From Phreatobacter sp. (GTDB taxonomy: Bacteria; Pseudomonadota; Alphaproteobacteria; Rhizobiales; Phreatobacteraceae): a stretch of 64,000 nucleotides of DNA. The notes beneath the pieces were generated by a model. That model was not told the DNA's origin. It ran no database searches and was given only the letters and a program-made list of their open reading frames with translations. Position 1 is the stretch's first letter; each line of letters begins with the position of its first letter. The position numbers and the translations under genes are program-made. The stretch covers positions 114,030 to 178,029 of the forward strand of contig NZ_JAPZTZ010000012.1 in NCBI RefSeq assembly GCF_027532945.1, in the 5' to 3' direction. This document shows positions 1 through 64,000 of the stretch, in pieces.

Positions 1-1251
1 CGGCGTCGCGACAATGGTGTCGGGCCCTTTCAGGACGACGATGGCGCCGGATCGCTGCGCCGCCGACCGGGCCGACGCCAGCTTCGCCCCTTCGTCATGG
101 GCCCCGAACAGCCGGGCAAATTCCCCGGCATGGGGGGTGAGGACCACCGGCCGCCCAGGCCAGGCCCGGATGCCGGCGAAGAGCTGACCCGAAGCCTCGG
201 CGAAGGCGGTCAGCCCGTCCGCGTCGATCACGGTGGCGGCCCCGCTTGCCAGCGCCTCGGCGACGAGGGCGCGCGTTGCCTCACCCGTGCCGAGCGCCGG
301 CCCGAGGCAGACGGCATTGCGTCGCCGGTCGGCAAGGATGGCGGCAAGGCCCGCCGCGCCCTCCATCCGGTCCAGCATGATGGCGGTGAGATGGGAGGCG
401 TTGACGACGAGCGCCTCCGGCGGAGAGGCCAGCGTCACAAGGCCCGCCCCGGCCCTCAGCGCGCCGCGGGCGGCAAGCCGGGCAGCGCCGGTGCGCATGA
501 TGCCGCCGGAGACAACCACGGCATGGCCGCGATGGTACTTGTGGCCATCGAGGCGCGGGATGGGAAAAGCGTCACCCCACAGCCCCGGCTCGTTGGCGAA
601 ATCGGTCGGACGGATCGTCTCCAGCACCGCATCGGCGATGCCGATATCGGCGACCCGCAGCGTGCCGCAGAGCTCGCGCCCCGGCAGCAGCAGGTGGCCG
701 GGCTTGCGACGGAAGAAGGTCACTGTCTCGTCGGCCCGGATCGCGGCGCCCCGCACCGCCCCGCTCGCCCCGTCCACGCCCGAGGGGATATCGGCCGCGA
801 TCACCCGGCAGGGATGGGCGTTGACGGCTGCGATGACCTCGGCGGTCAACCGGTCGATGGGACGCGACAGGCCGGCGCCATAAAGCGCGTCCACGACCAC
901 GGCGACCCGGCCATGGTCCCACCGTGCCAGCGGCACCGGCGCCCGCCCCCAGGTCTCGGCGGCATCCACCGCATCGGGCGCGCGCGGGTCCGGCGGGCTG
1001 TCCGCAGCGACGGTCACCCGGAAGCCGCGATCACGAAGGACGCGCGCGGCGACATAACCGTCGCCGCCATTGTTTCCCGGCCCGCAAAGCACCACCACGC
1101 CAGCCCCGAGCGGCGTGCCGCGGGCCACCGCATCGGCGATGGCAATACCCGCGCGTTGCATCAGCACGCGGCTGGCCGTGCCGGCAGCGATGGTGAGGCG
1201 GTCAGCCTCGGCCATGGCGGCGGGGGTCAGCAGGGCGGCGTGATGGCGCAT
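1..1251 (-). CDS. nnr: Bifunctional NAD(P)HX epimerase/dehydratase, C-terminus cut by window edge
   Basis: This gene is not in the ORF track because its stop lies outside the window. I translated the complement from the ATG at 1251. It repairs hydrated NADH and NADPH: the N-terminal YjeF-type domain epimerises NAD(P)HX and the C-terminal ADP-dependent domain dehydrates it. The N-terminal domain carries CGPGNNGGDGYVAAR (about residues 56-70) and later ADIPSGVDG. The dehydratase part begins near GHKYHRGHAVVVSGG and includes VLTPHAGEF; about 417 codons are visible. It is divergent from glnB, a common arrangement in Rhizobiales. The frame is open throughout and the family match is clear, so the listed plus-strand ORFs at 97..1347 and 233..883 are shadows. 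Confidence 0.9.
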   Translation of the reverse strand, partial: MRHHAALLTPAAMAEADRLTIAAGTASRVLMQRAGIAIADAVARGTPLGAGVVVLCGPGNNGGDGYVAARVLRDRGFRVTVAADSPPDPRAPDAVDAAETWGRAPVPLARWDHGRVAVVVDALYGAGLSRPIDRLTAEVIAAVNAHPCRVIAADIPSGVDGASGAVRGAAIRADETVTFFRRKPGHLLLPGRELCGTLRVADIGIADAVLETIRPTDFANEPGLWGDAFPIPRLDGHKYHRGHAVVVSGGIMRTGAARLAARGALRAGAGLVTLASPPEALVVNASHLTAIMLDRMEGAAGLAAILADRRRNAVCLGPALGTGEATRALVAEALASGAATVIDADGLTAFAEASGQLFAGIRAWPGRPVVLTPHAGEFARLFGAHDEGAKLASARSAAQRSGAIVVLKGPDTIVATP

Positions 1252-1924
<673 letters not shown>

Positions 1925-1935
1925 TTTCGAAATTC

Positions 1936-1952
1936 GGCGGGTGGCACCCGCC
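1936..1952 (+). other. Hairpin between glnB and glnA
   Basis: GGCGGG-TGGCA-CCCGCC forms a 6-bp perfect stem with a five-base loop just after the glnB stop. No U-tract follows, so it is not a classical terminator. It could stabilise or process the dicistronic message or set the glnB:glnA ratio; that role is inference. Confidence 0.5.
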
Positions 1953-1984
1953 GCATGCCAACGTGCAAACCAAGAGGAAGCACA

Positions 1985-3394
1985 ATGACGACTGCCAAGG
2001 ATGTCCTGAAAATGATCAAGGAGAACGACGTGAAGTACGTCGATCTCCGCTTCACCGACCCGCGTGGCAAGTGGCAGCACGTCACCTTCGACATCACCAT
2101 GATCGACGAGGAGATCTTCGCCGAGGGCACGATGTTCGACGGCTCCTCGATCGCCGGCTGGAAGGCGATCAACGAGTCGGACATGCTCCTCATGCTCGAC
2201 CCCTCGACCGCGCAGATCGACCCGTTCTTCGCCGAGACCACGATGTCGATCGTCTGCGACATCCTCGAGCCGTCGACCGGCGAGCCCTACAACCGCGACC
2301 CGCGCGGCATCGCCAAGAAGGCCGAGGCCTATCTGAAGTCGACCAAGATCGGTGACACCATCTTCGTCGGCCCCGAGGCCGAGTTCTTCGTGTTCGACGA
2401 CGTGAAGTTTGCCGCCGAGCCCTATCACACCGGCTTCAAGGTCGACTCGTCGGAGCTGCCGACCAACTCCTACACCGACTACGAGGGCGGCAACCTCGGC
2501 CACCGCGTCCGCGTCAAGGGCGGCTACTTCCCCGTGCCCCCGATCGACAGCCTGCAGGACATGCGCGGCGAGATGCTCGCCTCCATGGCCAAGATGGGCG
2601 TGAAGGTCGAGAAGCATCACCATGAGGTCGCTTCCGCCCAGCACGAGCTCGGCATGAAGTTCGACACGCTGACGCACATGGCCGACCAGATGCAGATCTA
2701 CAAGTACTGCATCCATCAGGTCGCCAACATCTACGGCAAGACCGCCACCTTCATGCCGAAGCCGGTCTTCGGCGACAACGGCTCGGGCATGCACGTGCAC
2801 CAGTCGATCTGGAAGGGCGGCAAGCCGCTGTTCGCCGGCAACAAGTATGCCGACCTCAGCCAGGAGTGCCTCTGGTACATCGGCGGCATCATCAAGCACG
2901 CCAAGGCCCTGAACGCCTTCACCAACCCGTCGACCAACTCCTACAAGCGTCTGGTCCCGGGCTATGAGGCGCCGGTCCTGCTGGCCTACTCCGCCCGCAA
3001 CCGCTCGGCTTCCTGCCGTATTCCGTGGACGGCCAACCCGAAGGCCAAGCGCGTCGAGGTTCGCTTCCCCGACCCGACCGCCAACCCCTACCTGGCCTTC
3101 GCCGCCATGCTGATGGCCGGCATCGACGGCATCACCAACAAGATCGATCCGGGCTCGGCCATGGACAAGGATCTCTATGACCTCCCGGCCAAGGAGCTCA
3201 AGAAGATCCCGACCGTCTGTGGTTCGCTCCGCGAGGCGCTCGCCAACCTCGACAAGGATCGCGCCTTCCTCAAGGCCGGTGGCGTCTTCAACGACGACTT
3301 CATCGACAGCTACATCGAGCTGAAGATGACCGAGGTCATGCGTTTCGAGATGACCCCGCACCCGGTCGAGTACGACATGTACTACTCGGTCTGA
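1985..3394 (+). CDS. glnA: Glutamine synthetase type I
   Basis: Condenses ammonium and glutamate to glutamine with ATP; a dodecameric cytoplasmic enzyme. I place the start at 1985 ([10 protein letters not shown], 469 residues) rather than the track's 1955, because AAGAGGAAG sits correctly before it and GSI proteins begin here. Visible motifs are [10 protein letters not shown] (about 51-60), the metal-binding [10 protein letters not shown], the ATP-loop region [31 protein letters not shown] and [26 protein letters not shown] near residue 397 is the GlnE adenylylation site. It lies downstream of glnB in the same transcription unit and ends before a strong terminator. Confidence 0.98.
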
Positions 3395-3732
3395 TCCGGT
3401 CGGGCGGGCCTCGCGCCCGCCCCTCCCCGGCTCCCAAAGCGCCGGCAAGACCGATCACGATCTTCCTCCCGCCGCGCTCAGGCGCGGTCACCTTCCCAAC
3501 GGGCGCCCTCGGGCGCCCGTTTTTCTTTTGCGTCGGCCGTCATGCGGCGGCGCGCTGCTGCGACCGCGCCACCAAGGTCGCGATCATCAATCCACACCAC
3601 CATCGTGCGAATATGTCGCACCGCGCGAGATCGCGGACTCCACAACCGTTATCCGTTTGTTAGGGCTGTCCGACCCCTTCTGACCGGGCATTCATAAGGA
3701 GAATTCACCAAGTTTCGCGCCTGAGAGGTCCG
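3395..3732. other. Intergenic region after glnA
   Basis: This gap of about 340 bases holds two hairpins. GGGCGGGC-CTCGC-GCCCGCCC follows directly after glnA without a T-tract. The second is the intrinsic terminator listed separately. The remainder, up to the chemoreceptor start, contains no recognisable gene. Confidence 0.7.
3499..3529 (+). terminator. Intrinsic terminator of glnB-glnA
   Basis: ACGGGCGCCC-TC-GGGCGCCCGT is a 10-bp perfect stem followed by TTTTTCTTTT, a textbook Rho-independent terminator about 105 bases after the glnA stop. Confidence 0.9.
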
Positions 3733-5436
3733 ATGTCCCTGGGTTCCTTCCGCATCACCACCAAGATCCTGACCATCGCGGTCGCGCTCAACCTGGCCCT
3801 CGTCGGCGTCGGCGCGATCGGCGTGACGTCTCTCCGTCAGCTGTCGTCCGACAGCGCAGCCGCTGCCGAGGTCGTCCGCGTCGTCGTCGCCTCGCCGCGC
3901 ATCAACCAGAACCTGCTCGCCATCAACCGCGCCGAATTCGCGGTCGCCGCCAACCCGTCCCCGGACTTCATCCGGGATGTCGCCGCCGAGATCGCACGCG
4001 AGGCCGATCAGGCGCGTGAGCGCTTCGCCATCATTCGCGGGCTCGCGTTGCCGGCCGTGCAGGATGCCGTGCGCAAGGCCGAGGAGGCCTTCGCCGCCGC
4101 CAAGGCGCGCAGCGACGAGACGCTGGCCCTCGCCCGCCAGGTGCGCGGTGCGCCCACCCAGGAGCAGCGTGAGCGGCTGGCGGCCATGGCGCTCGCCAGC
4201 AAGGAAAGTTCCCACACGGCTCGAGCCCTGCTTGTCGAGACGACCAACCTGATCGTCGCCCATTCCCAGGCAATGGTGGGACAGGTCCGGACCACCGCCG
4301 ATGCCCGGACCACGCTTCTCGCGATCATCATTGCCGCGGCCATCGTCGCCGGCATCGCGCTGGCGCTGCTGATCGGGCAGGTCGGCATCTCCCGTCCCAT
4401 CGGCCGCATCAATGCCGTTCTCGGAGAGCTGGCGAAGGGCAATTTCCAGGTCGCCGCCTATGGCGCTGAGCGGAAGGACGAGGTCGGCGACATTGCCAAG
4501 GCCGCCGAGACCTTCCGGATCAATGGCATGGAGACCGAGCGGATGCGCGCCGAGCAGGAGGCCGCCAAGGCGGCCGAGGCCGAGAAGCAGAAGGCGATGA
4601 TGAACGAGCTCGCCGATCGCTTCGAACAGGCCGTTGGCGGCATCGTCGACATGGTCTCCGCCGCCGCGACCGAAATGCAGGCGACCGCGACCCAGCTCTC
4701 GGCCTCGGCACAGGAGGCCTCGGCCCAGTCAACCTCGGTGGCGAGCGCGGCGGAAGAGGCCGGCGCCAATGTCACCGCCGTCGCCGGTTCGGCCGAGGAG
4801 CTCGGCGCCTCCGTCCAGGAGATCGGCCGGCAGGTCGAGCAATCCGCCACCCTCGCCCACAGCGCAGTTGGTGAGGCCGATGCCACCGGCTCCATCGTCG
4901 CAGAGCTGACGGAGGGAGCCGCCCGCATCGGCGCCATCGTTGAGATGATCTCGACCATCGCCAGCCAGACCAACCTCCTCGCCCTCAATGCCACCATCGA
5001 GGCGGCCAGGGCGGGCGAGGCGGGCAAGGGCTTCGCGGTCGTCGCCTCGGAGGTCAAGGGCCTCGCCTCGCAGACCGCCAAGGCCACCAGCGAGATCGGC
5101 GCCCAGATCGTCGCCATCCAGGAAACGACCAACAAGGCAGTCACGGCCATTGCCGGCATCACCAGCAGCATCCGCGCCATCGACCGGGCCACCACCTCCA
5201 TTGCCTCGGCGGTGGACCAGCAGGGCTCGGCAACGCGAGAGATCGTCGCCTCGGTGAGCCAGGCCTCCACCGGCACCACCGAGGTCTCTTCGGCCATCAC
5301 CTCGGTGGCCCAGGCCGCTGCCGAAACTGGTCACGGCGCGAGCCAGGTGCTCTCCGCCTCCTCCGACCTCGCGCGCCAGGCCGAGCGCCTGTCATCCGAG
5401 GTCCGGCAGTTCCTCGCGACCGTCCGGGCGGCCTGA
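3733..5436 (+). CDS. Methyl-accepting chemotaxis protein
   Basis: A 567-residue transmembrane chemoreceptor. An N-terminal helix (about 12-33) is followed by a roughly 160-residue helical periplasmic sensor. A second membrane segment ([20 protein letters not shown], about 193-215) leads into a HAMP domain starting at [19 protein letters not shown] long coiled-coil signalling domain follows, with the conserved tip [20 protein letters not shown] that contacts CheA/CheW. No CheR-tethering pentapeptide is visible. The ligand cannot be deduced and no che genes are nearby. The start has a modest GAGAGGT ribosome site. A hairpin terminator follows. Confidence 0.93.
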
Positions 5437-5465
5437 TCGGGCGTTCTCAGCCCGTGAATGACAGA

Positions 5466-5488
5466 GGGGCGCCATGCGGCGCCCCTTT
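5466..5488. terminator. Terminator between convergent mcp and DUF3617 genes
   Basis: GGGGCGCC-ATGC-GGCGCCCC followed by TTT on the plus strand. The 8-bp stem sits between two convergent stops and may also slow transcription from the minus-strand gene. Confidence 0.75.
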
Positions 5489-5505
5489 CCGTCTGAGGCC
5501 CCTGG

Positions 5506-6021
5506 TCAGTTCGACAGCCGCGGCAGATTGCGGACGTTGAACCGCTGGCCTGACACTTCCATATCGCCCGGGACCATGCCGCCGATGCAGGCGGCGCCGA
5601 GCCACCGCGCCTGCTGCACCATCAGCGTCTTCTGCGGCGGGGCACCGGCCATCGTCACCGACCCTTCGATCCGCATCGTATAGCCGGCCTGAAAATCCCC
5701 CGACGCCACCGCGACCGACTGGGTGCGCATGCCGCCTATGTCGCAGTCGGTCTCGATCCGATAGGTGTCGCCGACGCGGCGAATGTCGTTGCGTCGGCAC
5801 GACGCTCCCATGCCGCCCATCGCCTGGGCCATCAGCAGCTTTTCAGTCTCTGCGTCAGTGCAGACCCTGGCGAGCATCTCCGGACCACCCTGTCGCCCCT
5901 CGAGCTGCATGCGGATCTCCCACTGCCCGGGGCGTCGGGCCGGCAGGGTATCGCCGGTGGCCTGGGCGAAGGCGTGAGATGTGGGCGAGAGAGCGAGCAG
6001 AAGAATAAAAAGCCGGCGCAT
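5506..6021 (-). CDS. DUF3617-type exported protein
   Basis: The track ORF starts at 6336, but the real start is the ATG at 6021, giving 171 residues with a clear Sec signal peptide, MRRLFILLLALSPTSHAFAQ. The mature part begins with RPGQWEIRMQLEG, then a Cys-containing segment (VCTDAETEK), MGASCRRNDIRRVG and a repeat of beta-strands ending in GSVTMAG, the usual layout of periplasmic DUF3617 proteins. Their function is unknown. It is monocistronic and convergent with the chemoreceptor. Confidence 0.82.
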   Translation of the reverse strand: MRRLFILLLALSPTSHAFAQATGDTLPARRPGQWEIRMQLEGRQGGPEMLARVCTDAETEKLLMAQAMGGMGASCRRNDIRRVGDTYRIETDCDIGGMRTQSVAVASGDFQAGYTMRIEGSVTMAGAPPQKTLMVQQARWLGAACIGGMVPGDMEVSGQRFNVRNLPRLSN

Positions 6022-6178
6022 GGGGGTCTCCCGGGGATGTCGCGATGGACCGCGCACCCCATAGCGCCGTGATGATGTTTCAGCGCCATGTCGCGGATTC
6101 TTCGCAGCCGCAAGCCTTGATCGCGCGGGAGAACGACGAGCGACGGCGAGCACGGCCCCTGGCGATGAGCGCCTGAGC

Positions 6179-6391
6179 TCAGAGGATGAGGAAAGCCCCG
6201 GCCAGCGCCATGGTGATGGCCCAGGCGCCGATGCGCCCGAGCGTCCAGGCCGGATCCGTCTCGTCACCTGGCAGGACGAGGCTCGTCTCTTCCGGATCGA
6301 TGCAGCCGAGGGCAAGGCCGGCGCGCTCCGCAGCACGCATCAGCTTCGCCAAATCCTGTTCGACGGTGACCAGTCCCAATACGCGGTCCAT
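6179..6391 (-). CDS. Small tail-anchored hypothetical protein
   Basis: 70 residues: a soluble helical N-terminal half (MDRVLGLVTVEQDLAKLMRA), an acidic middle (DPEETSLVLPGDETD) and one C-terminal hydrophobic segment ending the protein (AWAITMALAGAFLIL). A GGAG ribosome site lies about ten bases before the ATG. I do not recognise the family. It is divergent from the PhoX gene. Confidence 0.5.
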   Translation of the reverse strand: MDRVLGLVTVEQDLAKLMRAAERAGLALGCIDPEETSLVLPGDETDPAWTLGRIGAWAITMALAGAFLIL

Positions 6392-6536
6392 GACGCAACT
6401 CCGGAACGCCCCACCCTACTCCGCACGACCATGGACCGTCAGATGTAAACGAGGCCTTTGCGCCGGACGGGTCGCCGCTCCTGCATGCAGCGCATTGCAC
6501 GCAGCTGTGACTTTTGGGTCGCAGGTGACGTAGGGT

Positions 6537-6556
6537 TGCGTCACCGGGCGGTCACA
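6537..6556 (+). promoter_or_regulatory. Possible Pho box upstream of phoX
   Basis: GCGTCACCGGGCGGTCACAT contains two GTCAC half-sites with an 11-bp period, the spacing of PhoB boxes (CTGTCAT-N4-CTGTCAT). It lies about 40 bases before the start of the phosphatase gene. The first two bases of each repeat deviate from consensus, so this is tentative. Confidence 0.35.
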
Positions 6557-6595
6557 TGGGCGCGCTTCAACTCGCCCAATCCGAAGGAGACAGCC

Positions 6596-8593
6596 ATGAG
6601 CCAGGACATCCGCAACGCTTCCCAGCGCGCCGAAGACGCCGAGGACCGCGGCACCAGCCCGGCGGATGGCCCGACCCTCGGCGACATCGTTGCCGCCCGC
6701 TTCGGCCGGCGCGACCTGATGAAGGGCCTGCTCGGAGTGGGTGCCATCTCGGCGACGCTCGGCCCTGCTGCCCTCGCCTCCGGCACCGCTTCGGCTCAGG
6801 GCGCGGCCGCGGCCTTCGCCTTCCGCGAGCTCGATTCGACCCCGACCGACCGCGCCGAGGTGGCCGAGGGCTACAATGCCGAGGTCCTGATCCGCTGGGG
6901 TGATGCGGTCCTTGCCGATGCCCCGGCCTTCTCGCCCAGGGCCCAGACGGCCACTTCGCAGGCGCGCCAGTTCGGCTACAACAACGACTATCTCGGCTAT
7001 TTCCCGTTGCCGGGCGCGGCAAACCCGTCCGCCCATGGCCTGCTCTGCGTCAATCACGAATATACCAACGAGGAGCTGATGTTCCCCGGCCTCGGCCGGC
7101 AGGACGCCGCGGGCCCGCTCGGCCGCGAGAAGGCCTTCGCCGGGATGACCAAGGAGCTCGCCGCCGTCGAGATGATGGCCCATGGCGGCTCGGTCCTGGA
7201 GGTCCGCCGCGATGGCGAGCGCTGGCAGGTCGTCTCCGGCTCCCGCTATGCCCGCCGCATCACCGCCGAGACGCCGATGGAGATCACCGGCCCCGCCGCG
7301 GGACATCCGCGCCTGCAGACCAGCGCCGACCCGACCGGACGCCGCGTCCTCGGCATGCTCAACAACTGCGCCGGCGGCCGCACGCCCTGGGGCACCTGGC
7401 TGTCCTGCGAGGAGAACATCAACGGCTATTTCTCCGGCCGCCTTGGCGAGGGCCATGCCGAGGCCGCCAACTATCGCCGCATGGGCATTCCCGGCCGCTG
7501 GATGAACTGGGGCGACTACGAGCCCCGCTTCGACCTGTCGAAGGAACCGAACGAGCCGAACCGCTTCGGCTGGGTGGTCGAGATCGATCCGTTCGATCCG
7601 ACCTCCACCCCGAAGAAGCGCACCGCGCTCGGCCGCTTCAAACATGAGGGCGCCGCCGGCATCACCGCCCGCGACGGGCGCTACGTCCTCTATTCCGGCG
7701 ACGACGAGCGCTACGACTACGTCTATCGCTTCGTCACCGAGGGCCGCGTCTCCGGCGATCGCGCCCGGGACATGACCCTGCTCGACTCTGGCACGCTGTC
7801 GGTCGCCCGCTACAATGCCGACGGCACCGGCGACTGGCTGCCGCTGGTCTTCGGCGAGGGTCCGCTGACCCCCGCCAACGGCTTCCAGTCCCAGGCCGAC
7901 GTGGTGATCGAAGCGCGCCGCGCCGCCGACCTGCTCGGTGCCACCCGCATGGACCGCCCGGAGGATGTCGAGGCCAATCCGCGGACCGACAAGGTCTATG
8001 TCATGCTCACCAACAACAACCGCCGCAAGGCGGACGAGGTGAACCCGGCCAATCCGCGCGCCGACAACCGCTTCGGCCACATCGTCGAGATGCTGCCTGA
8101 CGGCCGCGACCACGCCGCCCCGCGCTTCACCTGGGACATCCTGGTCCGCTGCGGCGATCCTTCCATCGCGGCGGTTGGCGCGACCTTCAACAGCCGCACG
8201 ACGAAGGACGGCTGGTTTGGCATGCCCGACAATTGCGCCATCGACGCCGACGGGCGGCTGTGGATCGCAACCGACGGCAATTTCCCGAGCCGAACCGGCC
8301 GCAATGACGGCGTCTGGGCCATGGAGACCGAGGGCGACAACCGCGGCACCTCGAAGCTCTTCTTCAAGTGCCCCTTCGGCGCCGAGCTCTGCGGGCCCGA
8401 ATTCACCCCCGATGGCGAGACCTTCTTCGTCGCGCTTCAGCACCCCGGCGAGACCGACCCGGAAGATCCCAATGCCGCGCCGGCGACCTACGAGAACCCG
8501 GCGACCCGCTGGCCGGATTTCTCGCCCGACATGCCGCCGCGTCCCTCGATCGTCGCCATCACCCGCAAGGGCGGCGGCAAGATCGGCAGCTGA
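6596..8593 (+). CDS. PhoX-family (DUF839) alkaline phosphatase, Tat-exported
   Basis: Start chosen at 6596 (GAAGGAGA ribosome site), giving 665 residues. The N-terminus has an unusually long n-region and a twin-arginine motif FGRRDLMKG (about 37-44), then a hydrophobic stretch and an AxA site near 68. This indicates folded export by Tat, as in calcium/iron-dependent PhoX enzymes. The body has the family landmarks LLCVNHEYTNEELMF, NNCAGGRTPWGTWLSCEEN, GRFKHEGA, YSGDDERYDYVYRF and PDNCAIDADGRLWIATDG. It would release phosphate from phosphoesters in the periplasm. A possible Pho box precedes it. Confidence 0.9.
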   Translation: MSQDIRNASQRAEDAEDRGTSPADGPTLGDIVAARFGRRDLMKGLLGVGAISATLGPAALASGTASAQGAAAAFAFRELDSTPTDRAEVAEGYNAEVLIRWGDAVLADAPAFSPRAQTATSQARQFGYNNDYLGYFPLPGAANPSAHGLLCVNHEYTNEELMFPGLGRQDAAGPLGREKAFAGMTKELAAVEMMAHGGSVLEVRRDGERWQVVSGSRYARRITAETPMEITGPAAGHPRLQTSADPTGRRVLGMLNNCAGGRTPWGTWLSCEENINGYFSGRLGEGHAEAANYRRMGIPGRWMNWGDYEPRFDLSKEPNEPNRFGWVVEIDPFDPTSTPKKRTALGRFKHEGAAGITARDGRYVLYSGDDERYDYVYRFVTEGRVSGDRARDMTLLDSGTLSVARYNADGTGDWLPLVFGEGPLTPANGFQSQADVVIEARRAADLLGATRMDRPEDVEANPRTDKVYVMLTNNNRRKADEVNPANPRADNRFGHIVEMLPDGRDHAAPRFTWDILVRCGDPSIAAVGATFNSRTTKDGWFGMPDNCAIDADGRLWIATDGNFPSRTGRNDGVWAMETEGDNRGTSKLFFKCPFGAELCGPEFTPDGETFFVALQHPGETDPEDPNAAPATYENPATRWPDFSPDMPPRPSIVAITRKGGGKIGS

Positions 8594-8602
8594 GGCGTCA
8601 CG

Positions 8603-9424
8603 TCACCGCGCGAGGTCGAGCAGCATCTGCGTCAGCGCGCCGTCGGGCGAGCGCATCGTGTCGAGGATAGAGAAATGGTCGGCCCCGGCGACCGGGACCA
8701 GCGGCCCGGTTGCGCCGGCCCGCTGCCGCGCCGCATGGAAGGCATGGGAATTGGCGACCAGCGCCGGCAGTTCAAGGCCGCCATAGGTGATGCCGAGCGG
8801 CTTCATCACGGCCGGGCGCCGCTGCGGCGACAGGTCGGCGATCTCGTCAGCGGTGAGGCGCAGGTTCTCGTTGAGATAGGTGCCCGCGAGCGGCGCGAGC
8901 TCGAAGATGCCTGATATGGCGAGGCCGGCCGTCACCGCCTCGTGGCTCAGCGCCATGGCGGCGAGATGACCGCCCGCCGACCAGCCCGCAACGATCAGCG
9001 GCCCGGCGACGCCGTGGCGCGGCCCGTCCGCCGCAAGGAGGTCGAGGGCGGCGCTGCATTCGCCGACGATGTCAGCGAGGCTCGCCTCCGGGGCCAGCGT
9101 GTAGCCGGGCATGGCGACCGACCAGCCATGGGCCATGACGCCCTCGCCGAGCACCGCGAACATCTCGCGGCGGTTCCGCATCCAGTAGCCGCCGTGGAAA
9201 TAGACGAGACAGGGCGCGCCCGCCTCGCGCGCGGGATAGAGGTCCACCTTCTGCCGCTCCCCGGGCCCGTAGGGCACGTCCATGGTCGCGGCAAAGCGCT
9301 CGCGGATGACGGCGGATTCGGCGGTCCAGCGGGTGAAGGTGTTGGACCAGCTCGGCACCGCCTGGCCATTGTTGTAGGCGGCGTCGCGCAGGAACTGCGG
9401 GACGGGGCTGACATCGATCGGCAT
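8603..9424 (-). CDS. Alpha/beta hydrolase, arylformamidase/esterase-like
   Basis: 273 residues when started at the ATG at 9424, which follows GGCAGGAGAAGCCC; the track's upstream Met at 9463 lacks a ribosome site. It has the HGG oxyanion motif (FHGGYW, about 76-81), the nucleophile elbow GWSAGG with Ser149, and a late His in AGADHFSILD. This layout is that of the carboxylesterase/kynurenine formamidase branch. The substrate is unknown and no kynurenine genes are nearby. It is convergent with phoX, with nine bases between stops. Confidence 0.85.
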   Translation of the reverse strand: MPIDVSPVPQFLRDAAYNNGQAVPSWSNTFTRWTAESAVIRERFAATMDVPYGPGERQKVDLYPAREAGAPCLVYFHGGYWMRNRREMFAVLGEGVMAHGWSVAMPGYTLAPEASLADIVGECSAALDLLAADGPRHGVAGPLIVAGWSAGGHLAAMALSHEAVTAGLAISGIFELAPLAGTYLNENLRLTADEIADLSPQRRPAVMKPLGITYGGLELPALVANSHAFHAARQRAGATGPLVPVAGADHFSILDTMRSPDGALTQMLLDLAR

Positions 9425-9519
9425 GGGCTTCTCCTGCCGCCACTGTGCCACGCCGATCGCCACGCGCCAGCCTTACCGGCGCGGATCATCCCCGCAGCGC
9501 AGCGCTGTCCCAAAGACGA

Positions 9520-9546
9520 AAAAGCCGGGCGCGAAGCCCGGCTTTT
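9520..9546 (-). terminator. Terminator of rplM-rpsI
   Basis: AAAAGCCGGGC-GCGAA-GCCCGGCTTTT is a perfect 11-bp inverted repeat with A- and T-tails. It lies about 30 bases downstream of rpsI and would work in both directions. Confidence 0.9.
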
Positions 9547-9576
9547 CCACGAGGATCGGAACAGGTCCGAAGCGGA

Positions 9577-10053
9577 TCAGCGCTTCGAGAACTGGAAGGA
9601 GCGGCGAGCCTTGGCCCGGCCGTACTTCTTGCGCTCGACCACACGGCTGTCGCGGGTGAGGAAGCCTTCCTTCTTCAGCGCGCCACGCAGCTCCGGCTCG
9701 TAATGGGTGAGAGCCTTGGAGATGCCATGGCGCACCGCGCCGGCCTGGCCGGAGAGACCGCCGCCGGCCACCGTGACGACGATGTCGTACTGGGTGTCAC
9801 GGCCGACGAGCACCAGCGGCTGCTTCAGCAGCATCCGCAGCACCGGACGGGCGAAATAGACGTCGAGGGCACGGTCATTGACCGTGATCTTGCCCGAGCC
9901 GGGCTTCACCCAGACGCGGGCGACCGCGTCCTTGCGCTTGCCGGTGGCATAGGCGCGGCCCTGCTTGTCGAGCTTCTGGACGTGACGCGGGGCTTCCGAG
10001 CCACCGGTCTTCAGGGCGCTGAGGCCCTCGAGGGACGAAACGGTCTCAGCCAT
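9577..10053 (-). CDS. rpsI: 30S ribosomal protein S9
   Basis: 158 residues. The N-terminal extension (about 30 residues) is normal for alphaproteobacteria. The core has [17 protein letters not shown], the [19 protein letters not shown] segment and the basic tail [17 protein letters not shown] that reaches the ribosomal P-site. It begins two bases after the rplM stop, so translation is probably coupled. Confidence 0.97.
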
Positions 10054-10055
10054 TG

Positions 10056-10517
10056 TCAGGCCCTCACGTTCTTCGAGTTCATCGCGCCGACATCGAGCGC
10101 GACGGGCGCCTGGGCCTCGTGCGGGTGCTTGTCACCGCCATAAACGCGCAGGTTCGACATCTGCTTGCGGCCGAGCGGACCGCGCGGGATCATGCGCTCC
10201 ACCGCCTTCTCGACGATGCGCTCCGGGAAACGGCCGTCGCGGATGGTCTTGGCCATGCGCTCCTTGATGCCGCCGGGATAGCCGGTGTGGTGGTAGTAGG
10301 CCTTCTGGTCCCACTTGCGGCCGGTGAAAACCACCTTGTCCGCGTTGATGATGATGACATTGTCACCGCAATCGACATGGGGGGTGTAGGTGGCCTTGTG
10401 CTTGCCGCGCAGGCGCATCGCCACGATCGTCGCAAGACGGCCCACAACAAGGCCCTTCGCGTCGATCAGAACCCACTTCTTGTCGACCTCGGCGGGCTTC
10501 GCCACATAGGTCTTCAT
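10056..10517 (-). CDS. rplM: 50S ribosomal protein L13
   Basis: 153 residues of normal length, starting [15 protein letters not shown]. Family landmarks are [45 protein letters not shown] and [13 protein letters not shown]. It is the first gene of the rplM-rpsI operon, behind a good vegetative promoter with a leader of about 60 bases. Confidence 0.97.
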
Positions 10518-10583
10518 GGTCGTGTCTTCCGGAAAAGAGAAATCGGAAGCGACGAGCGGCAGGCCGTTCGACGCGTCGGCAGG

Positions 10584-10612
10584 GCTATAGAAGAGCGCCC
10601 CGCCGCCGTCAA
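10584..10612 (-). promoter_or_regulatory. Sigma-70 promoter of rplM-rpsI
   Basis: On the complement, TTGACG and TATAGC are separated by exactly 17 bases, ending about 67 bases before the rplM ATG. The predicted transcript has a leader of about 60 nt. I did not identify a specific L13 operator in it. Confidence 0.7.
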
Positions 10613-10724
10613 TGTCGATCTACCCATTTTTCATAAGCGAATTCAGAGGCTTATAAAATAGGTATTTTGATACCGGTGTTTTTAGCCCTGAAATGCAAGC
10701 ACTTGGTCGGTTCGCCTCTTCCCC

Positions 10725-11429
10725 TCAGGGGCGCTTGGGGATCTCGAGGCCGCGCTGAACGGCGGGACGCGCCAGGCAACGCTCCAGCCAGGCCGGCACC
10801 GCCTTGAGCTCGCCATAGGCGACGAGATCGCCCGCGCCGTAGAAGCCGATGAGGTTCCGCACCCAGCCGAGCAGCGCCATGTCGGCGATGGTGTAGTCGT
10901 CGCCCATGATGAAGGCGCGGTCGGCAAGGCGCGTCTCCAGCACGCGGATGAGGCGGTGGGATTCGGCGCGGTAGCGCTCCAGCGGTCGCTTGTCCTCCCA
11001 TTCGCGCCCGGCGAATTTGTGGAAGAAACCGAGCTGGCCGAACATCGGGCCGACCGCCGCCATCTGGAAGAAGACCCACTGGATCGTCTCGATGCGCGCC
11101 ACCGGATCGGCGGGCAGGAATTGGCCGGTCTTCTCGGCGAGATAGAGCAGGATCGCGCCGCTCTCGAACAGCCCGATCGGCTTGCCGCCCGGGCCATCGG
11201 GATCGATGATCGCCGGGATCTTGCCGTTGGGGTTGAGCGACAGGAATTCCGGCCCCCAGGTCTCGTTCTGGCCGATATTGATCGTGTGCCGCTCGTAGGG
11301 GAGCCCGGTCTCCTCCAGCATGATCGACACTTTCACGCCGTTCGGTGTCGGCAGCGAATAGAGCTGGATGCGGTCGGGATGGGCGGCCGGCCAGCGGCGC
11401 GTGATGGGGAAGGCGGACAGATCGGACAT
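10725..11429 (-). CDS. Glutathione S-transferase, YfcG/Nu-type
   Basis: 234 residues from the ATG at 11429 (CGAGGAGCCCTC before it); the upstream 61 codons of the track ORF are not supported. The thioredoxin-like domain has IQLYSLPTPNGVKVSIMLEE, the cis-Pro region GKIPAIIDPDG and the glutathione-binding FESGAILLYLAEKTG. The all-helical domain carries DDYTIADMALLGWV. The TPNG segment in place of a catalytic Tyr or Cys is typical of disulfide-reductase-active Nu GSTs. It is monocistronic. Confidence 0.9.
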   Translation of the reverse strand: MSDLSAFPITRRWPAAHPDRIQLYSLPTPNGVKVSIMLEETGLPYERHTINIGQNETWGPEFLSLNPNGKIPAIIDPDGPGGKPIGLFESGAILLYLAEKTGQFLPADPVARIETIQWVFFQMAAVGPMFGQLGFFHKFAGREWEDKRPLERYRAESHRLIRVLETRLADRAFIMGDDYTIADMALLGWVRNLIGFYGAGDLVAYGELKAVPAWLERCLARPAVQRGLEIPKRP

Positions 11430-11646
11430 GAGGGCTCCTCGGGGCCGTCCACGTGACGGCTCGCCACAGATGGGCAGTGAGCCTCGCCGATCAACCGTCC
11501 CAAGCCAAGCGGCCCGTGACGCTCCCGGCGATGTGATGGCCCGCTGATCGGCCGCTCGGCCCAGTTGAGCGCCTGCGCGGGGCGGCGCAGGCTGACCGTC
11601 AGAGCCGGGCAAGCCGGCCCATCGTCGTCAGGAAACGCCCCCGAGG

Positions 11647-13236
11647 ATGCCACCCATGCCCATGGTGACCCCGCCCGCCGGCCATATCGGCCCCTTCGCC
11701 GGGCTCGACGTGCCCTGGCTTCTCGCGATGCGGGCGGACAAGCGCGGCGACCATCCCTTCATCGTCTGGACGCCCTTCGAGCGACCGGCCGTCACCCTCA
11801 CGTATCGGGCCTTCCACAGCTGCGTCGGGGCGCTGGCCGCCGGCCTCGCCCGCCGCGGAATCAAGCCGGGCGAGTTCGTGCTGATCCACCTCGACAATTG
11901 CATTGAGGCGCTGCTTGCCTGGTATGCCTGCGTCGAACTCGGCGCCATCGCGGTGACCACCAACACCCGTTCGGCCGGGCCGGAGATCGCCTATTTCGCC
12001 GAGCATTGCGGCGCGGTGGCCGCGATCACCCAGCCTGCCTATGCCGATCTCGTCGCGGCGAACTGCCCGGCCCTGCGCTGGCTTGCGGTCAGCGACAATG
12101 ACGGCGGCGAGCCGGCTCTTGGCGCCCGCATGCCTGGGACGGCCGAGCGCTTCGACGCCCTCTTCGCCGATGCGGCCGACCGCCCGTCACGCCCTCGCGA
12201 TCCGTTCTGGCCTTGCTCGGTCCAGTACACATCCGGCACGACGGCACGGCCGAAGGCGGTGCTCTGGACCCATGCCAATGCGCTCTGGGGCGCCAAGGTC
12301 AATGCGGCCCACGAGGACCTGAGGCCCGAGGACGTGCATCTCGTCCACCTGCCGCTCTTCCACACCAATGCGCTGGCCTATTCCGTCCTCGCGAGCCTTT
12401 GGGTCGGGGCCACCGCGGTGATCATGCCGCGTTTCTCGGCAAGCCGGTTCTGGGGCATTGCCGCCGAGCACCGCTGCACCTGGACGTCGGTGGTCCCGTT
12501 CTGCACCCGCGCGCTGATGGAGCGCGATATCCCCAAGAGCCACACGTTCCGGCTCTGGGGCAGCGCGGTCTGCGAGCCGCCCACCGATGCGATCTTCGGC
12601 GTGAAGACCATCGGCTGGTGGGGCATGACCGAGACCATCACCCACGGGATCATCGGCGAGGTGACGCAGCCGAACATCCCCATGGCCATCGGCCGGGCCG
12701 CGCCGGAATACGAGATCCGCGTCCTCGACGATGACGGTAGCCCGACGCAGGTCGGCGGCACCGGCCACCTGCGCATCCGCGGCATTCCCGGCCTCACCCT
12801 TTTCAAGGAATACCTGTTCAACTCCAAGGCGATGGCGGAGAGTTTTGATCCAGAGGGTTATTTCATCACTGGCGACCGGGTGAAACTGCTGGAGAACGGC
12901 TTCATCCGCTTCGGCGACCGCGACAAGGACATGCTGAAGGTCGGCGGCGAGAATGTCGCGGCCTCCGAGATCGAGCAGGTCATCGTCCAGGTTCAGGGGG
13001 TGCGCGAGGTGGCCGTCGTGGCGAAGAAGCACCCGATGCTCGACGAGGTGCCGGTCGTTTTCGTCATCCCGCAGGCGGATGCCGCGCCCGACCTTCCCGA
13101 CCGCATCATCACGGCCTGCCGGTCAGCCCTCGCCGACTTCAAGGTGCCGCGCGAGGTGCATCTCGTCGATGACATGCCGCGCTCGACACTCGAGAAGATC
13201 GCCAAGGCGGAGCTCCGGAAGCGGCTGGAGGCGTGA
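11647..13236 (+). CDS. AMP-forming acyl-CoA ligase
   Basis: 529 residues, ANL superfamily. It activates a carboxylic acid to an acyl-adenylate and then transfers it to CoA. The P-loop YTSGTTARPKAV (about 193-204), the adenine-binding GWWGMTE, TGD (about 407) and the C-terminal lysine region STLEKIAKAELR are all present. The substrate is unknown. Its neighbours are a hotdog thioesterase (convergent) and an enoyl-CoA hydratase homologue, suggesting a small acyl-CoA catabolic cluster. The start follows a GAGGATGCC stretch. Confidence 0.9.
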   Translation: MPPMPMVTPPAGHIGPFAGLDVPWLLAMRADKRGDHPFIVWTPFERPAVTLTYRAFHSCVGALAAGLARRGIKPGEFVLIHLDNCIEALLAWYACVELGAIAVTTNTRSAGPEIAYFAEHCGAVAAITQPAYADLVAANCPALRWLAVSDNDGGEPALGARMPGTAERFDALFADAADRPSRPRDPFWPCSVQYTSGTTARPKAVLWTHANALWGAKVNAAHEDLRPEDVHLVHLPLFHTNALAYSVLASLWVGATAVIMPRFSASRFWGIAAEHRCTWTSVVPFCTRALMERDIPKSHTFRLWGSAVCEPPTDAIFGVKTIGWWGMTETITHGIIGEVTQPNIPMAIGRAAPEYEIRVLDDDGSPTQVGGTGHLRIRGIPGLTLFKEYLFNSKAMAESFDPEGYFITGDRVKLLENGFIRFGDRDKDMLKVGGENVAASEIEQVIVQVQGVREVAVVAKKHPMLDEVPVVFVIPQADAAPDLPDRIITACRSALADFKVPREVHLVDDMPRSTLEKIAKAELRKRLEA

Positions 13237-13245
13237 TGTCCCCCC

Positions 13246-13689
13246 TCACCGCTCCGGCGGGATCGAATAGGTGCCGGTCGCGTGGGCGACGAGGTCGTCC
13301 ACCTCCCCGTCGGACCAGATGGCCACTTCGCCCACCGCCAGCCGCTTGCCGAGCTTCAGCAGCCGGCATTCCGCGACGAGATCGCGCTGCGCCGGTTTCT
13401 TGAGGAAATTGATGTTGAGATTGGTCGTCACCGCCAGAGCCACCGGGCCGATCGAGGCGAGGATCGCCACATAGAGCCCGGTATCGGCCAGCGTCATCAT
13501 GGTCGGGCCGGAAATGGTCCCGCCGGGCCGGAGTTGCCCGGGGTCGTAGCGGCAACGCATCCGCGCGAATTTCGGCCCCACGGCCTCCACCATGAAGGTC
13601 TTGCCCGGCCCGAAGACCTGCGGGAACTCGGTCGCGAGGAAGGCCTCCATCTCGGGGACCGTCATGCGGGCGGCGGCATCGGTGGGCAT
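13246..13689 (-). CDS. PaaI-type hotdog thioesterase
   Basis: 147 residues from the ATG at 13689; a second ATG at 13665 (MTVPEMEAF) is also possible. The hotdog helix and catalytic segment appear as GGTISGPTMMTLADTGLYVAI, followed by VTTNLNINFLKKPAQRDLVAECRLLKLGKRLAVGEV, the standard PaaI/YbgC-like pattern. It hydrolyses an acyl-CoA thioester. It is convergent with the ligase (nine bases between stops) and divergent from the enoyl-CoA hydratase gene. Confidence 0.85.
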   Translation of the reverse strand: MPTDAAARMTVPEMEAFLATEFPQVFGPGKTFMVEAVGPKFARMRCRYDPGQLRPGGTISGPTMMTLADTGLYVAILASIGPVALAVTTNLNINFLKKPAQRDLVAECRLLKLGKRLAVGEVAIWSDGEVDDLVAHATGTYSIPPER

Positions 13690-13795
13690 GGGGCTATCGC
13701 GCTGGCGGGGGACGGACCGCCCTTCGGCGGCCTTGCGAGCGCGACGATAGCGGGCCAAGGTCGCGCCCGCTCCTCTTGCAAAAGGCGGATGCCGC

Positions 13796-14620
13796 TTGTC
13801 TGACGCTCCCTCGCCCGCCCCCACCATCGCCGCGCCGATCCTGCGCCGCGCGGATGCGGATGGCATTGCGACGCTGACCCTTGATGACCCGTCGAGCCGC
13901 AACGCCCTGTCGGAGCGGATGATCGCGAGCCTGTCCGACACGCTTGCCGCCATCGCCGCGGACCGCAGCATCCGCGCCGTGGTGCTCACCGCCGTCGGTC
14001 CCTGTTTCTCATCCGGCCACCATCTCAAGGAGATGAGCGCCCGCCGCGCCGATCCGGACCGCGGCCGCGCCTATTTCGCCGAGATCCTCGGCCGCTGCTC
14101 GGCGATGATGCAGCAGGTCGTCGCCCTGCCCCAGCCGGTCATCGCCGCCGTCCAGGGCCTCGCCACCGCCGCCGGCTGCCAGCTCGTCGCCACTTGCGAC
14201 CTCGCCGTGGCCTCATCCGAGGCGCGGTTCTGCACGCCCGGCGTCCATATCGGCCTGTTCTGCTCGACGCCCATGGTGGCGCTGTCGCGCAACGTAGCGC
14301 GCAAGCACGCCTTGGAGATGCTGCTCCTCGGCGATGCGATCCCCGCCGACGAGGCTTTTCGCATGGGCCTCGTGAACCGCGTCGTAACGGCCGGCACCGA
14401 ACTCGCCGAGGCGACCGCGTTCGCCGCCCGCATCGCCGCCAAGTCGACGCTGACGGTGAAGGTCGGCAAGCGCGCCTTCTCCGATCAGCTGGAAATGGGT
14501 CTCTCCGACGCCTATGCCCATGCCAGCGCCGTGATGGTGGAGAACATGCTCGCCCGCGACGCCGAGGAGGGCATCGCCGCCACCCTCGAAAAGCGCCAGC
14601 CGCGATGGGAAGACCGGTGA
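13796..14620 (+). CDS. Enoyl-CoA hydratase/isomerase family protein
   Basis: 274 residues from a TTG start; the nearby ATG at 13789 is out of frame and stops after four codons. Crotonase-fold landmarks are the oxyanion segments SSGHHLKEM and GLATAAGCQLVATCDLAVA, then ARFCTPGVHIGLFCSTPMVALSR. The paired Glu residues of true hydratases are not evident, so it may be an ECHDC3-like or other crotonase. The stop overlaps the next gene by four bases (GTGA). Confidence 0.85.
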   Translation: MSDAPSPAPTIAAPILRRADADGIATLTLDDPSSRNALSERMIASLSDTLAAIAADRSIRAVVLTAVGPCFSSGHHLKEMSARRADPDRGRAYFAEILGRCSAMMQQVVALPQPVIAAVQGLATAAGCQLVATCDLAVASSEARFCTPGVHIGLFCSTPMVALSRNVARKHALEMLLLGDAIPADEAFRMGLVNRVVTAGTELAEATAFAARIAAKSTLTVKVGKRAFSDQLEMGLSDAYAHASAVMVENMLARDAEEGIAATLEKRQPRWEDR

Positions 14621-15156
14621 ACCACGACAGCTATTCCGACGCAACGATCCGCGGAATCCTTTCGGACGTGAAGGTCATCGCCATGGTTGGCGCCTCCGCC
14701 AATGCGGTGCGCCCCTCATATTTCGTGCTGAAATACCTGCTCGACCGCGGCTACCGCGTTCATCCGGTCAATCCCGGCCTCGCCGGCCAGGAGATCCTCG
14801 GCTGCCGCGTTTACGCCAGCCTCGCGGACATCCCCGAGCCCGTCGACATGGTGGACATCTTCCGCAATGCGGAGGCCGCCGCGGCCATCGTCGAGGAGGC
14901 CATCGTCCTCCCCCAGCGCCCGAAAGTGATCTGGATGCAGCTCGGCGTGCGCAACGACGACGCCGCGGCCCGCGCGGAGGACGCCGGCATGACCGTCGTC
15001 ATGAACCGCTGTCCGAAGATCGAGCTCGGACGCCTCTCCTCGGAGATCGCCTGGATGGGCGTCAATTCCCGCACCATCTCGGCCAAGCGCGCGCCGCAAC
15101 TGAAGGCTGGAAAGTTCCAGAAGCTCGGCCTCAGGACCACCTTCCAGCGCGACTGA
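14617..15156 (+). CDS. CoA-binding domain protein (YccU-like)
   Basis: 179 residues starting at the GTG that overlaps the preceding TGA, with GGGAAGA as ribosome site; an in-frame ATG at 14605 is the alternative. The Rossmann CoA-binding core reads VIAMVGASANAVRPSYFVLK, GYRVHPVNPGLAGQEILG and VDIFRNAEAA, then VIWMQLGVRNDDAAARAEDAG and a late MNRCPKIE. These small proteins resemble the CoA-binding part of succinyl-CoA synthetase; their role is unknown. It is translationally coupled to the crotonase gene. The 141 upstream codons of the track ORF are noise. Confidence 0.88.
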   Translation: MNHDSYSDATIRGILSDVKVIAMVGASANAVRPSYFVLKYLLDRGYRVHPVNPGLAGQEILGCRVYASLADIPEPVDMVDIFRNAEAAAAIVEEAIVLPQRPKVIWMQLGVRNDDAAARAEDAGMTVVMNRCPKIELGRLSSEIAWMGVNSRTISAKRAPQLKAGKFQKLGLRTTFQRD

Positions 15157-15307
15157 AGCGGGCTGTCGCGGAGCCCGCCGCCGACGGAACAGGCCCGCTG
15201 TCTCGACACGAAAATAGAAAATCCTGTTTCATTGACCCGCCAGATGGCGGCGCGATAGACAGAAATTCTACGAAATGCCGGCGGAGAGCCGGTCAGGAGG
15301 AAAGACC

Positions 15308-16591
15308 ATGGCTGATCGCGCACCCGGCTTCGCCACCCTCGCCGTCCATGCCGGCGCCCAGCCCGATCCGACCACCGGCGCAAGGGCGACGCCGATCTAC
15401 CAGACGACCTCCTTCGTCTTCGACGATGTCGACCACGCCGCCTCGCTCTTCGGCCTGCAGGCCTTCGGCAACATCTACACCCGCATCGGCAACCCGACGA
15501 ACGCCGTGCTGGAGGAGCGTGTCGCCGCACTCGAGGGCGGCACGGCGGCGCTCGGCGTCGCTTCCGGCCATGCGGCCGAGTTCCTTGTCTTCCACGCCCT
15601 GCTGCAGCCCGGCGACGAGTTCGTCGCCTCGAAGAAGCTCTATGGCGGCTCGATCAACCAGTTCAATCATTCCTACAAGAGCTTCGACTGGCGCGTGGTC
15701 TGGGCCGACCAGGACGATCTCGCGGCCTTCGAGGCGGCAGTGACGCCGAAGACCAAGGCGATCTTCATCGAGAGCATCGCCAACCCCGCCGGCAACATCA
15801 CCGACATTGCCGGCATCTCCGCCATCGCCAAGCGCCATGGCATCCCGCTCATCGTCGACAACACGCTGGCGACCCCCTACCTCATCCGCCCCTTCGAGCA
15901 CGGCGCCGACATCGTCGTGCATTCCGCCACCAAGTTCCTCGGCGGCCACGGCAATTCGATCGGCGGCGTCATCGTCGACGGCGGCTCCTTCGACTGGGTG
16001 AAGTCCGGCCGCTATCCCTTCCTCACCGCGCCCCGCCCCGAATATGGCGGCATCGTCCTCGCCGAGACTTTTGGCAATTTCGCCTTCGCCATTGCGGTGC
16101 GCGTGCTTGGCCTGCGCGACCTCGGGCCGGCGCTCTCGCCCTTCAACGCGTTCCAGATCCTCACGGGGATCGAGACCCTGCCGCTGCGCATGGAGCGGCA
16201 CTCCGCCAATGCAATGAAGGTGGCGGAGTTCCTGTCGACCCACCCGAAGGTCGCCTGGGTGTCCTATCCGGGCCTTCCCGGCGACAAGGGCCATGCGCTC
16301 GCCAAGAAGTACACGCCGAAAGGCGCCGGCGCAGTCTTCACCTTCGGCCTCAAGGGCGGCTATGCGGCGGGTGTGAAGCTCGTGTCGGAGGTGGCGCTCT
16401 TCTCCCACCTCGCCAATGTCGGCGACACCCGTTCGCTGATCATCCACCCGGCCTCGACGACCCACCGCCAGCTTTCCGACGAGCAGAAGACGGTGGCCGG
16501 CGCGGGGCCCGAGGTCGTGCGCGTGTCGGTCGGCATCGAGGATGTCGCCGACATCATCGCCGATCTGGACAAGGCGCTGGCGGCGGTGTGA
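15308..16591 (+). CDS. metY: O-acetylhomoserine sulfhydrylase (PLP)
   Basis: 427 residues from the ATG at 15308 (AGGAGGAAAGACC). A Cys/Met metabolism PLP enzyme making homocysteine from O-acetylhomoserine and sulfide. Landmarks are the N-terminal [84 protein letters not shown] (PLP Lys in SATKFLGG) and the C-terminal [11 protein letters not shown]. The 60-residue region between the PLP lysine and the C-terminal domain fits MetY better than MetB/MetC. Upstream I see no SAM riboswitch I can defend. Confidence 0.9.
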
Positions 16592-16625
16592 GGCCGTCTG
16601 GCCCCCTGACGCGCCATCTCGGCGT

Positions 16626-16715
16626 CGTCATGCCCGCCCTTGTGGCGGGCATCCACGACTTGACCACCGCCTGAAGAGAATTCGTGGATGCCCGGGCCAA
16701 GCCCGGGCATGACGG
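16626..16715. repeat. Dispersed alphaproteobacterial palindromic repeat
   Basis: Two inverted arms, CGTCATGCCCGCC...GGCGGGCATCCACGA and TCGTGGATGCCCGGG...CCCGGGCATGACGG, are complementary to each other and each contains its own hairpin. Read on the complement the second arm gives VMPGLGPGIH, the well-known signature of intergenic palindromes mis-called as protein in Rhizobiales. It lies between convergent metY and ctaA and may form a terminator-like structure. Confidence 0.85.
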
Positions 16716-16757
16716 AGAGGTGAGTGCTGTCCGATCGCGGTGGCCCCGAGCCCCGCC

Positions 16758-17843
16758 CTACTCCGCCGGCACGGCCCGCCCAGCCGGCACCGCCTGCAGC
16801 CGCGGCGCGCGGGTCAGCGCGAAGACATGCGACAGTGCGTGGCCCAGCACCAGCACGGCGAAGCCCTGGTGCAGGAGGCCGGCCCAGAGCGGCACGACCA
16901 GAACCAGCGTCACCACGCCAATGACAGCCTGCGCCGTTACCAGCCCGAGCAGCACCGTCGCGCCCTTCGCATATACCGTGCCGCGCGCCGACAGCATGTG
17001 CCAGACCGCCAGGGCCAGCAGCCCATAGGCGACGAGGCGATGGTTGAACTGCACCAGCGCCAGCGAGTCGATGAAGGCTTCGCCGATGGTGGCCTTGTCG
17101 AAGAGCACGGCCATGGGCGGGATGATCGCGCCATCCATCAGCGGCCAGTCGTTGAAGCGCATGCCCGCCTTGTTGCCGGCGACCAGCGCGCCGAGCGCGA
17201 TCTGCAGCGCGAGAACGGCCAGCACGGCGATGCCGCCGCGGCGGACGATATCCGGCACCGGCTCGCGGCGTCGCTCCGGCATGAGACGCAGCGCCGTCCA
17301 GACCAGCAACGCGAAGATCAGGCAGGCCAGCGACAGGTGGACCATCAGCTTCAGCGGCGCGACATAGACCATGCCGGGCTTGAGACCGGAGGCCACCATC
17401 AGCCAGCCGACGAAGCCCTGAAGCGCCATGAGCAGGCCGATGCCGAAAGTGCCGGCGGCGAGCCGCGCCGACATGAAGCCCCGCGCCGCAAAGAAGATCC
17501 ACGGCAGCAGCATGGCGGCCCCGACGAGCCGTCCAAGGAAGCGATGGCCCCATTCCCACCAGTAGATGAACTGGAAATCGCCAAGGCTCATGCCCCTGTT
17601 GATCGCCTGGTACTGCGGGCTCGCCCGGTACTTGTCGAATTCGAGCGCCCAGTCGGCCGCCGAGAGTGGCGGGATGGAACCCGTCACCGGCTTCCATTCG
17701 GTGATGGAGAGGCCGGAATCCGTCAGCCGCGTCGCGCCGCCCACGATCACCATGGCGAAGACCAGCGCGGCCACGCAAAGCAGCCAGATGCGCACGGCGC
17801 GGTGGGCGGCGGGAGCGCTCGAAACGGTCGCGGGCGCCGTCAT
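16758..17843 (-). CDS. ctaA: Haem A synthase (COX15/CtaA)
   Basis: 361 codons from the ATG at 17843 (CCGGAGGATCGCCGC before it). An inner-membrane protein with eight predicted helices that oxidises haem O to haem A for aa3-type cytochrome oxidase. Family landmarks are VIVGGATRLTDSGLSITEWKP near the N-terminus, WWEWGHRFLGR with a conserved His, LMVHLSLACLIF, VQFNHRLVAYGL and LHQGFAVLVLGHALSH. It stands alone, with no other cytochrome-oxidase assembly genes in the window. Confidence 0.95.
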   Translation of the reverse strand: MTAPATVSSAPAAHRAVRIWLLCVAALVFAMVIVGGATRLTDSGLSITEWKPVTGSIPPLSAADWALEFDKYRASPQYQAINRGMSLGDFQFIYWWEWGHRFLGRLVGAAMLLPWIFFAARGFMSARLAAGTFGIGLLMALQGFVGWLMVASGLKPGMVYVAPLKLMVHLSLACLIFALLVWTALRLMPERRREPVPDIVRRGGIAVLAVLALQIALGALVAGNKAGMRFNDWPLMDGAIIPPMAVLFDKATIGEAFIDSLALVQFNHRLVAYGLLALAVWHMLSARGTVYAKGATVLLGLVTAQAVIGVVTLVLVVPLWAGLLHQGFAVLVLGHALSHVFALTRAPRLQAVPAGRAVPAE

Positions 17844-17936
17844 GCGGCGATCCTCCGGCTTGTGAACTTTCGTAAGGGCGAGATATAGCCCTGCCCCACC
17901 GCCCGGCAAGGCGGCAACCGGACACGGTCATCACGC

Positions 17937-18158
17937 ATGCGTCAGCGCACCCGCAAGTTCTTCGGCACGATCCTCCTGCTGGTCTGGGTGACCTTCTACG
18001 CCCTGATCGTGATGGCGATCATGCACAATGCCGTCCGCCGCTTCGGCCCCATCGGCGAGCCGCTCTTCTATGCCGCCGCCGGCGTCGCCTGGATCCCCGT
18101 GGCCATGCTGGTCATCTGGTGGATGGGCCGGCCCGACCCCGAGGAGGACGAGGCCTGA
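17937..18158 (+). CDS. DUF2842 small membrane protein
   Basis: 73 residues with two membrane helices (FFGTILLLVWVTFYALIVMA and a later AAAGVAWIPVAMLVIWWMG), a basic N-terminus and an acidic tail DPEEDEA. The length and sequence match the alphaproteobacterial DUF2842 family of unknown function. It is divergent from ctaA with 93 bases between; no clear ribosome site. Confidence 0.82.
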   Translation: MRQRTRKFFGTILLLVWVTFYALIVMAIMHNAVRRFGPIGEPLFYAAAGVAWIPVAMLVIWWMGRPDPEEDEA

Positions 18159-18198
18159 TGGCCACTCCAACGATCTTCAACGCGACGGGGTCGCCGCC

Positions 18199-18612
18199 TC
18201 AGAGCAGGCCGAGCTCGGCCAGTTCCTTGGCGAGTTCCGGCGGCAGGTCCTTGGTCGCGCCCGAAGAAAGGTCGGCCGGCGCGTCCTTCGGATCAAGGTA
18301 GCGCCAGCCCTGGAACGGGCCCTTTCGGCGCGGCTGCACCGGGTGGATCACCGGTTCGAGGACGAGATCGCAGCGCGACACGCCCTCGCCGTCGGTGAAG
18401 GGGCGGATCTCGATGAGGCGCTGGCGGCACTGGATGACGCCCTTGATGACCCAGTAGAGCGAGCCCTCGCCGACGATCTCGTCACCGCGCTTCGGCTGCA
18501 TCCGCGTCGTGTGGATCTGCTCGCCAAAGGTCTTGATGCGCCAGTCCACCCATTCCTGGAGGTCTTCGACCGAGTCGGCGCCGACGCAGAGCTTGATGAG
18601 ATGGAGGGTCAT
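18199..18612 (-). CDS. DUF1489 family protein
   Basis: 137 residues, soluble, starting MTLHLIKLCVGADSVEDL. The conserved family features are WVDWRIKTFG, HTTRMQPKRGDEI, GSLYWVIKGVIQCRQ and RCDLVLEPVIHPVQPRRKGPFQGWRYL. DUF1489 is widespread in Rhizobiales and its function is unknown. It is convergent with the DUF2842 gene. Confidence 0.9.
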   Translation of the reverse strand: MTLHLIKLCVGADSVEDLQEWVDWRIKTFGEQIHTTRMQPKRGDEIVGEGSLYWVIKGVIQCRQRLIEIRPFTDGEGVSRCDLVLEPVIHPVQPRRKGPFQGWRYLDPKDAPADLSSGATKDLPPELAKELAELGLL

Positions 18613-18659
18613 GCCTCCCTATCTAGCGCGGCCCCCGGCCACCCCCAAGGGCCGGGCCT

Positions 18660-19046
18660 TCAACGGTTGGGGACAAGCGGCGCGGGACGCAGGGCGAGCG
18701 CCATGCACAGGTCGGTGCGCCAGAACGGCCCGTCGCGCCGGGCGGCGATGACGACGCGCTGGGTGACCTGCAAGGGGATGCCGCAGGAGGCGGGGCTGGC
18801 GGGCGTCAGCAGGGTCAGCGAGGTGACGTCCGGGCCCTTTTCGAGGCGGGTGACGTCGATCGTAGCCTGCAACTGGCCGCGCGCGAGGGTGACCACGGCG
18901 ACGGTGCCCTCGAAGACGATATCGGCGCGCTGGATGATCTCGGCGCGGGAGAAATTGAAGCACTGGCAGGCGGCTGCGGGTGTCGCGGCGAGGAGGAAGG
19001 CCGCGAGGGCGAGGAAAGCGGTACGGATGCGCTGAACAGGCTGCAA
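18660..19046 (-). CDS. Exported protein with N-terminal CxC motif
   Basis: Hypothetical. I propose the TTG at 19046 as start (128 residues), because further upstream the track ORF runs into a dispersed repeat. The N-terminus is a signal peptide (FLALAAFLLAATPAAA), after which the mature protein starts CQCFNFSRAEIIQRADIVFEG. A CxC followed by a line resembling 'ADVVFEG' is seen in bacterial proteins with a netrin/TIMP-like fold, so that is a tentative assignment. A later Cys (ASCGIPL) could form a disulfide. The start codon is uncertain. Confidence 0.6.
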   Translation of the reverse strand: MQPVQRIRTAFLALAAFLLAATPAAACQCFNFSRAEIIQRADIVFEGTVAVVTLARGQLQATIDVTRLEKGPDVTSLTLLTPASPASCGIPLQVTQRVVIAARRDGPFWRTDLCMALALRPAPLVPNR

Positions 19047-19049
19047 GAA

Positions 19050-19246
19050 GGCAAGTGCATCCTTCGAGGCTCGGCTATCGCCTCGCACCTCAGGATGAGG
19101 AATGGGGAGACCTGCATGGCGGTCGAGTGCCGCGTCAGCCCAGCCGCATATCGACCGTCCTGCCACCCACAACCTCCTCATCCTGAGGTGCGAGCCCACG
19201 GGCGATGCGTGAGCATCGTCCGATGGCGAGCCTCGAAGAACGCACT
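19050..19246. repeat. Inverted pair of Rhizobiales intergenic repeats
   Basis: Two copies of the CCTTCGAGGCTCG...GCACCTCAGGATGAGG element face each other at 19050-19100 and 19174-19246. The second is interrupted by an insertion of about 20 bases. The pair could fold into a long hairpin. The same element recurs as an inverted pair at 33.6-33.8 kb. Read as protein it yields HPEVRG/SRASKDA strings that inflate nearby ORFs. Confidence 0.85.
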
Positions 19247-19300
19247 TCAGTGCTGCAGCAAGACCTCCGAGGGAAAGCATAGCGTCTTGTGCGATCCCTA

Positions 19301-21349
19301 TCACGCCGCCTTGTCCTGCGCCGCCTCGATGGCCGCGACAGGCGCGCCCTCTGCCACCTGCTCGCCGGCGGTGACCGAGACCGAGGTCACGACGCCGTCG
19401 CTCGGGGCGAGCAGCGTGTGCTCCATCTTCATCGCCTCGATGACCGCGACCCGGTCGCCCTTGGCAACCTGCTGGCCCGGTTCGACGAAGACCTGCACGA
19501 CCTTGCCATGCATCGGCGCCTTCACCGACCCGCCGCCGTCGAGATGGTCAAGGTCGACGTCGAGCGGGTCGAAGGCGCGGACCTCGGTCTGCCGGCCGTT
19601 GCGAATGACGAAGACGCGGCCCGGGACACTCACAATCTGTACGTCGGGCGGGTAGTGGCGCGGGTCGTTGGCGTGAACGAAGGTCTCAAGGTAGCCAGTA
19701 TAGCCCCGCCATTGCCGCAGTATGGAAACGCGCTCGCCGTCGACCTCAACAACCGGCAAGCCCTCTACGAAATGGACGAGACCAAGAACCCTTTCACCGT
19801 CGACGACTATGTCGATGCGCTGGGCCGGACGCGTTTCTGACAGCGCGAACCCATCAGCTGACATGATGCTCCAGGGTGAGAGACCATCAGTGTGGCTTGG
19901 ATTTCGCCACAGGCGTTGCATCTGTCGCTGGACGATCGTCAGCCCTCCCACCGCCGCCGCCTTCGCATCCATCGGCTGCGGTACGGCCCCCAGCGCCTCG
20001 ACGTTCCGGTCGATGAACCCCGTGTCGAAATCCCCGGCCCTGAAACCCTCCGCCTCCGTCAACGCCTTCAAAAACGTCACGTTGGTGCGCGGACCCGCCA
20101 CCACGGTTCCCGCCAGCGCCGCGCCCAGCCGGTCCAGCGCCTCGTCGCGCGTCGCGCCATGGGCGATCACCTTGGCGATCATTGGGTCGTAATAGGGCGA
20201 GACCTCAGCCCCCTCTTCCACACCCGTATCGATGCGCACGCCTTCCGCCTTGCCGAACTCCAGCGCGTGCAGCGTGCCAGTCGACGGAAGAAACCCCTTC
20301 TCCGGGTCCTCGGCATAGAGCCGCGCCTCGACGGCATGGCCGTGGATGGCGAGGTTCTCCTGCATCAGCGGCAGCGGTTCGCCCGCCGCGACCCGGAGCT
20401 GCCACTCCACCAGATCCTGCCCGGTGATCGCCTCGGTCACCGGATGCTCCACCTGCAGGCGGGTGTTCATCTCCATGAACCAGAACTTGGTGGGATCGAG
20501 CCCGTTGGACCCGTCGGCGATGAACTCCACCGTCCCCGCGCCGACATAGCCGACCGCCCGCGCCGCCTCGACCGCCGCACGGCCCATGGCCTCGCGCATC
20601 GCCTCGGGCATGCCGGGGGCCGGGGCCTCCTCGATGACCTTCTGGTGGCGGCGCTGCAGCGAGCAGTCACGCTCGAAGAGGTGGACGACGTTGCCTTGGG
20701 CATCGCCGAACACCTGGATCTCGATATGCCGGGGCGAGAGCACGTATTTCTCGATCAGCACCCGCGGATCGCCGAACGCGCCTTGCGCCTCGCGCTGCGC
20801 CGAGGCCAGCGCCTCGTCGAAATCCATGGCCTTGTCGACGCGCTTCATGCCCTTGCCGCCGCCGCCGGCGACCGCCTTGATGAGCACGGGATAGCCGACC
20901 TCGTAGGCCTTCTCCTTGAGGAATTTCGGGTCCTGGTTGGCGCCGTGATAGCCTGGCACGACCGGCACGCCGGCCTTCTGCATCAGCGCCTTCGCGCCGT
21001 CCTTGAGGCCCATGGCGCGGATGGCCGAGGCGGGCGGCCCGACGAAAACGATACCGGCGGCCTCGCAGGCCTCGGCGAATTCAGCGCGCTCGGAGAGGAA
21101 GCCGTAGCCCGGATGGATGGCCTCGGCCTTGGCCTGTTTCGCCACCGCGATGATTATCTCGATGACGAGATAGCTCTCGCGCGCCGCCGCCGGGCCGATC
21201 GGATAGGCCTCATCCGCCATGCGCACATGCATCGCCCCGGCATCGGCCTCGGAATAGACGGCGATGGTCCTCAAGCCCAGCCGCTTGGCGGTCTTCATGA
21301 CGCGGACGGCGATCTCGCCGCGATTGGCGATGAGGACGGAGGAGAACAT
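19301..21349 (-). CDS. mccA: Methylcrotonyl-CoA carboxylase biotin-containing alpha subunit
   Basis: 682 residues from the ATG at 21349 (MFSSVLIANRGEIAVRV). Biotin carboxylase domain first: ADEAYPIGPA, HPGYGFLSERAEFAEAC, AGGGGKGMK, the ATP-grasp core and MNTRLQVEHPVTE. A middle BT-type linker follows, then a C-terminal biotinyl domain with EAMKMEH, whose Lys carries biotin. The domain order fits acyl-CoA carboxylase alpha subunits. The MccB-type beta subunit 2.3 kb upstream on the same strand and an isovaleryl-CoA dehydrogenase at 32 kb support the leucine pathway. The amidase and SDR genes lie between the subunits. Confidence 0.9.
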   Translation of the reverse strand: MFSSVLIANRGEIAVRVMKTAKRLGLRTIAVYSEADAGAMHVRMADEAYPIGPAAARESYLVIEIIIAVAKQAKAEAIHPGYGFLSERAEFAEACEAAGIVFVGPPASAIRAMGLKDGAKALMQKAGVPVVPGYHGANQDPKFLKEKAYEVGYPVLIKAVAGGGGKGMKRVDKAMDFDEALASAQREAQGAFGDPRVLIEKYVLSPRHIEIQVFGDAQGNVVHLFERDCSLQRRHQKVIEEAPAPGMPEAMREAMGRAAVEAARAVGYVGAGTVEFIADGSNGLDPTKFWFMEMNTRLQVEHPVTEAITGQDLVEWQLRVAAGEPLPLMQENLAIHGHAVEARLYAEDPEKGFLPSTGTLHALEFGKAEGVRIDTGVEEGAEVSPYYDPMIAKVIAHGATRDEALDRLGAALAGTVVAGPRTNVTFLKALTEAEGFRAGDFDTGFIDRNVEALGAVPQPMDAKAAAVGGLTIVQRQMQRLWRNPSHTDGLSPWSIMSADGFALSETRPAQRIDIVVDGERVLGLVHFVEGLPVVEVDGERVSILRQWRGYTGYLETFVHANDPRHYPPDVQIVSVPGRVFVIRNGRQTEVRAFDPLDVDLDHLDGGGSVKAPMHGKVVQVFVEPGQQVAKGDRVAVIEAMKMEHTLLAPSDGVVTSVSVTAGEQVAEGAPVAAIEAAQDKAA

Positions 21350-21513
21350 GCACGCCTCGGCTGGACTGCGGGGCGCCGACTTTACCCTGTTCGCCCTGCG
21401 ATTCCAGCGGTCCGAAGGGGCGAGCGCCGCGCATGGCCTCTCTTCCCCCTGCCGCCTTGCACGCGCCATGAAGCGGCGAGACAAGGAACGCGCCCCCGCC
21501 GGAACCGCATGCC

Positions 21514-22911
21514 ATGACCGACCTCGCCGACCTGTCCGCCGCCGCCCTCTCCCGCGCCTTCCGGGCGAAGCGGCTCTCGCCGGTGGAGGTGACCCGCGCC
21601 GTCCTCGCCCGCATCGAGGCCTCGGAGCCCGCGATCAACGCCATGTACATCGTCTCGGCCGAGAGCGCTCTGAAGGCGGCGAAGGCCGCCGAGCGCCGCT
21701 GGTCCAAGGGCAAACCGCTCTCACGCCTCGACGGCGTGCCGGTGACGGTGAAGGAGAATATCGGCACGGCTGGCGACCCCGCCCCTATCGGGGTGCCCAT
21801 TGCCGACATGACGCCGCGGGCGGAGGACACGCCCGTGCCCGCGCGCCTGCGCGAGGCCGGCTGCGTCATAATCGGCAAGACCACCATGCCCGACTACGGC
21901 ATGATGTCCTCGGGTTTGTCATCGCTACACGGCGTCACCCGCAATCCCTGGGACCTCTCGAAGAACCCGGCCGGTTCGTCGTCCGGGGCAGGCGCAGCGG
22001 CCGCCGCCGGCTTCGGCCCGCTGCACATCGGCACCGATATCGGCGGCTCGATCCGCCTGCCCGCCGCCCATTGCGGCCTGTTCGGTCTGAAACCCTCCTA
22101 TGGCCGCGTGCCGATCCACCCGCCCTATCCCGGCCGCGTCGCCGGCCCCATGACCCGCACCGTCGAGGACGGCGCGCTGCTGATGGAGGTGATCTCCGGG
22201 GCCGATCCGCGTGACTATGCCAGCCTGCCGCCGGGCCCGACCGATTTTGCGCGCGGCCTCAAGGGCCTGTCGCTCAAGGGCCTGCGCATCGGCGTCTTCA
22301 CCGCCATGCAGGCGGGACTGCCGGCCGATCCCGCCATCATCCGGGCGGTGAAGGCGGCGGCCAAGGCGCTTGCCGCCGAAGGCGCCATCGTCACGCCCAT
22401 CGAGGGCTATCTCACCCACGACATGCTGGACGGCATCTGCCGCTTCTTCGAAGCCCGCTCCTATGGCGATGTGGCAAAGCTGAAGGCGGCCGACAAGAAG
22501 CAGATCCTGCCCTACATCGTGGAATGGGCGACCTGGCGCGCCCGCAAGTTCACCGGCGAGGACGTGATGAGCGGCTTCCTCGCCATGCAGGCCATGCGCG
22601 AGGCGGCGACCAGGGCCATCCAGCCCTTCGATTTTCTCATCTCGCCCTGCACCTGCCCGGTGAACTATCCGGCCGAGGCCCATTCGCCGACCGATGATCC
22701 GCACCGCGCGCTCGACCACATCCCCTTCACCGTGGCGCAGAATTTCTCCGAGCAGCCAGCAGCAAGCGTCAACTGGAGTTACGACCGGAAGGGCTTCCCC
22801 ATCGGCGTGCAGGTCACCGGCCATCGCTTCGATGACCGCGGGGTGATGCGGCTCTGTGCGGCGCTGGAAGGGCTGCGGCCGGAGCAGAAGGCATGGCCGG
22901 TGGTCACCTAG
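21514..22911 (+). CDS. Amidase-signature family protein
   Basis: 465 residues with the complete Ser-cisSer-Lys amidase signature. The Lys is in VPVTVKENIG (about residue 78), and the serines are in NPAGSSSGAGAAAAAGFG and GTDIGGSIRLPAAHCG. The C-terminal substrate part has FDFLISPCTCPVNYPAEAH. The substrate is not predictable. It sits inside the minus-strand acyl-CoA carboxylase region but reads in the opposite direction. Its TAG stop shares a CTAG tetranucleotide with the stop of the convergent SDR gene. Confidence 0.9.
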   Translation: MTDLADLSAAALSRAFRAKRLSPVEVTRAVLARIEASEPAINAMYIVSAESALKAAKAAERRWSKGKPLSRLDGVPVTVKENIGTAGDPAPIGVPIADMTPRAEDTPVPARLREAGCVIIGKTTMPDYGMMSSGLSSLHGVTRNPWDLSKNPAGSSSGAGAAAAAGFGPLHIGTDIGGSIRLPAAHCGLFGLKPSYGRVPIHPPYPGRVAGPMTRTVEDGALLMEVISGADPRDYASLPPGPTDFARGLKGLSLKGLRIGVFTAMQAGLPADPAIIRAVKAAAKALAAEGAIVTPIEGYLTHDMLDGICRFFEARSYGDVAKLKAADKKQILPYIVEWATWRARKFTGEDVMSGFLAMQAMREAATRAIQPFDFLISPCTCPVNYPAEAHSPTDDPHRALDHIPFTVAQNFSEQPAASVNWSYDRKGFPIGVQVTGHRFDDRGVMRLCAALEGLRPEQKAWPVVT

Positions 22912-23645
22912 ATCGGCGCCACGCCCACCGTCATCCCGCCGCACACGTAGAGCACCTGCCCCGTCACGAAGCCCGCGCCATCGGACAGGAAGAAATCCGC
23001 GGCATGGGCGATGTCCTCGGGCTGGCCGAGCCGCTGCACCGGCACGCCGCGGATGATCGCCTGGGTGCGCGGCGAATTGTGCGGGTTCGCTGATTTGAAC
23101 AGCTCGGTCTCGATCGGCCCCGGCCCGATGGCATTCACGGTGATGCCGTGCGGCGCGAGCTCCAGCGCCCAGGTGCGGGTGAGGCCGATCACCCCCGCCT
23201 TGGTGGCGGAATAGGCGGTCCGCAGCTCCTTGCCGAGGGCGGCGCGGCTGGAAATGGTGACGATCCGCCCCCTCACCGCCACCTTCATGCCGGGCAGGAC
23301 GGCCTGGGCGGCCAGGATGCAGGCGCGCAGGTTGATCGCCACGACCTTGTCGAAATCCTCCATCGTCGTCTCCTCCAGCGAGGCGGGAGCGGCGATGCCG
23401 GCATTGTTGACGAGCCAGAGGATCGAATTCTCGGCGGTGATGGCGGCAAGCGCGGCCTGCGTGGCGGCAAGGTCGGTGAGGTCGCAGGCGACGTGACGGG
23501 CGGGCGAGCCGGCAGCGGGGGGTTCGCGATCAAGGCTGACGACGGGAATGCCGCGCGCGGCGAGCCGCCGGACGATCGCCGCGCCGATGCCGCGGGAGCC
23601 GCCGGTCACCAGGGCGGCGGGAGGAAGGGTGTCGGTCATCATCAT
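22908..23645 (-). CDS. Short-chain dehydrogenase/reductase
   Basis: 245 residues. The TGxxxGxG cofactor motif appears as VTGGSRGIGAAI near the start, NNAG as LVNNAGIAAPASL, and the catalytic triad as TISSRAALGKELRTAYSATKAG (Ser, Tyr and Lys all present). The end, GFVTGQVLYVCGGMTVG, is the usual SDR C-terminus. Three consecutive ATG codons overlap the mccB stop (ATGTGATGATGATG), so it is translationally coupled to mccB. The first gives the coordinates used here. It may act on a branched-chain or hydroxyacyl-CoA intermediate; the substrate is unknown. Confidence 0.9.
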   Translation of the reverse strand: MMMTDTLPPAALVTGGSRGIGAAIVRRLAARGIPVVSLDREPPAAGSPARHVACDLTDLAATQAALAAITAENSILWLVNNAGIAAPASLEETTMEDFDKVVAINLRACILAAQAVLPGMKVAVRGRIVTISSRAALGKELRTAYSATKAGVIGLTRTWALELAPHGITVNAIGPGPIETELFKSANPHNSPRTQAIIRGVPVQRLGQPEDIAHAADFFLSDGAGFVTGQVLYVCGGMTVGVAPI

Positions 23646-25252
23646 CACATCCGGAACACGCCGAACTTCGTCTCCGGCACCGGCGCATTGAGACAGGCGC
23701 TCAGCGCCAGCGACAGCACCCGCCGCGTTTCGCTCGGCAGGATGATGCCGTCGTCCCAGAGGCGTGCGGTGGCGTAGTAGGGATGGCCCTCGGCCTCGTA
23801 ATTCGCCCGGATCGGCGCCTTGAAGGCCTCTTCCTCCTCGGCGCTCCAGTCCTTTCCGTCGGCCTCGAAATTCTCGCGCTTCACCGTCGCCAACACGCTC
23901 GCGGCCTGCTCGCCGCCCATGACGGAGATGCGCGAATTCGGCCAGGTGAAGAGGAAGCGCGGCGAATAGGCCCTCCCGCACATGCCGTAATTGCCGGCGC
24001 CGTAGCTGCCACCGACCAGCAGCGTGATCTTCGGCACCTGCGCGCAGGCAACCGCCGTGACCAGCTTCGCGCCGTCCTTGGCGATGCCGCCGGCCTCGAA
24101 CTGCCGGCCGACCATGAAACCCGTGATATTCTGCAGGAACAGCAGCGGAATGCGCCGCTGGCAGCACAGCTCGATGAAATGGGCGCCCTTCATGGCGCTC
24201 TCGGAGAAGAGGATGCCGTTATTGGCGATGATGCCGACGGGCATGCCGTGCAGCCGCGCGAAGCCGGTCACCAGCGTCGTGCCGTAGAGCGCCTTGAACT
24301 CGTCGAACTCCGACCCGTCCACCAGCCGCGCGATGACCTCGCGGATGTCGTACTGGGTCTTGAGATTGGTCGGAACCAGCGCCTCGAGCTCGGCCAGGTC
24401 GTGCTTCGGCTCGCGCGGCTCGGAGAGCGCGATGTCGATGTTTTTGACCGAATTGACGTTGGCGACGATGCGCCGGGCAATGGCCAGCGCATGGGTGTCA
24501 TCGACGGCATAGTGGTCGGCGACGCCCGACTGCCGCGCATGGACGTCCGCGCCGCCGAGATCCTCGGCCGTGACGATCTCGCCCGTCGCGGCGCGCACCA
24601 GCGGCGGGCCGCCGAGGAAGATCGTGCCCTGCCGGCGCACGATCACCGTCTCGTCCGACATGGCCGGCACATAGGCGCCGCCCGCGGTGCAGGACCCCAT
24701 GACCACGGCGATCTGCGGGATCCGCGCCGCCGAAAGATTGGCCTGGTTGTAGAAGATGCGGCCGAAATGCTCGCGGTCGGGGAAGACCTCGGTCTGGTGC
24801 GGCAGGTTGGCGCCGCCGGAATCAACGAGATAGACGCAGGGCAGCCGGTTCTGCAGCGCGATCTCCTGGGCGCGCAGGTGCTTCTTCACCGTCATCGGGT
24901 AGTAGGTGCCACCCTTGATGGTGGAATCATTGGCGACGATCATCACCTCGCGGCCCTCGACCCGGCCGATGCCGGTGATGACGCCAGCGCCGTGGATCGG
25001 CTCGCCATACATGCCGTTGGCGGCGAGCTGCGACAGTTCAAGGAAGGGCGAGCCGGGGTCGAGCAGGCCCATAACGCGGTCGCGCGGCAGCAACTTGCCG
25101 CGGGCGACATGGCGCTGCCGGCTCTTTTCGTTGCCGCCGAGGGCGGCCTCGGCGCGTTTCGTCTGGAGATCCTCGGCGAGAGCCCGCCACGCCTCCGCAT
25201 TGGCGCGGGCTTCCGGTGCGGCGGGATTGAAGGCGCTTTTCAGGATGGCCAA
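23645..25252 (-). CDS. mccB: Methylcrotonyl-CoA carboxylase carboxyltransferase beta subunit
   Basis: 535 residues, full length for the family. It transfers the carboxyl group from biotin to 3-methylcrotonyl-CoA, the third step of leucine catabolism. The MCC-specific acyl-CoA site reads [21 protein letters not shown], followed by [16 protein letters not shown]. The second half has [19 protein letters not shown], the biotin-site [11 protein letters not shown] and [16 protein letters not shown]. These distinguish it from propionyl-CoA carboxylase. It overlaps the downstream SDR gene by one base. Confidence 0.94.
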
Positions 25253-25349
25253 GGCGACAGGGCTCCGGCGGATCTGGGGCGCCTTGGTTAGCGCGGCAGG
25301 GCCGGCCTGTCATCCGGGCGGAGCGGCGGAGGGCCCGCCGCCCCGAAGG

Positions 25350-26123
25350 TCACGGAATAATCGGCTCCATATGCGCGGCGCGGACGATGGCCGCGGCCTC
25401 CGGCGTGCGCATCAGGGCGAGGAAGGCGCGGGCCGCCTCGCCTTGCGCCGCGCCGGCCGACAGGCCCGCCGAATAGGTGGTGGTCAGCTGGATCTCGGCC
25501 GGCAGCGGCCCGATCATGCGGACGCCCTGCACCGGCATGATCTCGCTGATCTGGTGGAACACCACGTCCGCCTCACCGCGCACCACGCGCTCGGCGACAT
25601 AGCCGCCCATCTGCGGCCGGGCCCGCGCCGCCAGTTCGTCCTTCAGGCCGAGGCGTTCGGCAAGCTGGACGAAATAGATGCCGCTGGTGCCGCCGCCCGC
25701 CGGATCGACATAGGCGACGCCCTTGGAGGCGAGGATGAGCCGGCGAATGTCGTCGACGGTGGCGATGGGCGGCACCGGCGCGCCCTCCTTGATGCCAATG
25801 CCGATGCCGGTGCGGGCGAGGTCATAGCGCGACCCCGGCACGACCTTGGCCGAAGCGATCAGGGCGTCGATGACGACCGGCGTCGCCACGATGACATCGG
25901 CCGCCTCCCCTGCCTCGATTCGCCGGCGCACGCCGCCCGCCGTATCCGCGACCAGCGAGACGCTGTGGCCGCTACGCGCCTGGAACAGGTCGGCGAGTCG
26001 CTGAGAGACCTCCTTCGAGGCACCGGTGGCGAGCACTTTCAGCTCAGCCGCGAATGCTGCTCCAGGGACGATTGTCAATCCCAGAGTAACCAAGAGCGCA
26101 GAAAACCAGGAGCGGCGAAACAT
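25350..26123 (-). CDS. ModA-like periplasmic binding protein
   Basis: 257 residues with a Sec signal peptide (WFSALLVTLGLTIVPGAAFA) followed by a type-2 periplasmic binding fold: LKVLATGASKEVSQRLADLF, DTAGGVRRRIEAGEAADVIV, ARTGIGIGIKEGAPVP and VAYVDPAGGGTSGIYFVQL. This matches the family of molybdate-like binding proteins that lack a neighbouring transporter. No modB/modC are present, so the ligand and purpose are open. It marks the left border of a lower-GC island. Confidence 0.85.
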   Translation of the reverse strand: MFRRSWFSALLVTLGLTIVPGAAFAAELKVLATGASKEVSQRLADLFQARSGHSVSLVADTAGGVRRRIEAGEAADVIVATPVVIDALIASAKVVPGSRYDLARTGIGIGIKEGAPVPPIATVDDIRRLILASKGVAYVDPAGGGTSGIYFVQLAERLGLKDELAARARPQMGGYVAERVVRGEADVVFHQISEIMPVQGVRMIGPLPAEIQLTTTYSAGLSAGAAQGEAARAFLALMRTPEAAAIVRAAHMEPIIP

Positions 26124-26218
26124 CCAAAATCACTCGATCGGAAACCGGTCGTTTGTCGAACAATGCCAAGGGTTTTCTGGGACTGCAATCCAACGCCCGA
26201 CGACCGTGTCGCGCCGGG

Positions 26219-26248
26219 TTGCATATACAAATTGTTTCCCGTTATAAT
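26219..26248 (+). promoter_or_regulatory. Promoter of the 26.3-27.5 kb two-gene island
   Basis: TTGCAT and a perfect TATAAT are separated by 18 bases. The predicted start of transcription is about 11 bases before the ATG at 26266, giving a very short leader. A perfect -10 is unusual in this GC-rich window. Confidence 0.6.
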
Positions 26249-26265
26249 CTTTCTCTGAGAATAAA

Positions 26266-26799
26266 ATGAGGCTTTCTGTGACCGCCCCCATCTTTCGCTC
26301 CAGCGCTCATGCATCACCGAGCGAAGCGCTCAAACCCCTTGCAGAACTTGTTCTGAAAAGCCGAGATGCATCCTTTTCTCATACGATACTAGGTAATCCG
26401 ACCAACCTGATTCTCGCGGTCGGGACTGTCCAGTTGGTCCTAGTTCCGATGGCTCGGCGAGATAACGCCCGCTTCCGCGTTTTGGAAGACATTGAGCAGG
26501 GGCGGCTGTCCGCCGGGCGTCCGGTGATCCTTGTTAACATGAAACGAGGTCTCAGGATCGAAGCCGAGAACGGGGAGGCGCTCTCCGCTAACCGTTGCAT
26601 CTACGCCGTATCCCCGCAAGAGACCCTCCGATTGAACGATCCCGCGGAAATAGCCCGATCCATCCCGCAGACTGAACCACTTCTCCTGAATGGACGGCCT
26701 GCGCCGGCTCCTCCGAAGAGGCCAGCGCCCACGGAAGCCAAGCCCGGCAGAACAACGCCCCCTGTCCCGCAAACCGACAAGCCTTCATCAACACGATAG
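26266..26799 (+). CDS. Hypothetical protein, first gene of low-GC pair
   Basis: 177 residues, family not recognised. The first 125 residues look globular, with hydrophobic strands (NLILAVGTVQLVLVPMARRD, SAGRPVILVNMKRGLRI). The last 45 are a Pro/Lys-rich, probably disordered tail (PAPAPPKRPAPTEAKPG). There is no signal peptide. Codon use and base composition are less GC-biased than in flanking genes, suggesting horizontal acquisition. It is followed after 35 bases by the two-helix membrane protein gene, so the two probably form an operon. Confidence 0.6.
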   Translation: MRLSVTAPIFRSSAHASPSEALKPLAELVLKSRDASFSHTILGNPTNLILAVGTVQLVLVPMARRDNARFRVLEDIEQGRLSAGRPVILVNMKRGLRIEAENGEALSANRCIYAVSPQETLRLNDPAEIARSIPQTEPLLLNGRPAPAPPKRPAPTEAKPGRTTPPVPQTDKPSSTR

Positions 26800-26834
26800 A
26801 CAACCTTGATCCCGGGAAGTACCCGCAGGAGCCT

Positions 26835-27461
26835 ATGATGTCAGATGGGACGATATTTTCAGACTACTGGGGCGCCAAATTCAACGTCACGAAATGGCGA
26901 CGCTATCATTCTGAACGTGTCGCCCATTACGAACGCCTGGACCGTTGGGTTGCATTCTTGTCGATTTTTCTAGGGTCAGCCGCGATAGCTAATCTCGCCG
27001 GTTGGTTCAACCATCTATCAGGATACCAGTTTGTGCTGGCCGGCCTGATCGCCGTGATGAACGCCGCAAAACTTGTTTTTGAATTTTCACGGAATGCGCA
27101 GATACATCGCGACATGCACCGCGAGATGACAGCGCTATGCATTGAAATATACAAAAACAACACTCCCTCGGATGACAATATCCGATCCTGGGAGGCGAGC
27201 ATGATCGACATCAATGCACGAATGTACAAAATATTCTGGGCTGCGGAGGCGCATGCATACAATCAAACGGTGGTCGAATTTTACGAAAATTTTGCCCCTC
27301 CGATCAAAATCAGCGGCTATAAATTTAAATTCCGAAACTTGCTCACATTCTCAAACGACAATTTCGTCGCGGATTGGTCCCTAGCCGACAAACATCTGCG
27401 TCCGACTTATCCTGCGCCGGAGACAAGTACCGCCGACGCACCACCACGCAAAGCCGGATAA
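26835..27461 (+). CDS. Two-helix membrane protein, SLATT-like
   Basis: 208 residues. A basic/aromatic N-terminal segment (VTKWRRYHSERVAHYERLDR) is followed by two adjacent membrane helices (WVAFLSIFLGSAAIANLAGW and FVLAGLIAVMNAAKLVFEF). A long cytoplasmic helical region follows (HRDMHREMTALCIEIYK ... WAAEAHAYNQTVVEFYEN). This order of an amphipathic helix, a 2TM hairpin and a long helix resembles SLATT-type 2TM proteins, which act as membrane effectors in conflict systems. The match is by architecture and weak motif similarity only. Ribosome site GCAGGAG. Composition is lower in GC than its neighbours. Confidence 0.6.
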   Translation: MMSDGTIFSDYWGAKFNVTKWRRYHSERVAHYERLDRWVAFLSIFLGSAAIANLAGWFNHLSGYQFVLAGLIAVMNAAKLVFEFSRNAQIHRDMHREMTALCIEIYKNNTPSDDNIRSWEASMIDINARMYKIFWAAEAHAYNQTVVEFYENFAPPIKISGYKFKFRNLLTFSNDNFVADWSLADKHLRPTYPAPETSTADAPPRKAG

Positions 27462-27504
27462 TACGGCCTTGCTGTGTTAGTCGAGGACACGGTCCAGCCT
27501 CGCC

Positions 27505-27918
27505 TCAGCCTTTCGGCTTCGGCGCCCACTCCTCCACCGGACCGCCGGTCTTCTTCCAGGCGCCGAACCCGCCCTCGACATGGGCGACGGGCTTCAGGCC
27601 CATGTCCTGCGCGGTCTTGGCGGCCAGCGCCGAGCGCAGCCCACCGGCGCAGAAGAAGACGAAGGTCTTGTCCTCCTGGAACACCGGCTTGGCATAGGGG
27701 CTTTCCGGGTCGATCCAGAATTCCAGCATGCCGCGGGTGCAGTGGAAGGCACCGGGCACCTTGCCGTCGCGCTCCAGCTCGCGCGGGTCGCGAATGTCCA
27801 CGAAGACCACGTCGTCGCGGCCATGGAGGGCCTTGGCCTCCTCGATGGTCAGCGTCTTCACCTCGGCATTGGCCTGGTCGATCAGCGCCTTGTAGCCCCG
27901 CGTGATGGTCTGCGGCAT
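27505..27918 (-). CDS. Rhodanese-like sulfurtransferase
   Basis: 137 residues, a single rhodanese domain: VVFVDIRDPRELERDG, VPGAFHCTRGMLEFWID and the active-site loop FFCAGGLRSA with the catalytic Cys, then VAHVEGGFGAWKK. Single-domain rhodaneses move sulfane sulfur; the partner is unknown. The gene begins with a clear GAGGATC ribosome site. Confidence 0.92.
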   Translation of the reverse strand: MPQTITRGYKALIDQANAEVKTLTIEEAKALHGRDDVVFVDIRDPRELERDGKVPGAFHCTRGMLEFWIDPESPYAKPVFQEDKTFVFFCAGGLRSALAAKTAQDMGLKPVAHVEGGFGAWKKTGGPVEEWAPKPKG

Positions 27919-28026
27919 GCGATCCTCCTGTCAGGGGCGGGAGCCTAGCCCATCGCCCGCCGCCGGGACACCCGCCGGACGGCGGGTGACTCGACGCCGC
28001 CCCGCCGGCCTTGCTACGCCTGTCCG

Positions 28027-28704
28027 ATGCTGGACCTCACCCTCTTCGACGCTTTCGCCTTCGCCTATTTCGTCGCGGCCTGGGGCACCTATGCCTGGCT
28101 GGTGGAGATCTGGAGCGGCGGCAAGACCGGTCTTACCGCCTCCATGGCCATCTACCGACAGCGCTGGATGGAGGAGATGACGGTGCGCCCCAACCGCATC
28201 GTCGACACCCAGATCAACATGACGCTGCAACAGGGCTCGTCCTTCTTCGCCTCGACCTCGCTCCTGGCGGTCGGCGCCTGCCTCGGTCTCCTCAACGCCT
28301 CCGACCGCGCCGTGGAGGTTGTCCAGGCTCTCTCTTTCGGCCATGCCGGCACGCGCCAGCTCTGGGAGATCAAGCTCGCCGGCCTCACCGTCGTCTTCGT
28401 CTATGCCTTCTTCAAGTTCGGCTGGGCCTACCGGCTGTTCAACTACTGCGCCATCCTCATCGGCGCGACGCCGGAGGGCGACCGGCGCACCTCCGACGAG
28501 GCCAAGGCCATGGCCGAGCGCGCGGCGCGGATGAACACCATCGCCGCCGCCCATTTCAACCGGGGTCAGCGCGCCTTCTTCTTCGCCCTCGGCTATCTCG
28601 GGTGGTTCGCGGGGCCGGTGGTCTTCGTCGTCGCGACAACGGCCGTTTTCGCCGTGCTCTACCGACGGCAGTTCCATTCGGAGAGCCGGCAGGCGGTGAT
28701 CTAG
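28027..28704 (+). CDS. DUF599 membrane protein
   Basis: 225 residues with about four membrane helices. Family features are the N-terminal FAYFVAAWGTYAWLVEIW, NRIVDTQINMTLQQGSSFFASTSLL, the central LAGLTVVFVYAFFKFGWAYRLFNYCAILIG and AAHFNRGQRAFFFALGYLGWFAGP. DUF599 function is unknown. Its stop codon shares CTAG with the stop of the convergent gene. Confidence 0.88.
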   Translation: MLDLTLFDAFAFAYFVAAWGTYAWLVEIWSGGKTGLTASMAIYRQRWMEEMTVRPNRIVDTQINMTLQQGSSFFASTSLLAVGACLGLLNASDRAVEVVQALSFGHAGTRQLWEIKLAGLTVVFVYAFFKFGWAYRLFNYCAILIGATPEGDRRTSDEAKAMAERAARMNTIAAAHFNRGQRAFFFALGYLGWFAGPVVFVVATTAVFAVLYRRQFHSESRQAVI

Positions 28705-30692
28705 CTCCTCCGGCGCGGGTCCGGATGGCCGTCGAGGCGCATCTGGAAGAGGAAATAGGTCGGCGAGCAATAGCCCAGCCCGGCGACGCGGCCCACATCG
28801 GGCAGGTCCGACGGCAAGGCTTGGCACATGAAGTCCTCGCGGCAGAGGCGCTCCGCCGAACAGGTCGCCCGCATGCCCCGCACGATGGAACCGCCGAGGC
28901 AGTTGGCGAAATCATTGGTGGCGACGCAGATGTCGAAGGCGCGCCCGCCGGCGAAGCCGCAAATCTCGTTCGGCGGCGTCTGCCCTGGCCGGAAGCCCAC
29001 GAAGCGCCGGTCCGCCTCGTCGCACTGGCGATAGGCGAGGCCGGCCGGCGCACCGCCCACCGGCGGCCGGCAGGTATGGTCGCGGGCATTGATTCGGGCG
29101 GCGCGGCTGTTGACCTGGCCGGTAACGGCGAAACGGTCGAGCCACGGGCGGATCGGATCCGTGGCGATGCGGCCGGTGAGGCAGGCCTGACCGGAGTACT
29201 CGTCGCGCTTGTCGTTGAGCACGCACTGGCCGAAGGACACGCCCAGCGCGGCATTCTCCGCGAGCTCCTGGCAGGTGGCGCGCCCCTCGCAGGTGAAGCC
29301 CGCCGCGACATGGCGGCGTTGTGAGTCGGGCAGGCAGGCCTGCCCGAGCGAGGCCCGCTGAAAGAGGGGAACGCCCTCCCCGCCCCAGCGCGCCGGCGGG
29401 CTGAGCGGCAGCGGCCGGTAGCGGTTCGGCTCGCGCCCGGCGGCGACAGCCTCGGCATAGGCGGCGCGGCGCGGCCGTTCCGCGTGCAAATGCGGCGAAT
29501 AGCCAATGAGCACGCGGTTCACCGGCGAGGCATCGGGCGCATCCTCGCCGATGAGATGGAAGCCGGCGGTCGCGCCGGACTGGTGGCAGCCCTGGCAGGT
29601 GCCGGCATCGAGCCGCTCGATGAAGCCGGCGGGGCTGGCCGCCGTGGTCATGCTGGCAAAGGCGAGGCCGGCAAAGGCCTGTCCGTCGCGGCCGAAGGCC
29701 TGCGCGAAGGGCCGGTTGGCGAGCCTTGCCGAGCCATAGGTCGAGAAGGAGATGGCCTTGGTGGCAAGGAAACGTTCGGGAAGGAGCACCACGCCGCGGT
29801 CGATCTCGCCTGACCGTTCGGTCAGGAACCGGGCGAGATCGTCGCGCAGCGCCGCATCGGCCTTCAGGCGCGCGGCATCGGGCGTATTCTCCAGCGGCTT
29901 CTCGATGATGCCGGCATCGGTGACGCCGAAGACACGCATGAGATAGGCCGCCTGCCCGCCAAACGTCGTCTCCTGGCCTGAGGGGAAGCGGACCACCTGC
30001 GCATTGATCTCGACCTGCTTCGGCCGGCCGGTCGCCCCCGCCAGCACAGTGGTGGCAAGCCAGGCGGCGCGCGCCTCCGGCGTCGGGAGATCAGCAGGGA
30101 CCCGCGTGGCGCGGGCGAGTGACGCACAGCCCCCCTCGCCCGGTCGCAGGTCATGGACGACATTGACCGAGAAGGGCATGCGGGAGGCATAGGTGCGGCC
30201 GGCCCGCTGGAAGCGGTAGCCGAGCCGATAGACCAGCCGCACCTCGCCGCAGGTCTCCGCCTGCCGGGGGGCTGGAGCGAAATCGCGCCGGTCGAGCCGC
30301 AGGACCACGCCGACGAGGCCGAACTTGGCCGTCGGCGCGCTCATCCAGGAGGTCTCGAAGACGCGGCCGACATTGCCGTCGGTGATCTCGTATAGCTTGC
30401 GGCCCGTCGCCTCCATGTCGCGGCGCAACTCCGCGACATCGGCGATGACGGTTGTGGTGAGCTGGCGATAGGCGGGGCTTGCCTCGTGCAGCGCAGCGTT
30501 GCTCGCTGCATCTCCCCTGCCGAAGGTGGCGCCGAAGCCGAAGCCGCGCCGCTCCAGCAGGCCAAGGGTGGCCGGCTCCAGCGTATCGAGGAAGGGTTGG
30601 CCCGCCGCCATGCCGCCGGCGGCCTTGGCCGGCGCGAGACCTACGAGGGCGGTGAGAAGAACCAGGGCGGCGGAGACGGCACGGTGCGGCAT
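28701..30692 (-). CDS. Large exported protein with single c-type haem motif
   Basis: 663 residues from the ATG at 30692; the track's 96 extra residues are unsupported. A Sec signal (MPHRAVSAALVLLTALVGLAPAKA) is followed by a globular part rich in beta-sheet. DAGTCQGCHQSG (about residue 375) has a CxxCH haem-attachment motif. The C-terminal 200 residues are rich in Cys (at least ten, such as FTCEGRATCQEL, CLPDSQRR, HTCRPPVGG, RLCREDFMCQ), implying disulfides. I do not recognise the family. It could be a periplasmic single-haem oxidoreductase; no partner cytochromes are adjacent. Confidence 0.75.
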   Translation of the reverse strand: MPHRAVSAALVLLTALVGLAPAKAAGGMAAGQPFLDTLEPATLGLLERRGFGFGATFGRGDAASNAALHEASPAYRQLTTTVIADVAELRRDMEATGRKLYEITDGNVGRVFETSWMSAPTAKFGLVGVVLRLDRRDFAPAPRQAETCGEVRLVYRLGYRFQRAGRTYASRMPFSVNVVHDLRPGEGGCASLARATRVPADLPTPEARAAWLATTVLAGATGRPKQVEINAQVVRFPSGQETTFGGQAAYLMRVFGVTDAGIIEKPLENTPDAARLKADAALRDDLARFLTERSGEIDRGVVLLPERFLATKAISFSTYGSARLANRPFAQAFGRDGQAFAGLAFASMTTAASPAGFIERLDAGTCQGCHQSGATAGFHLIGEDAPDASPVNRVLIGYSPHLHAERPRRAAYAEAVAAGREPNRYRPLPLSPPARWGGEGVPLFQRASLGQACLPDSQRRHVAAGFTCEGRATCQELAENAALGVSFGQCVLNDKRDEYSGQACLTGRIATDPIRPWLDRFAVTGQVNSRAARINARDHTCRPPVGGAPAGLAYRQCDEADRRFVGFRPGQTPPNEICGFAGGRAFDICVATNDFANCLGGSIVRGMRATCSAERLCREDFMCQALPSDLPDVGRVAGLGYCSPTYFLFQMRLDGHPDPRRRS

Positions 30693-30774
30693 GGCGCAAC
30701 CCTGCCACCGCGAGGTTTCCACTCCGTGGCGGCGCTCCCTCGACGGCGTTGCCGCGCTGGTGCATGAGAGGCCC

Positions 30775-31041
30775 ATGAGTGCCCCCGATTCAGACCTCGA
30801 AGCCGCCATCCTGACGCTCGCCGCGGCGCGCGGGCCGGACAAGTCCATCTGCCCGTCGGAAGCGGCGAAACAGGTGGGCACCGATCGTGGCATCGACTGG
30901 CACGGCCTGATGCAGCCCGTCCGCCGCACCGCCGTGCGCCTCGCCATGGAGGGAAGGCTCGTCATCCTGCGCAAGGGCAAGCCGGTGGACCCCGCGGATT
31001 TCCGCGGCGTCTATCGCCTCACCCTGCCGCGACAGGACTGA
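30775..31041 (+). CDS. DUF3253 protein
   Basis: 88 residues from the ATG at 30775. The sequence SDLEAAILTLAAARGPDKSICPSEAAKQVG ... WHGLMQPVRRTAVRLAMEGRLVILRKGKPVDP ... FRGVYRLTLP is a near-textbook DUF3253 protein, a small winged-helix-like family of unknown function. It is divergent from the haem-motif protein and convergent with ydcF. Confidence 0.88.
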   Translation: MSAPDSDLEAAILTLAAARGPDKSICPSEAAKQVGTDRGIDWHGLMQPVRRTAVRLAMEGRLVILRKGKPVDPADFRGVYRLTLPRQD

Positions 31042-31045
31042 GGCC

Positions 31046-31864
31046 TCAGGGCGCGGGAAACAGCGCGTCCGTGCGCCCGCCGACCCGATAGGCGAGAAGG
31101 CCGACCCATTCGCGCGCCATGCGGTCCGTGAGGTCGAGCCCGCGGCTCATGGGCAGGGTCGGCCGGGTCAGCTCGCGATCCGTGCCGCGCGTCTCGAAAT
31201 CGGTGGGATAGGCGATGACCGGCCAGCCCGCTTGCCGGAAGATGCCGAAGGAGCGCGGCATGTGCCAGGCGGAGGTAACGAGCAGCCAGCGCTCGCCCGG
31301 TTGCGGCTTCACCAACGCCTTGGTGAGCACCGCGTTCTCGTAGGTGTTGCGGCTCTCCCGCTCCAGCGTCAGACGCTCCGGCGCAAGGCCGAGCTGGCGG
31401 AACAGCGCGAGGGCCGCGCCGGCCTCGTCGAGGCCACTGGTGCGGAAAACCTCCGCCGATCCGCCGGTGAAAACGATCCGCGCATCGGGGAACCGCCGGG
31501 CGAGCGCCACCGCCTCCGTCATCCGCCCCGGGGCCGCGCCGATGGTCGGCTGTCCCCGCGCGGCGCTGGTGAGCTGGTCCATCGAGCCGCCGAGCACAAT
31601 GATGCCGGTCGGTGCCGCCATGTCGGCGGGAGGCTGCGGGAAACGATCCTCCAGCGGCCGGGCGAGCCAGGTCCCGAGCGGAGCGATGCCGCAGATGAGG
31701 AGCCCGAGCGCGCCGAGGACGACCAGCCGCCGCCCTCCCCGCGCCCAGCGGGTGAAGAGCAGCAGCGCGCCGAGAACGATGAGCGAAGTCAACAGGTTCG
31801 ACGGCGCCGCGAACCACCAGAGCAACTTCGACAGGTAGAAGAAGAGGTGGTTCGCCAGGCTCAT
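31046..31864 (-). CDS. YdcF/ElyC-family membrane protein (DUF218)
   Basis: 272 residues. Two N-terminal membrane helices ([14 protein letters not shown] and [18 protein letters not shown]) are followed by a DUF218 domain in the periplasm: [47 protein letters not shown] and [21 protein letters not shown]. Members such as ElyC influence envelope biogenesis. Its ATG overlaps the ivd stop by four bases (ATGA), indicating co-translation with ivd, although no functional link is evident. Confidence 0.9.
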
Positions 31865-33033
31865 GCCGTCTTCTGGAACAGCTCGCGGCCGATCAGCATG
31901 CGGCGGATCTCGGAAGTGCCGGCGCCGATCTCGTAGAGCTTGGCATCGCGCAGCAGGCGGCCCGTCGGATAATCGTTGATATAGCCATTGCCGCCGAGCA
32001 GCTGGATCGCATCCAGCGCCATCTTGGTGGCATTCTCCGCGGCGTAGAGGATGGCGCCCGCGGCGTCCTCGCGGGTGGTCTGGCCGCGATCGCAGGCCTT
32101 GGCCACCGCATAGACATAGGCGCGGGCGGCGTTCATCGACACATACATGTCGGCAAGCTTGCCCTGGACGAGCTGGAACTCGCCGATGGCCTGGCCGAAC
32201 TGCTTGCGCTCGTGGACATAGGGCATGACCACGTCCATGCAGGCCTGCATGATGCCGAGCGGGCCGGCGGCCAGCACGGCGCGCTCGTAATCGAGCCCGC
32301 TCATCAGCACGTTGACGCCGCGGCCGACCTCACCGAGCACGTTCTCCTCGGGCACCTCGCAATCCTCGAAGACGAGTTCGCCGGTATGGGAGCCGCGCAT
32401 GCCGAGCTTGTCGAGCTTCTGGGCGCAAGAGAAACCCTTGAAGCCCTTCTCGATGAGGAAGGCGGTCATGCCGCGCGCGCCCGCCGCCGGATCGGTCTTG
32501 GCATAGACGACCAGCACATCGGCATCGGGGCCGTTGGTGATCCACATCTTCGTGCCGTTGAGCACGTAGCGATCGCCCTTCTTCTCTGCCCGCAGCTTCA
32601 TCGACACGACGTCGGAGCCGGCGCCGGGCTCGGACATGGCCAGCGCCCCGACATGCTCGCCGCTGATCAGCTTCGGCAGGTAGCGCCGCTTCTGCGCCTC
32701 CGAGCCGTTCTTGCGGATCTGGTTGACGCAGAGATTGGAATGGGCGCCGTAGGACAGGCCGACCGAGGCCGAGGCCCGCGAGATCTCCTCCACGGCGATG
32801 CAGTGCTCAAGGTAGCCGAGGCCCGAACCGCCATACTCTTCCTCGACGGTGATGCCGAGAAGGCCGAGGCCGCCCATCTTCTCCCAGAGGTCCATCGGGA
32901 ACTGGTCGGTCCGGTCGATCTCCGCCGCGCGCGGGGCGATCTCCTCCTGCGAGAAGGCGAAGACCGTGTCGCGCAGCATGTCGGCGGTCTCGCCGAGATC
33001 GAAGTCGAAGGGGCGCGGCGCGTTCCTCAGCAT
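31861..33033 (-). CDS. ivd: Isovaleryl-CoA dehydrogenase
   Basis: 390 residues. This FAD flavoenzyme converts isovaleryl-CoA to 3-methylcrotonyl-CoA, passing electrons to ETF. Diagnostic segments are [64 protein letters not shown] and the acidic residue in [16 protein letters not shown] (Glu250), which matches the catalytic base of isovaleryl-CoA dehydrogenases. It ends with [35 protein letters not shown]. Its product is the substrate of the MccA/MccB carboxylase encoded 7-12 kb away on the same strand. Confidence 0.95.
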
Positions 33034-33131
33034 GGGGTCATCCTCGGGTGCGGCCCTTCGTCCGGGCCGGGGCCATGGTTATAGAAGCGGCATTGGACCA
33101 TGTCATGATCGCCGAGAGGCAGGGTGAAGCG

Positions 33132-33617
33132 ATGACGCAGCAGAACGGGGCGAGCGACTATGCCGAGCGGCCAAACCGCTGGCCGTTGCCGCCGGTCATT
33201 TTCGGCCTGTCGCTGGCGCTGGGCTTCGGGCTCGACAGCCTGGCGCGGGTCGCCCTGCCCGCCCCCGGTATCGCCAAGCTCCTCGGCGCACTGGCCCTCG
33301 GCGCCGGCCTTGCGCTGGTGCTCTGGTCGAGTTCGACCCTGTCGCGCGCGCGGACCGCCATCTTGCCGCACCACCCCGCGACGCGGCTGGTGACGTCAGG
33401 CCCCTTCGCCTGGAGCCGCAACCCCATCTATCTCGGCGAACTCTGCCTCATCGCCGGGTTCGGCGGAGTCGAGGGCTCGCTCGCCTATCTCGTGGCGGCG
33501 GCCGTCTTCATCATGGCCATGACCCATTTCGCCATCCGCCGCGAGGAGGCCCACCTTGCCGCCCGCTTCGGTGCGGAATGGGAGGCCTATGCGGCGCGCG
33601 TGCGGCGATGGGTGTGA
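33132..33617 (+). CDS. Isoprenylcysteine methyltransferase-like membrane protein
   Basis: 161 residues from the ATG at 33132 (AGGGTGAAGCG). Four membrane helices; the C-terminal half carries LVTSGPFAWSRNPIYLGELC and REEAHLAARFGAEWEAYAARVRRWV. These are the SAM-binding signatures of the ICMT/PEMT-like bacterial family often called methyltransferase family protein. The substrate is unknown, presumably a lipid or membrane thiol. Confidence 0.85.
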   Translation: MTQQNGASDYAERPNRWPLPPVIFGLSLALGFGLDSLARVALPAPGIAKLLGALALGAGLALVLWSSSTLSRARTAILPHHPATRLVTSGPFAWSRNPIYLGELCLIAGFGGVEGSLAYLVAAAVFIMAMTHFAIRREEAHLAARFGAEWEAYAARVRRWV

Positions 33618-33640
33618 TGCGATCGTCCCTGCATTGAGGA

Positions 33641-33821
33641 AGTGCGTCCTTCGAGGCTCGCTCACTTCGCTCTCTCGCACCTCAGGATGAGGACGGTCGA
33701 GACCAGCATTCCGCTTGGCTGAAGCCTATCGATCGCGCGTCAGACGACGCCGATGCAGGGCACCGACCTCCCTCACCCTGAGGTGCGAGAGAGCGAAGCG
33801 AGCGAGCCTCGAAGGACGCAG
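33641..33821. repeat. Second inverted pair of Rhizobiales intergenic repeats
   Basis: GTGCGTCCTTCGAGGCTCG...TCGCACCTCAGGATGAGG (33641-33692) and its inverse CCTCACCCTGAGGTGCGAG...GAGCCTCGAAGGACGCA (33770-33821) flank a 75-base spacer. Same element as at 19.1 kb. It occupies the convergent gap between the ICMT-like and GH25 genes. Confidence 0.85.
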
Positions 33822-33847
33822 TTGTTCAATGCAGGGCTGCGAGGAAC

Positions 33848-34837
33848 CTAGAACGGCGGCCGCGAGGCCGGCACGGGTGCCGTGCCCATGGCAGGCGTCT
33901 CCGCGGTCGGCACGGCGGCCGCCGGAACGCTGGTCGTCGCCGTCGGCACTTGCTGGGGCTGCGCCTCGGCAGCGGCAACCGTCACGGCCGGCGAGGTGGG
34001 TGCCTGCGGCGCGGGGGCCGAGGCCACAGCCGTGGCGCCATGGTGGTGGTGGCGATGGCGGAAGCCGGTCTGGGCGAGCTGCTGCCACTGGTGGGGGGTC
34101 CCGGCAAAGACGTTGCGATCGACCGGCGTGTTGATGCCAGCCACACGCCCGGTGGCGGTGATCTGCCAGAAGGCCCAGCGGCGGCCGGGATAGCGCTCGT
34201 GCGGCACCGCGGCGACCGACCTCACCCAGAACGGATATTCGGCGAACTCGCCGCTGGCGAGGACCTCGCGGTGGAACTTGATGTCGGCATAGATGATCGG
34301 CTTCTTGCCGTAATGGCGCTCCATGGCGTGCAGGAACTCGCGCATCTTCGCCTGGGCGACCGGGACCGGCACCCGCCGCGGGCAGGTGGGCGACTGGAAG
34401 TTCCATTCCACGTCAAGCACCGGCGGCAGCGCGTCCGGCTCGACGGGCACATTGCGCTTGAACCAGGCGATCTGGTCGGCCATAGGCCGGCACCAATAGG
34501 TGAAGTGGTAGGCCCCGCGCGGGATGCCGGCGCGCCGCGCCCCTTCCCAGTTCTCGCGGAAACGGCTGTCGAGCAGGTCTCCGCCCTCGGTCGCCTTGAT
34601 GAAGGCGAAGGAGACACCGGCCGCCCTCACCTGCTGCCAGTCGATCGTGCCCTGGTACTTCGACACGTCGATGCCGTGCACAGGATGGGCGTGGTGGCCG
34701 ACCGTGTGGGTGACTGTCGGGAAAGGATGATCGCCGGTCGCCGAGGCCGAGACCTCGGCGGTCGGTACGCTGCCGCAGGCGGCGAGCTGGAGCCCCAGGA
34801 GGGTCACGGCGGCGAGAAGGATCGGGCGTCGCGTCAT
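33848..34837 (-). CDS. GH25 lysozyme-like lipoprotein
   Basis: 329 residues from the ATG at 34837. The lipobox LQLAACG (Cys21 or thereabouts) predicts a lipid-anchored envelope protein. The GH25 domain follows: HPVHGIDVSKYQGTIDWQQV with the first catalytic Asp, FAFIKATEGGD, GAYHFTYW and LPPVLDVEWNF with the DxE pair. The muramidase barrel ends near WQITATGRVAGINTPVDRNVF. The last 80 residues are His- and Ala/Pro-rich (HRHHHHGATAVASAPAPQAP) and probably unstructured. It likely remodels peptidoglycan. The His cluster could bind metal. Confidence 0.9.
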   Translation of the reverse strand: MTRRPILLAAVTLLGLQLAACGSVPTAEVSASATGDHPFPTVTHTVGHHAHPVHGIDVSKYQGTIDWQQVRAAGVSFAFIKATEGGDLLDSRFRENWEGARRAGIPRGAYHFTYWCRPMADQIAWFKRNVPVEPDALPPVLDVEWNFQSPTCPRRVPVPVAQAKMREFLHAMERHYGKKPIIYADIKFHREVLASGEFAEYPFWVRSVAAVPHERYPGRRWAFWQITATGRVAGINTPVDRNVFAGTPHQWQQLAQTGFRHRHHHHGATAVASAPAPQAPTSPAVTVAAAEAQPQQVPTATTSVPAAAVPTAETPAMGTAPVPASRPPF

Positions 34838-34892
34838 CGTCGGGGCTCTGGCGGGGAAATGCGGCCGCGCTGGGGCGGCCGCCGAACCATCC

Positions 34893-35612
34893 TTATGCTT
34901 TACGACCGGTTTCTTTTTCGTAGCGCGCCTTGGTCTCGGCGTTGGGCGGATAGAGGCCCGGCAGAGGCAGGCCCTTCTCGACCTCGCCCATGAGCCAGCC
35001 CTCGAGATGCTCCTGCGCTTCCGCCGCCTCGAGCACGGCGTCGACCATGTCCTGCGGGATGAGCACGGCGCCGTCGCCATCGCAGACCACGATGTCGTTC
35101 GGGAAGACGGCGACGCCACCGCAGCCGATCGGCTCCTGCCAGTTGATGAAGGTCAGAGCCGCAACCGAGGCCGGGGCGGCCGCGCCCGAACACCAGACCG
35201 GCAGCTTGGTGCCGCGGACGCCATCGGCGTCACGCACCACGCCGTCGGTGACAAGGGCGGCGACGCCGCGCTTCGCCATGCGCGCGCAGAGGATGTCGCC
35301 GAAAATGCCCGCCTCCTTGGAGCCCATGGCATCGACCACGGCGATGACGCCCTCGGGCATCGCCTCGATGGCGCCACGGGTGGAGATCGGGTTCGACCAG
35401 CTGGCGGGGGTCGCGAGATCCTCGCGCGCCGGCACGAAGCGCAGGGTGAAGGCGCGACCGACCGTGCGCTTGCCGGCATGGGAGAAGGGCTGCGTGCCCG
35501 CCATCCAGATCTTCCGCAGGCCCTTCTTGAGGAGCACCGTCGTCAGGGTCGCGGTGGTGATAGTCTCGAGCTTGGCCTTCACGGCGGGATCGAGCGGCAG
35601 AACGGCGGTCAT
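34893..35612 (-). CDS. RraA-like / HMG-aldolase fold protein
   Basis: 239 residues from the ATG at 35612. The RraA/aldolase core is visible: TATLTTVLLKKGLRKIW, GRAFTLRFVPARED, GVIAVVDAMGSKEAGIFGDILCARMAKRGVAALVTDGVVRDADG and FPNDIVVCDGDGAVLIPQ. GDILCARM and the later RD pair are the substrate/metal residues of HMG/CHA aldolases, so an aldolase or decarboxylase role is at least as likely as RNase E regulation. It stands alone upstream of the GH25 gene. Confidence 0.85.
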   Translation of the reverse strand: MTAVLPLDPAVKAKLETITTATLTTVLLKKGLRKIWMAGTQPFSHAGKRTVGRAFTLRFVPAREDLATPASWSNPISTRGAIEAMPEGVIAVVDAMGSKEAGIFGDILCARMAKRGVAALVTDGVVRDADGVRGTKLPVWCSGAAAPASVAALTFINWQEPIGCGGVAVFPNDIVVCDGDGAVLIPQDMVDAVLEAAEAQEHLEGWLMGEVEKGLPLPGLYPPNAETKARYEKETGRKA

Positions 35613-35745
35613 GGACAAGGACTCTGGGTAAAGGTTCGAGGGCGCCGAACCTGCCCGAGCCCGGCCCGCCTGTCGAGCGCCGAGGCCATGCATTCGTGAG
35701 CCACGACACATCCGCTGAGACCGGAGGACGGCCGGCCGGCGCGCC

Positions 35746-37311
35746 TCAACCGGTGGCGGCAAGCCCGGTCTGCGGCGCGCGAGTGACGGCATAGCGCCGG
35801 TCGAACTCGTCCACGGGCATGGGCCGGGCCAGATGATAGCCCTGCATCAGTCCGCAACCCGCCGCACGCAGGAACCGCGCCTGTTCAGCGGTCTCGACGC
35901 CCTCGGCGACGACCTTGAGCCCGAGGGCGCGGCCTAGATTGACGACGCAGTGGAGGATGGTCGCCGCCTCGACGCCGCTGTCGAGGTCAGCGACGAAGCT
36001 GCGATCGACCTTGAGGGCATCGAGGTTGAAGCGCCGCAGATAGCTGAGCGAGGAAAAGCCCGTTCCGAAGTCGTCGAGAGCGATCTTCACCCCAAGCGCC
36101 CGGAGTTCGTGCGTCACGGCGCGGGCATGTTCGGTGTCCTCGATCATGACGCCTTCGGTGATCTCGAGCACGAGCCGCTCCGGCGGCAGTCCGCTGTCGG
36201 CGAGCGCCGCCTTCACCTGGGCGATGAAGTCGCTGCGACGGAACTGGGTCGGCGACACGTTGACCGAAACGAACAGCTCCTCCCACCGCACCGCCGCCCG
36301 ACAGGCGAGCCGCAGGATGGTCGCGCCGAGGCGGTGGATCAGGCCGCAGCTCTCGGCCAGCGGCACGAATTCCGACGGGCCGACGCGACCGCGATAGGGA
36401 TGGTTCCAGCGGGCGAGTGCCTCGGCGCCCTTCATGGTGACACCGTCGGTGCCGAAGATCGGCTGCAGGTCGATATCGATTTCGCCGTTGATCAGGGCCC
36501 CGCGCAGCTCCCGCTCCTGGTAGCGCCGCTGGGATTCATCGCGATCCATGTCGGGATGGAAGGGCACCGCGCAATTCTTGCCGCGGGCCTTGGCGAGATA
36601 GAGCGCCCGGTCTGCGCGCCGCATCATGTCATCGCGCGTTGTGCCGCGCTCCTGGGTGGCGCAGAAGCCGATGGAGACGCCGATCGTGAGCACGTTGCCG
36701 TCGTAGGGGATGGGCTTGCGCACCTCGGCGATGATCAGCCGGCAGGCCGCCGTGATGTCGGTTGCCTCCGGCGCGCCCTCGATGAGCACTGCGAACTCGT
36801 CACCGCCCAGGCGGCCGATGGCGACATCGGGACCACAGATGAACCGCATGCGCCGCGCCACCTCGGCGAGAACCGCGTCGCCAGCGTGGTGGCCGTAGGT
36901 ATCATTGATCTCCTTGAAGAGATCGAGGTCGAGCAGCAGCAACGTGGCGCCGCCGCGGCGGTCGATGGTGTCGAGGACTTGCTCGAAGCTGCGGCAGAAG
37001 GCGGCCCGGTCGGCGAGGCCCGTCAGGCCGTCAATGCCCGGGGGCAGGAGGAAGCGCGCGCCGGCAATGACCTCGCGCTGCGACACGCGCAGCCGGACGA
37101 GGAGCGCCAGCGTCACAACTGCCGCAATGCCGGCACAGGCTGCGAGCTGGCCGACCCACGAGCCGTCGGCACCCACGACCAGCCGGACCGGATACCAGGC
37201 GTGGATCGCAAGCACGGCGATCGCGACGACCAGCGAAACGACGCCGGCTGCCACGGCCCAGATCTGGCCACTCAACGCCGCATCGGCACGGCGCTTGACT
37301 GAAATCGACAT
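35746..37311 (-). CDS. Membrane GGDEF-EAL cyclic-di-GMP protein
   Basis: 521 residues from the ATG at 37311, which has GGGGGTCCGGA before it. Two membrane helices (about 18-38 and 53-73) with a short loop precede a GGDEF domain with intact RLGGDEF (169-173). No RxxD product-inhibition site lies five residues upstream. An EAL domain follows with the catalytic set AEALARW, NVSPTQF, EITEG, ALDDFGTGFSSLSYL, KVDRSFV and EGVETAEQ. Both domains look competent, so it may synthesise and degrade c-di-GMP. No sensor domain beyond the membrane helices is visible. Confidence 0.92.
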   Translation of the reverse strand: MSISVKRRADAALSGQIWAVAAGVVSLVVAIAVLAIHAWYPVRLVVGADGSWVGQLAACAGIAAVVTLALLVRLRVSQREVIAGARFLLPPGIDGLTGLADRAAFCRSFEQVLDTIDRRGGATLLLLDLDLFKEINDTYGHHAGDAVLAEVARRMRFICGPDVAIGRLGGDEFAVLIEGAPEATDITAACRLIIAEVRKPIPYDGNVLTIGVSIGFCATQERGTTRDDMMRRADRALYLAKARGKNCAVPFHPDMDRDESQRRYQERELRGALINGEIDIDLQPIFGTDGVTMKGAEALARWNHPYRGRVGPSEFVPLAESCGLIHRLGATILRLACRAAVRWEELFVSVNVSPTQFRRSDFIAQVKAALADSGLPPERLVLEITEGVMIEDTEHARAVTHELRALGVKIALDDFGTGFSSLSYLRRFNLDALKVDRSFVADLDSGVEAATILHCVVNLGRALGLKVVAEGVETAEQARFLRAAGCGLMQGYHLARPMPVDEFDRRYAVTRAPQTGLAATG

Positions 37312-37459
37312 TCCGGACCCCCGCCGGTACGCATGCACGACGCCGGCAACTTATGGGGCATGATTTAAGATTGCGTTGGCACTCCGGCCGCGCAATTCCC
37401 AGACAAAACGCGGAATATTCTTCTGTTTAGCCGACTAGATTCACGCCTTTACTGGGCGT

Positions 37460-38872
37460 CTAAAGCTTGAACCACCAGGTCGCAATAGTGAGAAAGCTGA
37501 GGAAACCCGTGACATCCGTGACGGTCGTCACGAAAGGACCCGATGAAATCGCCGGATCCACCCGTAATCGGTCGAGCAGCAGCGGGATCAAAACGCCGCC
37601 CAGCGATCCCGCGACAAGATTGCAGACCAGGGCGAGGCCGATCACCACGCCGATATTGGCATTGGTGAACCAGAAGCTCGCCACCGCGCCGGTGATGAGA
37701 GCGAAGGCGATGCCATTGAGGAAACCGACCGCCACCTCGCGGCGGACGATCCGGAAGGCGTTGCGGGGGCCGAGCTCACGCGTGGCGAGGGCGCGGACCG
37801 CCACCGTCATAGTCTGGGTCGCGGCGTTGCCGCCCTGGCTCGCGACGATGGGGGCAAGCACGGCCAGCGCCACCATCTCGGCGAGCTGGACCTCGAAGGA
37901 CTTGAGGACAGTCGTGGCGAGAAAGGCGGTGATCAGATTGATGAACAGCCAGCGGAACCGCCCCTTGGCCGTCGTCCAGACGCTGTCGGAGATCTCCTCG
38001 TCCGCCTTGACGCCACCGAGCTGCTTGATGTCGGCATCCGCCTCCTCCTCGATGACGTCGACGATGTCGTCGACGGTGAGGACGCCGACGAGGCGGTTGC
38101 CCTCGTCGACCACCGGGGCGGAGAGCAGGTTGTAGCGCTCGAACATGAACGCCACGTCCTCCTGGTCCTCGCTCGCGGTAACGGTGCGCGTCTCCTCCTC
38201 GAGGATGTCGGTGACCGCCACCGGGCGCTGGGCGCGCAGCAGCCTGTCGAGGCGGACATGCCCCTGAATATGATAGCCTGGGTCCACGACGAAGATTTCG
38301 GTGAAGTCTTCGGGCAGATCAGCGGAGTCCCGCAGGTGGTCGATCACCTGCCCCACCGTCCAAAAGGGCGGCACGGCGATGAACTCGTCCTTCATGCGCC
38401 GGCCGGCCGAGCCTTCCGGATAGTCGAAGGCGCGGCGAAGGGCGAAGCGGTCGCTGGCCGGCAGCTTGTCGAGGATCTCGCTGCGCTCGGCCTCGTCGAG
38501 GTCCTCGAGGATCGCCACGGCATCATCGGTCTCGAGCTCGGCGATGCCTTCGGCGACCTGCTCGGGCTCCATCTCCTCGAGGATCTCGACGCGGATGGTC
38601 TCGTCGACCTCGGTGAGCGCGGTGAAGTCGAAATCAGCGCCGAGAAGCTCGACGAGCCGATTGCGGTCGTCGGGATCGAGCTGGGCGAGAAGTGCACCGA
38701 CATCGGCTTCGTGCGCTTCGGAGACGAGCGTCTTCAGGCTCTCCGCATCGCCCTCGACGAGCATGGCGCAGACAACGTCCACGACCGCCGGCAGGAGTTC
38801 GCCTTCATCGTCGCGCCAGTCCCTGTCGCGCCATTCCAGCGCACGGGCGAGAGGCGGCTGGGTCTCGACCAT
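37460..38872 (-). CDS. mgtE: Magnesium transporter MgtE
   Basis: 470 residues from the ATG at 38872 (GGGAGG ribosome site). A cytoplasmic acidic superhelical N domain (VEILEEMEPEQVAEGIAELE, DAVAILEDLDEAERSEILDKL) is followed by two CBS domains (PVAVTDILEEE, LVGVLTVDDIVDVIEEEAD). A plug helix and five membrane helices follow, with the selectivity segments ASQGGNAATQTMTVAVRALA and DPAISSGPFVTTVTDVTGF. It is gated by cytoplasmic Mg2+. Divergent from the deacetylase gene. Confidence 0.95.
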   Translation of the reverse strand: MVETQPPLARALEWRDRDWRDDEGELLPAVVDVVCAMLVEGDAESLKTLVSEAHEADVGALLAQLDPDDRNRLVELLGADFDFTALTEVDETIRVEILEEMEPEQVAEGIAELETDDAVAILEDLDEAERSEILDKLPASDRFALRRAFDYPEGSAGRRMKDEFIAVPPFWTVGQVIDHLRDSADLPEDFTEIFVVDPGYHIQGHVRLDRLLRAQRPVAVTDILEEETRTVTASEDQEDVAFMFERYNLLSAPVVDEGNRLVGVLTVDDIVDVIEEEADADIKQLGGVKADEEISDSVWTTAKGRFRWLFINLITAFLATTVLKSFEVQLAEMVALAVLAPIVASQGGNAATQTMTVAVRALATRELGPRNAFRIVRREVAVGFLNGIAFALITGAVASFWFTNANIGVVIGLALVCNLVAGSLGGVLIPLLLDRLRVDPAISSGPFVTTVTDVTGFLSFLTIATWWFKL

Positions 38873-38999
38873 GGCGGGCCTCCCGGGCGATGCGCGACGA
38901 GCCATAAGGGATAGGACGTTCTTGGATGCGGCGCAGCGATTTGGCAAGCCGGAGGGCCTAGCATCACGCCGACCTGAACCACCGGGACACCAGCCCAGC

Positions 39000-39764
39000 A
39001 TGACCCAGCTTCGGCCGTCGCGCCGCCTCATCCTCGGCTCGGCCCTTGCGACCGCCCTGCCCGGGCTCGCCCGTGCCGCCTGCGGCCTGGAGGCACTCGG
39101 CACGGCCCGCGTGCTCGAGGTGCGCACCACGGGTGCGCTGAGGGTCGGCCGCCGAAGCTATCCCGCGACCCTGCCGCTCGCCCCCGGCGAGGTGGTTCTG
39201 ACCTTCGACGACGGCCCCCATCCCGGCACGACCGAGCCGATCCTCGACAGCCTCGCCCGCGAATGCGTCAAGGCGACCTTCTTCATGATCGGCCGCCAGG
39301 CCGCGGCCCACCCTGCCCTCGCCCGCCGGGTGCTGGCGGCGGGCCACACGGTCGGTCACCACTCCAACACCCACCCGATGACGCTGGCGCAGCTGCCGCA
39401 GGCCACCGCCGAGGCAGACATCGAAGCCGGTTTCCGTGCCGTCGACACCGCGCTCTACGGCGCCTATGCGGGCCGGCCGCGCACGCCCTTCTTCCGCTAC
39501 CCCGGGTTTGGCGATTCCACTGCGCTCAATCAGGGGCTCGCCGCCCGCGACATCGGCATTTTCGGCGCGGACCTCTGGGCCAGCGACTGGAATGACATGG
39601 CGCCCGACCAGCAGCTTGCCCTGGTGATGCGCCGCCTCGCCCAGAGCCGCGGCGGCATCCTCCTGTTCCACGACACCCGGCCCCAGACCGCGGCGATGCT
39701 CCCGGCCTGCCTCAGGGCCATGAAGGCCGCCGGCTACCGGGTCGTCCACATCATCCCGGCCTGA
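39000..39764 (+). CDS. Polysaccharide deacetylase (NodB domain)
   Basis: 254 residues from the ATG at 39000. The N-terminus SRRLILGSALATALPGLARA is a Tat- or Sec-type signal with an RR pair. The CE4 domain shows EVVLTFDDGPHPGTT (metal-binding Asp pair), AGHTVGHHSNTHPM with the HxxxH metal ligands, FFRYPGFGDSTAL and LLFHDTRPQT. It would deacetylate an N-acetylglucosamine polymer or peptidoglycan in the periplasm. Terminated by a good hairpin. Confidence 0.92.
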   Translation: MTQLRPSRRLILGSALATALPGLARAACGLEALGTARVLEVRTTGALRVGRRSYPATLPLAPGEVVLTFDDGPHPGTTEPILDSLARECVKATFFMIGRQAAAHPALARRVLAAGHTVGHHSNTHPMTLAQLPQATAEADIEAGFRAVDTALYGAYAGRPRTPFFRYPGFGDSTALNQGLAARDIGIFGADLWASDWNDMAPDQQLALVMRRLAQSRGGILLFHDTRPQTAAMLPACLRAMKAAGYRVVHIIPA

Positions 39765-39771
39765 TGCGAGA

Positions 39772-39799
39772 AAAGCCCCGGCGCCAAGGCCGGGGCTTT
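39772..39799. terminator. Bidirectional terminator
   Basis: AAAGCCCCGGC-GCCAAG-GCCGGGGCTTT, an 11-bp stem between the convergent deacetylase and binding-protein genes; works on both strands. Confidence 0.88.
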
Positions 39800-39821
39800 G
39801 ATGCGTCCGGTGTCAGGCGGC

Positions 39822-41414
39822 TCAGCCCCTGCGCTCGATGTTCCACATCACTGGGAAGCCGAAATCGATGACGCCCGCGAGTTCGCTGCGCCACACCGCC
39901 GGGCTCTGGAACTGGCCGGCGATGGGGAAGGTCGCGTTCTCCAGCGCGAACTTCTGCAGCTGTTCGGCCAGCACCTTGCGCTTGGCCGGGTCGCTCTCGG
40001 CCTCGAACTGCTCGAGCACCGGCTTCATCGGATCGACGCAATAGCCCCAGGGCTGGTTGCCCGTGCAGTTGAAGCCGACGCCGAGATTCGACAGCGGGTC
40101 CGACATGTCGAAGCCGGTATAGACCACCGGAATGACGCTCCAGCCACCCTGGTCCAGCGGGTTCTTCTGCACCCAACGCTGGGCGATGGCCGACCATTCC
40201 AGGCCCTGGACATCGAGATTGAAGCCCGCCTGCTTCATCCGGTCGATCAGCACGCTGCCGAAGGGATTGAGAAGAGAGCTGTCGAGGGGATGCAGCAGGA
40301 CGATCTTCTCGTTCTTGTAGCCGCCCTCGGCGAGCAGCGCCTTGGCCTTGGCGATGCTGGTCTGGGCGAGCTCGGCGCTGCCGCCGGTGTTCTCGTAGGG
40401 CGCGCCGCACATGAACATCGAGGTGCAGTCGGGCTTGCCGAGTTCGCCGCCGAAACCGGCACCGGCCAGAACCTCGCCGCGGTCGAGGCACTGCTGGATG
40501 GCCCGGCGGACGAAGACATTGTCCATCGGCGTCTGGAAGTGGTTGATCGACACCGCATACATCAGGTTCGCCCGTCCGCCCGCCTGGGCGAAGGTGAGAT
40601 TGCGATCGCGGCGCATCCGCGGGATCAGGTCCACCGGCGCATATTCGAGATAGTCCACCTCGCCGCGGGTGAGCGCCGCATAGCGCAGCGCAATGTCCGG
40701 CATGGTCAACATTTCCATGCGCGCGATCTTGGCGATCTTGCCGCCGGCAAGGCCATCGGCCGGCTCGTTGCGAGGGACATACTGGTCGAACTTGCGGAAG
40801 GTCGCGCGGTCACCCGGCACCCATTCGCTGCGCTGGAAGACGTAAGGACCCGAACCGACGATCTCGGAGACCTGCTGGGTCGGCGGCGTCGCATTGGCGA
40901 TGCGCGCCGGCATCATGACCGGCACATGGACCGAGGGCTTGCCGAGAGCGTCGATAACGCCGCCGAAGGGCCGCTTCAGCTTGAGGATGAACCCGTCCTC
41001 GCCATTGGCGACGAGTTCGCCGGTCGCGGCCATCAGCCGGCGGCCGATGGAGTCGCGGCTGCCCCAGCGCTTCAGCGAGGCGATGACGTCCTCGGACGTG
41101 ACCTTGGCGCCGTCGTGGAAGCGCAGGCCCGCGCGCAGCTTGAAGGTCCAGGTGAGGCGGTCGGCGCTGACCACCCAGCCTTCCAGCATCTGCGGTTTGT
41201 ACTCGCCCTTCCCGTCCAGCGAGACGAGCGTGTCGAAGACCATGTAGCCGAAATTGCGCGTCACAAAGGACGGGCTGGCGATCGGGTCGAGGTTCTGCAG
41301 GCCGACATTGACGACGAAGCGCAGCGGCCTCTCGGCGCCCTGGCCGAAGCCGATGCGGGGGGCGGCGATGAGCGCGGCGGCAGCGGCAAGGCCCTGGCGG
41401 CGGGTAATGCGCAT
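39822..41414 (-). CDS. Peptide/nickel-type ABC transporter substrate-binding protein
   Basis: 530 residues with an RR-containing signal (MRITRRQGLAAAAALIAAPR). Family SBP_bac_5: the FVVNVGLQNLDPIASPSFVTRNFGYMVFDTL opening, GLRFHDGAKVTSEDVIASLKRW, VGSGPYVFQRSEWVPGDRATFRKFDQYVPRNEP and PMDNVFVRRAIQQCLDRGEVL. No permease or ATPase genes are adjacent, so it is an orphan or serves a transporter elsewhere. The ligand is unknown (oligopeptide, glutathione or similar). Confidence 0.92.
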   Translation of the reverse strand: MRITRRQGLAAAAALIAAPRIGFGQGAERPLRFVVNVGLQNLDPIASPSFVTRNFGYMVFDTLVSLDGKGEYKPQMLEGWVVSADRLTWTFKLRAGLRFHDGAKVTSEDVIASLKRWGSRDSIGRRLMAATGELVANGEDGFILKLKRPFGGVIDALGKPSVHVPVMMPARIANATPPTQQVSEIVGSGPYVFQRSEWVPGDRATFRKFDQYVPRNEPADGLAGGKIAKIARMEMLTMPDIALRYAALTRGEVDYLEYAPVDLIPRMRRDRNLTFAQAGGRANLMYAVSINHFQTPMDNVFVRRAIQQCLDRGEVLAGAGFGGELGKPDCTSMFMCGAPYENTGGSAELAQTSIAKAKALLAEGGYKNEKIVLLHPLDSSLLNPFGSVLIDRMKQAGFNLDVQGLEWSAIAQRWVQKNPLDQGGWSVIPVVYTGFDMSDPLSNLGVGFNCTGNQPWGYCVDPMKPVLEQFEAESDPAKRKVLAEQLQKFALENATFPIAGQFQSPAVWRSELAGVIDFGFPVMWNIERRG

Positions 41415-41626
41415 GGGAGGCTCCTCGGCGGTCGGCGGCAGGTGACGGTGCCGGGGCGAGCCGACATTCCCGTCCCGACCCGTCGAGAGTAGGAAAAACC
41501 TTTCCCCTGAGGCATGCGAAGTTGGAAAGACCGCTACGCGTTAGCGAACCGGCCGCATTGATGCGCGATACGGATAGCTCAACCAAGGCGCGGTCCTGAC
41601 TGGGCAGATGAGCTGCAGCGGTTGCG

Positions 41627-41868
41627 TCAGGCCGCCTGACCGTTGAGACTTGCCAATGTCTCGGCCAGCACGCCGATGCGCTCGCGACTGGTGCCATTGA
41701 GCGCCGAGATCTCGGCCGACGAGGTCGCCGAGCGCGAGGCCAGGGTCTTCACCTCCTGCCCCACCACGGCAAAGCCCTTGGAGGCTTCGCCGGTCCGCGC
41801 CGACTTGATCGTGACTTTGAGGGCGAGCAGGTCGGTCTGCTTGGCGATGGCCTCGATGGTCGCCAAGC
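41627..41868 (-). pseudogene. Methyl-accepting chemotaxis protein fragment
   Basis: About 80 codons encode [38 protein letters not shown], clearly the hairpin tip of a chemoreceptor signalling domain, followed by a degraded tail to a stop. Several invariant tip residues are changed ([12 protein letters not shown] in place of [12 protein letters not shown]). The sensor, HAMP and first half of the signalling domain are absent. Its 5' end abuts the dedA stop, suggesting that a deletion fused the two. Confidence 0.8.
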
Positions 41869-41874
41869 GTCGCG

Positions 41875-42393
41875 TCAGTGCAGGGCACGAACCGCGATGT
41901 AGCCGGGAGCCAGCCAGACCAGGGCCCAGAGCAGCGACGAGAACCAGTTGGCCACCTGGAACCGGACGGGACCCATGGCCATGACGCCCGCCATCATCGG
42001 AACGATGCCGCGCAGCGGCCCGATGAACTTCGCGGCGAAAAGGCCGAGCGCGCCCCAGGCATGGACGAAGCGCTGGCCGCGCACCACGAGGTCGGGATAG
42101 CGGCCGAGCGGCCAGAGCTTCGTGGCGCGGTCCTTGAACACGTAGCCGACGGCGTAGGAGGCCCATTCACCGAGCGCCGCACCGATGGTCGCCGCCGCCA
42201 CCACCGCCCAAGGGTTGGCATCGCCGAGGCCGACCAGCGCGCCGATGCCCATCAGGATCACCGAGGCCGGGATGAACAGCGACAGGAAGACGATGGACTC
42301 GCAGAAGGATATCAGACCGACCACGGGCACGATGAGCATGGCGTGCTGGCGGGTGAGCGCCTCGATGTCGGCGATGAGCGTCGTAAAGGACAA
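41875..42393 (-). CDS. DedA-family membrane protein
   Basis: 172 residues from a TTG start with GGAG eight to nine bases upstream; the track's GTG at 42456 is an alternative. DedA/VTT landmarks are [87 protein letters not shown] and [18 protein letters not shown]. Such proteins affect membrane lipid transport and stress resistance. The C-terminus ends right at a chemoreceptor remnant and may be slightly shortened. Confidence 0.88.
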
Positions 42394-42739
42394 GTCCGCG
42401 ACTCCGGAGTAAAGGCTGCCGGGGCCGACAGCGGGCCGGGTCGCGCGGTTGGGCACCCGCCACGGCCGAACTCAGGTGAAAGCCTGACCGAAGCCTATGT
42501 CATCCGCAAGGCGAACCGGTGTCATCAACTGCGGTCTAGCGCCGCACCACCATACCATGGACATCTCGGCGGGGGCCCGCTAACGGGCGCGCCGCGTCTC
42601 GTGGCAACCGCCGCCGCGAGGTGCCCCGGAGCCAGGAGCTTTTGCGCTCCCGAGACTTCGCGCGCCCCTCACCCGCTGATCATCGCGCAGTGCGGGCGAC
42701 CTGAGGCCTGTCCCGGCAGGACGAAGCCGTCTTTGGCTT

Positions 42740-43486
42740 TCAAACGCTCGAATAGCCGGTGATGGTCGTCGAAAAGCCGCGCCCGTCGATCCCTGTCGAG
42801 GTCTCCATCCGGCTCTGGAGCTGCGCGACCAGCGCGGAGATGATTCCCGATCCGAATCCTGCCGGCGCGCCTCCCGGCGCCGCCACCTTGCCGCGGCCGT
42901 CATCGGCAACCGTCAGCCTCCACTGATGGCCATCGACCTGATAGGTGACCCGGATCCGCCCTTTTTGCCCGTCCGATCCGAAAGCGTGTTTGAGCGCGTT
43001 GATGACCAGTTCCGTCACGATCAACCCAAGATCCGTCGCTGTTCTCGGGGAAACATTTGCCGGATCGGAATGGACCTCGATGGTCGTCTGGCTCGCGGTA
43101 TAGACAAGCGAGGCGGTCAGGTTCTCGCACAGCGTCGTCAGATAGGGACACAGGTCGAAGCTGTCGCTCTCGCCGGGCACCTGGAGCTGGCGCTGTACGG
43201 TCGCGACCGCCAGGATTCGCCGATGGGCGTCCTCAAGGTGGCGCCGCGCTTCCTGCGAGTGGACGGTGCGCGCATCGAGAACGAGGATGCTGGCAATCAG
43301 CTGAAGGCTGTTGCCAATCCGGTGATGCACCTCGCGCAGCAGGGTCTCGTTGTAGTGAAGCAGAAGCGCCATCCGTTGAGCGTCATGGTCGTGGCTCTTC
43401 GAACGCAGCTCCTGGAACGAGCGGAGCCTTGTCCTCGGCGGCAGACTGCTGAGAAACTTTGGAACGGTCACATAGCTCGTGGTCAT
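42740..43486 (-). CDS. Orphan histidine kinase, HisKA_2/HWE-type
   Basis: 248 residues, cytoplasmic, without transmembrane or recognisable sensor domain. The phosphoacceptor box is LREVHHRIGNSLQLIASILVLDAR. The ATPase domain has LGLIVTELVINALKHAF (N box), VADDGRG and GFGSGIISALVAQLQSR. This family often feeds the alphaproteobacterial general stress response or single-domain regulators. No response regulator lies nearby. The N-terminal 40 residues (RTRLRSFQELRSKSHDHDAQR) may form a coiled-coil dimerisation helix. Confidence 0.88.
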   Translation of the reverse strand: MTTSYVTVPKFLSSLPPRTRLRSFQELRSKSHDHDAQRMALLLHYNETLLREVHHRIGNSLQLIASILVLDARTVHSQEARRHLEDAHRRILAVATVQRQLQVPGESDSFDLCPYLTTLCENLTASLVYTASQTTIEVHSDPANVSPRTATDLGLIVTELVINALKHAFGSDGQKGRIRVTYQVDGHQWRLTVADDGRGKVAAPGGAPAGFGSGIISALVAQLQSRMETSTGIDGRGFSTTITGYSSV

Positions 43487-43623
43487 AGAAATACCCCTGG
43501 AAAGGATCGATCGTAAAAGAGCAGTGCCTTTGGCTGGCAGCGTTGCCGACCTCCTGTGGGCCTTCGGGGTTGACGCATCGCCGGTCGATGCAACGCCATA
43601 ATGAGGGGGAGGTGCGCTCTATC

Positions 43624-43642
43624 GCTGTTCAAAAGTGATCAG
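43624..43642 (+). repeat. 19-bp direct repeat, left copy
   Basis: GCTGTTCAAAAGTGATCAG, identical in 18 of 19 bases and same orientation as 45011-45029. The two copies bracket a segment of about 1.4 kb with three small genes. Confidence 0.7.
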
Positions 43643-43721
43643 CCGGGTGGGGCACGGAGTCAGGGGGAAACCCTGACAAACATGCCCTTCCGACGACCGG
43701 CAGCGCGATTGCCATCGGGCT

Positions 43722-44084
43722 CTAGTCGCTTTGCCCGAACGACCGCACGACGGTCAGACCAGGCCCGTCCTGGGGCCCGGGCCGTGGCGAATGAACGGCG
43801 GCGCCATCGCGCTTGCCCACCGCGACAGCCGCGATAGCGGCCATCAGGCCCGCCGAGGGTCTTGCCAGCTTCAGGAGCGCGGCGGCGGCCACGGCATCGG
43901 CCTTCTTGACGTAGTCACCGTCAAAGACACCGTCGACACTGACGCTCCAGATCCCGTTGCGTTCATGGACCTCAACGCAGGACGCGTCCCTGCGTGGGGC
44001 GGGTGCCGGACGGGGACGGCCGGCCTCTCCAGGGGCTGAAGGCGGGTTGGTCGCGGCGGCGGCCCGTGTCTCCGGCAACAGCAT
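43722..44084 (-). CDS. Small DUF2188-like protein
   Basis: 120 residues. The central segment SCVEVHERNGIWSVSVDGVFDGDYVKKADAVAAAALLKLA has the W.V...G...G.y..K.dAv..A pattern of DUF2188-type small proteins. The N-terminal 30 residues are Pro/Ala-rich and the C-terminal 35 look disordered. No clear ribosome site. It belongs to a run of three small minus-strand genes inside the repeat-bracketed segment. Function unknown. Confidence 0.5.
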   Translation of the reverse strand: MLLPETRAAAATNPPSAPGEAGRPRPAPAPRRDASCVEVHERNGIWSVSVDGVFDGDYVKKADAVAAAALLKLARPSAGLMAAIAAVAVGKRDGAAVHSPRPGPQDGPGLTVVRSFGQSD

Positions 44085-44135
44085 GACGGCCCGGATGAAC
44101 TCTTCGGCATAGTCATCGACGCCGCGATAGTCGTG

Positions 44136-44312
44136 CTAGGGTCGGCCCATGCTCATGGGATCCACAAAGGTATCCCGGAGGTGATCGAGGAACTGGGGTT
44201 CGGTCTGGGCCAGATAGGCGATCACCGCCTGCAAGACACGCTCGTGGGCAAGCACGCGCCGCTCCAGATCGGTTGTGTCCGACGAATTCGAACCGCTGGG
44301 TCCAGTGGGCAC
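44136..44312 (-). CDS. 58-residue hypothetical protein (not in ORF track)
   Basis: I found this by translating the complement. GTG start with AAGGAG at good spacing gives MPTGPSGSNSSDTTDLERRV, then LAHERVLQAVIAYLAQTEPQ and FLDHLRDTFVDPMSMGRP, then TAG. The body is an amphipathic helix of plausible composition. No homologue comes to mind. It sits between the DUF2188-like and DUF2158-like genes on the same strand. Confidence 0.55.
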   Translation of the reverse strand: MPTGPSGSNSSDTTDLERRVLAHERVLQAVIAYLAQTEPQFLDHLRDTFVDPMSMGRP

Positions 44313-44414
44313 ATCAAGCTCCTTGGTGCCGTCTCACGGCGGTGGACACCGGACCTCGCGCGGTCTCCGACGGGCGAGACGAACACCGACAGCACCGGCC
44401 GCGCCGTGAAAGCC

Positions 44415-44744
44415 TCAAGGGCGCAGGGCCCTGCGCGGACTGATCCCCGGCTTGCGGCCTCGCCGGACTGGCTTGCTGCCAACGGTCTTCAGCAACAGTT
44501 CGGGCAATTCGAATGTTCGGCCACGCAGTTCGCAGACGACCTCGCCGTTGATGGCATAGCCCTGCACGATCATCTCCGAACCACCCGAGCGGACCTGGAC
44601 CACGTCGCCCACCGTGTAGGCACGTTTATGGGCCCGGATGGGGCCCGTTCGGCGTATGGGGTCCGCAGAGGTTGTCGCAGCGGCCGCGACGGCGGGCGTT
44701 GGCGGAGAACTCCCGATTGATGGGGTCCGGACAAGAACGGGCAT
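44415..44744 (-). CDS. DUF2158 (YodC-like) protein
   Basis: 109 residues. The middle YTVGDVVQVRSGGSEMIVQGYAINGEVVCEL is the DUF2158 signature (GDVV.L.SGG..M.V......G.V.C). Flanking residues are low-complexity, and RGRKPGISPRRALRP is a basic tail. Function unknown. Last of three small genes inside the 19-bp repeat pair. Confidence 0.7.
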   Translation of the reverse strand: MPVLVRTPSIGSSPPTPAVAAAATTSADPIRRTGPIRAHKRAYTVGDVVQVRSGGSEMIVQGYAINGEVVCELRGRTFELPELLLKTVGSKPVRRGRKPGISPRRALRP

Positions 44745-44820
44745 GGTGGTGCTCCCTGGTTGATGGCGCGGGCAAACGCGACGGACGGCCGGAGCGGGGG
44801 CAAGCTCAGGCTAGGTTGGT

Positions 44821-44884
44821 CACGGGCCAAGACCCCTCACGGGCCAAGACCCGCCACGGGCCAAGACCCGCCACGGGCCAGACT
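44821..44884. repeat. 17-bp tandem repeat
   Basis: CACGGGCCAAGACCCCT is followed by two units of CACGGGCCAAGACCCGC and a partial fourth, about 3.7 units. No spacers, so not CRISPR. Located between the DUF2158 gene and the Crp/Fnr gene. Confidence 0.9.
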
Positions 44885-45010
44885 GGACACACAACATGCC
44901 TTGCGCGGATGCGCTGGCGTCCGAGCAGGGCTCGTGTCCGCGACAGGTCTGGATGAGCGGTCGCGTCGGTCTGATCTTGGCCGAGACGGTAGATCAGGCC
45001 GGCCTCGCGG

Positions 45011-45029
45011 GCTGTTCAAAATTGATCAG
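45011..45029 (+). repeat. 19-bp direct repeat, right copy
   Basis: GCTGTTCAAAATTGATCAG, one mismatch to the copy at 43624. It spans the stop codon of the Crp/Fnr gene. The motif resembles transposase-binding repeats at some insertion-sequence ends, but I cannot assign a family. Confidence 0.65.
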
Positions 45030-45716
45030 AAGAGGCCCGCTTCGTCTTTCGGCTGATATGCGGCTGGTCGTGCAGCACGGCATTCAGCAGCGAGCTGTGG
45101 ACCTCGATCCCGCCATTATAGGAGATGAAGCCGAGCTTGCGGAATTTGTTCATGAAATAACTGACCCGGGCCCGTGTCGTACCAATCATCTGGGCGAGGG
45201 TTTCCTGGCTGATCTTGGCGATCACCGGTTCGGGCTCGCTGTCCTTGCCGAAATTGGCAAGGAGCAGCAGAAGCCGGGCAAGGCGCTTCTCGCTGGAATT
45301 GAACAACTGGTCGATCAGATCCGCCTCGACGCGGACGGCGCGCCCGAGAAGATGGGCGATGAACATCTCGGAGAATGCCGGCTGGTCGTGGATCAACCTG
45401 ACGATGGTCGACTTGTCGATGCGTGAGATCGTGGCTTCCGACATGGCCATGGCCGTGGCGATGCGTTTCGACTGACCGGCAAGCCCACCTTCTCCAAAGA
45501 AGTCTTTGGGGCCGAGAAGCGCCACCACCGCTTCCTTGCCCTGTTCGGAGACAACCGCGATCTTCACCTTGCCCTTGTGAATGTAGAACACGGCATTCGC
45601 CGGGTCTCCCTGGGCAAAGATAACGTCTCCTGCCGCATAGGTTGCATCGCTCCGACCTTTGCCAACGGGTCCAGAAACGTCTTCGAGTCGAATACTGACG
45701 TGGGCTTGCGCGGCAT
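45016..45716 (-). CDS. Crp/Fnr-family regulator with N-terminal frameshift
   Basis: The body in one frame is a canonical cyclic-nucleotide-binding plus HTH regulator: VIFAQGDPANAVFYIHKGKV, VVALLGPKDFFGEGGLAGQS, FNSSEKRLARLLLLLANFG, ISQETLAQMIGTTRARVSYFMNKFRKLGFI. The expected N-terminus MPRKPTSVFDSKTFLDP lies in another frame, from the ATG at 45716 behind AAAGGGACGTCC. Joining after FLDP to VGKGRSDATYAAGD restores the family pattern FDxKxFLxxVGxG exactly, so one base is missing near the GGG at 45667-45669. Length is 701 nt instead of 702. An ATG at 45795 in the body's frame gives an atypical N-terminus. No Fe-S cysteines. Confidence 0.85.
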
Positions 45717-46182
45717 GGACGTCCCTTTGGACTCCCGCAGCTGTCGCCGCGGGCTGATGCCTTCCCCAACGCGCGAGAGTAGAGAAATACCTCATTGTCG
45801 GCAAATATCTGTTCCACGTGCTCGTCGTCGGAAACTTCGACCAGCGGACTTCGCCCTTGCGAACGCCCCCTTTCGCGACGGAAATCGATGCCCTTGACGG
45901 CAATACGGAGCCGATTCCGGGCAAAACCGCGCAATCCTCGCCCGCGATGATCCTGCCGCAGGTGTGGCATGCAACTCTCGCGAAGCCCGCAGCAACGGGG
46001 CCGTCGCGCTGCGCTCGTGCTACCCTGACGAGGTGTTCGGTGCCACCTGGAAGCGGCACAGTTCGTGCTCCACATGGGGGAGAAGGACGCGGGGTGATCG
46101 GCCATGCGACCTTCATCGACGACGACCCGGCGCCGTGTTGGCGCCGTGAGGCACAGGGAGCCGCAGGCATGAGGACCGACGC
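45717..46182. other. Intergenic region between Crp/Fnr gene and eutB
   Basis: 466 bases between divergent genes. It contains an ATG (45795) in the same frame as the body of the Crp/Fnr gene. I see no FNR-type TTGAT-N4-ATCAA palindrome, no cobalamin riboswitch and no credible small gene. Confidence 0.55.
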
Positions 46183-47568
46183 GTGACCTTCCGCCAGACC
46201 ATCGGCCAGAGGACCCACCTCTTCCGCGACCTCAAGGACCTGATGGCCAAGGCGACGCCGCTGCGCTCCGGGGACCAGCTCGCCGGCATCGCCGCGACCT
46301 CCGCCGAGGAGATGGTGGCGGCGCGGATGACCCTCGCCGACCAGCCGCTGAAGCTGTTCCTCAGTGAGCCGCTGGTCCCCTACGAGACCGACGAGGTCAC
46401 CCGCCTCATCCTCGACCGTCACGATGCAGCGGCCTTCGCGCCCATCGCCCATTTCACCGTCGGGGGTTTTCGCGACTGGCTTCTCTCCGAGGCGGCGACG
46501 ACGGAGCGGCTTGCTGCCATCGCCCCCGGCGTGACGCCGGAAATGGCGGCGGCCGTCTCCAAGGTCATGCGCAACCAGGACCTCATCGCGGTGGCGCGCA
46601 AGTGCCGGGTCGTGACGCGCTTCCGCAACACGATCGGCCTGCCCGGCACCATGGCGGTCAGGCTCCAGCCGAACCATCCGACCGATGATGCCCGCGGCAT
46701 CGCCGCCTCCATCGCCGACGGCCTGCTGCACGGGACGGGCGATGCCACGATCGGCATCAATCCGGCCTCGGACAGCCTGCCGGTCCTCGGCGACCTCCTG
46801 AAGCTGCTGGATGAGCTCATCGCCCGCTTCGACATCCCGACGCAGGGCTGCGTGCTGACCCACGTCACCTCGTCGATCCAGCTGATCGAGCGCGGCGCGC
46901 CGGTCGATCTCGTCTTCCAGTCCATCGCCGGCACGCAGGACGCCAACACCTCCTTCGGCATCGACCTCGCCGTGCTGCAGGAGGGGCTGGAGGCCGGCCG
47001 CTCGCTGAAGCGCGGCACACTCGGCGACAACGTCATGTATTTCGAGACCGGCCAGGGCTCGGCGCTCTCCGCCGGCGCCCATCACGGCGTCGACCAGCAG
47101 ACACTGGAGGCGCGGGCCTATGCGGTGGCGCGGGCCTATGAGCCGCTGCTGGTCAACACCGTCGTCGGCTTCATCGGCCCGGAATATCTCTATGACGGCA
47201 AGCAGATCATCCGCGCCGGCCTCGAGGACCATTTCTGCGGCAAGCTGATGGGCGTGCCGCTCGGCTGCGACGTCTGCTACACCAACCATGCCGAGGCCGA
47301 TCAGGACGACATGGACACGCTGTTGACGTTGCTCGGCGCGGCCGGCGTCACCTACATCATGGGCGTGCCGGGGGCGGACGACGTGATGCTCAACTACCAG
47401 TCCACCTCGTTCCACGACCAGCTCTACATCCGCGACGTCCTCGGCCTGAAGCGCGCGCCGGAATTCGAAACCTGGCTTCAGGCGCAAGGGATCACCGGGC
47501 TGGACGGGCGCCTGCTGCCGCAGGGCGGCGCACCACTCCTCGCCCACCTCACGGGGCTTGCCGCATGA
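46183..47568 (+). CDS. eutB: Ethanolamine ammonia-lyase large subunit
   Basis: 461 residues from a GTG start; an ATG 16 bases upstream is out of frame. Adenosylcobalamin-dependent enzyme that converts ethanolamine to acetaldehyde and ammonia. The TIM-barrel landmarks are LMAKATPLRSGDQLAGIAA, RFRNTIGLPGTMAVRLQPNHP, GINPASDSLPVLGDLL, FQSIAGTQDANTSFGIDL, MYFETGQGSALSAGAHHGVDQQT and CDVCYTNHAEADQDDMD. The stop overlaps eutC by four bases (ATGA). No eutA reactivase or microcompartment genes are present. Confidence 0.96.
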   Translation: MTFRQTIGQRTHLFRDLKDLMAKATPLRSGDQLAGIAATSAEEMVAARMTLADQPLKLFLSEPLVPYETDEVTRLILDRHDAAAFAPIAHFTVGGFRDWLLSEAATTERLAAIAPGVTPEMAAAVSKVMRNQDLIAVARKCRVVTRFRNTIGLPGTMAVRLQPNHPTDDARGIAASIADGLLHGTGDATIGINPASDSLPVLGDLLKLLDELIARFDIPTQGCVLTHVTSSIQLIERGAPVDLVFQSIAGTQDANTSFGIDLAVLQEGLEAGRSLKRGTLGDNVMYFETGQGSALSAGAHHGVDQQTLEARAYAVARAYEPLLVNTVVGFIGPEYLYDGKQIIRAGLEDHFCGKLMGVPLGCDVCYTNHAEADQDDMDTLLTLLGAAGVTYIMGVPGADDVMLNYQSTSFHDQLYIRDVLGLKRAPEFETWLQAQGITGLDGRLLPQGGAPLLAHLTGLAA

Positions 47569-48341
47569 GCCGCGGGATCTGGCAGCAGCTCGCCGCCCTC
47601 ACCCCGGCCCGCATCGGCCTCGGGCGCACCGGCTCGGCCCAGACGACGGCGGAGACGCTGCGCTTCGCCCTGGCCCATGCCACGGCACGGGACGCAGTCC
47701 ACACGCCCTTCGATGCCGACAAGGTCGCCTCCGATATCGCGGCCCTTGGCCTGGCGACGCTCGTTGCCGACAGTGCAGCGGACAGCCGCCAGACCTACCT
47801 GCTCAGGCCCGATCTCGGCCGGCGGCTGTCGGCCGAAGCGCGGGACCGGCTTGCCGCCGCGGCCGCAGCCCCCATCGACCTCGCCCTCGTCGTCGGCGAC
47901 GGCCTGTCGTCCAGCGCGGTCCATGCCCATGCGAGCGCCATGGTCTCAGCCCTGCTGCCCCACATCCGCCGGGAGGGCTGGAGCCTTGGCCCCGTCGTGG
48001 TGGCGCGGCAGGCGCGGGTCGCGCTCGGCGACGAGGTCGGAGAAATCCTCAATGCCCGGCTGGTGCTGGTGCTCATCGGCGAGCGGCCCGGCCTCTCCAG
48101 CCCCGACAGCCTCGGGCTCTACCTCACCCATGCGCCGCGCCAGGGGCGCAACGATGGCGAGCGCAACTGCATCTCCAACATCCACGGGGCCGGCCTGTCG
48201 CCGGACATCGCCGCCTTCAAGGCCGCCTGGCTGATGCGCGAGGCTCTCGCCCGGCGGCTCACGGGTGTCGCGCTGAAGGACGAGAGCGACCGGACGCTGG
48301 AGGCCGCCGAACGCCCCTTCACGCTTCAACGCCCTGGGTGA
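47565..48341 (+). CDS. eutC: Ethanolamine ammonia-lyase small subunit
   Basis: 258 residues. Partner of EutB that helps bind cobalamin. Family segments are LTPARIGLGRTGSAQTTAETLRFALAHA, LALVVGDGLSSSAVHAHA, RVALGDEVGEILNARLVLVLIGERPGLSSPDSLGLYLT and ERNCISNIHGAGLSP. Translationally coupled to eutB. The acetaldehyde product would feed an aldehyde dehydrogenase encoded elsewhere. Confidence 0.95.
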   Translation: MSRGIWQQLAALTPARIGLGRTGSAQTTAETLRFALAHATARDAVHTPFDADKVASDIAALGLATLVADSAADSRQTYLLRPDLGRRLSAEARDRLAAAAAAPIDLALVVGDGLSSSAVHAHASAMVSALLPHIRREGWSLGPVVVARQARVALGDEVGEILNARLVLVLIGERPGLSSPDSLGLYLTHAPRQGRNDGERNCISNIHGAGLSPDIAAFKAAWLMREALARRLTGVALKDESDRTLEAAERPFTLQRPG

Positions 48342-48395
48342 CCTCTGTCAGGCTTTTCGGCAACAGCAGCGGTCGCGTGGGTCGGCCGCAGACAA

Positions 48396-48424
48396 CAAAA
48401 GGCCCGCGGAATGATCCACGGGCC
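48396..48424 (-). terminator. Terminator of the candidate sRNA
   Basis: On the complement, GGCCCGTGG-ATCATT-CCGCGGGCC and then TTTTGTTGT; one C-A mismatch in a 9-bp stem. It also serves as end point for any read-through from the 48570-49193 gene. Confidence 0.75.
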
Positions 48425-48508
48425 CGTGAAGTTTGGATATCGGCAGTCACCTAGTGGGGGCTGACTGCTTCGACCATGGGATGATGCTCATCCGGACAGC
48501 GCGCATCA
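48396..48508 (-). ncRNA. Candidate structured small RNA
   Basis: Complement of 48508-48396 holds three successive hairpins: GGATGA-GCA-TCATCC (48493-48479), GCAGTCA-N12-TGACTGC (48468-48443) with a C-rich loop (GCCCCCACTAGG), and the terminator stem GGCCCGTGG-ATCATT-CCGCGGGCC followed by TTTTG. A promoter-like pair lies just upstream. The predicted transcript is about 110 nt in the gap between eutC and a convergent hypothetical gene. C-rich loops of this kind base-pair with Shine-Dalgarno regions in several alphaproteobacterial sRNAs. The RNA family is not identified. Confidence 0.55.
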
Positions 48509-48514
48509 ACAGAA

Positions 48515-48544
48515 AGTATAAAACCGATCCGCGCACTTTGTCGC
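48515..48544 (-). promoter_or_regulatory. Promoter of the candidate sRNA
   Basis: On the complement, GCGACA and TATACT are separated by 18 bases; five of six -10 positions match consensus. The predicted start is near 48508. Confidence 0.45.
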
Positions 48545-48569
48545 ATCCGGCTAGACCCATGCGCGCCCC

Positions 48570-49193
48570 TCAGGGGAGCGCCTGAGATGCCGGGAGCGAA
48601 CTGGCAAGGGCGCGCCGATCCAGGAGAGTGCTGGCCTCTGCCGCCATGTTCACCATCATGCCCCGCATGTGATTGAGCACGACATCCCGATCGAGCTTCA
48701 TCAGGTCGGGGTGAATGGGAACAAGCGCGAAGATCTCGTCGAACGTCGCCTTGCAGATGTCCTGCGGTGCCTTGGGCTCCGCCAGCGCAGCGCGGCGAAG
48801 GCTCGTCTCGACCCCGTCTCCCTGTTCGCGCCACCAGTCCGGATCAACGCCGGCGGGGCACGGATAGCGGCTGAGGACATTGCGCCCGACTGCGACCAGC
48901 GCATCAAGCAGTGCCGGCTCCTGACCCACGGCGGCCCCGCGCAGATGGCCGTCGACGAGTTCGAGCACGTTGGACAGGCTCAACGGAAAGGCCCGCCACC
49001 GCCCCTCTTCGATGGCGTCCTTGAAGGACTGCTCGCGAAACAGTTTTTCCGCAAGAATTCCGGCCCGCGCACGGCTGTATTCATACATGGAGCGATTGAC
49101 GAGAAAGGCCGCCCGCGCGTCGACGAAGTCTTCGAGGCCTGACCATGACGCGACCGTCTTCTTGCGGCCGAGGATGGCGTCGAGCAGTCCCAT
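48570..49193 (-). CDS. Conserved-looking hypothetical protein
   Basis: 207 residues, soluble, mostly helical; family not recognised. It starts MGLLDAILGRKKTVASWSGL and contains a long helical region (FLVNRSMYEYSRARAGILAEKLFREQ), WRAFPLSLSNVLELVDGHLRG and YPCPAGVDPDWWREQGDGVE. Codon use is like its neighbours. A GGGGGAGAATGCC ribosome site precedes the ATG. It stands alone. Confidence 0.75.
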   Translation of the reverse strand: MGLLDAILGRKKTVASWSGLEDFVDARAAFLVNRSMYEYSRARAGILAEKLFREQSFKDAIEEGRWRAFPLSLSNVLELVDGHLRGAAVGQEPALLDALVAVGRNVLSRYPCPAGVDPDWWREQGDGVETSLRRAALAEPKAPQDICKATFDEIFALVPIHPDLMKLDRDVVLNHMRGMMVNMAAEASTLLDRRALASSLPASQALP

Positions 49194-49631
49194 GGCATTC
49201 TCCCCCTGTCGCGCCGACTATAGCAGCCGTCCCCGCCATGCGCACCGGACGCGGCCGACCACAGCCTTGAGCAGGCAAAATGACGCAGTCCGCGGCGTTT
49301 TGACGCTGCCGCAGACTCGGTCAATGCCCCCATGCGCTGCCATTCGCCGCAGCCTCATTCGACTTTCGTAGCATTGTGGGCGGTAAGTGGGCGTTTACCG
49401 TTTCCACCGTCGAGCGCCCGTCATTTTGCTTTGCATTTTTGTGCAGAGCAGCAATGTCGAGCGAAAACACTTGGTATGCCGCGCCCGTTCGCCAACTCAT
49501 CTTGGCCACGGGCGTATGGCGCTGCGTCGACAAACGTGCCGGAGAGCACGCCGTCGGGCGCTCGGGAGGTGAATCGCATGAGGCCGCCGTTCGGCGGTCG
49601 CAATGCCCGAGGGGCACAAGGAGGGTATAGC
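49194..49631. other. Upstream region of the symporter operon
   Basis: 438 bases between divergent genes. A lower-GC patch near 49420-49480 (CATTTTGCTTTGCATTTTTG) is the most likely promoter area, but I cannot define -35/-10 boxes. I see no gene in it; the track ORFs here are extensions of the DUF4212 frame or shadows. Confidence 0.5.
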
Positions 49632-49916
49632 ATGGCGCAAGCGCCCGACGATCCAGCGCAGAAGCCCGATGACGTGGGCTATTGGAAGGCCACACAGAAA
49701 CTGACGTTCACGGCCGTGGGCATCTGGGCCTTCTTTTCGTTCTTCGTGCACTTTTTCGCACCCGCACTGAACGGCATTTCCATTCCGATCCTGAAATTCC
49801 CGCTTGGCTACTACATGGCTGCGCAGGGCTCTCTCATCGTATTCGTCGTCCTCATCTTCTGGTTCTGCAATCAGCAGGAAAAGATCGATGAGGAATTCGG
49901 CGTGTCTGAAGACTGA
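49632..49916 (+). CDS. Sodium:solute symporter small subunit (DUF4212)
   Basis: 94 residues from the ATG at 49632 with an ACAAGGAGGGTA ribosome site. Two membrane helices (LTFTAVGIWAFFSFFVHFFA and YYMAAQGSLIVFVVLIFWF) and the tail CNQQEKIDEEFGVSED match the DUF4212 small subunit that accompanies VC_2705-type symporters. 15 bases separate it from the large subunit. Confidence 0.92.
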   Translation: MAQAPDDPAQKPDDVGYWKATQKLTFTAVGIWAFFSFFVHFFAPALNGISIPILKFPLGYYMAAQGSLIVFVVLIFWFCNQQEKIDEEFGVSED

Positions 49917-49931
49917 GGCGGAGGGCGAACA

Positions 49932-51986
49932 ATGTCAGTTGAACAGGCTGGCGGCCGCGATTTTCTCTCTAATCTCGGTCGTGTCTACTCTCTCTACACC
50001 TTCTCGTTCCTCGGCTGCGTTATCGTGCTCGCGGTCCTGGAACAGGTCGGCATGCCCAAGCCCTGGATCGGCTACGCCTTCGTCGCCCTGACGATCGGCG
50101 TTTATGCCGCCATCGGCATCCTCTCGCGCACCGCGGAGGTCTCCGAGTACTATGTCGCGGGCCGCAAGGTGCCGGCCATGTACAACGGCATGGCCACGGC
50201 GGCCGACTGGATGTCGGCGGCCTCCTTCATCGGCATGGCCGGCTCGCTCTACCTGCTCGGCTATAACGGCCTCGCCTTCATCCTGGGCTGGACCGGTGGC
50301 TTCGTGCTGGTGGCGACGCTGATCGCGCCGTTCCTGCGCAAGTTCGGCGCCTACACGATCCCGGACTTCTTCTCCTTCCGCTACGGCGGCAAGGTGGCGC
50401 GGACCCTGGCGATCATCGTGCTGATGAGCTGTTCCTTCACCTATGTGGTGGCGCAGATCGTCGGCACGGGCCTCATCGGTGCCCGCCTCCTGAACATGGA
50501 TTACGTCGTCGCCGTCTATGTCGGCCTCGTCGGCATCCTCGTCTGCTCCATGCTCGGCGGCATGCGCGCGGTGACCTGGACCCAGGTGGCCCAGTACATC
50601 GTGCTGATCATCGCCTACCTCATCCCGGTGGTGATCCTGTCGGCGCAGCAATATGGCATCCCGATCCCGCAGCTCACCTATGGCGACGTGCTCGCGAAGA
50701 TCGCCGCCAAGGAAGCCGCGCTGCGGGCGGCCGGCGACGTGGTCGTTCCCGCGGTTGGCTACATCAACCCGTCCTTCGGCAACCCGGCCCTCTCGGGTGC
50801 GGCGCTGTGGGTCGAGTACGTCAACTATTTCGGCCTCATCCTCTGCCTCATGGTCGGCACGGCGTCCCTGCCGCACGTCCTCATGCGCTTCTTCACCACC
50901 CCCTCGGTGCGTGAAGCCCGCAAGTCAGTCGGCTGGTCGCTGCTGTTCATCTTCATCCTGTACTTCACGGCGCCGGCCTATGCCGCCTTCGCGAAGATGG
51001 AGGTGTACAACAACGTCGTCGGCCAGAACCTCGCGACGCTGTTCTCCGCCGACAACCTCAGCTGGATCCGCTCCTACGGTCGCGTGGGCCTGATCCAGAT
51101 CTGCGGTGTCGACGCGACCACGCTGGAGGCAGTCCGCACGGCCTGCGCCCGCGTGATGCAGCACACCGGGGACGTGGCGTCGTTCAACCCGACGATCCAG
51201 CTGCGCCACTTCGGCATCCAGGCGGACGCCATCGTGATCTCCACCCCGGAGATCGCCGGCCTGCCCTACGTGATCGCCGGTCTCGTGGCGGCCGGTGGCC
51301 TCGCGGCGGCTCTGTCCACCGCCGACGGTCTGCTGCTCGCCATGGCGAACGCCCTGTCGCATGACGTCTACTACAAGATGATCGACCAGAACGCCTCGAC
51401 CGAGAAGCGCCTGGTGGTCGCCCGTGTCCTGCTGATCGTGGTCGCCATCGCGGCGGCTTATGTGGCCTCGTTCCGACCTGCCGACATCGTCGCCATGGTC
51501 GCCTGGGCCTTCTCGCTGGCGGCGGCCGGCTTCTTCCCCGCGCTGGTTCTCGGCATCTGGTGGAAGAAGGCGACGACGCAGGGCGCGATCTGGGGCATCG
51601 TCGTGGGCTTCGGCATCACGCTCTACTACCTCGTCGGCACCCGCTACTACGCGCCCGCCTTCTACGAGACCTGGAAGGGTCTCTCGATCGCGACCGCCGC
51701 GCAGTTCCAGGCCTATGAGGCGGCCAAGGCGGCCTATGCGGCGGCGGCAACGCCGGCCAACTGGGTCGTCCTCGACCGTACGGCGCAGGTCGTCGCCAAC
51801 TGGTGGGGCGTCCGTGGCATCTCGTCAGGTGTCTTCGGCCTTCCGCTGGGCTTCCTGGTGATCTGGGCGGTGTCCAAGTTCACCGAGGAGCCGTCGCAGG
51901 AGATGCAGAACTTCATCGACGAGATCCGTCGCCCGAAGGGTGGCGTCGTGATGGAGGACAAGGCTGCCAGCGCCATCGGACATTGA
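49932..51986 (+). CDS. Sodium:solute symporter large subunit, VC_2705 type
   Basis: 684 residues, about 13 membrane helices of the SSS family related to acetate permease ActP. Landmarks are SEYYVAGRKVPAMYNGMATAADWMSAASFIGMAG, KFGAYTIPDFFSFRYGG, MLGGMRAVTWTQVAQYIVLI, LPHVLMRFFTTPSVREARKS and GLAAALSTADGLLLAMANALSHDVYYKM. A roughly 40-residue loop around ICGVDATTLEAVRTACARVM is an insertion typical of this subfamily. Likely substrate is acetate or another short carboxylate, driven by Na+. The operon ends at a terminator. Confidence 0.93.
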   Translation: MSVEQAGGRDFLSNLGRVYSLYTFSFLGCVIVLAVLEQVGMPKPWIGYAFVALTIGVYAAIGILSRTAEVSEYYVAGRKVPAMYNGMATAADWMSAASFIGMAGSLYLLGYNGLAFILGWTGGFVLVATLIAPFLRKFGAYTIPDFFSFRYGGKVARTLAIIVLMSCSFTYVVAQIVGTGLIGARLLNMDYVVAVYVGLVGILVCSMLGGMRAVTWTQVAQYIVLIIAYLIPVVILSAQQYGIPIPQLTYGDVLAKIAAKEAALRAAGDVVVPAVGYINPSFGNPALSGAALWVEYVNYFGLILCLMVGTASLPHVLMRFFTTPSVREARKSVGWSLLFIFILYFTAPAYAAFAKMEVYNNVVGQNLATLFSADNLSWIRSYGRVGLIQICGVDATTLEAVRTACARVMQHTGDVASFNPTIQLRHFGIQADAIVISTPEIAGLPYVIAGLVAAGGLAAALSTADGLLLAMANALSHDVYYKMIDQNASTEKRLVVARVLLIVVAIAAAYVASFRPADIVAMVAWAFSLAAAGFFPALVLGIWWKKATTQGAIWGIVVGFGITLYYLVGTRYYAPAFYETWKGLSIATAAQFQAYEAAKAAYAAAATPANWVVLDRTAQVVANWWGVRGISSGVFGLPLGFLVIWAVSKFTEEPSQEMQNFIDEIRRPKGGVVMEDKAASAIGH

Positions 51987-52011
51987 CGGCGCACCATCCC
52001 ACAGCATCGGA

Positions 52012-52037
52012 ACGGGGGCCCGACGGGTCCCCGTTTC
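52012..52037 (+). terminator. Terminator of the symporter operon
   Basis: AACGGGGGCCC-GAC-GGGTCCCCGTTTC: a 10-bp stem with one G-T pair followed by TTTC, 25 bases after the symporter stop. Confidence 0.75.
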
Positions 52038-52138
52038 TCGTCCCGGCCTTCCGGTCCGCTTGACGCAAGGGCGGGGATCGGCGGACGGTCAGCAGCCGGC
52101 AGGACGCAACGCCGTTCCTGCGATCGCGGAGACTTCAC

Positions 52139-52450
52139 GTGGACGCCGCCTCATCCTTCTTCCAGTACTGGTACTTCCACGTGCCGAACTATGTCCTGGC
52201 GCTGGTCATGTACGCCTGCCTCGGGCGCTTCGTCCTCGGCCTCTTCGTTCCCCCGACCTGGGACAACTACATCTGGCGCGGCTTCGTCTGGACGTCAGAC
52301 CTCGCGGTTCGGCCGGTCCAGGTGATCACCCCCTCGGCGGTGCCGCTGCAGGTGGTCATCCTCTTCGCGGTCCTATGGACCCTTGCCATCCGGATCTTCC
52401 TGTTCTTCGAGATGGCCCGCTGGGGCCTCGCACCGCGGATCGGAGGCTGA
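52139..52450 (+). CDS. YggT-like small membrane protein
   Basis: 103 residues from a GTG start (GCGGAGACTTCAC upstream). Two or three hydrophobic segments (VPNYVLALVMYACLGRFVLGLF and VPLQVVILFAVLWTLAIRIFLFF) separated by WDNYIWRGFVWTSDLAVRPVQVITPSAVP resemble the one-module arrangement of YggT proteins. It lies six bases upstream of the next membrane protein, so the two are probably an operon. Function unknown. Confidence 0.75.
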   Translation: MDAASSFFQYWYFHVPNYVLALVMYACLGRFVLGLFVPPTWDNYIWRGFVWTSDLAVRPVQVITPSAVPLQVVILFAVLWTLAIRIFLFFEMARWGLAPRIGG

Positions 52451-52455
52451 TCGCC

Positions 52456-52815
52456 ATGGCTAGCAACCCGCCCGACAATCAGGACGCCCCCGTGGTTCTC
52501 GCCGAGCCCTTCCTGTTCGGCATCCTCGGCCTCGGCATCGTCAACGGCATCTTCTCGCCGTTCACCGGCTTCGTCTTCCTCGTGAACGCGTTCTGGTATC
52601 CCTCGACCTTCCTGCCGGTCTCCGCCCCCTTCATCCTGTTGTTTGCCAGCCTCATCACCTCGACCCTCACGATCATGCTGGCGGGGGTGCCCGCGGCGAT
52701 CTACGAGCGGCTCGCCAATGGTGGGCGGACCAACACCATGTCGCTGTGGATCTGGGTGTCGACGCTGGCGATCCTGTCCATGCCGGCGGTGCTCCGGGCT
52801 TTCAGCGCGCTGTGA
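52456..52815 (+). CDS. Hypothetical membrane protein
   Basis: 119 residues from the ATG at 52456, preceded by a GGAGGCTGA ribosome site. Three hydrophobic segments: FLFGILGLGIVNGIFSPFTG, FILLFASLITSTLTIMLAGV and SLWIWVSTLAILSMPAVLRA. Family not recognised. It follows the YggT-like gene directly and is likely co-transcribed with it. Confidence 0.7.
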   Translation: MASNPPDNQDAPVVLAEPFLFGILGLGIVNGIFSPFTGFVFLVNAFWYPSTFLPVSAPFILLFASLITSTLTIMLAGVPAAIYERLANGGRTNTMSLWIWVSTLAILSMPAVLRAFSAL

Positions 52816-52950
52816 CGAGCGCCACACGGCGAACTGCGTGGCACTCGAATCCGCTCTTCAACAGCCTGTGAGGCGGCGTCCTCCCTCTCGATCCCCTCAG
52901 AGCATCTGCTAGCCTGTGCGTCATTCCGCCACGGGCTCGGAGGCGCTTGC

Positions 52951-53322
52951 ATGTTTCCGCAGGTTCGACAGGCCGCACTCATCTCCACCGCCAGGGCATG
53001 CGGGTTTGCGACGCTCGGTATCGTCATGACGATGCTCGGGCTGGCCTATGACCCCGTCACGTCTCTCAAGCTGGGCGGCGGCTCCTACCTTCTCACCGCG
53101 CTCATCCTGATCCTGAAAGCCTGGCGGGCTCCGGGCCAGCCGTTCCGCAGCACCGAGGTCTGGATGATCCTCGATGAGAAACAGCGGCCGCAGGGCGACG
53201 TCGCGCAATGGGCGATCGGAAGGGCCCGCGCCGAAGCCTTTTACCGCTTCGCCTATCTGTGCACCTCTACAGCAATGCTGCTCCTGAGCCTCGCCCTGCT
53301 CTGGCGGCTCGTCGGGCCCTGA
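52951..53322 (+). CDS. Hypothetical membrane protein
   Basis: 123 residues, three hydrophobic segments (FATLGIVMTMLGLAYDPVTS, GSYLLTALILILKAW, AYLCTSTAMLLLSLALLWRLVG) with a soluble loop containing TEVWMILDEKQRPQGDVAQWAIGRARAEAFYRF. This loop pattern is repeated in Rhizobiales proteins of unknown function. Ribosome site GGAGGCGC. Confidence 0.7.
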   Translation: MFPQVRQAALISTARACGFATLGIVMTMLGLAYDPVTSLKLGGGSYLLTALILILKAWRAPGQPFRSTEVWMILDEKQRPQGDVAQWAIGRARAEAFYRFAYLCTSTAMLLLSLALLWRLVGP

Positions 53323-53572
53323 GGCGCCGGCCAAGCCGCGCCTGCTCAGGGGGGGGTCCCGGAGAGGGCCAGTGGCGTCGCGTGGGTAGGAAGCGGTGAC
53401 GCGGGATGGCGGCGGAAGCAGAAGTGGTCTTTTGCTTCTCCGCAAGATGCATGGCTCAAAGGTGCGAACGATTGGGAGCCTTTGACGCGTTCACGGGACT
53501 GTCCCCGGCGCGCTTTCCGTCGCACCCCTAAGAGCCCACGTGCCGGCGCATGGCGCCTTGGTGACGCGCGCT

Positions 53573-54103
53573 TCACTCGGGATCATCGAGAATTCCCAGC
53601 GGCATGAGCTCCGGCTCGTGATGCTGGCGGCAGTAGAACACGTCGAACCTCCGGGTCTCGCCGGTCGTGCGGTTCAGCGATTCGATGTCGAGCGTTCGCC
53701 CGTCGCTGCGCATCATGATCACCTGCCGCACCCTGATGACCGGCGGAGGTTCAGCGCCGGTCCAGATGCGGCAGCTCAATTCCAGCTCCCACCGCGGCAG
53801 GGCCCCCTGCCGTGAGAGCACGCGGCACCCCGTCGCTTTGCGCGCGACGGTCTCGTGCGGGAATTCCGCCGTCCTCCGGCCGTAGCTGATCATGAGATTG
53901 TTGGACGCGCGGCAGGTCGTGAAGTAGCCCCATAACCCGACATAGTTTCGCCGTTGCGGCGGCCCGTTGGACGTGGCGTCGGCGAGCACCGGCCCAACCG
54001 GGCCGAGCGTCGCGGCGACAAGGGCCCCGAGGGCGATGAGGCCGCGCCTCAGCCGGGACCGGCGCGCATCGGCGCCTGCACATGCAGCATCCCGGCCGGT
54101 CAT
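53573..54103 (-). CDS. Exported hypothetical protein
   Basis: 176 residues from the ATG at 54103. A basic region and hydrophobic stretch (LRRGLIALGALVAATLGPVGPVLA) form a signal peptide or anchor. The mature part has YVGLWGYFTTCRASNNLMISYGRR, GCRVLSRQGALPRWELELSCRIW and a C-terminal FDVFYCRQHHEPELMPLG; four or five Cys residues may pair. Family unknown. Overlaps the preceding gene by four bases (ATGA), last gene of the four-gene minus-strand run. Confidence 0.65.
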   Translation of the reverse strand: MTGRDAACAGADARRSRLRRGLIALGALVAATLGPVGPVLADATSNGPPQRRNYVGLWGYFTTCRASNNLMISYGRRTAEFPHETVARKATGCRVLSRQGALPRWELELSCRIWTGAEPPPVIRVRQVIMMRSDGRTLDIESLNRTTGETRRFDVFYCRQHHEPELMPLGILDDPE

Positions 54104-54648
54104 GCGCGGGCCGCCCGTGGGCCGGTGCGAAACCATGCCCGTGCGACATCGCCATGAACCATGAAACCGGCAAAGCCGATCGAGAAGACGAGTGGCGCGA
54201 TGAGGGCCGGGATCATGCCGAGGAAGGTCAGCACCGGAAGCGATCCGGAAAAGCTCATGAGGGGCATCACGATCGTGCTGGCATTGACCGAGAGCGCCCA
54301 CAGGATGGCGAGACCTGCGAGGATGCGAGGCCCCCAAGCCGCGCGGAAGGCGAAGGCGATCAGAAATACGATCGAAAAGACAAAGATCAGGACCGACGGG
54401 ATCGCCACCACCACCATGAGCGGCCTTGGCGGAGACAGGACAGCGACAATCGCGGTCAGGACAAGCCAGCCCAGTTTCAGCACGTTGCCGATGGTCAGGG
54501 CTCCGTTCTGATGAAGGACGATCAATGTCCCGACCGGCGGGATGAGGACCAGTACGGCGCATATGGCCGCCATCGCGGACAGGATGAAGCCCGGTCTGGC
54601 ATGTGGCCACCTGTCCGCAGGCCCGTCGCGATGGGGAAGCGGCACCAT
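54100..54648 (-). CDS. Hypothetical multi-pass membrane protein
   Basis: 182 residues from the ATG at 54648, one base after the LprI-like stop; an ATG at 54666 overlaps that gene and is an alternative. Four to five hydrophobic helices (FILSAMAAICAVLVLIPPVG, LGWLVLTAIVAVLSPP, PSVLIFVFSIVFLIAFAF, LPVLTFLGMIPALIAPLVFS). No motif recognised. Sits between the LprI-like and the exported hypothetical gene in an apparent operon. Confidence 0.65.
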   Translation of the reverse strand: MVPLPHRDGPADRWPHARPGFILSAMAAICAVLVLIPPVGTLIVLHQNGALTIGNVLKLGWLVLTAIVAVLSPPRPLMVVVAIPSVLIFVFSIVFLIAFAFRAAWGPRILAGLAILWALSVNASTIVMPLMSFSGSLPVLTFLGMIPALIAPLVFSIGFAGFMVHGDVARAWFRTGPRAARA

Positions 54649-54649
54649 G

Positions 54650-55135
54650 TCAGCGATCCATCGCAAAGAAGCGCAGTTCGATCGCCCGCCGCGCGGTCGT
54701 GTCCATCATGCACTGGGCGGCCAGCCAGCGGGCCATCGACCCACCGGCATAATGCACCCGGAAGAACGCGCATTTGCGATCGCGGTAGGTGATCCAGGCT
54801 CGCTGGACCTGCTGCAGTTCATGACGGGCCGCCCCTTGCGGGCCATCCCGGAAGTATCGGTTCAGCAGCACATCCCAGGCGCGATATTCATCGTGATAGC
54901 AGCGCTCCATCCCCACCGTCGTCTGGTTTTCGGCGTGCTTGAGGCAGGCCGCGCTGAACCGGCCGATACAGGCATAGCCTTGGGTCAGCAGGGGACGCTT
55001 GTCGGCGAGGCAGGTCTCGATCCCCTCGACAAAGCCGACCCAGCCAGCCTCCTCCTCGTCGCGCTGCTGGGCGAGAGCGGGACATCCGAGAGCGATGAGC
55101 ATCAGCATCACGGGGATAGCGTGGAGAACCTTCAT
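54650..55135 (-). CDS. LprI-like (DUF1311) exported protein
   Basis: 161 residues from the ATG at 55135. Signal peptide MKVLHAIPVMLMLIALGCPALA. The mature region has four conserved Cys (ETCLADKR, YACIGRFSAACLKHAE, MERCYHDEY) and the DUF1311 core LLNRYFRDGPQGAARHELQQVQRAWITYRDRKCAFFR ... AAQCMMDTTARRAIEL. Characterised homologues inhibit lysozyme; here the role is inferred from family only. 11 bases after the DUF1176 gene. Confidence 0.82.
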   Translation of the reverse strand: MKVLHAIPVMLMLIALGCPALAQQRDEEEAGWVGFVEGIETCLADKRPLLTQGYACIGRFSAACLKHAENQTTVGMERCYHDEYRAWDVLLNRYFRDGPQGAARHELQQVQRAWITYRDRKCAFFRVHYAGGSMARWLAAQCMMDTTARRAIELRFFAMDR

Positions 55136-55146
55136 GCCGAACGTCC

Positions 55147-56274
55147 TCAGCAAGGGGGGTGGAAGGATGCAGCGGTGGCCGGAACGCCTTCGCGCGCGGG
55201 CATGATCAACTGGCGTGAGTAGGTTCTCGCCCAATGGCCACTGATGGTTCCCGCGCAGCTGAGGCTCCGGCGTTCTTCCGCCAACTCGAAGGATCGGCCG
55301 GTCCAGCCCCACAGGCGCTGGATCAAGCACGGTGTGTCGGCGCCGGGCGGAACGGGCTCCCGCCACAATTCCCGAACGCGCCCGGTTTCGGCATCGAACT
55401 CCGGCAATGTCAGCAATCCGGCCTGCCCGGAGGGCCTTTCGGGCTGAGCACCGGGAAACTCGACGGGGCGGGCCGAGCCATCATCGTCCTCGATGACGAA
55501 GTAGGTCCGGGGAAGCCCCTGCTGGGAGTTGCAGGGCGTGACCCAGAGGATGCGATCGGGGCGTTGGCGATCACCCAGGAGCCTGTATCCGACGGTGGGG
55601 TCGAGGCCAGGAGAGCCGCATAGGGCTCGCCGCAGCCGAAGCGCCTCCGGCGAAGGGGCAATGGTCGCGGGGAGTTTCGGCAAGGGCGCGGTCACCAAGG
55701 CCTGAGGCGCCACAGTTGGAGGCGGGGATGCGGATGCTTCCGAACCTTTCTCCCGCAGGGCCGAGACGGTGCCCGACCGTGCCTGCGCGCGGTCGATCAT
55801 CGACAAGGCCTCGCCGATGCCCTGCACGGAGAGGCGCTCCACCACCGCCCCCGCGCGCGTCACCACATGAAGCTGCGTGTCGTCGTTGAGGCCGCCGAGC
55901 AGGGCGTCGACCATCGGAACGGGAACCTGCCAGTGATCCGATCCGCGAAAGCGCATCGCCACATCCGGCACCGGCATTGCCGCCCCGACGATGCGCAGCA
56001 ATCGGTCGTCCTGCGTCGCCGTCATGAGATTGGCCCGAAGCGTGCGCAGCGTGACGAAGACCTGCGGTCGCGCGTCCGGCTCCGCCCGCCGCTGGATGCA
56101 GATCCGCGACATGCCGAAGGGCGAAGGCTGGGCGACACGCAGCTGTGTAAGCTGCGAGGCGTTCACAAGAGAGCAGGTCGCGCCATTGTCACAGGAAACG
56201 ACCCATTCGCCGATCTCCTTCAGGGTGAACGCCGAAGCGGGCGCACATGCTATCGAGAGAGCCACCAGGGACAT
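55147..56274 (-). CDS. DUF1176 exported protein
   Basis: 375 residues from the ATG at 56274 with signal peptide MSLVALSIACAPASA. The DUF1176 pattern appears as FTLKEIGEWVVSCDNGATCSLVNAS at the start of the mature protein, and its second half as LRRALCGSPGLDP, DRILWVTPCNSQQGLPRTYFVIED and LPEFDAETGRVRELWREPVPPGADTPCLI. A Pro-rich linker joins the halves. Function unknown. First gene of the minus-strand run 56274-53573. Confidence 0.82.
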   Translation of the reverse strand: MSLVALSIACAPASAFTLKEIGEWVVSCDNGATCSLVNASQLTQLRVAQPSPFGMSRICIQRRAEPDARPQVFVTLRTLRANLMTATQDDRLLRIVGAAMPVPDVAMRFRGSDHWQVPVPMVDALLGGLNDDTQLHVVTRAGAVVERLSVQGIGEALSMIDRAQARSGTVSALREKGSEASASPPPTVAPQALVTAPLPKLPATIAPSPEALRLRRALCGSPGLDPTVGYRLLGDRQRPDRILWVTPCNSQQGLPRTYFVIEDDDGSARPVEFPGAQPERPSGQAGLLTLPEFDAETGRVRELWREPVPPGADTPCLIQRLWGWTGRSFELAEERRSLSCAGTISGHWARTYSRQLIMPAREGVPATAASFHPPC

Positions 56275-56631
56275 CCGCAGCCGGATATCAAGATGGTGCC
56301 GAGCTTCTGCGCGCCGAAGGAGGACAAGCACGCCGAACGCACATGCGACCATCCGCCCGATCATGATTGCGACGCCGAAGAGAGCATGTGCTCGGCCGCC
56401 CCACTGCCGTCGCGATGATGGGCCCGGGCGGCCAAAGACCTCATTTGGCGACGAGGCATGGGATCGATCCTTTCGGTCGGCCGACATGGTGGCCCGGCGT
56501 CAAGATGTCGTCTCCCTCATCGCCTCGGGACTGTGCGCTGGCGCACGCGGCGACCTGGTTCATTGTGCTGGTGTCGATGTCTTGCTGATCGCGGCCGATC
56601 TGGTCCGCCCGGCCCTCGTGGAGACTGCAAC
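56275..56631. other. Divergent intergenic region
   Basis: 357 bases between the DUF1176 gene and a small exported-protein gene. In-frame ATGs upstream of the DUF1176 start exist but would bury the signal peptide. I see no promoter or gene I can defend. Confidence 0.5.
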
Positions 56632-56892
56632 ATGACCTTCGCTTCGCACGTTCGCCCCGCCGCCCTCGCCGCGGCAGCACTCTTCACCCTGCTGGCCGTC
56701 TCGCCTGCCAGCGCCTATGCCGTCATCTGCAAGAGCGGCCGCTACGACGTCGACTCCCGGGACGAGGCGCAGTTGAGGATCGCCTTCGGCACCAGCTACT
56801 GCACGATCCGGCGGTTCAGCTACCGGTCGGATGCCGAGAACTTCTCGCGCAACAACAACATGCGCCCGGGCACCGCATGCTCGTGCCGATAG
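56632..56892 (+). CDS. Small exported Cys-rich protein
   Basis: 86 residues. Signal peptide ALAAAALFTLLAVSPASAYA, then a compact mature domain with four Cys (VICKSGRYDVDSRDEAQ, TSYCTIRRFSYRSDAENF and the terminal TACSCR). The family is unknown. Convergent with the Crp/Fnr gene. The 58 extra codons of the track ORF are unsupported. Confidence 0.65.
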   Translation: MTFASHVRPAALAAAALFTLLAVSPASAYAVICKSGRYDVDSRDEAQLRIAFGTSYCTIRRFSYRSDAENFSRNNNMRPGTACSCR

Positions 56893-56960
56893 GAGCAGGC
56901 TCCGCCGGGTGATGGCGCGGGCAAGCCGTCGGGTCCGGGAGCGGGCGCGCTGACCGCTCC

Positions 56961-57668
56961 CTACCCCAGTTCCTGCATCTTCTGGGCGATCCGCTGACGC
57001 AACGCCTCCGGATCGGGAAGGATGAGCCCTCCCCGCGCCTTCTGCATCAGGCCGTCCTGCTCCATGGCCCGCAGTTCGCGGGTGATCTGCTCGCGTCGAC
57101 ACCCGATGCGTGCAGCCAGCACGTGATGATAAGGCGGCGGGGAGACGATCCGCGCCTGGGAACCGCGGGCGCGCTGGATCGAGAGCCGGATGAGCTCGGC
57201 GTAGAGGTTGTGGCGAATGTCGAGGACAGCATGTTCGAGCAGGCGCGCATTGAGGTCGCGGACACGCCGGGCGAGCAGCACCATGACCCGCTCCGACACC
57301 TGGGCAGAGGCCTTGAGGATCTCGCGAAACAGCGCCGCCCCCACGATGCAAATGGTCGTCCGGGTCAGGGCGGTCACGTTCGCTGACCTTGGCTCGCCGT
57401 CAATGGCGGCGAGCTCCCCGAAAAACTCGCCCTCCCGAAGATCCGCGAGAATGAACTCGCGTCCGCCCGTCGTACGCAGCTGGATGCGGACGTCGCCTGC
57501 GATGATGAAATAGACATCGCTGGACGGATCATCGAAATCGATGATCGTCTGGCCCTCGTCGACCTTCTTCCAGACGCAACGGTGGTCGAAGCGCGAGAGG
57601 TCGAGGTCGCTGATGCCCTGGAAAATGCCGACCTGCGCGATCGATGCCATGCCCGTGTCCCGCTTCAT
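56961..57668 (-). CDS. Crp/Fnr-family regulator
   Basis: 235 residues from the ATG at 57668; the ATG at 57650 is an alternative. The cyclic-nucleotide-binding domain has the family motif GDVRIQLRTTGGREFILADLREGEFFGELAAIDGEPRSANVTAL, close to the cAMP pocket of Crp (GEFFGELAAIDG.PRSA). The HTH is HHVLAARIGCRREQITRELRAM. No N-terminal Cys ligands, so not an Fe-S FNR. Its gene diverges from a nucleotide cyclase gene, suggesting that the cyclase supplies its ligand. Confidence 0.92.
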   Translation of the reverse strand: MKRDTGMASIAQVGIFQGISDLDLSRFDHRCVWKKVDEGQTIIDFDDPSSDVYFIIAGDVRIQLRTTGGREFILADLREGEFFGELAAIDGEPRSANVTALTRTTICIVGAALFREILKASAQVSERVMVLLARRVRDLNARLLEHAVLDIRHNLYAELIRLSIQRARGSQARIVSPPPYHHVLAARIGCRREQITRELRAMEQDGLMQKARGGLILPDPEALRQRIAQKMQELG

Positions 57669-57821
57669 CGGCGCCCCAGGATCGAGCGGCGGCCGCTCGG
57701 CGGCAATCGCGTGCAATATCCGCGACGCATTCTTTGCCAAAGTGGGGTGCAAACTGGCAAGACCACGCGAGGATGACGCATCCGTGCTCGCAAGGGCACC
57801 GGCCGACTGCCCGTGGACGCC

Positions 57822-59761
57822 ATGAGACAGCCCCTCAAGCGCAAGATCACCGCCATTATGGCGGCGGACATCGCCGAATACACCCGGATCACCGCCGAGG
57901 ACGAGGACGAAACGCTCTCTCGGCTCCACGCCTATCGTCAGGTCTTCGACGATCTGGTGGTGCGGGCAGGCGGCCGCGTCTTCAACAGCGCTGGCGACAA
58001 CGTCATGTGCGAATTTCCCAGCGCGGTCGAGGCGACGCGCTGCGCGATCGACATCCAGGAATCCTTCCGCACCCGCAATCTCTCCTATCCCGCCCATCGG
58101 CAGATGCATTTCCGCATCGGGATATCGATCGGTGACGTCGTCGAGCGCGATGGGGACCTGCTGGGCGATGTCGTCAACATCGCGGCACGGCTGCAGGCGC
58201 TTGCCGAGCCGGGGTCCATCTGCGTCTCCCGCAGCGTGCAGGAGGCCGTCGCCAACAAGACCTCCGTGCCCTCGCTCGACATGGGCCATCGCGAGGTGAA
58301 GAACCTCCCCTATCCGGTGCATGTCTTCAGGATCGATGTGAGGCGGCCGGCCGGCCAGCCTGCCGCAGGACCCAAGGCGGCCGGCCATGCACCGGCGCCC
58401 CGCCGATCGGTGCATTTGTGGGTGCTAGCCGGGATCGCTGTCATCGCCGTCGGCGGCGGACTGGTATGGCTGAACAGACCCCGCGCGCCTGTCGGGACGG
58501 AAGCGCAGCCCCCAGCCATCGCCTCGTCGGGCCGCGGCGAGAGCAGGTCCGGGACCGACACGCCGGGCATGGCACAGGTGCCGCCTGAACGCCCAATCGC
58601 GTCCGAACCCGATGGTCTCACCCCGAGCCCAGCTGGATTGGCCGAGCGCTACCAGAGCGCCCGGCGGCTGGAGGAACAGGGCAATGTTGGCGCGGCCCGC
58701 CGCGAATATGCCGCCCTCATTCGGCTTGGGACGGAGGTCATCGACCCGGCGCTCCGCCTTGCGTCCCTCATCAGGGCGCAGGAGGGCCGGGATGCGGCGC
58801 CTGACGCGGCGGCGGAACTTGCCGGAGGACATGCGCGACCGGTTGCGCTGATCCAGGCCCTCACGCGCGACGGCGCTGAACGCCTGCGACGGCTGGAGGA
58901 GATCGCAGCGGCGGATCCCGAGTTCACGCCCATCCATTACCTCATCGCAGCGGAGCTATCGGGCGCACGGCCTGAAGGCCGGACGCTGGCCGAGAAGCGC
59001 CGCGAACGCGCCGCCCTCGAGCGCTTTGACGCGGCGAGCCGGGATGGCGCGCTGGAGCGCTACGTCATCGACCCTGCGACACGGGTGTCGTGGATGGAGC
59101 GGGCCAGGGACCGCAGGGCTTGCTGGCAGGCCTCTTCGCCGAGGGCCGCGACCGCCTTTCCATCGCCTTCACGCCCACCACGTCCGGCTGGGTCGGCACC
59201 ATCGCCCTGCCCGAACCTGCCACGACGATCGAATATCGGTTCGGCGGATCCGGATCGTTTCAGTCGACCGGCCTCCTGCAGATCACCGAGCCGCGGACGG
59301 GGCGGCCGATGCCGAAGCCGAGCATCGCGTTTGCCCACAGGCGCGACGCCGTGGATATCGCCCTGCGCTATGTCGATGCCGAAGGCGTGGCCTCGCCGGT
59401 CACCACCATCGCATTCGAGCCTGCGGCAGCCCTGCAGCGCGGCATGAGGGACATCCTCCAGGGTATCGCGCCCTCATGGGCCGTCTTCGGCACGGATCAG
59501 AACAGCGACCGGATCTACCTGACGGCGCTCATCAGCTATCGCTGCGCGATCGAGAAGGTCGAGATCGGTGTCGATGGCCAGGCACCGGGGACACCCTTCC
59601 CGCTGCCGCCCTGCGACCCCAGCCAGCCCTTCGGCGTTCCCGCCGGAGCGCGCCATTTCCTGGGTCTTGCTCCCTCGGTCGGGAGCGTCACGATCAGGCT
59701 GACCTTCGTCGGGGGAGACGTGTCCCAGGTCGCAACCTTCGCCCGCCCGACCCGTCGCTAG
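57822..59761 (+). CDS. Class III adenylate/guanylate cyclase with apparent frameshift
   Basis: Two overlapping frames make one protein of about 646 residues. The N-terminal cyclase domain is complete: the metal aspartates lie in MAADIAEYTR (Asp16) and FNSAGDNVMCEF (Asp59), and GISIGDVVERDGDLLGDVVNIAARLQAL is the catalytic core. A membrane helix (HLWVLAGIAVIAVGGGLVWL, about 195-213) and a Pro-rich linker follow. Then come helical repeats (RYQSARRLEEQGNVGAARREYAALI) and, in the next frame, a C-terminal beta-rich domain (GLLAGLFAEGRDRLSIAFTP ...). The frame changes near 59100-59120 (CCAGGGACCGCAGGGC), consistent with one missing base. Confidence 0.85.
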
Positions 59762-59910
59762 CCTCGGAAGGGGCGATCCATCGAGGCCTCCGGCCTGTGT
59801 GCGAGCGCACATCCTCGGGGCTGTCCGAAGCCGCATCTTCGAAGCAAGGGGGGAGGACCGGCGAGCCGGCTGGCGGTCCACGACGACGATCCGCTCCGCC
59901 AGGACAGCCT

Positions 59911-60198
59911 ATGGGATGGCCGGTGAAGGTCCGCAAGACGGCAGTGACCGTGACCGTTCTCGCTGCGGCCTGCCTGGCCCTCACCCTTGGCGCGTCCGTC
60001 ATGGGCGACGAGCGGGGGCTTGCCCTGAGCCTTCGCTGCTGGCTCGGCCCTCCCGTGGCGGTCTGTCACGACTTGGCGCGGGAGCGGGAAAACCGAGCCC
60101 TCCAGGCGGTGGAGAAGGAGTTGCGCGATCTGAACAGGCTCGCACCACCCGCCTGCGTCGATCCGGCCTCGGACACCACCATGCCCTGCCCACGGTGA
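59911..60198 (+). CDS. Small exported hypothetical protein
   Basis: 95 residues from the ATG at 59911 (CCAGGACAGCC). A basic start and hydrophobic segment (VKVRKTAVTVTVLAAACLALTLGASV) form a signal peptide or anchor. The rest is a helical region with Cys pairs (LSLRCWLGPPVAVCHDLARERENRALQ, PPACVDPASDTTMPC). Family unknown. Confidence 0.5.
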   Translation: MGWPVKVRKTAVTVTVLAAACLALTLGASVMGDERGLALSLRCWLGPPVAVCHDLARERENRALQAVEKELRDLNRLAPPACVDPASDTTMPCPR

Positions 60199-60271
60199 GG
60201 GCCGACGAGGTGAATGGTCTCGACGGACCAGACCGCGATCCCCGACATGCGTTTCGGGCCTCGACCTTGGC

Positions 60272-61003
60272 TCAAGGGTCGCCATAGGTGACGGCCACGG
60301 CCATGTCGACAAGACGAACACCATCGGCCGGTGACCGCGATGGATCGATCAATGTCACGATCCGGCGGCGGGTCACGATCCGCTGGGGATAGCCGTCATA
60401 GACAAAGGAGAAGGTCCGGGTCGCGTGGTTGGCGGAGGCCCCTTCAGGGACTTCGGTCGTGCAGAACCCCGTTCGTTGTTCGGCCGCGCCGAACTCGTCG
60501 ATAGCGCTGGGCAGCAGGACCCAACCGAGACAGGGATAAATCGGAGCCGTGAAGGCGGGGCCGAGCGCCGGGATCGGACAGTGACGGTCGCAATGCAGCC
60601 ATAGGCCGTCCTGTGGCACATAGCCGACCCAGGGTAATTCGGCTCTGATGGCCGCGCCGTACCGGGTGATCACGAAACGCAGTTCATCGATGAGTGTCGT
60701 CTGGTGGGCGTGGTTGTCCTGGTTGAGGTCATAGCCCCAGGCCATCAGACCCTGATGGTCGACGAAACGAACAAGATCGGCCTCGCTATCCACCCGCGTG
60801 ACAAAGGCGATGGCGAAGCTTGAGGGGTCCTGCCGGACGAAGACACTGTCGCCGGCCCGAGGAGCAAAGGGGCCCGACGACAACGCGGCGAGGCTCTGTT
60901 GCCGGAAGCCGCAGCCCTGCAGCGCGCGACCGAGGGCGAGCGGCAGCTCCGCCGGCGCGGAGCCCGCGGGACCTGTCCGGCCGCCCGAACGCCTGGAGCC
61001 CAC
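60272..61003 (-). CDS. Hypothetical protein
   Basis: 243 residues, start uncertain. Beta-rich with several aromatic stretches (FAIAFVTRVDSEADLVRFVDHQGLMAWGYDLNQDNHAHQTTLIDE, YVPQDGLWLHCDRHCPIPALGP, FSFVYDGYPQRIVTRRRIVTLID). No membrane segment. Family not recognised. Convergent with the small gene at 59911. Confidence 0.55.
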   Translation of the reverse strand: MGSRRSGGRTGPAGSAPAELPLALGRALQGCGFRQQSLAALSSGPFAPRAGDSVFVRQDPSSFAIAFVTRVDSEADLVRFVDHQGLMAWGYDLNQDNHAHQTTLIDELRFVITRYGAAIRAELPWVGYVPQDGLWLHCDRHCPIPALGPAFTAPIYPCLGWVLLPSAIDEFGAAEQRTGFCTTEVPEGASANHATRTFSFVYDGYPQRIVTRRRIVTLIDPSRSPADGVRLVDMAVAVTYGDP

Positions 61004-61187
61004 CCGATTCCTCCTGAAACCATGGAGCGGATTCCAACCGCTCTAGGCCCTGGCGCCGACCCGGCCTGTGCGCAAGCGCACACCCTGCCCTCGCCGACAG
61101 CACTAAACCCGCCGAGACCGCCAGAGGATCTTCGACGCAGCGACATGCGGGTAGGCCCGGCGACACCCGGCAGGGAGGAAACAGACG

Positions 61188-61730
61188 GTGCAGGACCTGA
61201 TCCAGATCGCTCGCAATTCATGGATCGTGATGCTCGCGGCCCTCGGCATCGTGGTGGGCCTCGGCATGGTCGGCTACGGCATGGTATCGGGGCCGCCCGC
61301 GCGCAGCAGCCTTCAGGTCGTGGAGGGCACGATCACCGAGGCGTCACGGGTGACCCGGCGGAGCCGTCGGACGGGATCGACCTCTTCCTACTACGAGATG
61401 ACACTGAAGCCGCGGCTGAGCGCGACCGAGCTGAAGCTGCGCGTTCCCACCATCGAGATGGCGGAGTCAGACGTGCGCTCGCTGATCGGCGGGCCGGTCC
61501 GGGCGGAATTCGACTCCGAGCAGGATGTCTATGTGCTGAGCAGCGGTAACCGCGAGGTTCTGACCTATGCGAACACGCTCGAACGCCGGAATCTGAACCT
61601 GCGCCAGTACCATGTCGATGGCATCGCGCTGATGATCGCCGGCGCCGTCGCCCTCGCGATCGGCTTGATCCTTGGATACCGCAAAAGGCGGCGCGAGATG
61701 GCCGATAGCGCGACCGTGGTGTCACGCTAG
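61188..61730 (+). CDS. DUF3592-like two-helix membrane protein
   Basis: 180 residues from a GTG start with GGGAGGAAACAGAC. An N-terminal helix (WIVMLAALGIVVGLGMVGYG), a soluble beta domain with a substitution-like VVEGTITEASRVTRR ... YYEMTLKPRL, and a C-terminal helix (GIALMIAGAVALAIGLILGY) followed by KRRREMAD resemble DUF3592 proteins. Function unknown. Confidence 0.7.
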   Translation: MQDLIQIARNSWIVMLAALGIVVGLGMVGYGMVSGPPARSSLQVVEGTITEASRVTRRSRRTGSTSSYYEMTLKPRLSATELKLRVPTIEMAESDVRSLIGGPVRAEFDSEQDVYVLSSGNREVLTYANTLERRNLNLRQYHVDGIALMIAGAVALAIGLILGYRKRRREMADSATVVSR

Positions 61731-61821
61731 GGCGTTTGCCTGGGCGACCGGGTACCGCCGACCCTTCGGAAGCCGGGTCGCGCGACCCACCCTGACGATC
61801 GACAATCAGAGGCAGACACAT

Positions 61822-62226
61822 TTGGCTCCCGCCCCTCCTCTCCCGATAGCCAACCGGTGGACAGGTCTGTCGAACAGCCTCCGCGTCCGCTGCGCGCGCA
61901 GCGTCAATCGTGCCGAGACCGCCCGCGCTCTCGAAGCGCTGCTGCGCGAGATCGGGCCTCCCCTGGCCTATGACGTGTTCGACCGGTCCTTCGATCTTGG
62001 TGAGCCTGGAACCCCCGGCGCGCCGAGCTATCCGGACATCACAATCGTGATCGGCGATGCCGAGCATGACCTCTTCTTCGTCGCACAGCGAGAACGCGGA
62101 GCGCTGGGCCGCGTGTCCGTCCATGAGTCGATCCACGATGCCGCGGACGACTTCATGCGGCGAGCAACCGACGCCGTCGGCCCTTGGAGTTCGGCCCGGA
62201 TTGTCGTTTTCGGCAGCCCTCCGTGA
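61822..62226 (+). CDS. Hypothetical protein
   Basis: 134 residues from a TTG (GAGGCAGACACAT before it); upstream codons of the track ORF are unsupported. Contains ETARALEALLREIGPPLAYDVFDRSFDLG, PDITIVIGDAEHDLFFVAQRE and SVHESIHDAADDFMRR. Resembles no family I know. Confidence 0.5.
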   Translation: MAPAPPLPIANRWTGLSNSLRVRCARSVNRAETARALEALLREIGPPLAYDVFDRSFDLGEPGTPGAPSYPDITIVIGDAEHDLFFVAQRERGALGRVSVHESIHDAADDFMRRATDAVGPWSSARIVVFGSPP

Positions 62227-62447
62227 CTTGAAGCGGGCCCCTGGCTCGATCGAACAGCTGGTTGTGGGGCGATCGCCAATGACCCCTGGGCGGCGCGAAC
62301 CAGACGCCGTCCCGGTCGAACCCGGCGAGCCCGCCATAGACATGGTGCGACGGGTGTAAGCCGTTAATAGGCTTCAGAAAAACGCCGGATACTTCCAGCG
62401 CGTCAAAATCTGGGCATCTCTCTTGCTCGAAGGGAGAGGCCTTGGCC

Positions 62448-62936
62448 ATGAAGATCGTTATCATTGGAGTGGCCGTCGCCGCGGCCGCGTTCGGGCTGGC
62501 GTTGATGGTGGGACTGCTGCTGCCTGAAACCCGGACAGGCTCTGCGCAACGCCTCATGCGTGCCACACCGGACACGATCCTCTCGGTGATCACGGACGTC
62601 GCGGCCCAGCCCGACTGGAGATCGGACGTCAGAGCGATCGAGGCCGAGGGGGATGCCTGGGTTGAAGTGACGCGCTCAAGTGACCGGATCCGGTTCGAAT
62701 GGACCGAGCGCACGGCGACGACACTCGCGCTACGTTTCAGGTCGGACAGGGGCGTTGTGGGAACATGGCGCGCTCGACTTGTCCCGGAGACAGTGGGGAC
62801 GCGCTTGGCGGTCGAGGAGCGGGCGAGCATCCGTGGCCCTCTTGGCCGCCTCATCGCCGCCTTGCTTTTTGATCCGAACACCTTTTCAGAGCGGTATCTC
62901 GATGAACTGGCCCAACGGCTGGAGAAGGTCTCGTGA
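62448..62936 (+). CDS. SRPBCC (START-like) domain protein with membrane anchor
   Basis: 162 residues from the ATG at 62448 (AAGGGAGAGGCC). One N-terminal membrane helix (IVIIGVAVAAAAFGLALMVGLLL) precedes a polyketide-cyclase/START-like fold: RLMRATPDTILSVITDVAAQPDWRSDVRAIEAEGDAWVEV and VEERASIRGPLGRLIAALLFDPNTFSERYLDELAQRLE. Binds a hydrophobic ligand in related proteins; here unknown. The GTGA stop overlaps the next gene, indicating coupling. Confidence 0.8.
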   Translation: MKIVIIGVAVAAAAFGLALMVGLLLPETRTGSAQRLMRATPDTILSVITDVAAQPDWRSDVRAIEAEGDAWVEVTRSSDRIRFEWTERTATTLALRFRSDRGVVGTWRARLVPETVGTRLAVEERASIRGPLGRLIAALLFDPNTFSERYLDELAQRLEKVS

Positions 62937-63358
62937 GACAGGCAAAGGGAAAGCCGAAGGTCGACTGGTACAAGCGTTTCAACAACGCCCGGGAGCCCCA
63001 TGTGGTCACGCTTAGCGCGAACTTCGCGGGCGTTAAGGCGGGCTCGACCATGTTGATCTCGTCGCCGGCCCAGATCGCGTCGTACCTCGCCTCCATCCCC
63101 CAGGGGGAAACGCGGACGATTGCTCGCATGAGGAGCGACCTTGCGAGACGATCCAGGGCAGATGCGATGTGCCCTGTCACAACCGCCATCTATCTGAGAG
63201 TCGTCGCCGAGGTCGCCCTGCAAGATCTCACGCAGGGCAAGGGCATGGATGCCGTTGCTCCATTCTGGCGACTTGTTACCCCTGACTCGAAGGTCGCCCA
63301 GGGGTTGTCCTGCGGTCCCGAAGGAGTCGAGCATCTTGCTCGGCTGGACGCAATCTAG
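62933..63358 (+). CDS. MGMT/alkyltransferase-like protein without catalytic Cys
   Basis: 141 residues from a GTG overlapping the preceding stop. ISSPAQIASYLASIPQGETRTIARMRSDLARRSRADAMCPVTTAIYLRVVAE followed by VAPFWRLVTPDSKVAQGLSCG matches the wing-HTH part of O6-alkylguanine methyltransferases. The active-site motif PCHRVV is replaced by PFWRLV. Such Cys-less proteins are known as alkyltransferase-like (ATL) and mark damage. The assignment is by motif comparison, not by a search. Confidence 0.65.
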   Translation: MRQAKGKPKVDWYKRFNNAREPHVVTLSANFAGVKAGSTMLISSPAQIASYLASIPQGETRTIARMRSDLARRSRADAMCPVTTAIYLRVVAEVALQDLTQGKGMDAVAPFWRLVTPDSKVAQGLSCGPEGVEHLARLDAI

Positions 63359-63386
63359 CGCGAAACGTGAATACGCTGCCGTTCGC

Positions 63387-63859
63387 CGCGACCCCATCCC
63401 CTGCTGACCGAGGGCCGGCTCCTCATGGCCCTCACTGTGCCCGGCAAGGCCCACGCCGGCGAGGCGGTCGGGGAGCCCTGCATCCTGCCCGCCTATGGCG
63501 CGGCGCCGCCGCCCGCTTCGGTGGACGAGGCCGACGAGGACGCCACGATCAGCCATAGCGACCTCTTCGGCTTCTGCCATTCGCGTTCGACAGCGCGAGG
63601 TATCAAGCCCATTCGGTGGGACGACCGTGGTCAGCGGTTAGAATCCATCAGGCTTGACGCATCCACAGAGGGCGCCGCCTTGCGCCGGCGCGTCAACCCG
63701 AGCACCGTGGCCATCCGCCCCCGCCTCAGCGGTGACGGCCGCCAGCTTGCATGGTCTCGAGATGGTGATGCCGCACCAAAGCCGCCGATCGCCGCGACCC
63801 CATCCCCTCTCGGCCGGGGTCCTGCTCCTTATGGCCCTCACTCTGCCCGGCAACGCCCA
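63387..63859. repeat. Duplicated leader segment with gene remnants
   Basis: GCCGCGACCCCATCCCCT...ATGGCCCTCACT.TGCCCGGCAA.GCCCA occurs at about 63387-63455 and again at 63788-63859, same orientation. Each can encode a signal-peptide-like MALTVPGKAHA / MALTLPGNAQ. The first is followed by a short Pro/Asp-rich reading frame (63425 onward), the second is cut by an insertion-sequence end. I see no complete gene across 63359-63860; it looks like remnants of duplicated exported-protein genes. Confidence 0.5.
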
Positions 63860-63860
63860 G

Positions 63861-64000
63861 TGTCAATCGGCGCGGAAGCGGGACCCCGTATAGGCGCGCA
63901 ATCGGGACCCCTTTGTTTGAGGCGCACGATCAGCCCGTCGGAGCTGGTCGGGGTTGCGCAGACGGGCTGATCGGTTTGGGTTTGGTGTGATTGGCTGAGG
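63861..64000. mobile_element. Terminus of an IS21-family element (continues past the window)
   Basis: TGTCAATCGGCGCGGAAGCG opens an end of the IS21 type (TGTCAAT... start) and is followed by two spaced repeats of the transposase-binding motif, GGAAGCGGGACCCCGTA and GCAATCGGGACCCCTTT. The element interrupts a leader segment that is duplicated 400 bases upstream. IstA/IstB genes would lie beyond the window. The family call rests on end structure only. Confidence 0.75.

Follow-up and report, generated by a model that had tools for sequence, protein, structure and literature searches.

A candidate small RNA gene with a C-rich hairpin loop, confined to two species among the sampled congeners

Introduction

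Does the minus strand between eutC and an adjoining hypothetical gene of Phreatobacter sp. encode a small RNA, and if so, of what kind and with which targets? An earlier note on this DNA had proposed a candidate small RNA with a promoter-like pair, three hairpins and a C-rich loop at positions 48396-48544 of the window, i.e., the whole 64-kb stretch of DNA that was analyzed. Letters and coordinates of this minus-strand interval were found to match that description. In the following, G000 denotes the genome holding the window and G006 denotes one congener, which serves as the main point of comparison. As described below, the candidate is well supported by sequence comparison as an independent sRNA gene on the minus strand.

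Results

Transcription signals and predicted fold

A sigma70-like promoter (GCGACA - 18 nt - TATACT) lies at 48515..48544 of the minus strand, and an intrinsic terminator with a stem of about 11 bp, a loop of 4 and TTTT lies at 48397..48425 of the same strand, where the hairpin itself (48425-48400) is followed by TTTTGTTG. Both elements are rare by chance, as in a 600-nt region one promoter-like pair was seen where shuffles gave 0.1, and one terminator where shuffles gave 0.2. Moreover, when both strands of the window were scanned over their full length with stricter criteria, no other promoter had a terminator 50-250 nt after it on the same strand. The promoter and terminator that the earlier note had described are thus borne out. 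It should be noted that the U-tract is short (UUUUG). The sRNA would span about 112 nt (48396..48507, minus strand) when its start is placed 6-8 nt past the -10 box and its end at the T-tract. No ORF of its own was found, as claimed before; the long frames that cross the locus are out-of-phase and were listed mechanically.

The predicted transcript (48507-48396) folds with -46 kcal/mol (z -3.3), better than all 200 of 200 dinucleotide shuffles, and its homologue in G006 also folds better than shuffles (z -4.2). Hairpin 2 (48439..48474, minus strand) in isolation reaches z -4.0. It has 11 bp in all, with GUCG/CGAU as the outer stem and GCAGUCA/UGACUGC as the inner one, separated by an AA bulge. 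Its 12-nt loop, GCCCCCACUAGG (48450..48461, minus strand), is the proposed base-pairing seed.

Of the three hairpins described earlier, hairpin 2 and the terminator hold, whereas hairpin 1 does not. Likewise, of the two stem-loops that had been called perfect, GCAGTCA/TGACTGC is the inner part of the 11-bp hairpin 2, while GGATGA-GCA-TCATCC (48479..48493, minus strand) is present as letters only, being unconserved in G006 and absent from the minimum-energy fold, in which GAUGC is paired with GCAUC. This stretch is probably the variable 5' segment of the transcript.

Conservation in a second species

A DNA search of 61 genomes revealed one homologue of the sRNA unit, in G006, where it sits after the same upstream hypothetical gene as in G000. 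The promoter-containing block (48547-48506, minus strand) is identical at 41 of 42 positions, the hairpin 2 core at 29 of 32 and the loop at 11 of 12, the single substitution giving GCUCCCACUAGG in G006 and the consensus GCYCCCACUAGG; the terminator is conserved as well. The -10 box of G006 (CATACT) is one base weaker than that of G000. As baselines for the same two genomes, the adjacent gene is 57% identical at its four-fold sites and the intergenic region upstream is 75% identical, while the spacer of about 28 nt between the promoter and hairpin 2 is scrambled. Such patchwork conservation argues for selection on the promoter and the hairpin, rather than for recent transfer.

All 11 pairs of hairpin 2 form in both genomes. 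The three variable pairs are all kept paired, twice by a compensatory double change (UA/CG) and once by a GU/GC change, whereas in register-shifted controls 5-68% of cells pair. In the covariation check that had been proposed for the GCAGTCA/TGACTGC hairpin, the two compensatory changes speak for pairing, but column shuffles score at least as high in 116 of 500 trials, as may be expected when two sequences carry little power. With n=2 sequences the covariation is thin, and it should be considered consistent with a conserved hairpin, not conclusive.

Preservation of promoter, C-rich hairpin and terminator in a second species, next to different downstream neighbors, very probably makes this an sRNA gene of an ordinary kind. 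The central claim of the earlier note is thus well supported, while its reading as a whole is borne out in part. Judged on the letters, with a predicted promoter and terminator of its own and without a conserved ORF, the locus would be classed as a trans-encoded intergenic sRNA.

Neighboring genes and alternative explanations

The upstream hypothetical gene (48570..49193, minus strand; 207 aa, without a Pfam family) is the conserved neighbor. It is present in 6 of the 12 congeners, and a scan of the genome-contigs collection yielded no relatives of its protein. Upstream of this gene, at window positions 49278-49307, we observed an imperfect inverted repeat, CAAAATGACGC...GCGTTTTGAC, which is nearly unchanged in G006 and is a possible operator.

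As the terminator lies about 145 nt past the stop codon of this gene on the same strand, and as the order of gene and sRNA is conserved in G006, the element could instead belong to the 3' UTR of the hypothetical gene, perhaps as a processed 3' fragment, with an incidental promoter match. The most conserved block of the locus is, however, the promoter, for which a pure 3' UTR would have no use, and no such element follows the orthologue in G001 (78% identity). The sRNA unit is absent after the stop of the 207-aa gene in G001, G010 and G004, and a pattern search of the G002 genome did not find it. We thus regard the 3' UTR explanation as unlikely, while still deserving some weight.

On the other side of the locus, eutC (PF05985; 47565..48341, plus strand) is convergent with the sRNA, with 55 nt between the two ends, and a region scan found no plus-strand terminator in between, such that the transcript could act in cis as an antisense RNA against the 3' end of the eutBC mRNA. 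The homologue in G006 has no adjoining eutC, and antisense action cannot therefore be the conserved role; we consider it very unlikely. The location between eutC and a hypothetical gene, as given in the earlier note, is thus true of G000, but eutC is not a conserved neighbor.

What lies beyond the terminator differs between the two genomes: convergent eutC and eutB (PF05985, PF06751) in G000, and a small secreted-protein gene (as read from its N-terminus) with a DAO-family oxidoreductase in G006. The sRNA unit is therefore not part of eutBC, lies outside ethanolamine utilisation and is not a leader. A cis-acting leader (attenuator or riboswitch) would likewise consist of a promoter, a conserved hairpin and a terminator, and in G006 the secreted-protein gene does come next on the same strand. 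In the window, however, the next gene is the convergent eutC, which leaves nothing to lead into, and the gene order of G000 already contradicts such a reading; no cis-regulatory family of Rfam was matched at gathering level. A leader is thus highly improbable. That the locus is a small peptide gene or a dual-function RNA is scarcely credible, as short ATG frames are present in G000 (e.g., MVEAVSPH*), but no small ORF is common to G006, where frames and starts differ.

Distribution and family searches

Among the 12 congeners, the sRNA unit is present in only two, G000 and G006. Searches of these genomes with promoter-block and loop patterns allowing mismatches gave true matches only in this pair; the other matches in congeners that were inspected are coding, or lack the hairpin and the terminator. 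A covariance model of the hairpin was run against 398 genomes from the order and 385 from the class; beyond G000 and G006 it returned only weak matches, all inside long coding frames. The exact hairpin pattern was not found in the genome-contigs collection, nor did blastn reveal any match in plasmids.

The comparison with Rfam by Infernal, which the earlier note had suggested, placed the locus in none of the known families. At gathering score, Rfam 15 gave 0 matches in the whole window for any family, including rhizobial sRNAs, and at permissive thresholds nothing credible appeared. Weak cmscan matches to mmgR/suhB (RF00519) do span the whole model, with 16.0 bits in the window and 17.0 bits in G006, but these rest mainly on the terminator and fall short of the gathering score of 41 bits. 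A clear mmgR/suhB sRNA of 68 bits is found on another contig (G000:C6:231661-231737), which excludes filing the locus under mmgR, and most congeners (in fact, nearly all) carry one such full sRNA, with two strong copies in G006. Membership, even as a divergent mmgR/suhB (alpha-r8) sRNA, was thus dropped, as its probability is close to nil.

Possible targets of the loop

The earlier note had regarded the C-rich loop as typical of sRNAs that target Shine-Dalgarno (SD) sequences. The loop is indeed C-rich, exposed and nearly unchanged in G006, and in this it resembles those of GsrN, AbcR and NfeR1. Pairing with G-rich ribosome-binding sites (RBSs) is the simplest hypothesis. We searched G000 and G006 for AGTGGGRG 3-11 nt before ATG, with the reversed pattern as a control. 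Matches fell below the control in both genomes (15 vs 21 in G000 and 11 vs 24 in G006), such that there is no enrichment. SD-targeting by the loop, as judged from this analysis, should thus be considered plausible but unproven.

The conserved loop (48450-48461) contains CTAG. For the extended reverse complement of the loop, CTAGTGGGRG, we counted 1 copy in G000 (reversed pattern, 36) and 2 copies in G006 (reversed pattern, 51); as the sole copy in G000 is the sRNA's own complement, there is no extended perfect target in that genome.

At clear gene starts, G000 and G006 have a single RBS match in common, AGUGGGGG. It precedes a tctB-like gene (tripartite tricarboxylate transporter), named from its sequence, whose 5' region reads AGUGGGGGAACG-AUG. 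In most congeners this RBS is of the GCGGGGG type. AGTGGGG is found in G000, G006 and, alone among the ten congeners that lack the sRNA, G002. Both carriers would be among the three AGTGGGG genomes by chance with a probability of 3/66, a value uncorrected for the post hoc choice of target, and the tctB-like RBS, picked after the fact from sequence matches, is thus a weak candidate target. As a separate observation, the 183 nt around the tctB-like start (on contigs G000:C5 and G006:C2) are 98% identical, vs 57% at four-fold sites of another gene, which points either to a recent exchange or to strong constraint on the 5' region.

A bolder proposal is that a newly arisen sRNA of a two-species lineage, with a fixed C-rich seed, would control organic-acid uptake via the tctB-like RBS, which would have gained AGUGGG in the same lineage. 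We consider this quite unlikely.

Discussion

Several characterized sRNAs provide a reference for the candidate. GsrN, the general-stress sRNA of Caulobacteraceae, has a C-rich loop as its most conserved part, which base-pairs with a G-tract in the leader of an mRNA; BLASTn finds its homologues in Caulobacteraceae only, and its promoter depends on sigmaEcfG (PMC5869019). The candidate resembles GsrN in being lineage-restricted and in having a 5' hairpin whose C-rich loop is conserved in both species, but its promoter is sigma70-like, and no GGAAC -35 element of sigmaEcfG was found in 48506-48571. mmgR/suhB (alpha-r8, RF00519) is a Rhizobiales sRNA in which a loop carries an anti-SD motif (PMC7143759) and, like the candidate, is short and built of a hairpin plus a terminator. 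AbcR1/2 (alpha-r15) and NfeR1 (alpha-r14) are trans-sRNAs of 110-120 nt that carry unpaired anti-SD motifs and act on transporter mRNAs as regulators (PMC8844928; PMC7143759); these have three stem-loops and CU-rich motifs, whereas the candidate has a single C-rich loop and no Rfam match. In PmaR of Agrobacterium, a stable stem presents a C-rich loop that is accessible (PMC6234868), as in the candidate, although PmaR is long and spoon-like and most of its target sites are predicted at some distance from the RBS.

Taken together, the locus is probably a stand-alone sRNA gene with a C-rich loop, which would most likely act in trans by pairing with G-rich mRNA stretches. In the mechanism that we propose, a sigma70-type promoter would drive a transcript of about 112 nt, consisting of a variable 5' segment, a conserved hairpin, a short linker and the intrinsic terminator. 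The hairpin would expose the C-rich 12-nt loop GCYCCCACUAGG, which may pair in trans with G-rich stretches, chiefly purine-rich RBSs (AGUGGGRG-like), and such pairing would block translation or change the stability of the target mRNAs.

We conclude that the candidate sRNA gene is selectively maintained, young, restricted to a small lineage, probably trans-acting and of the known C-rich-loop kind. As the majority of rhizobial trans-sRNA families are limited to a single genus or family (PMC3927594), a new sRNA of narrow distribution is to be expected. The locus offers a compact case, an sRNA found in 2 of the 12 congeners beside a gene that sampled relatives keep without the downstream sRNA, and it is thus useful for the study of sRNA gene origin and marks a defined seed.
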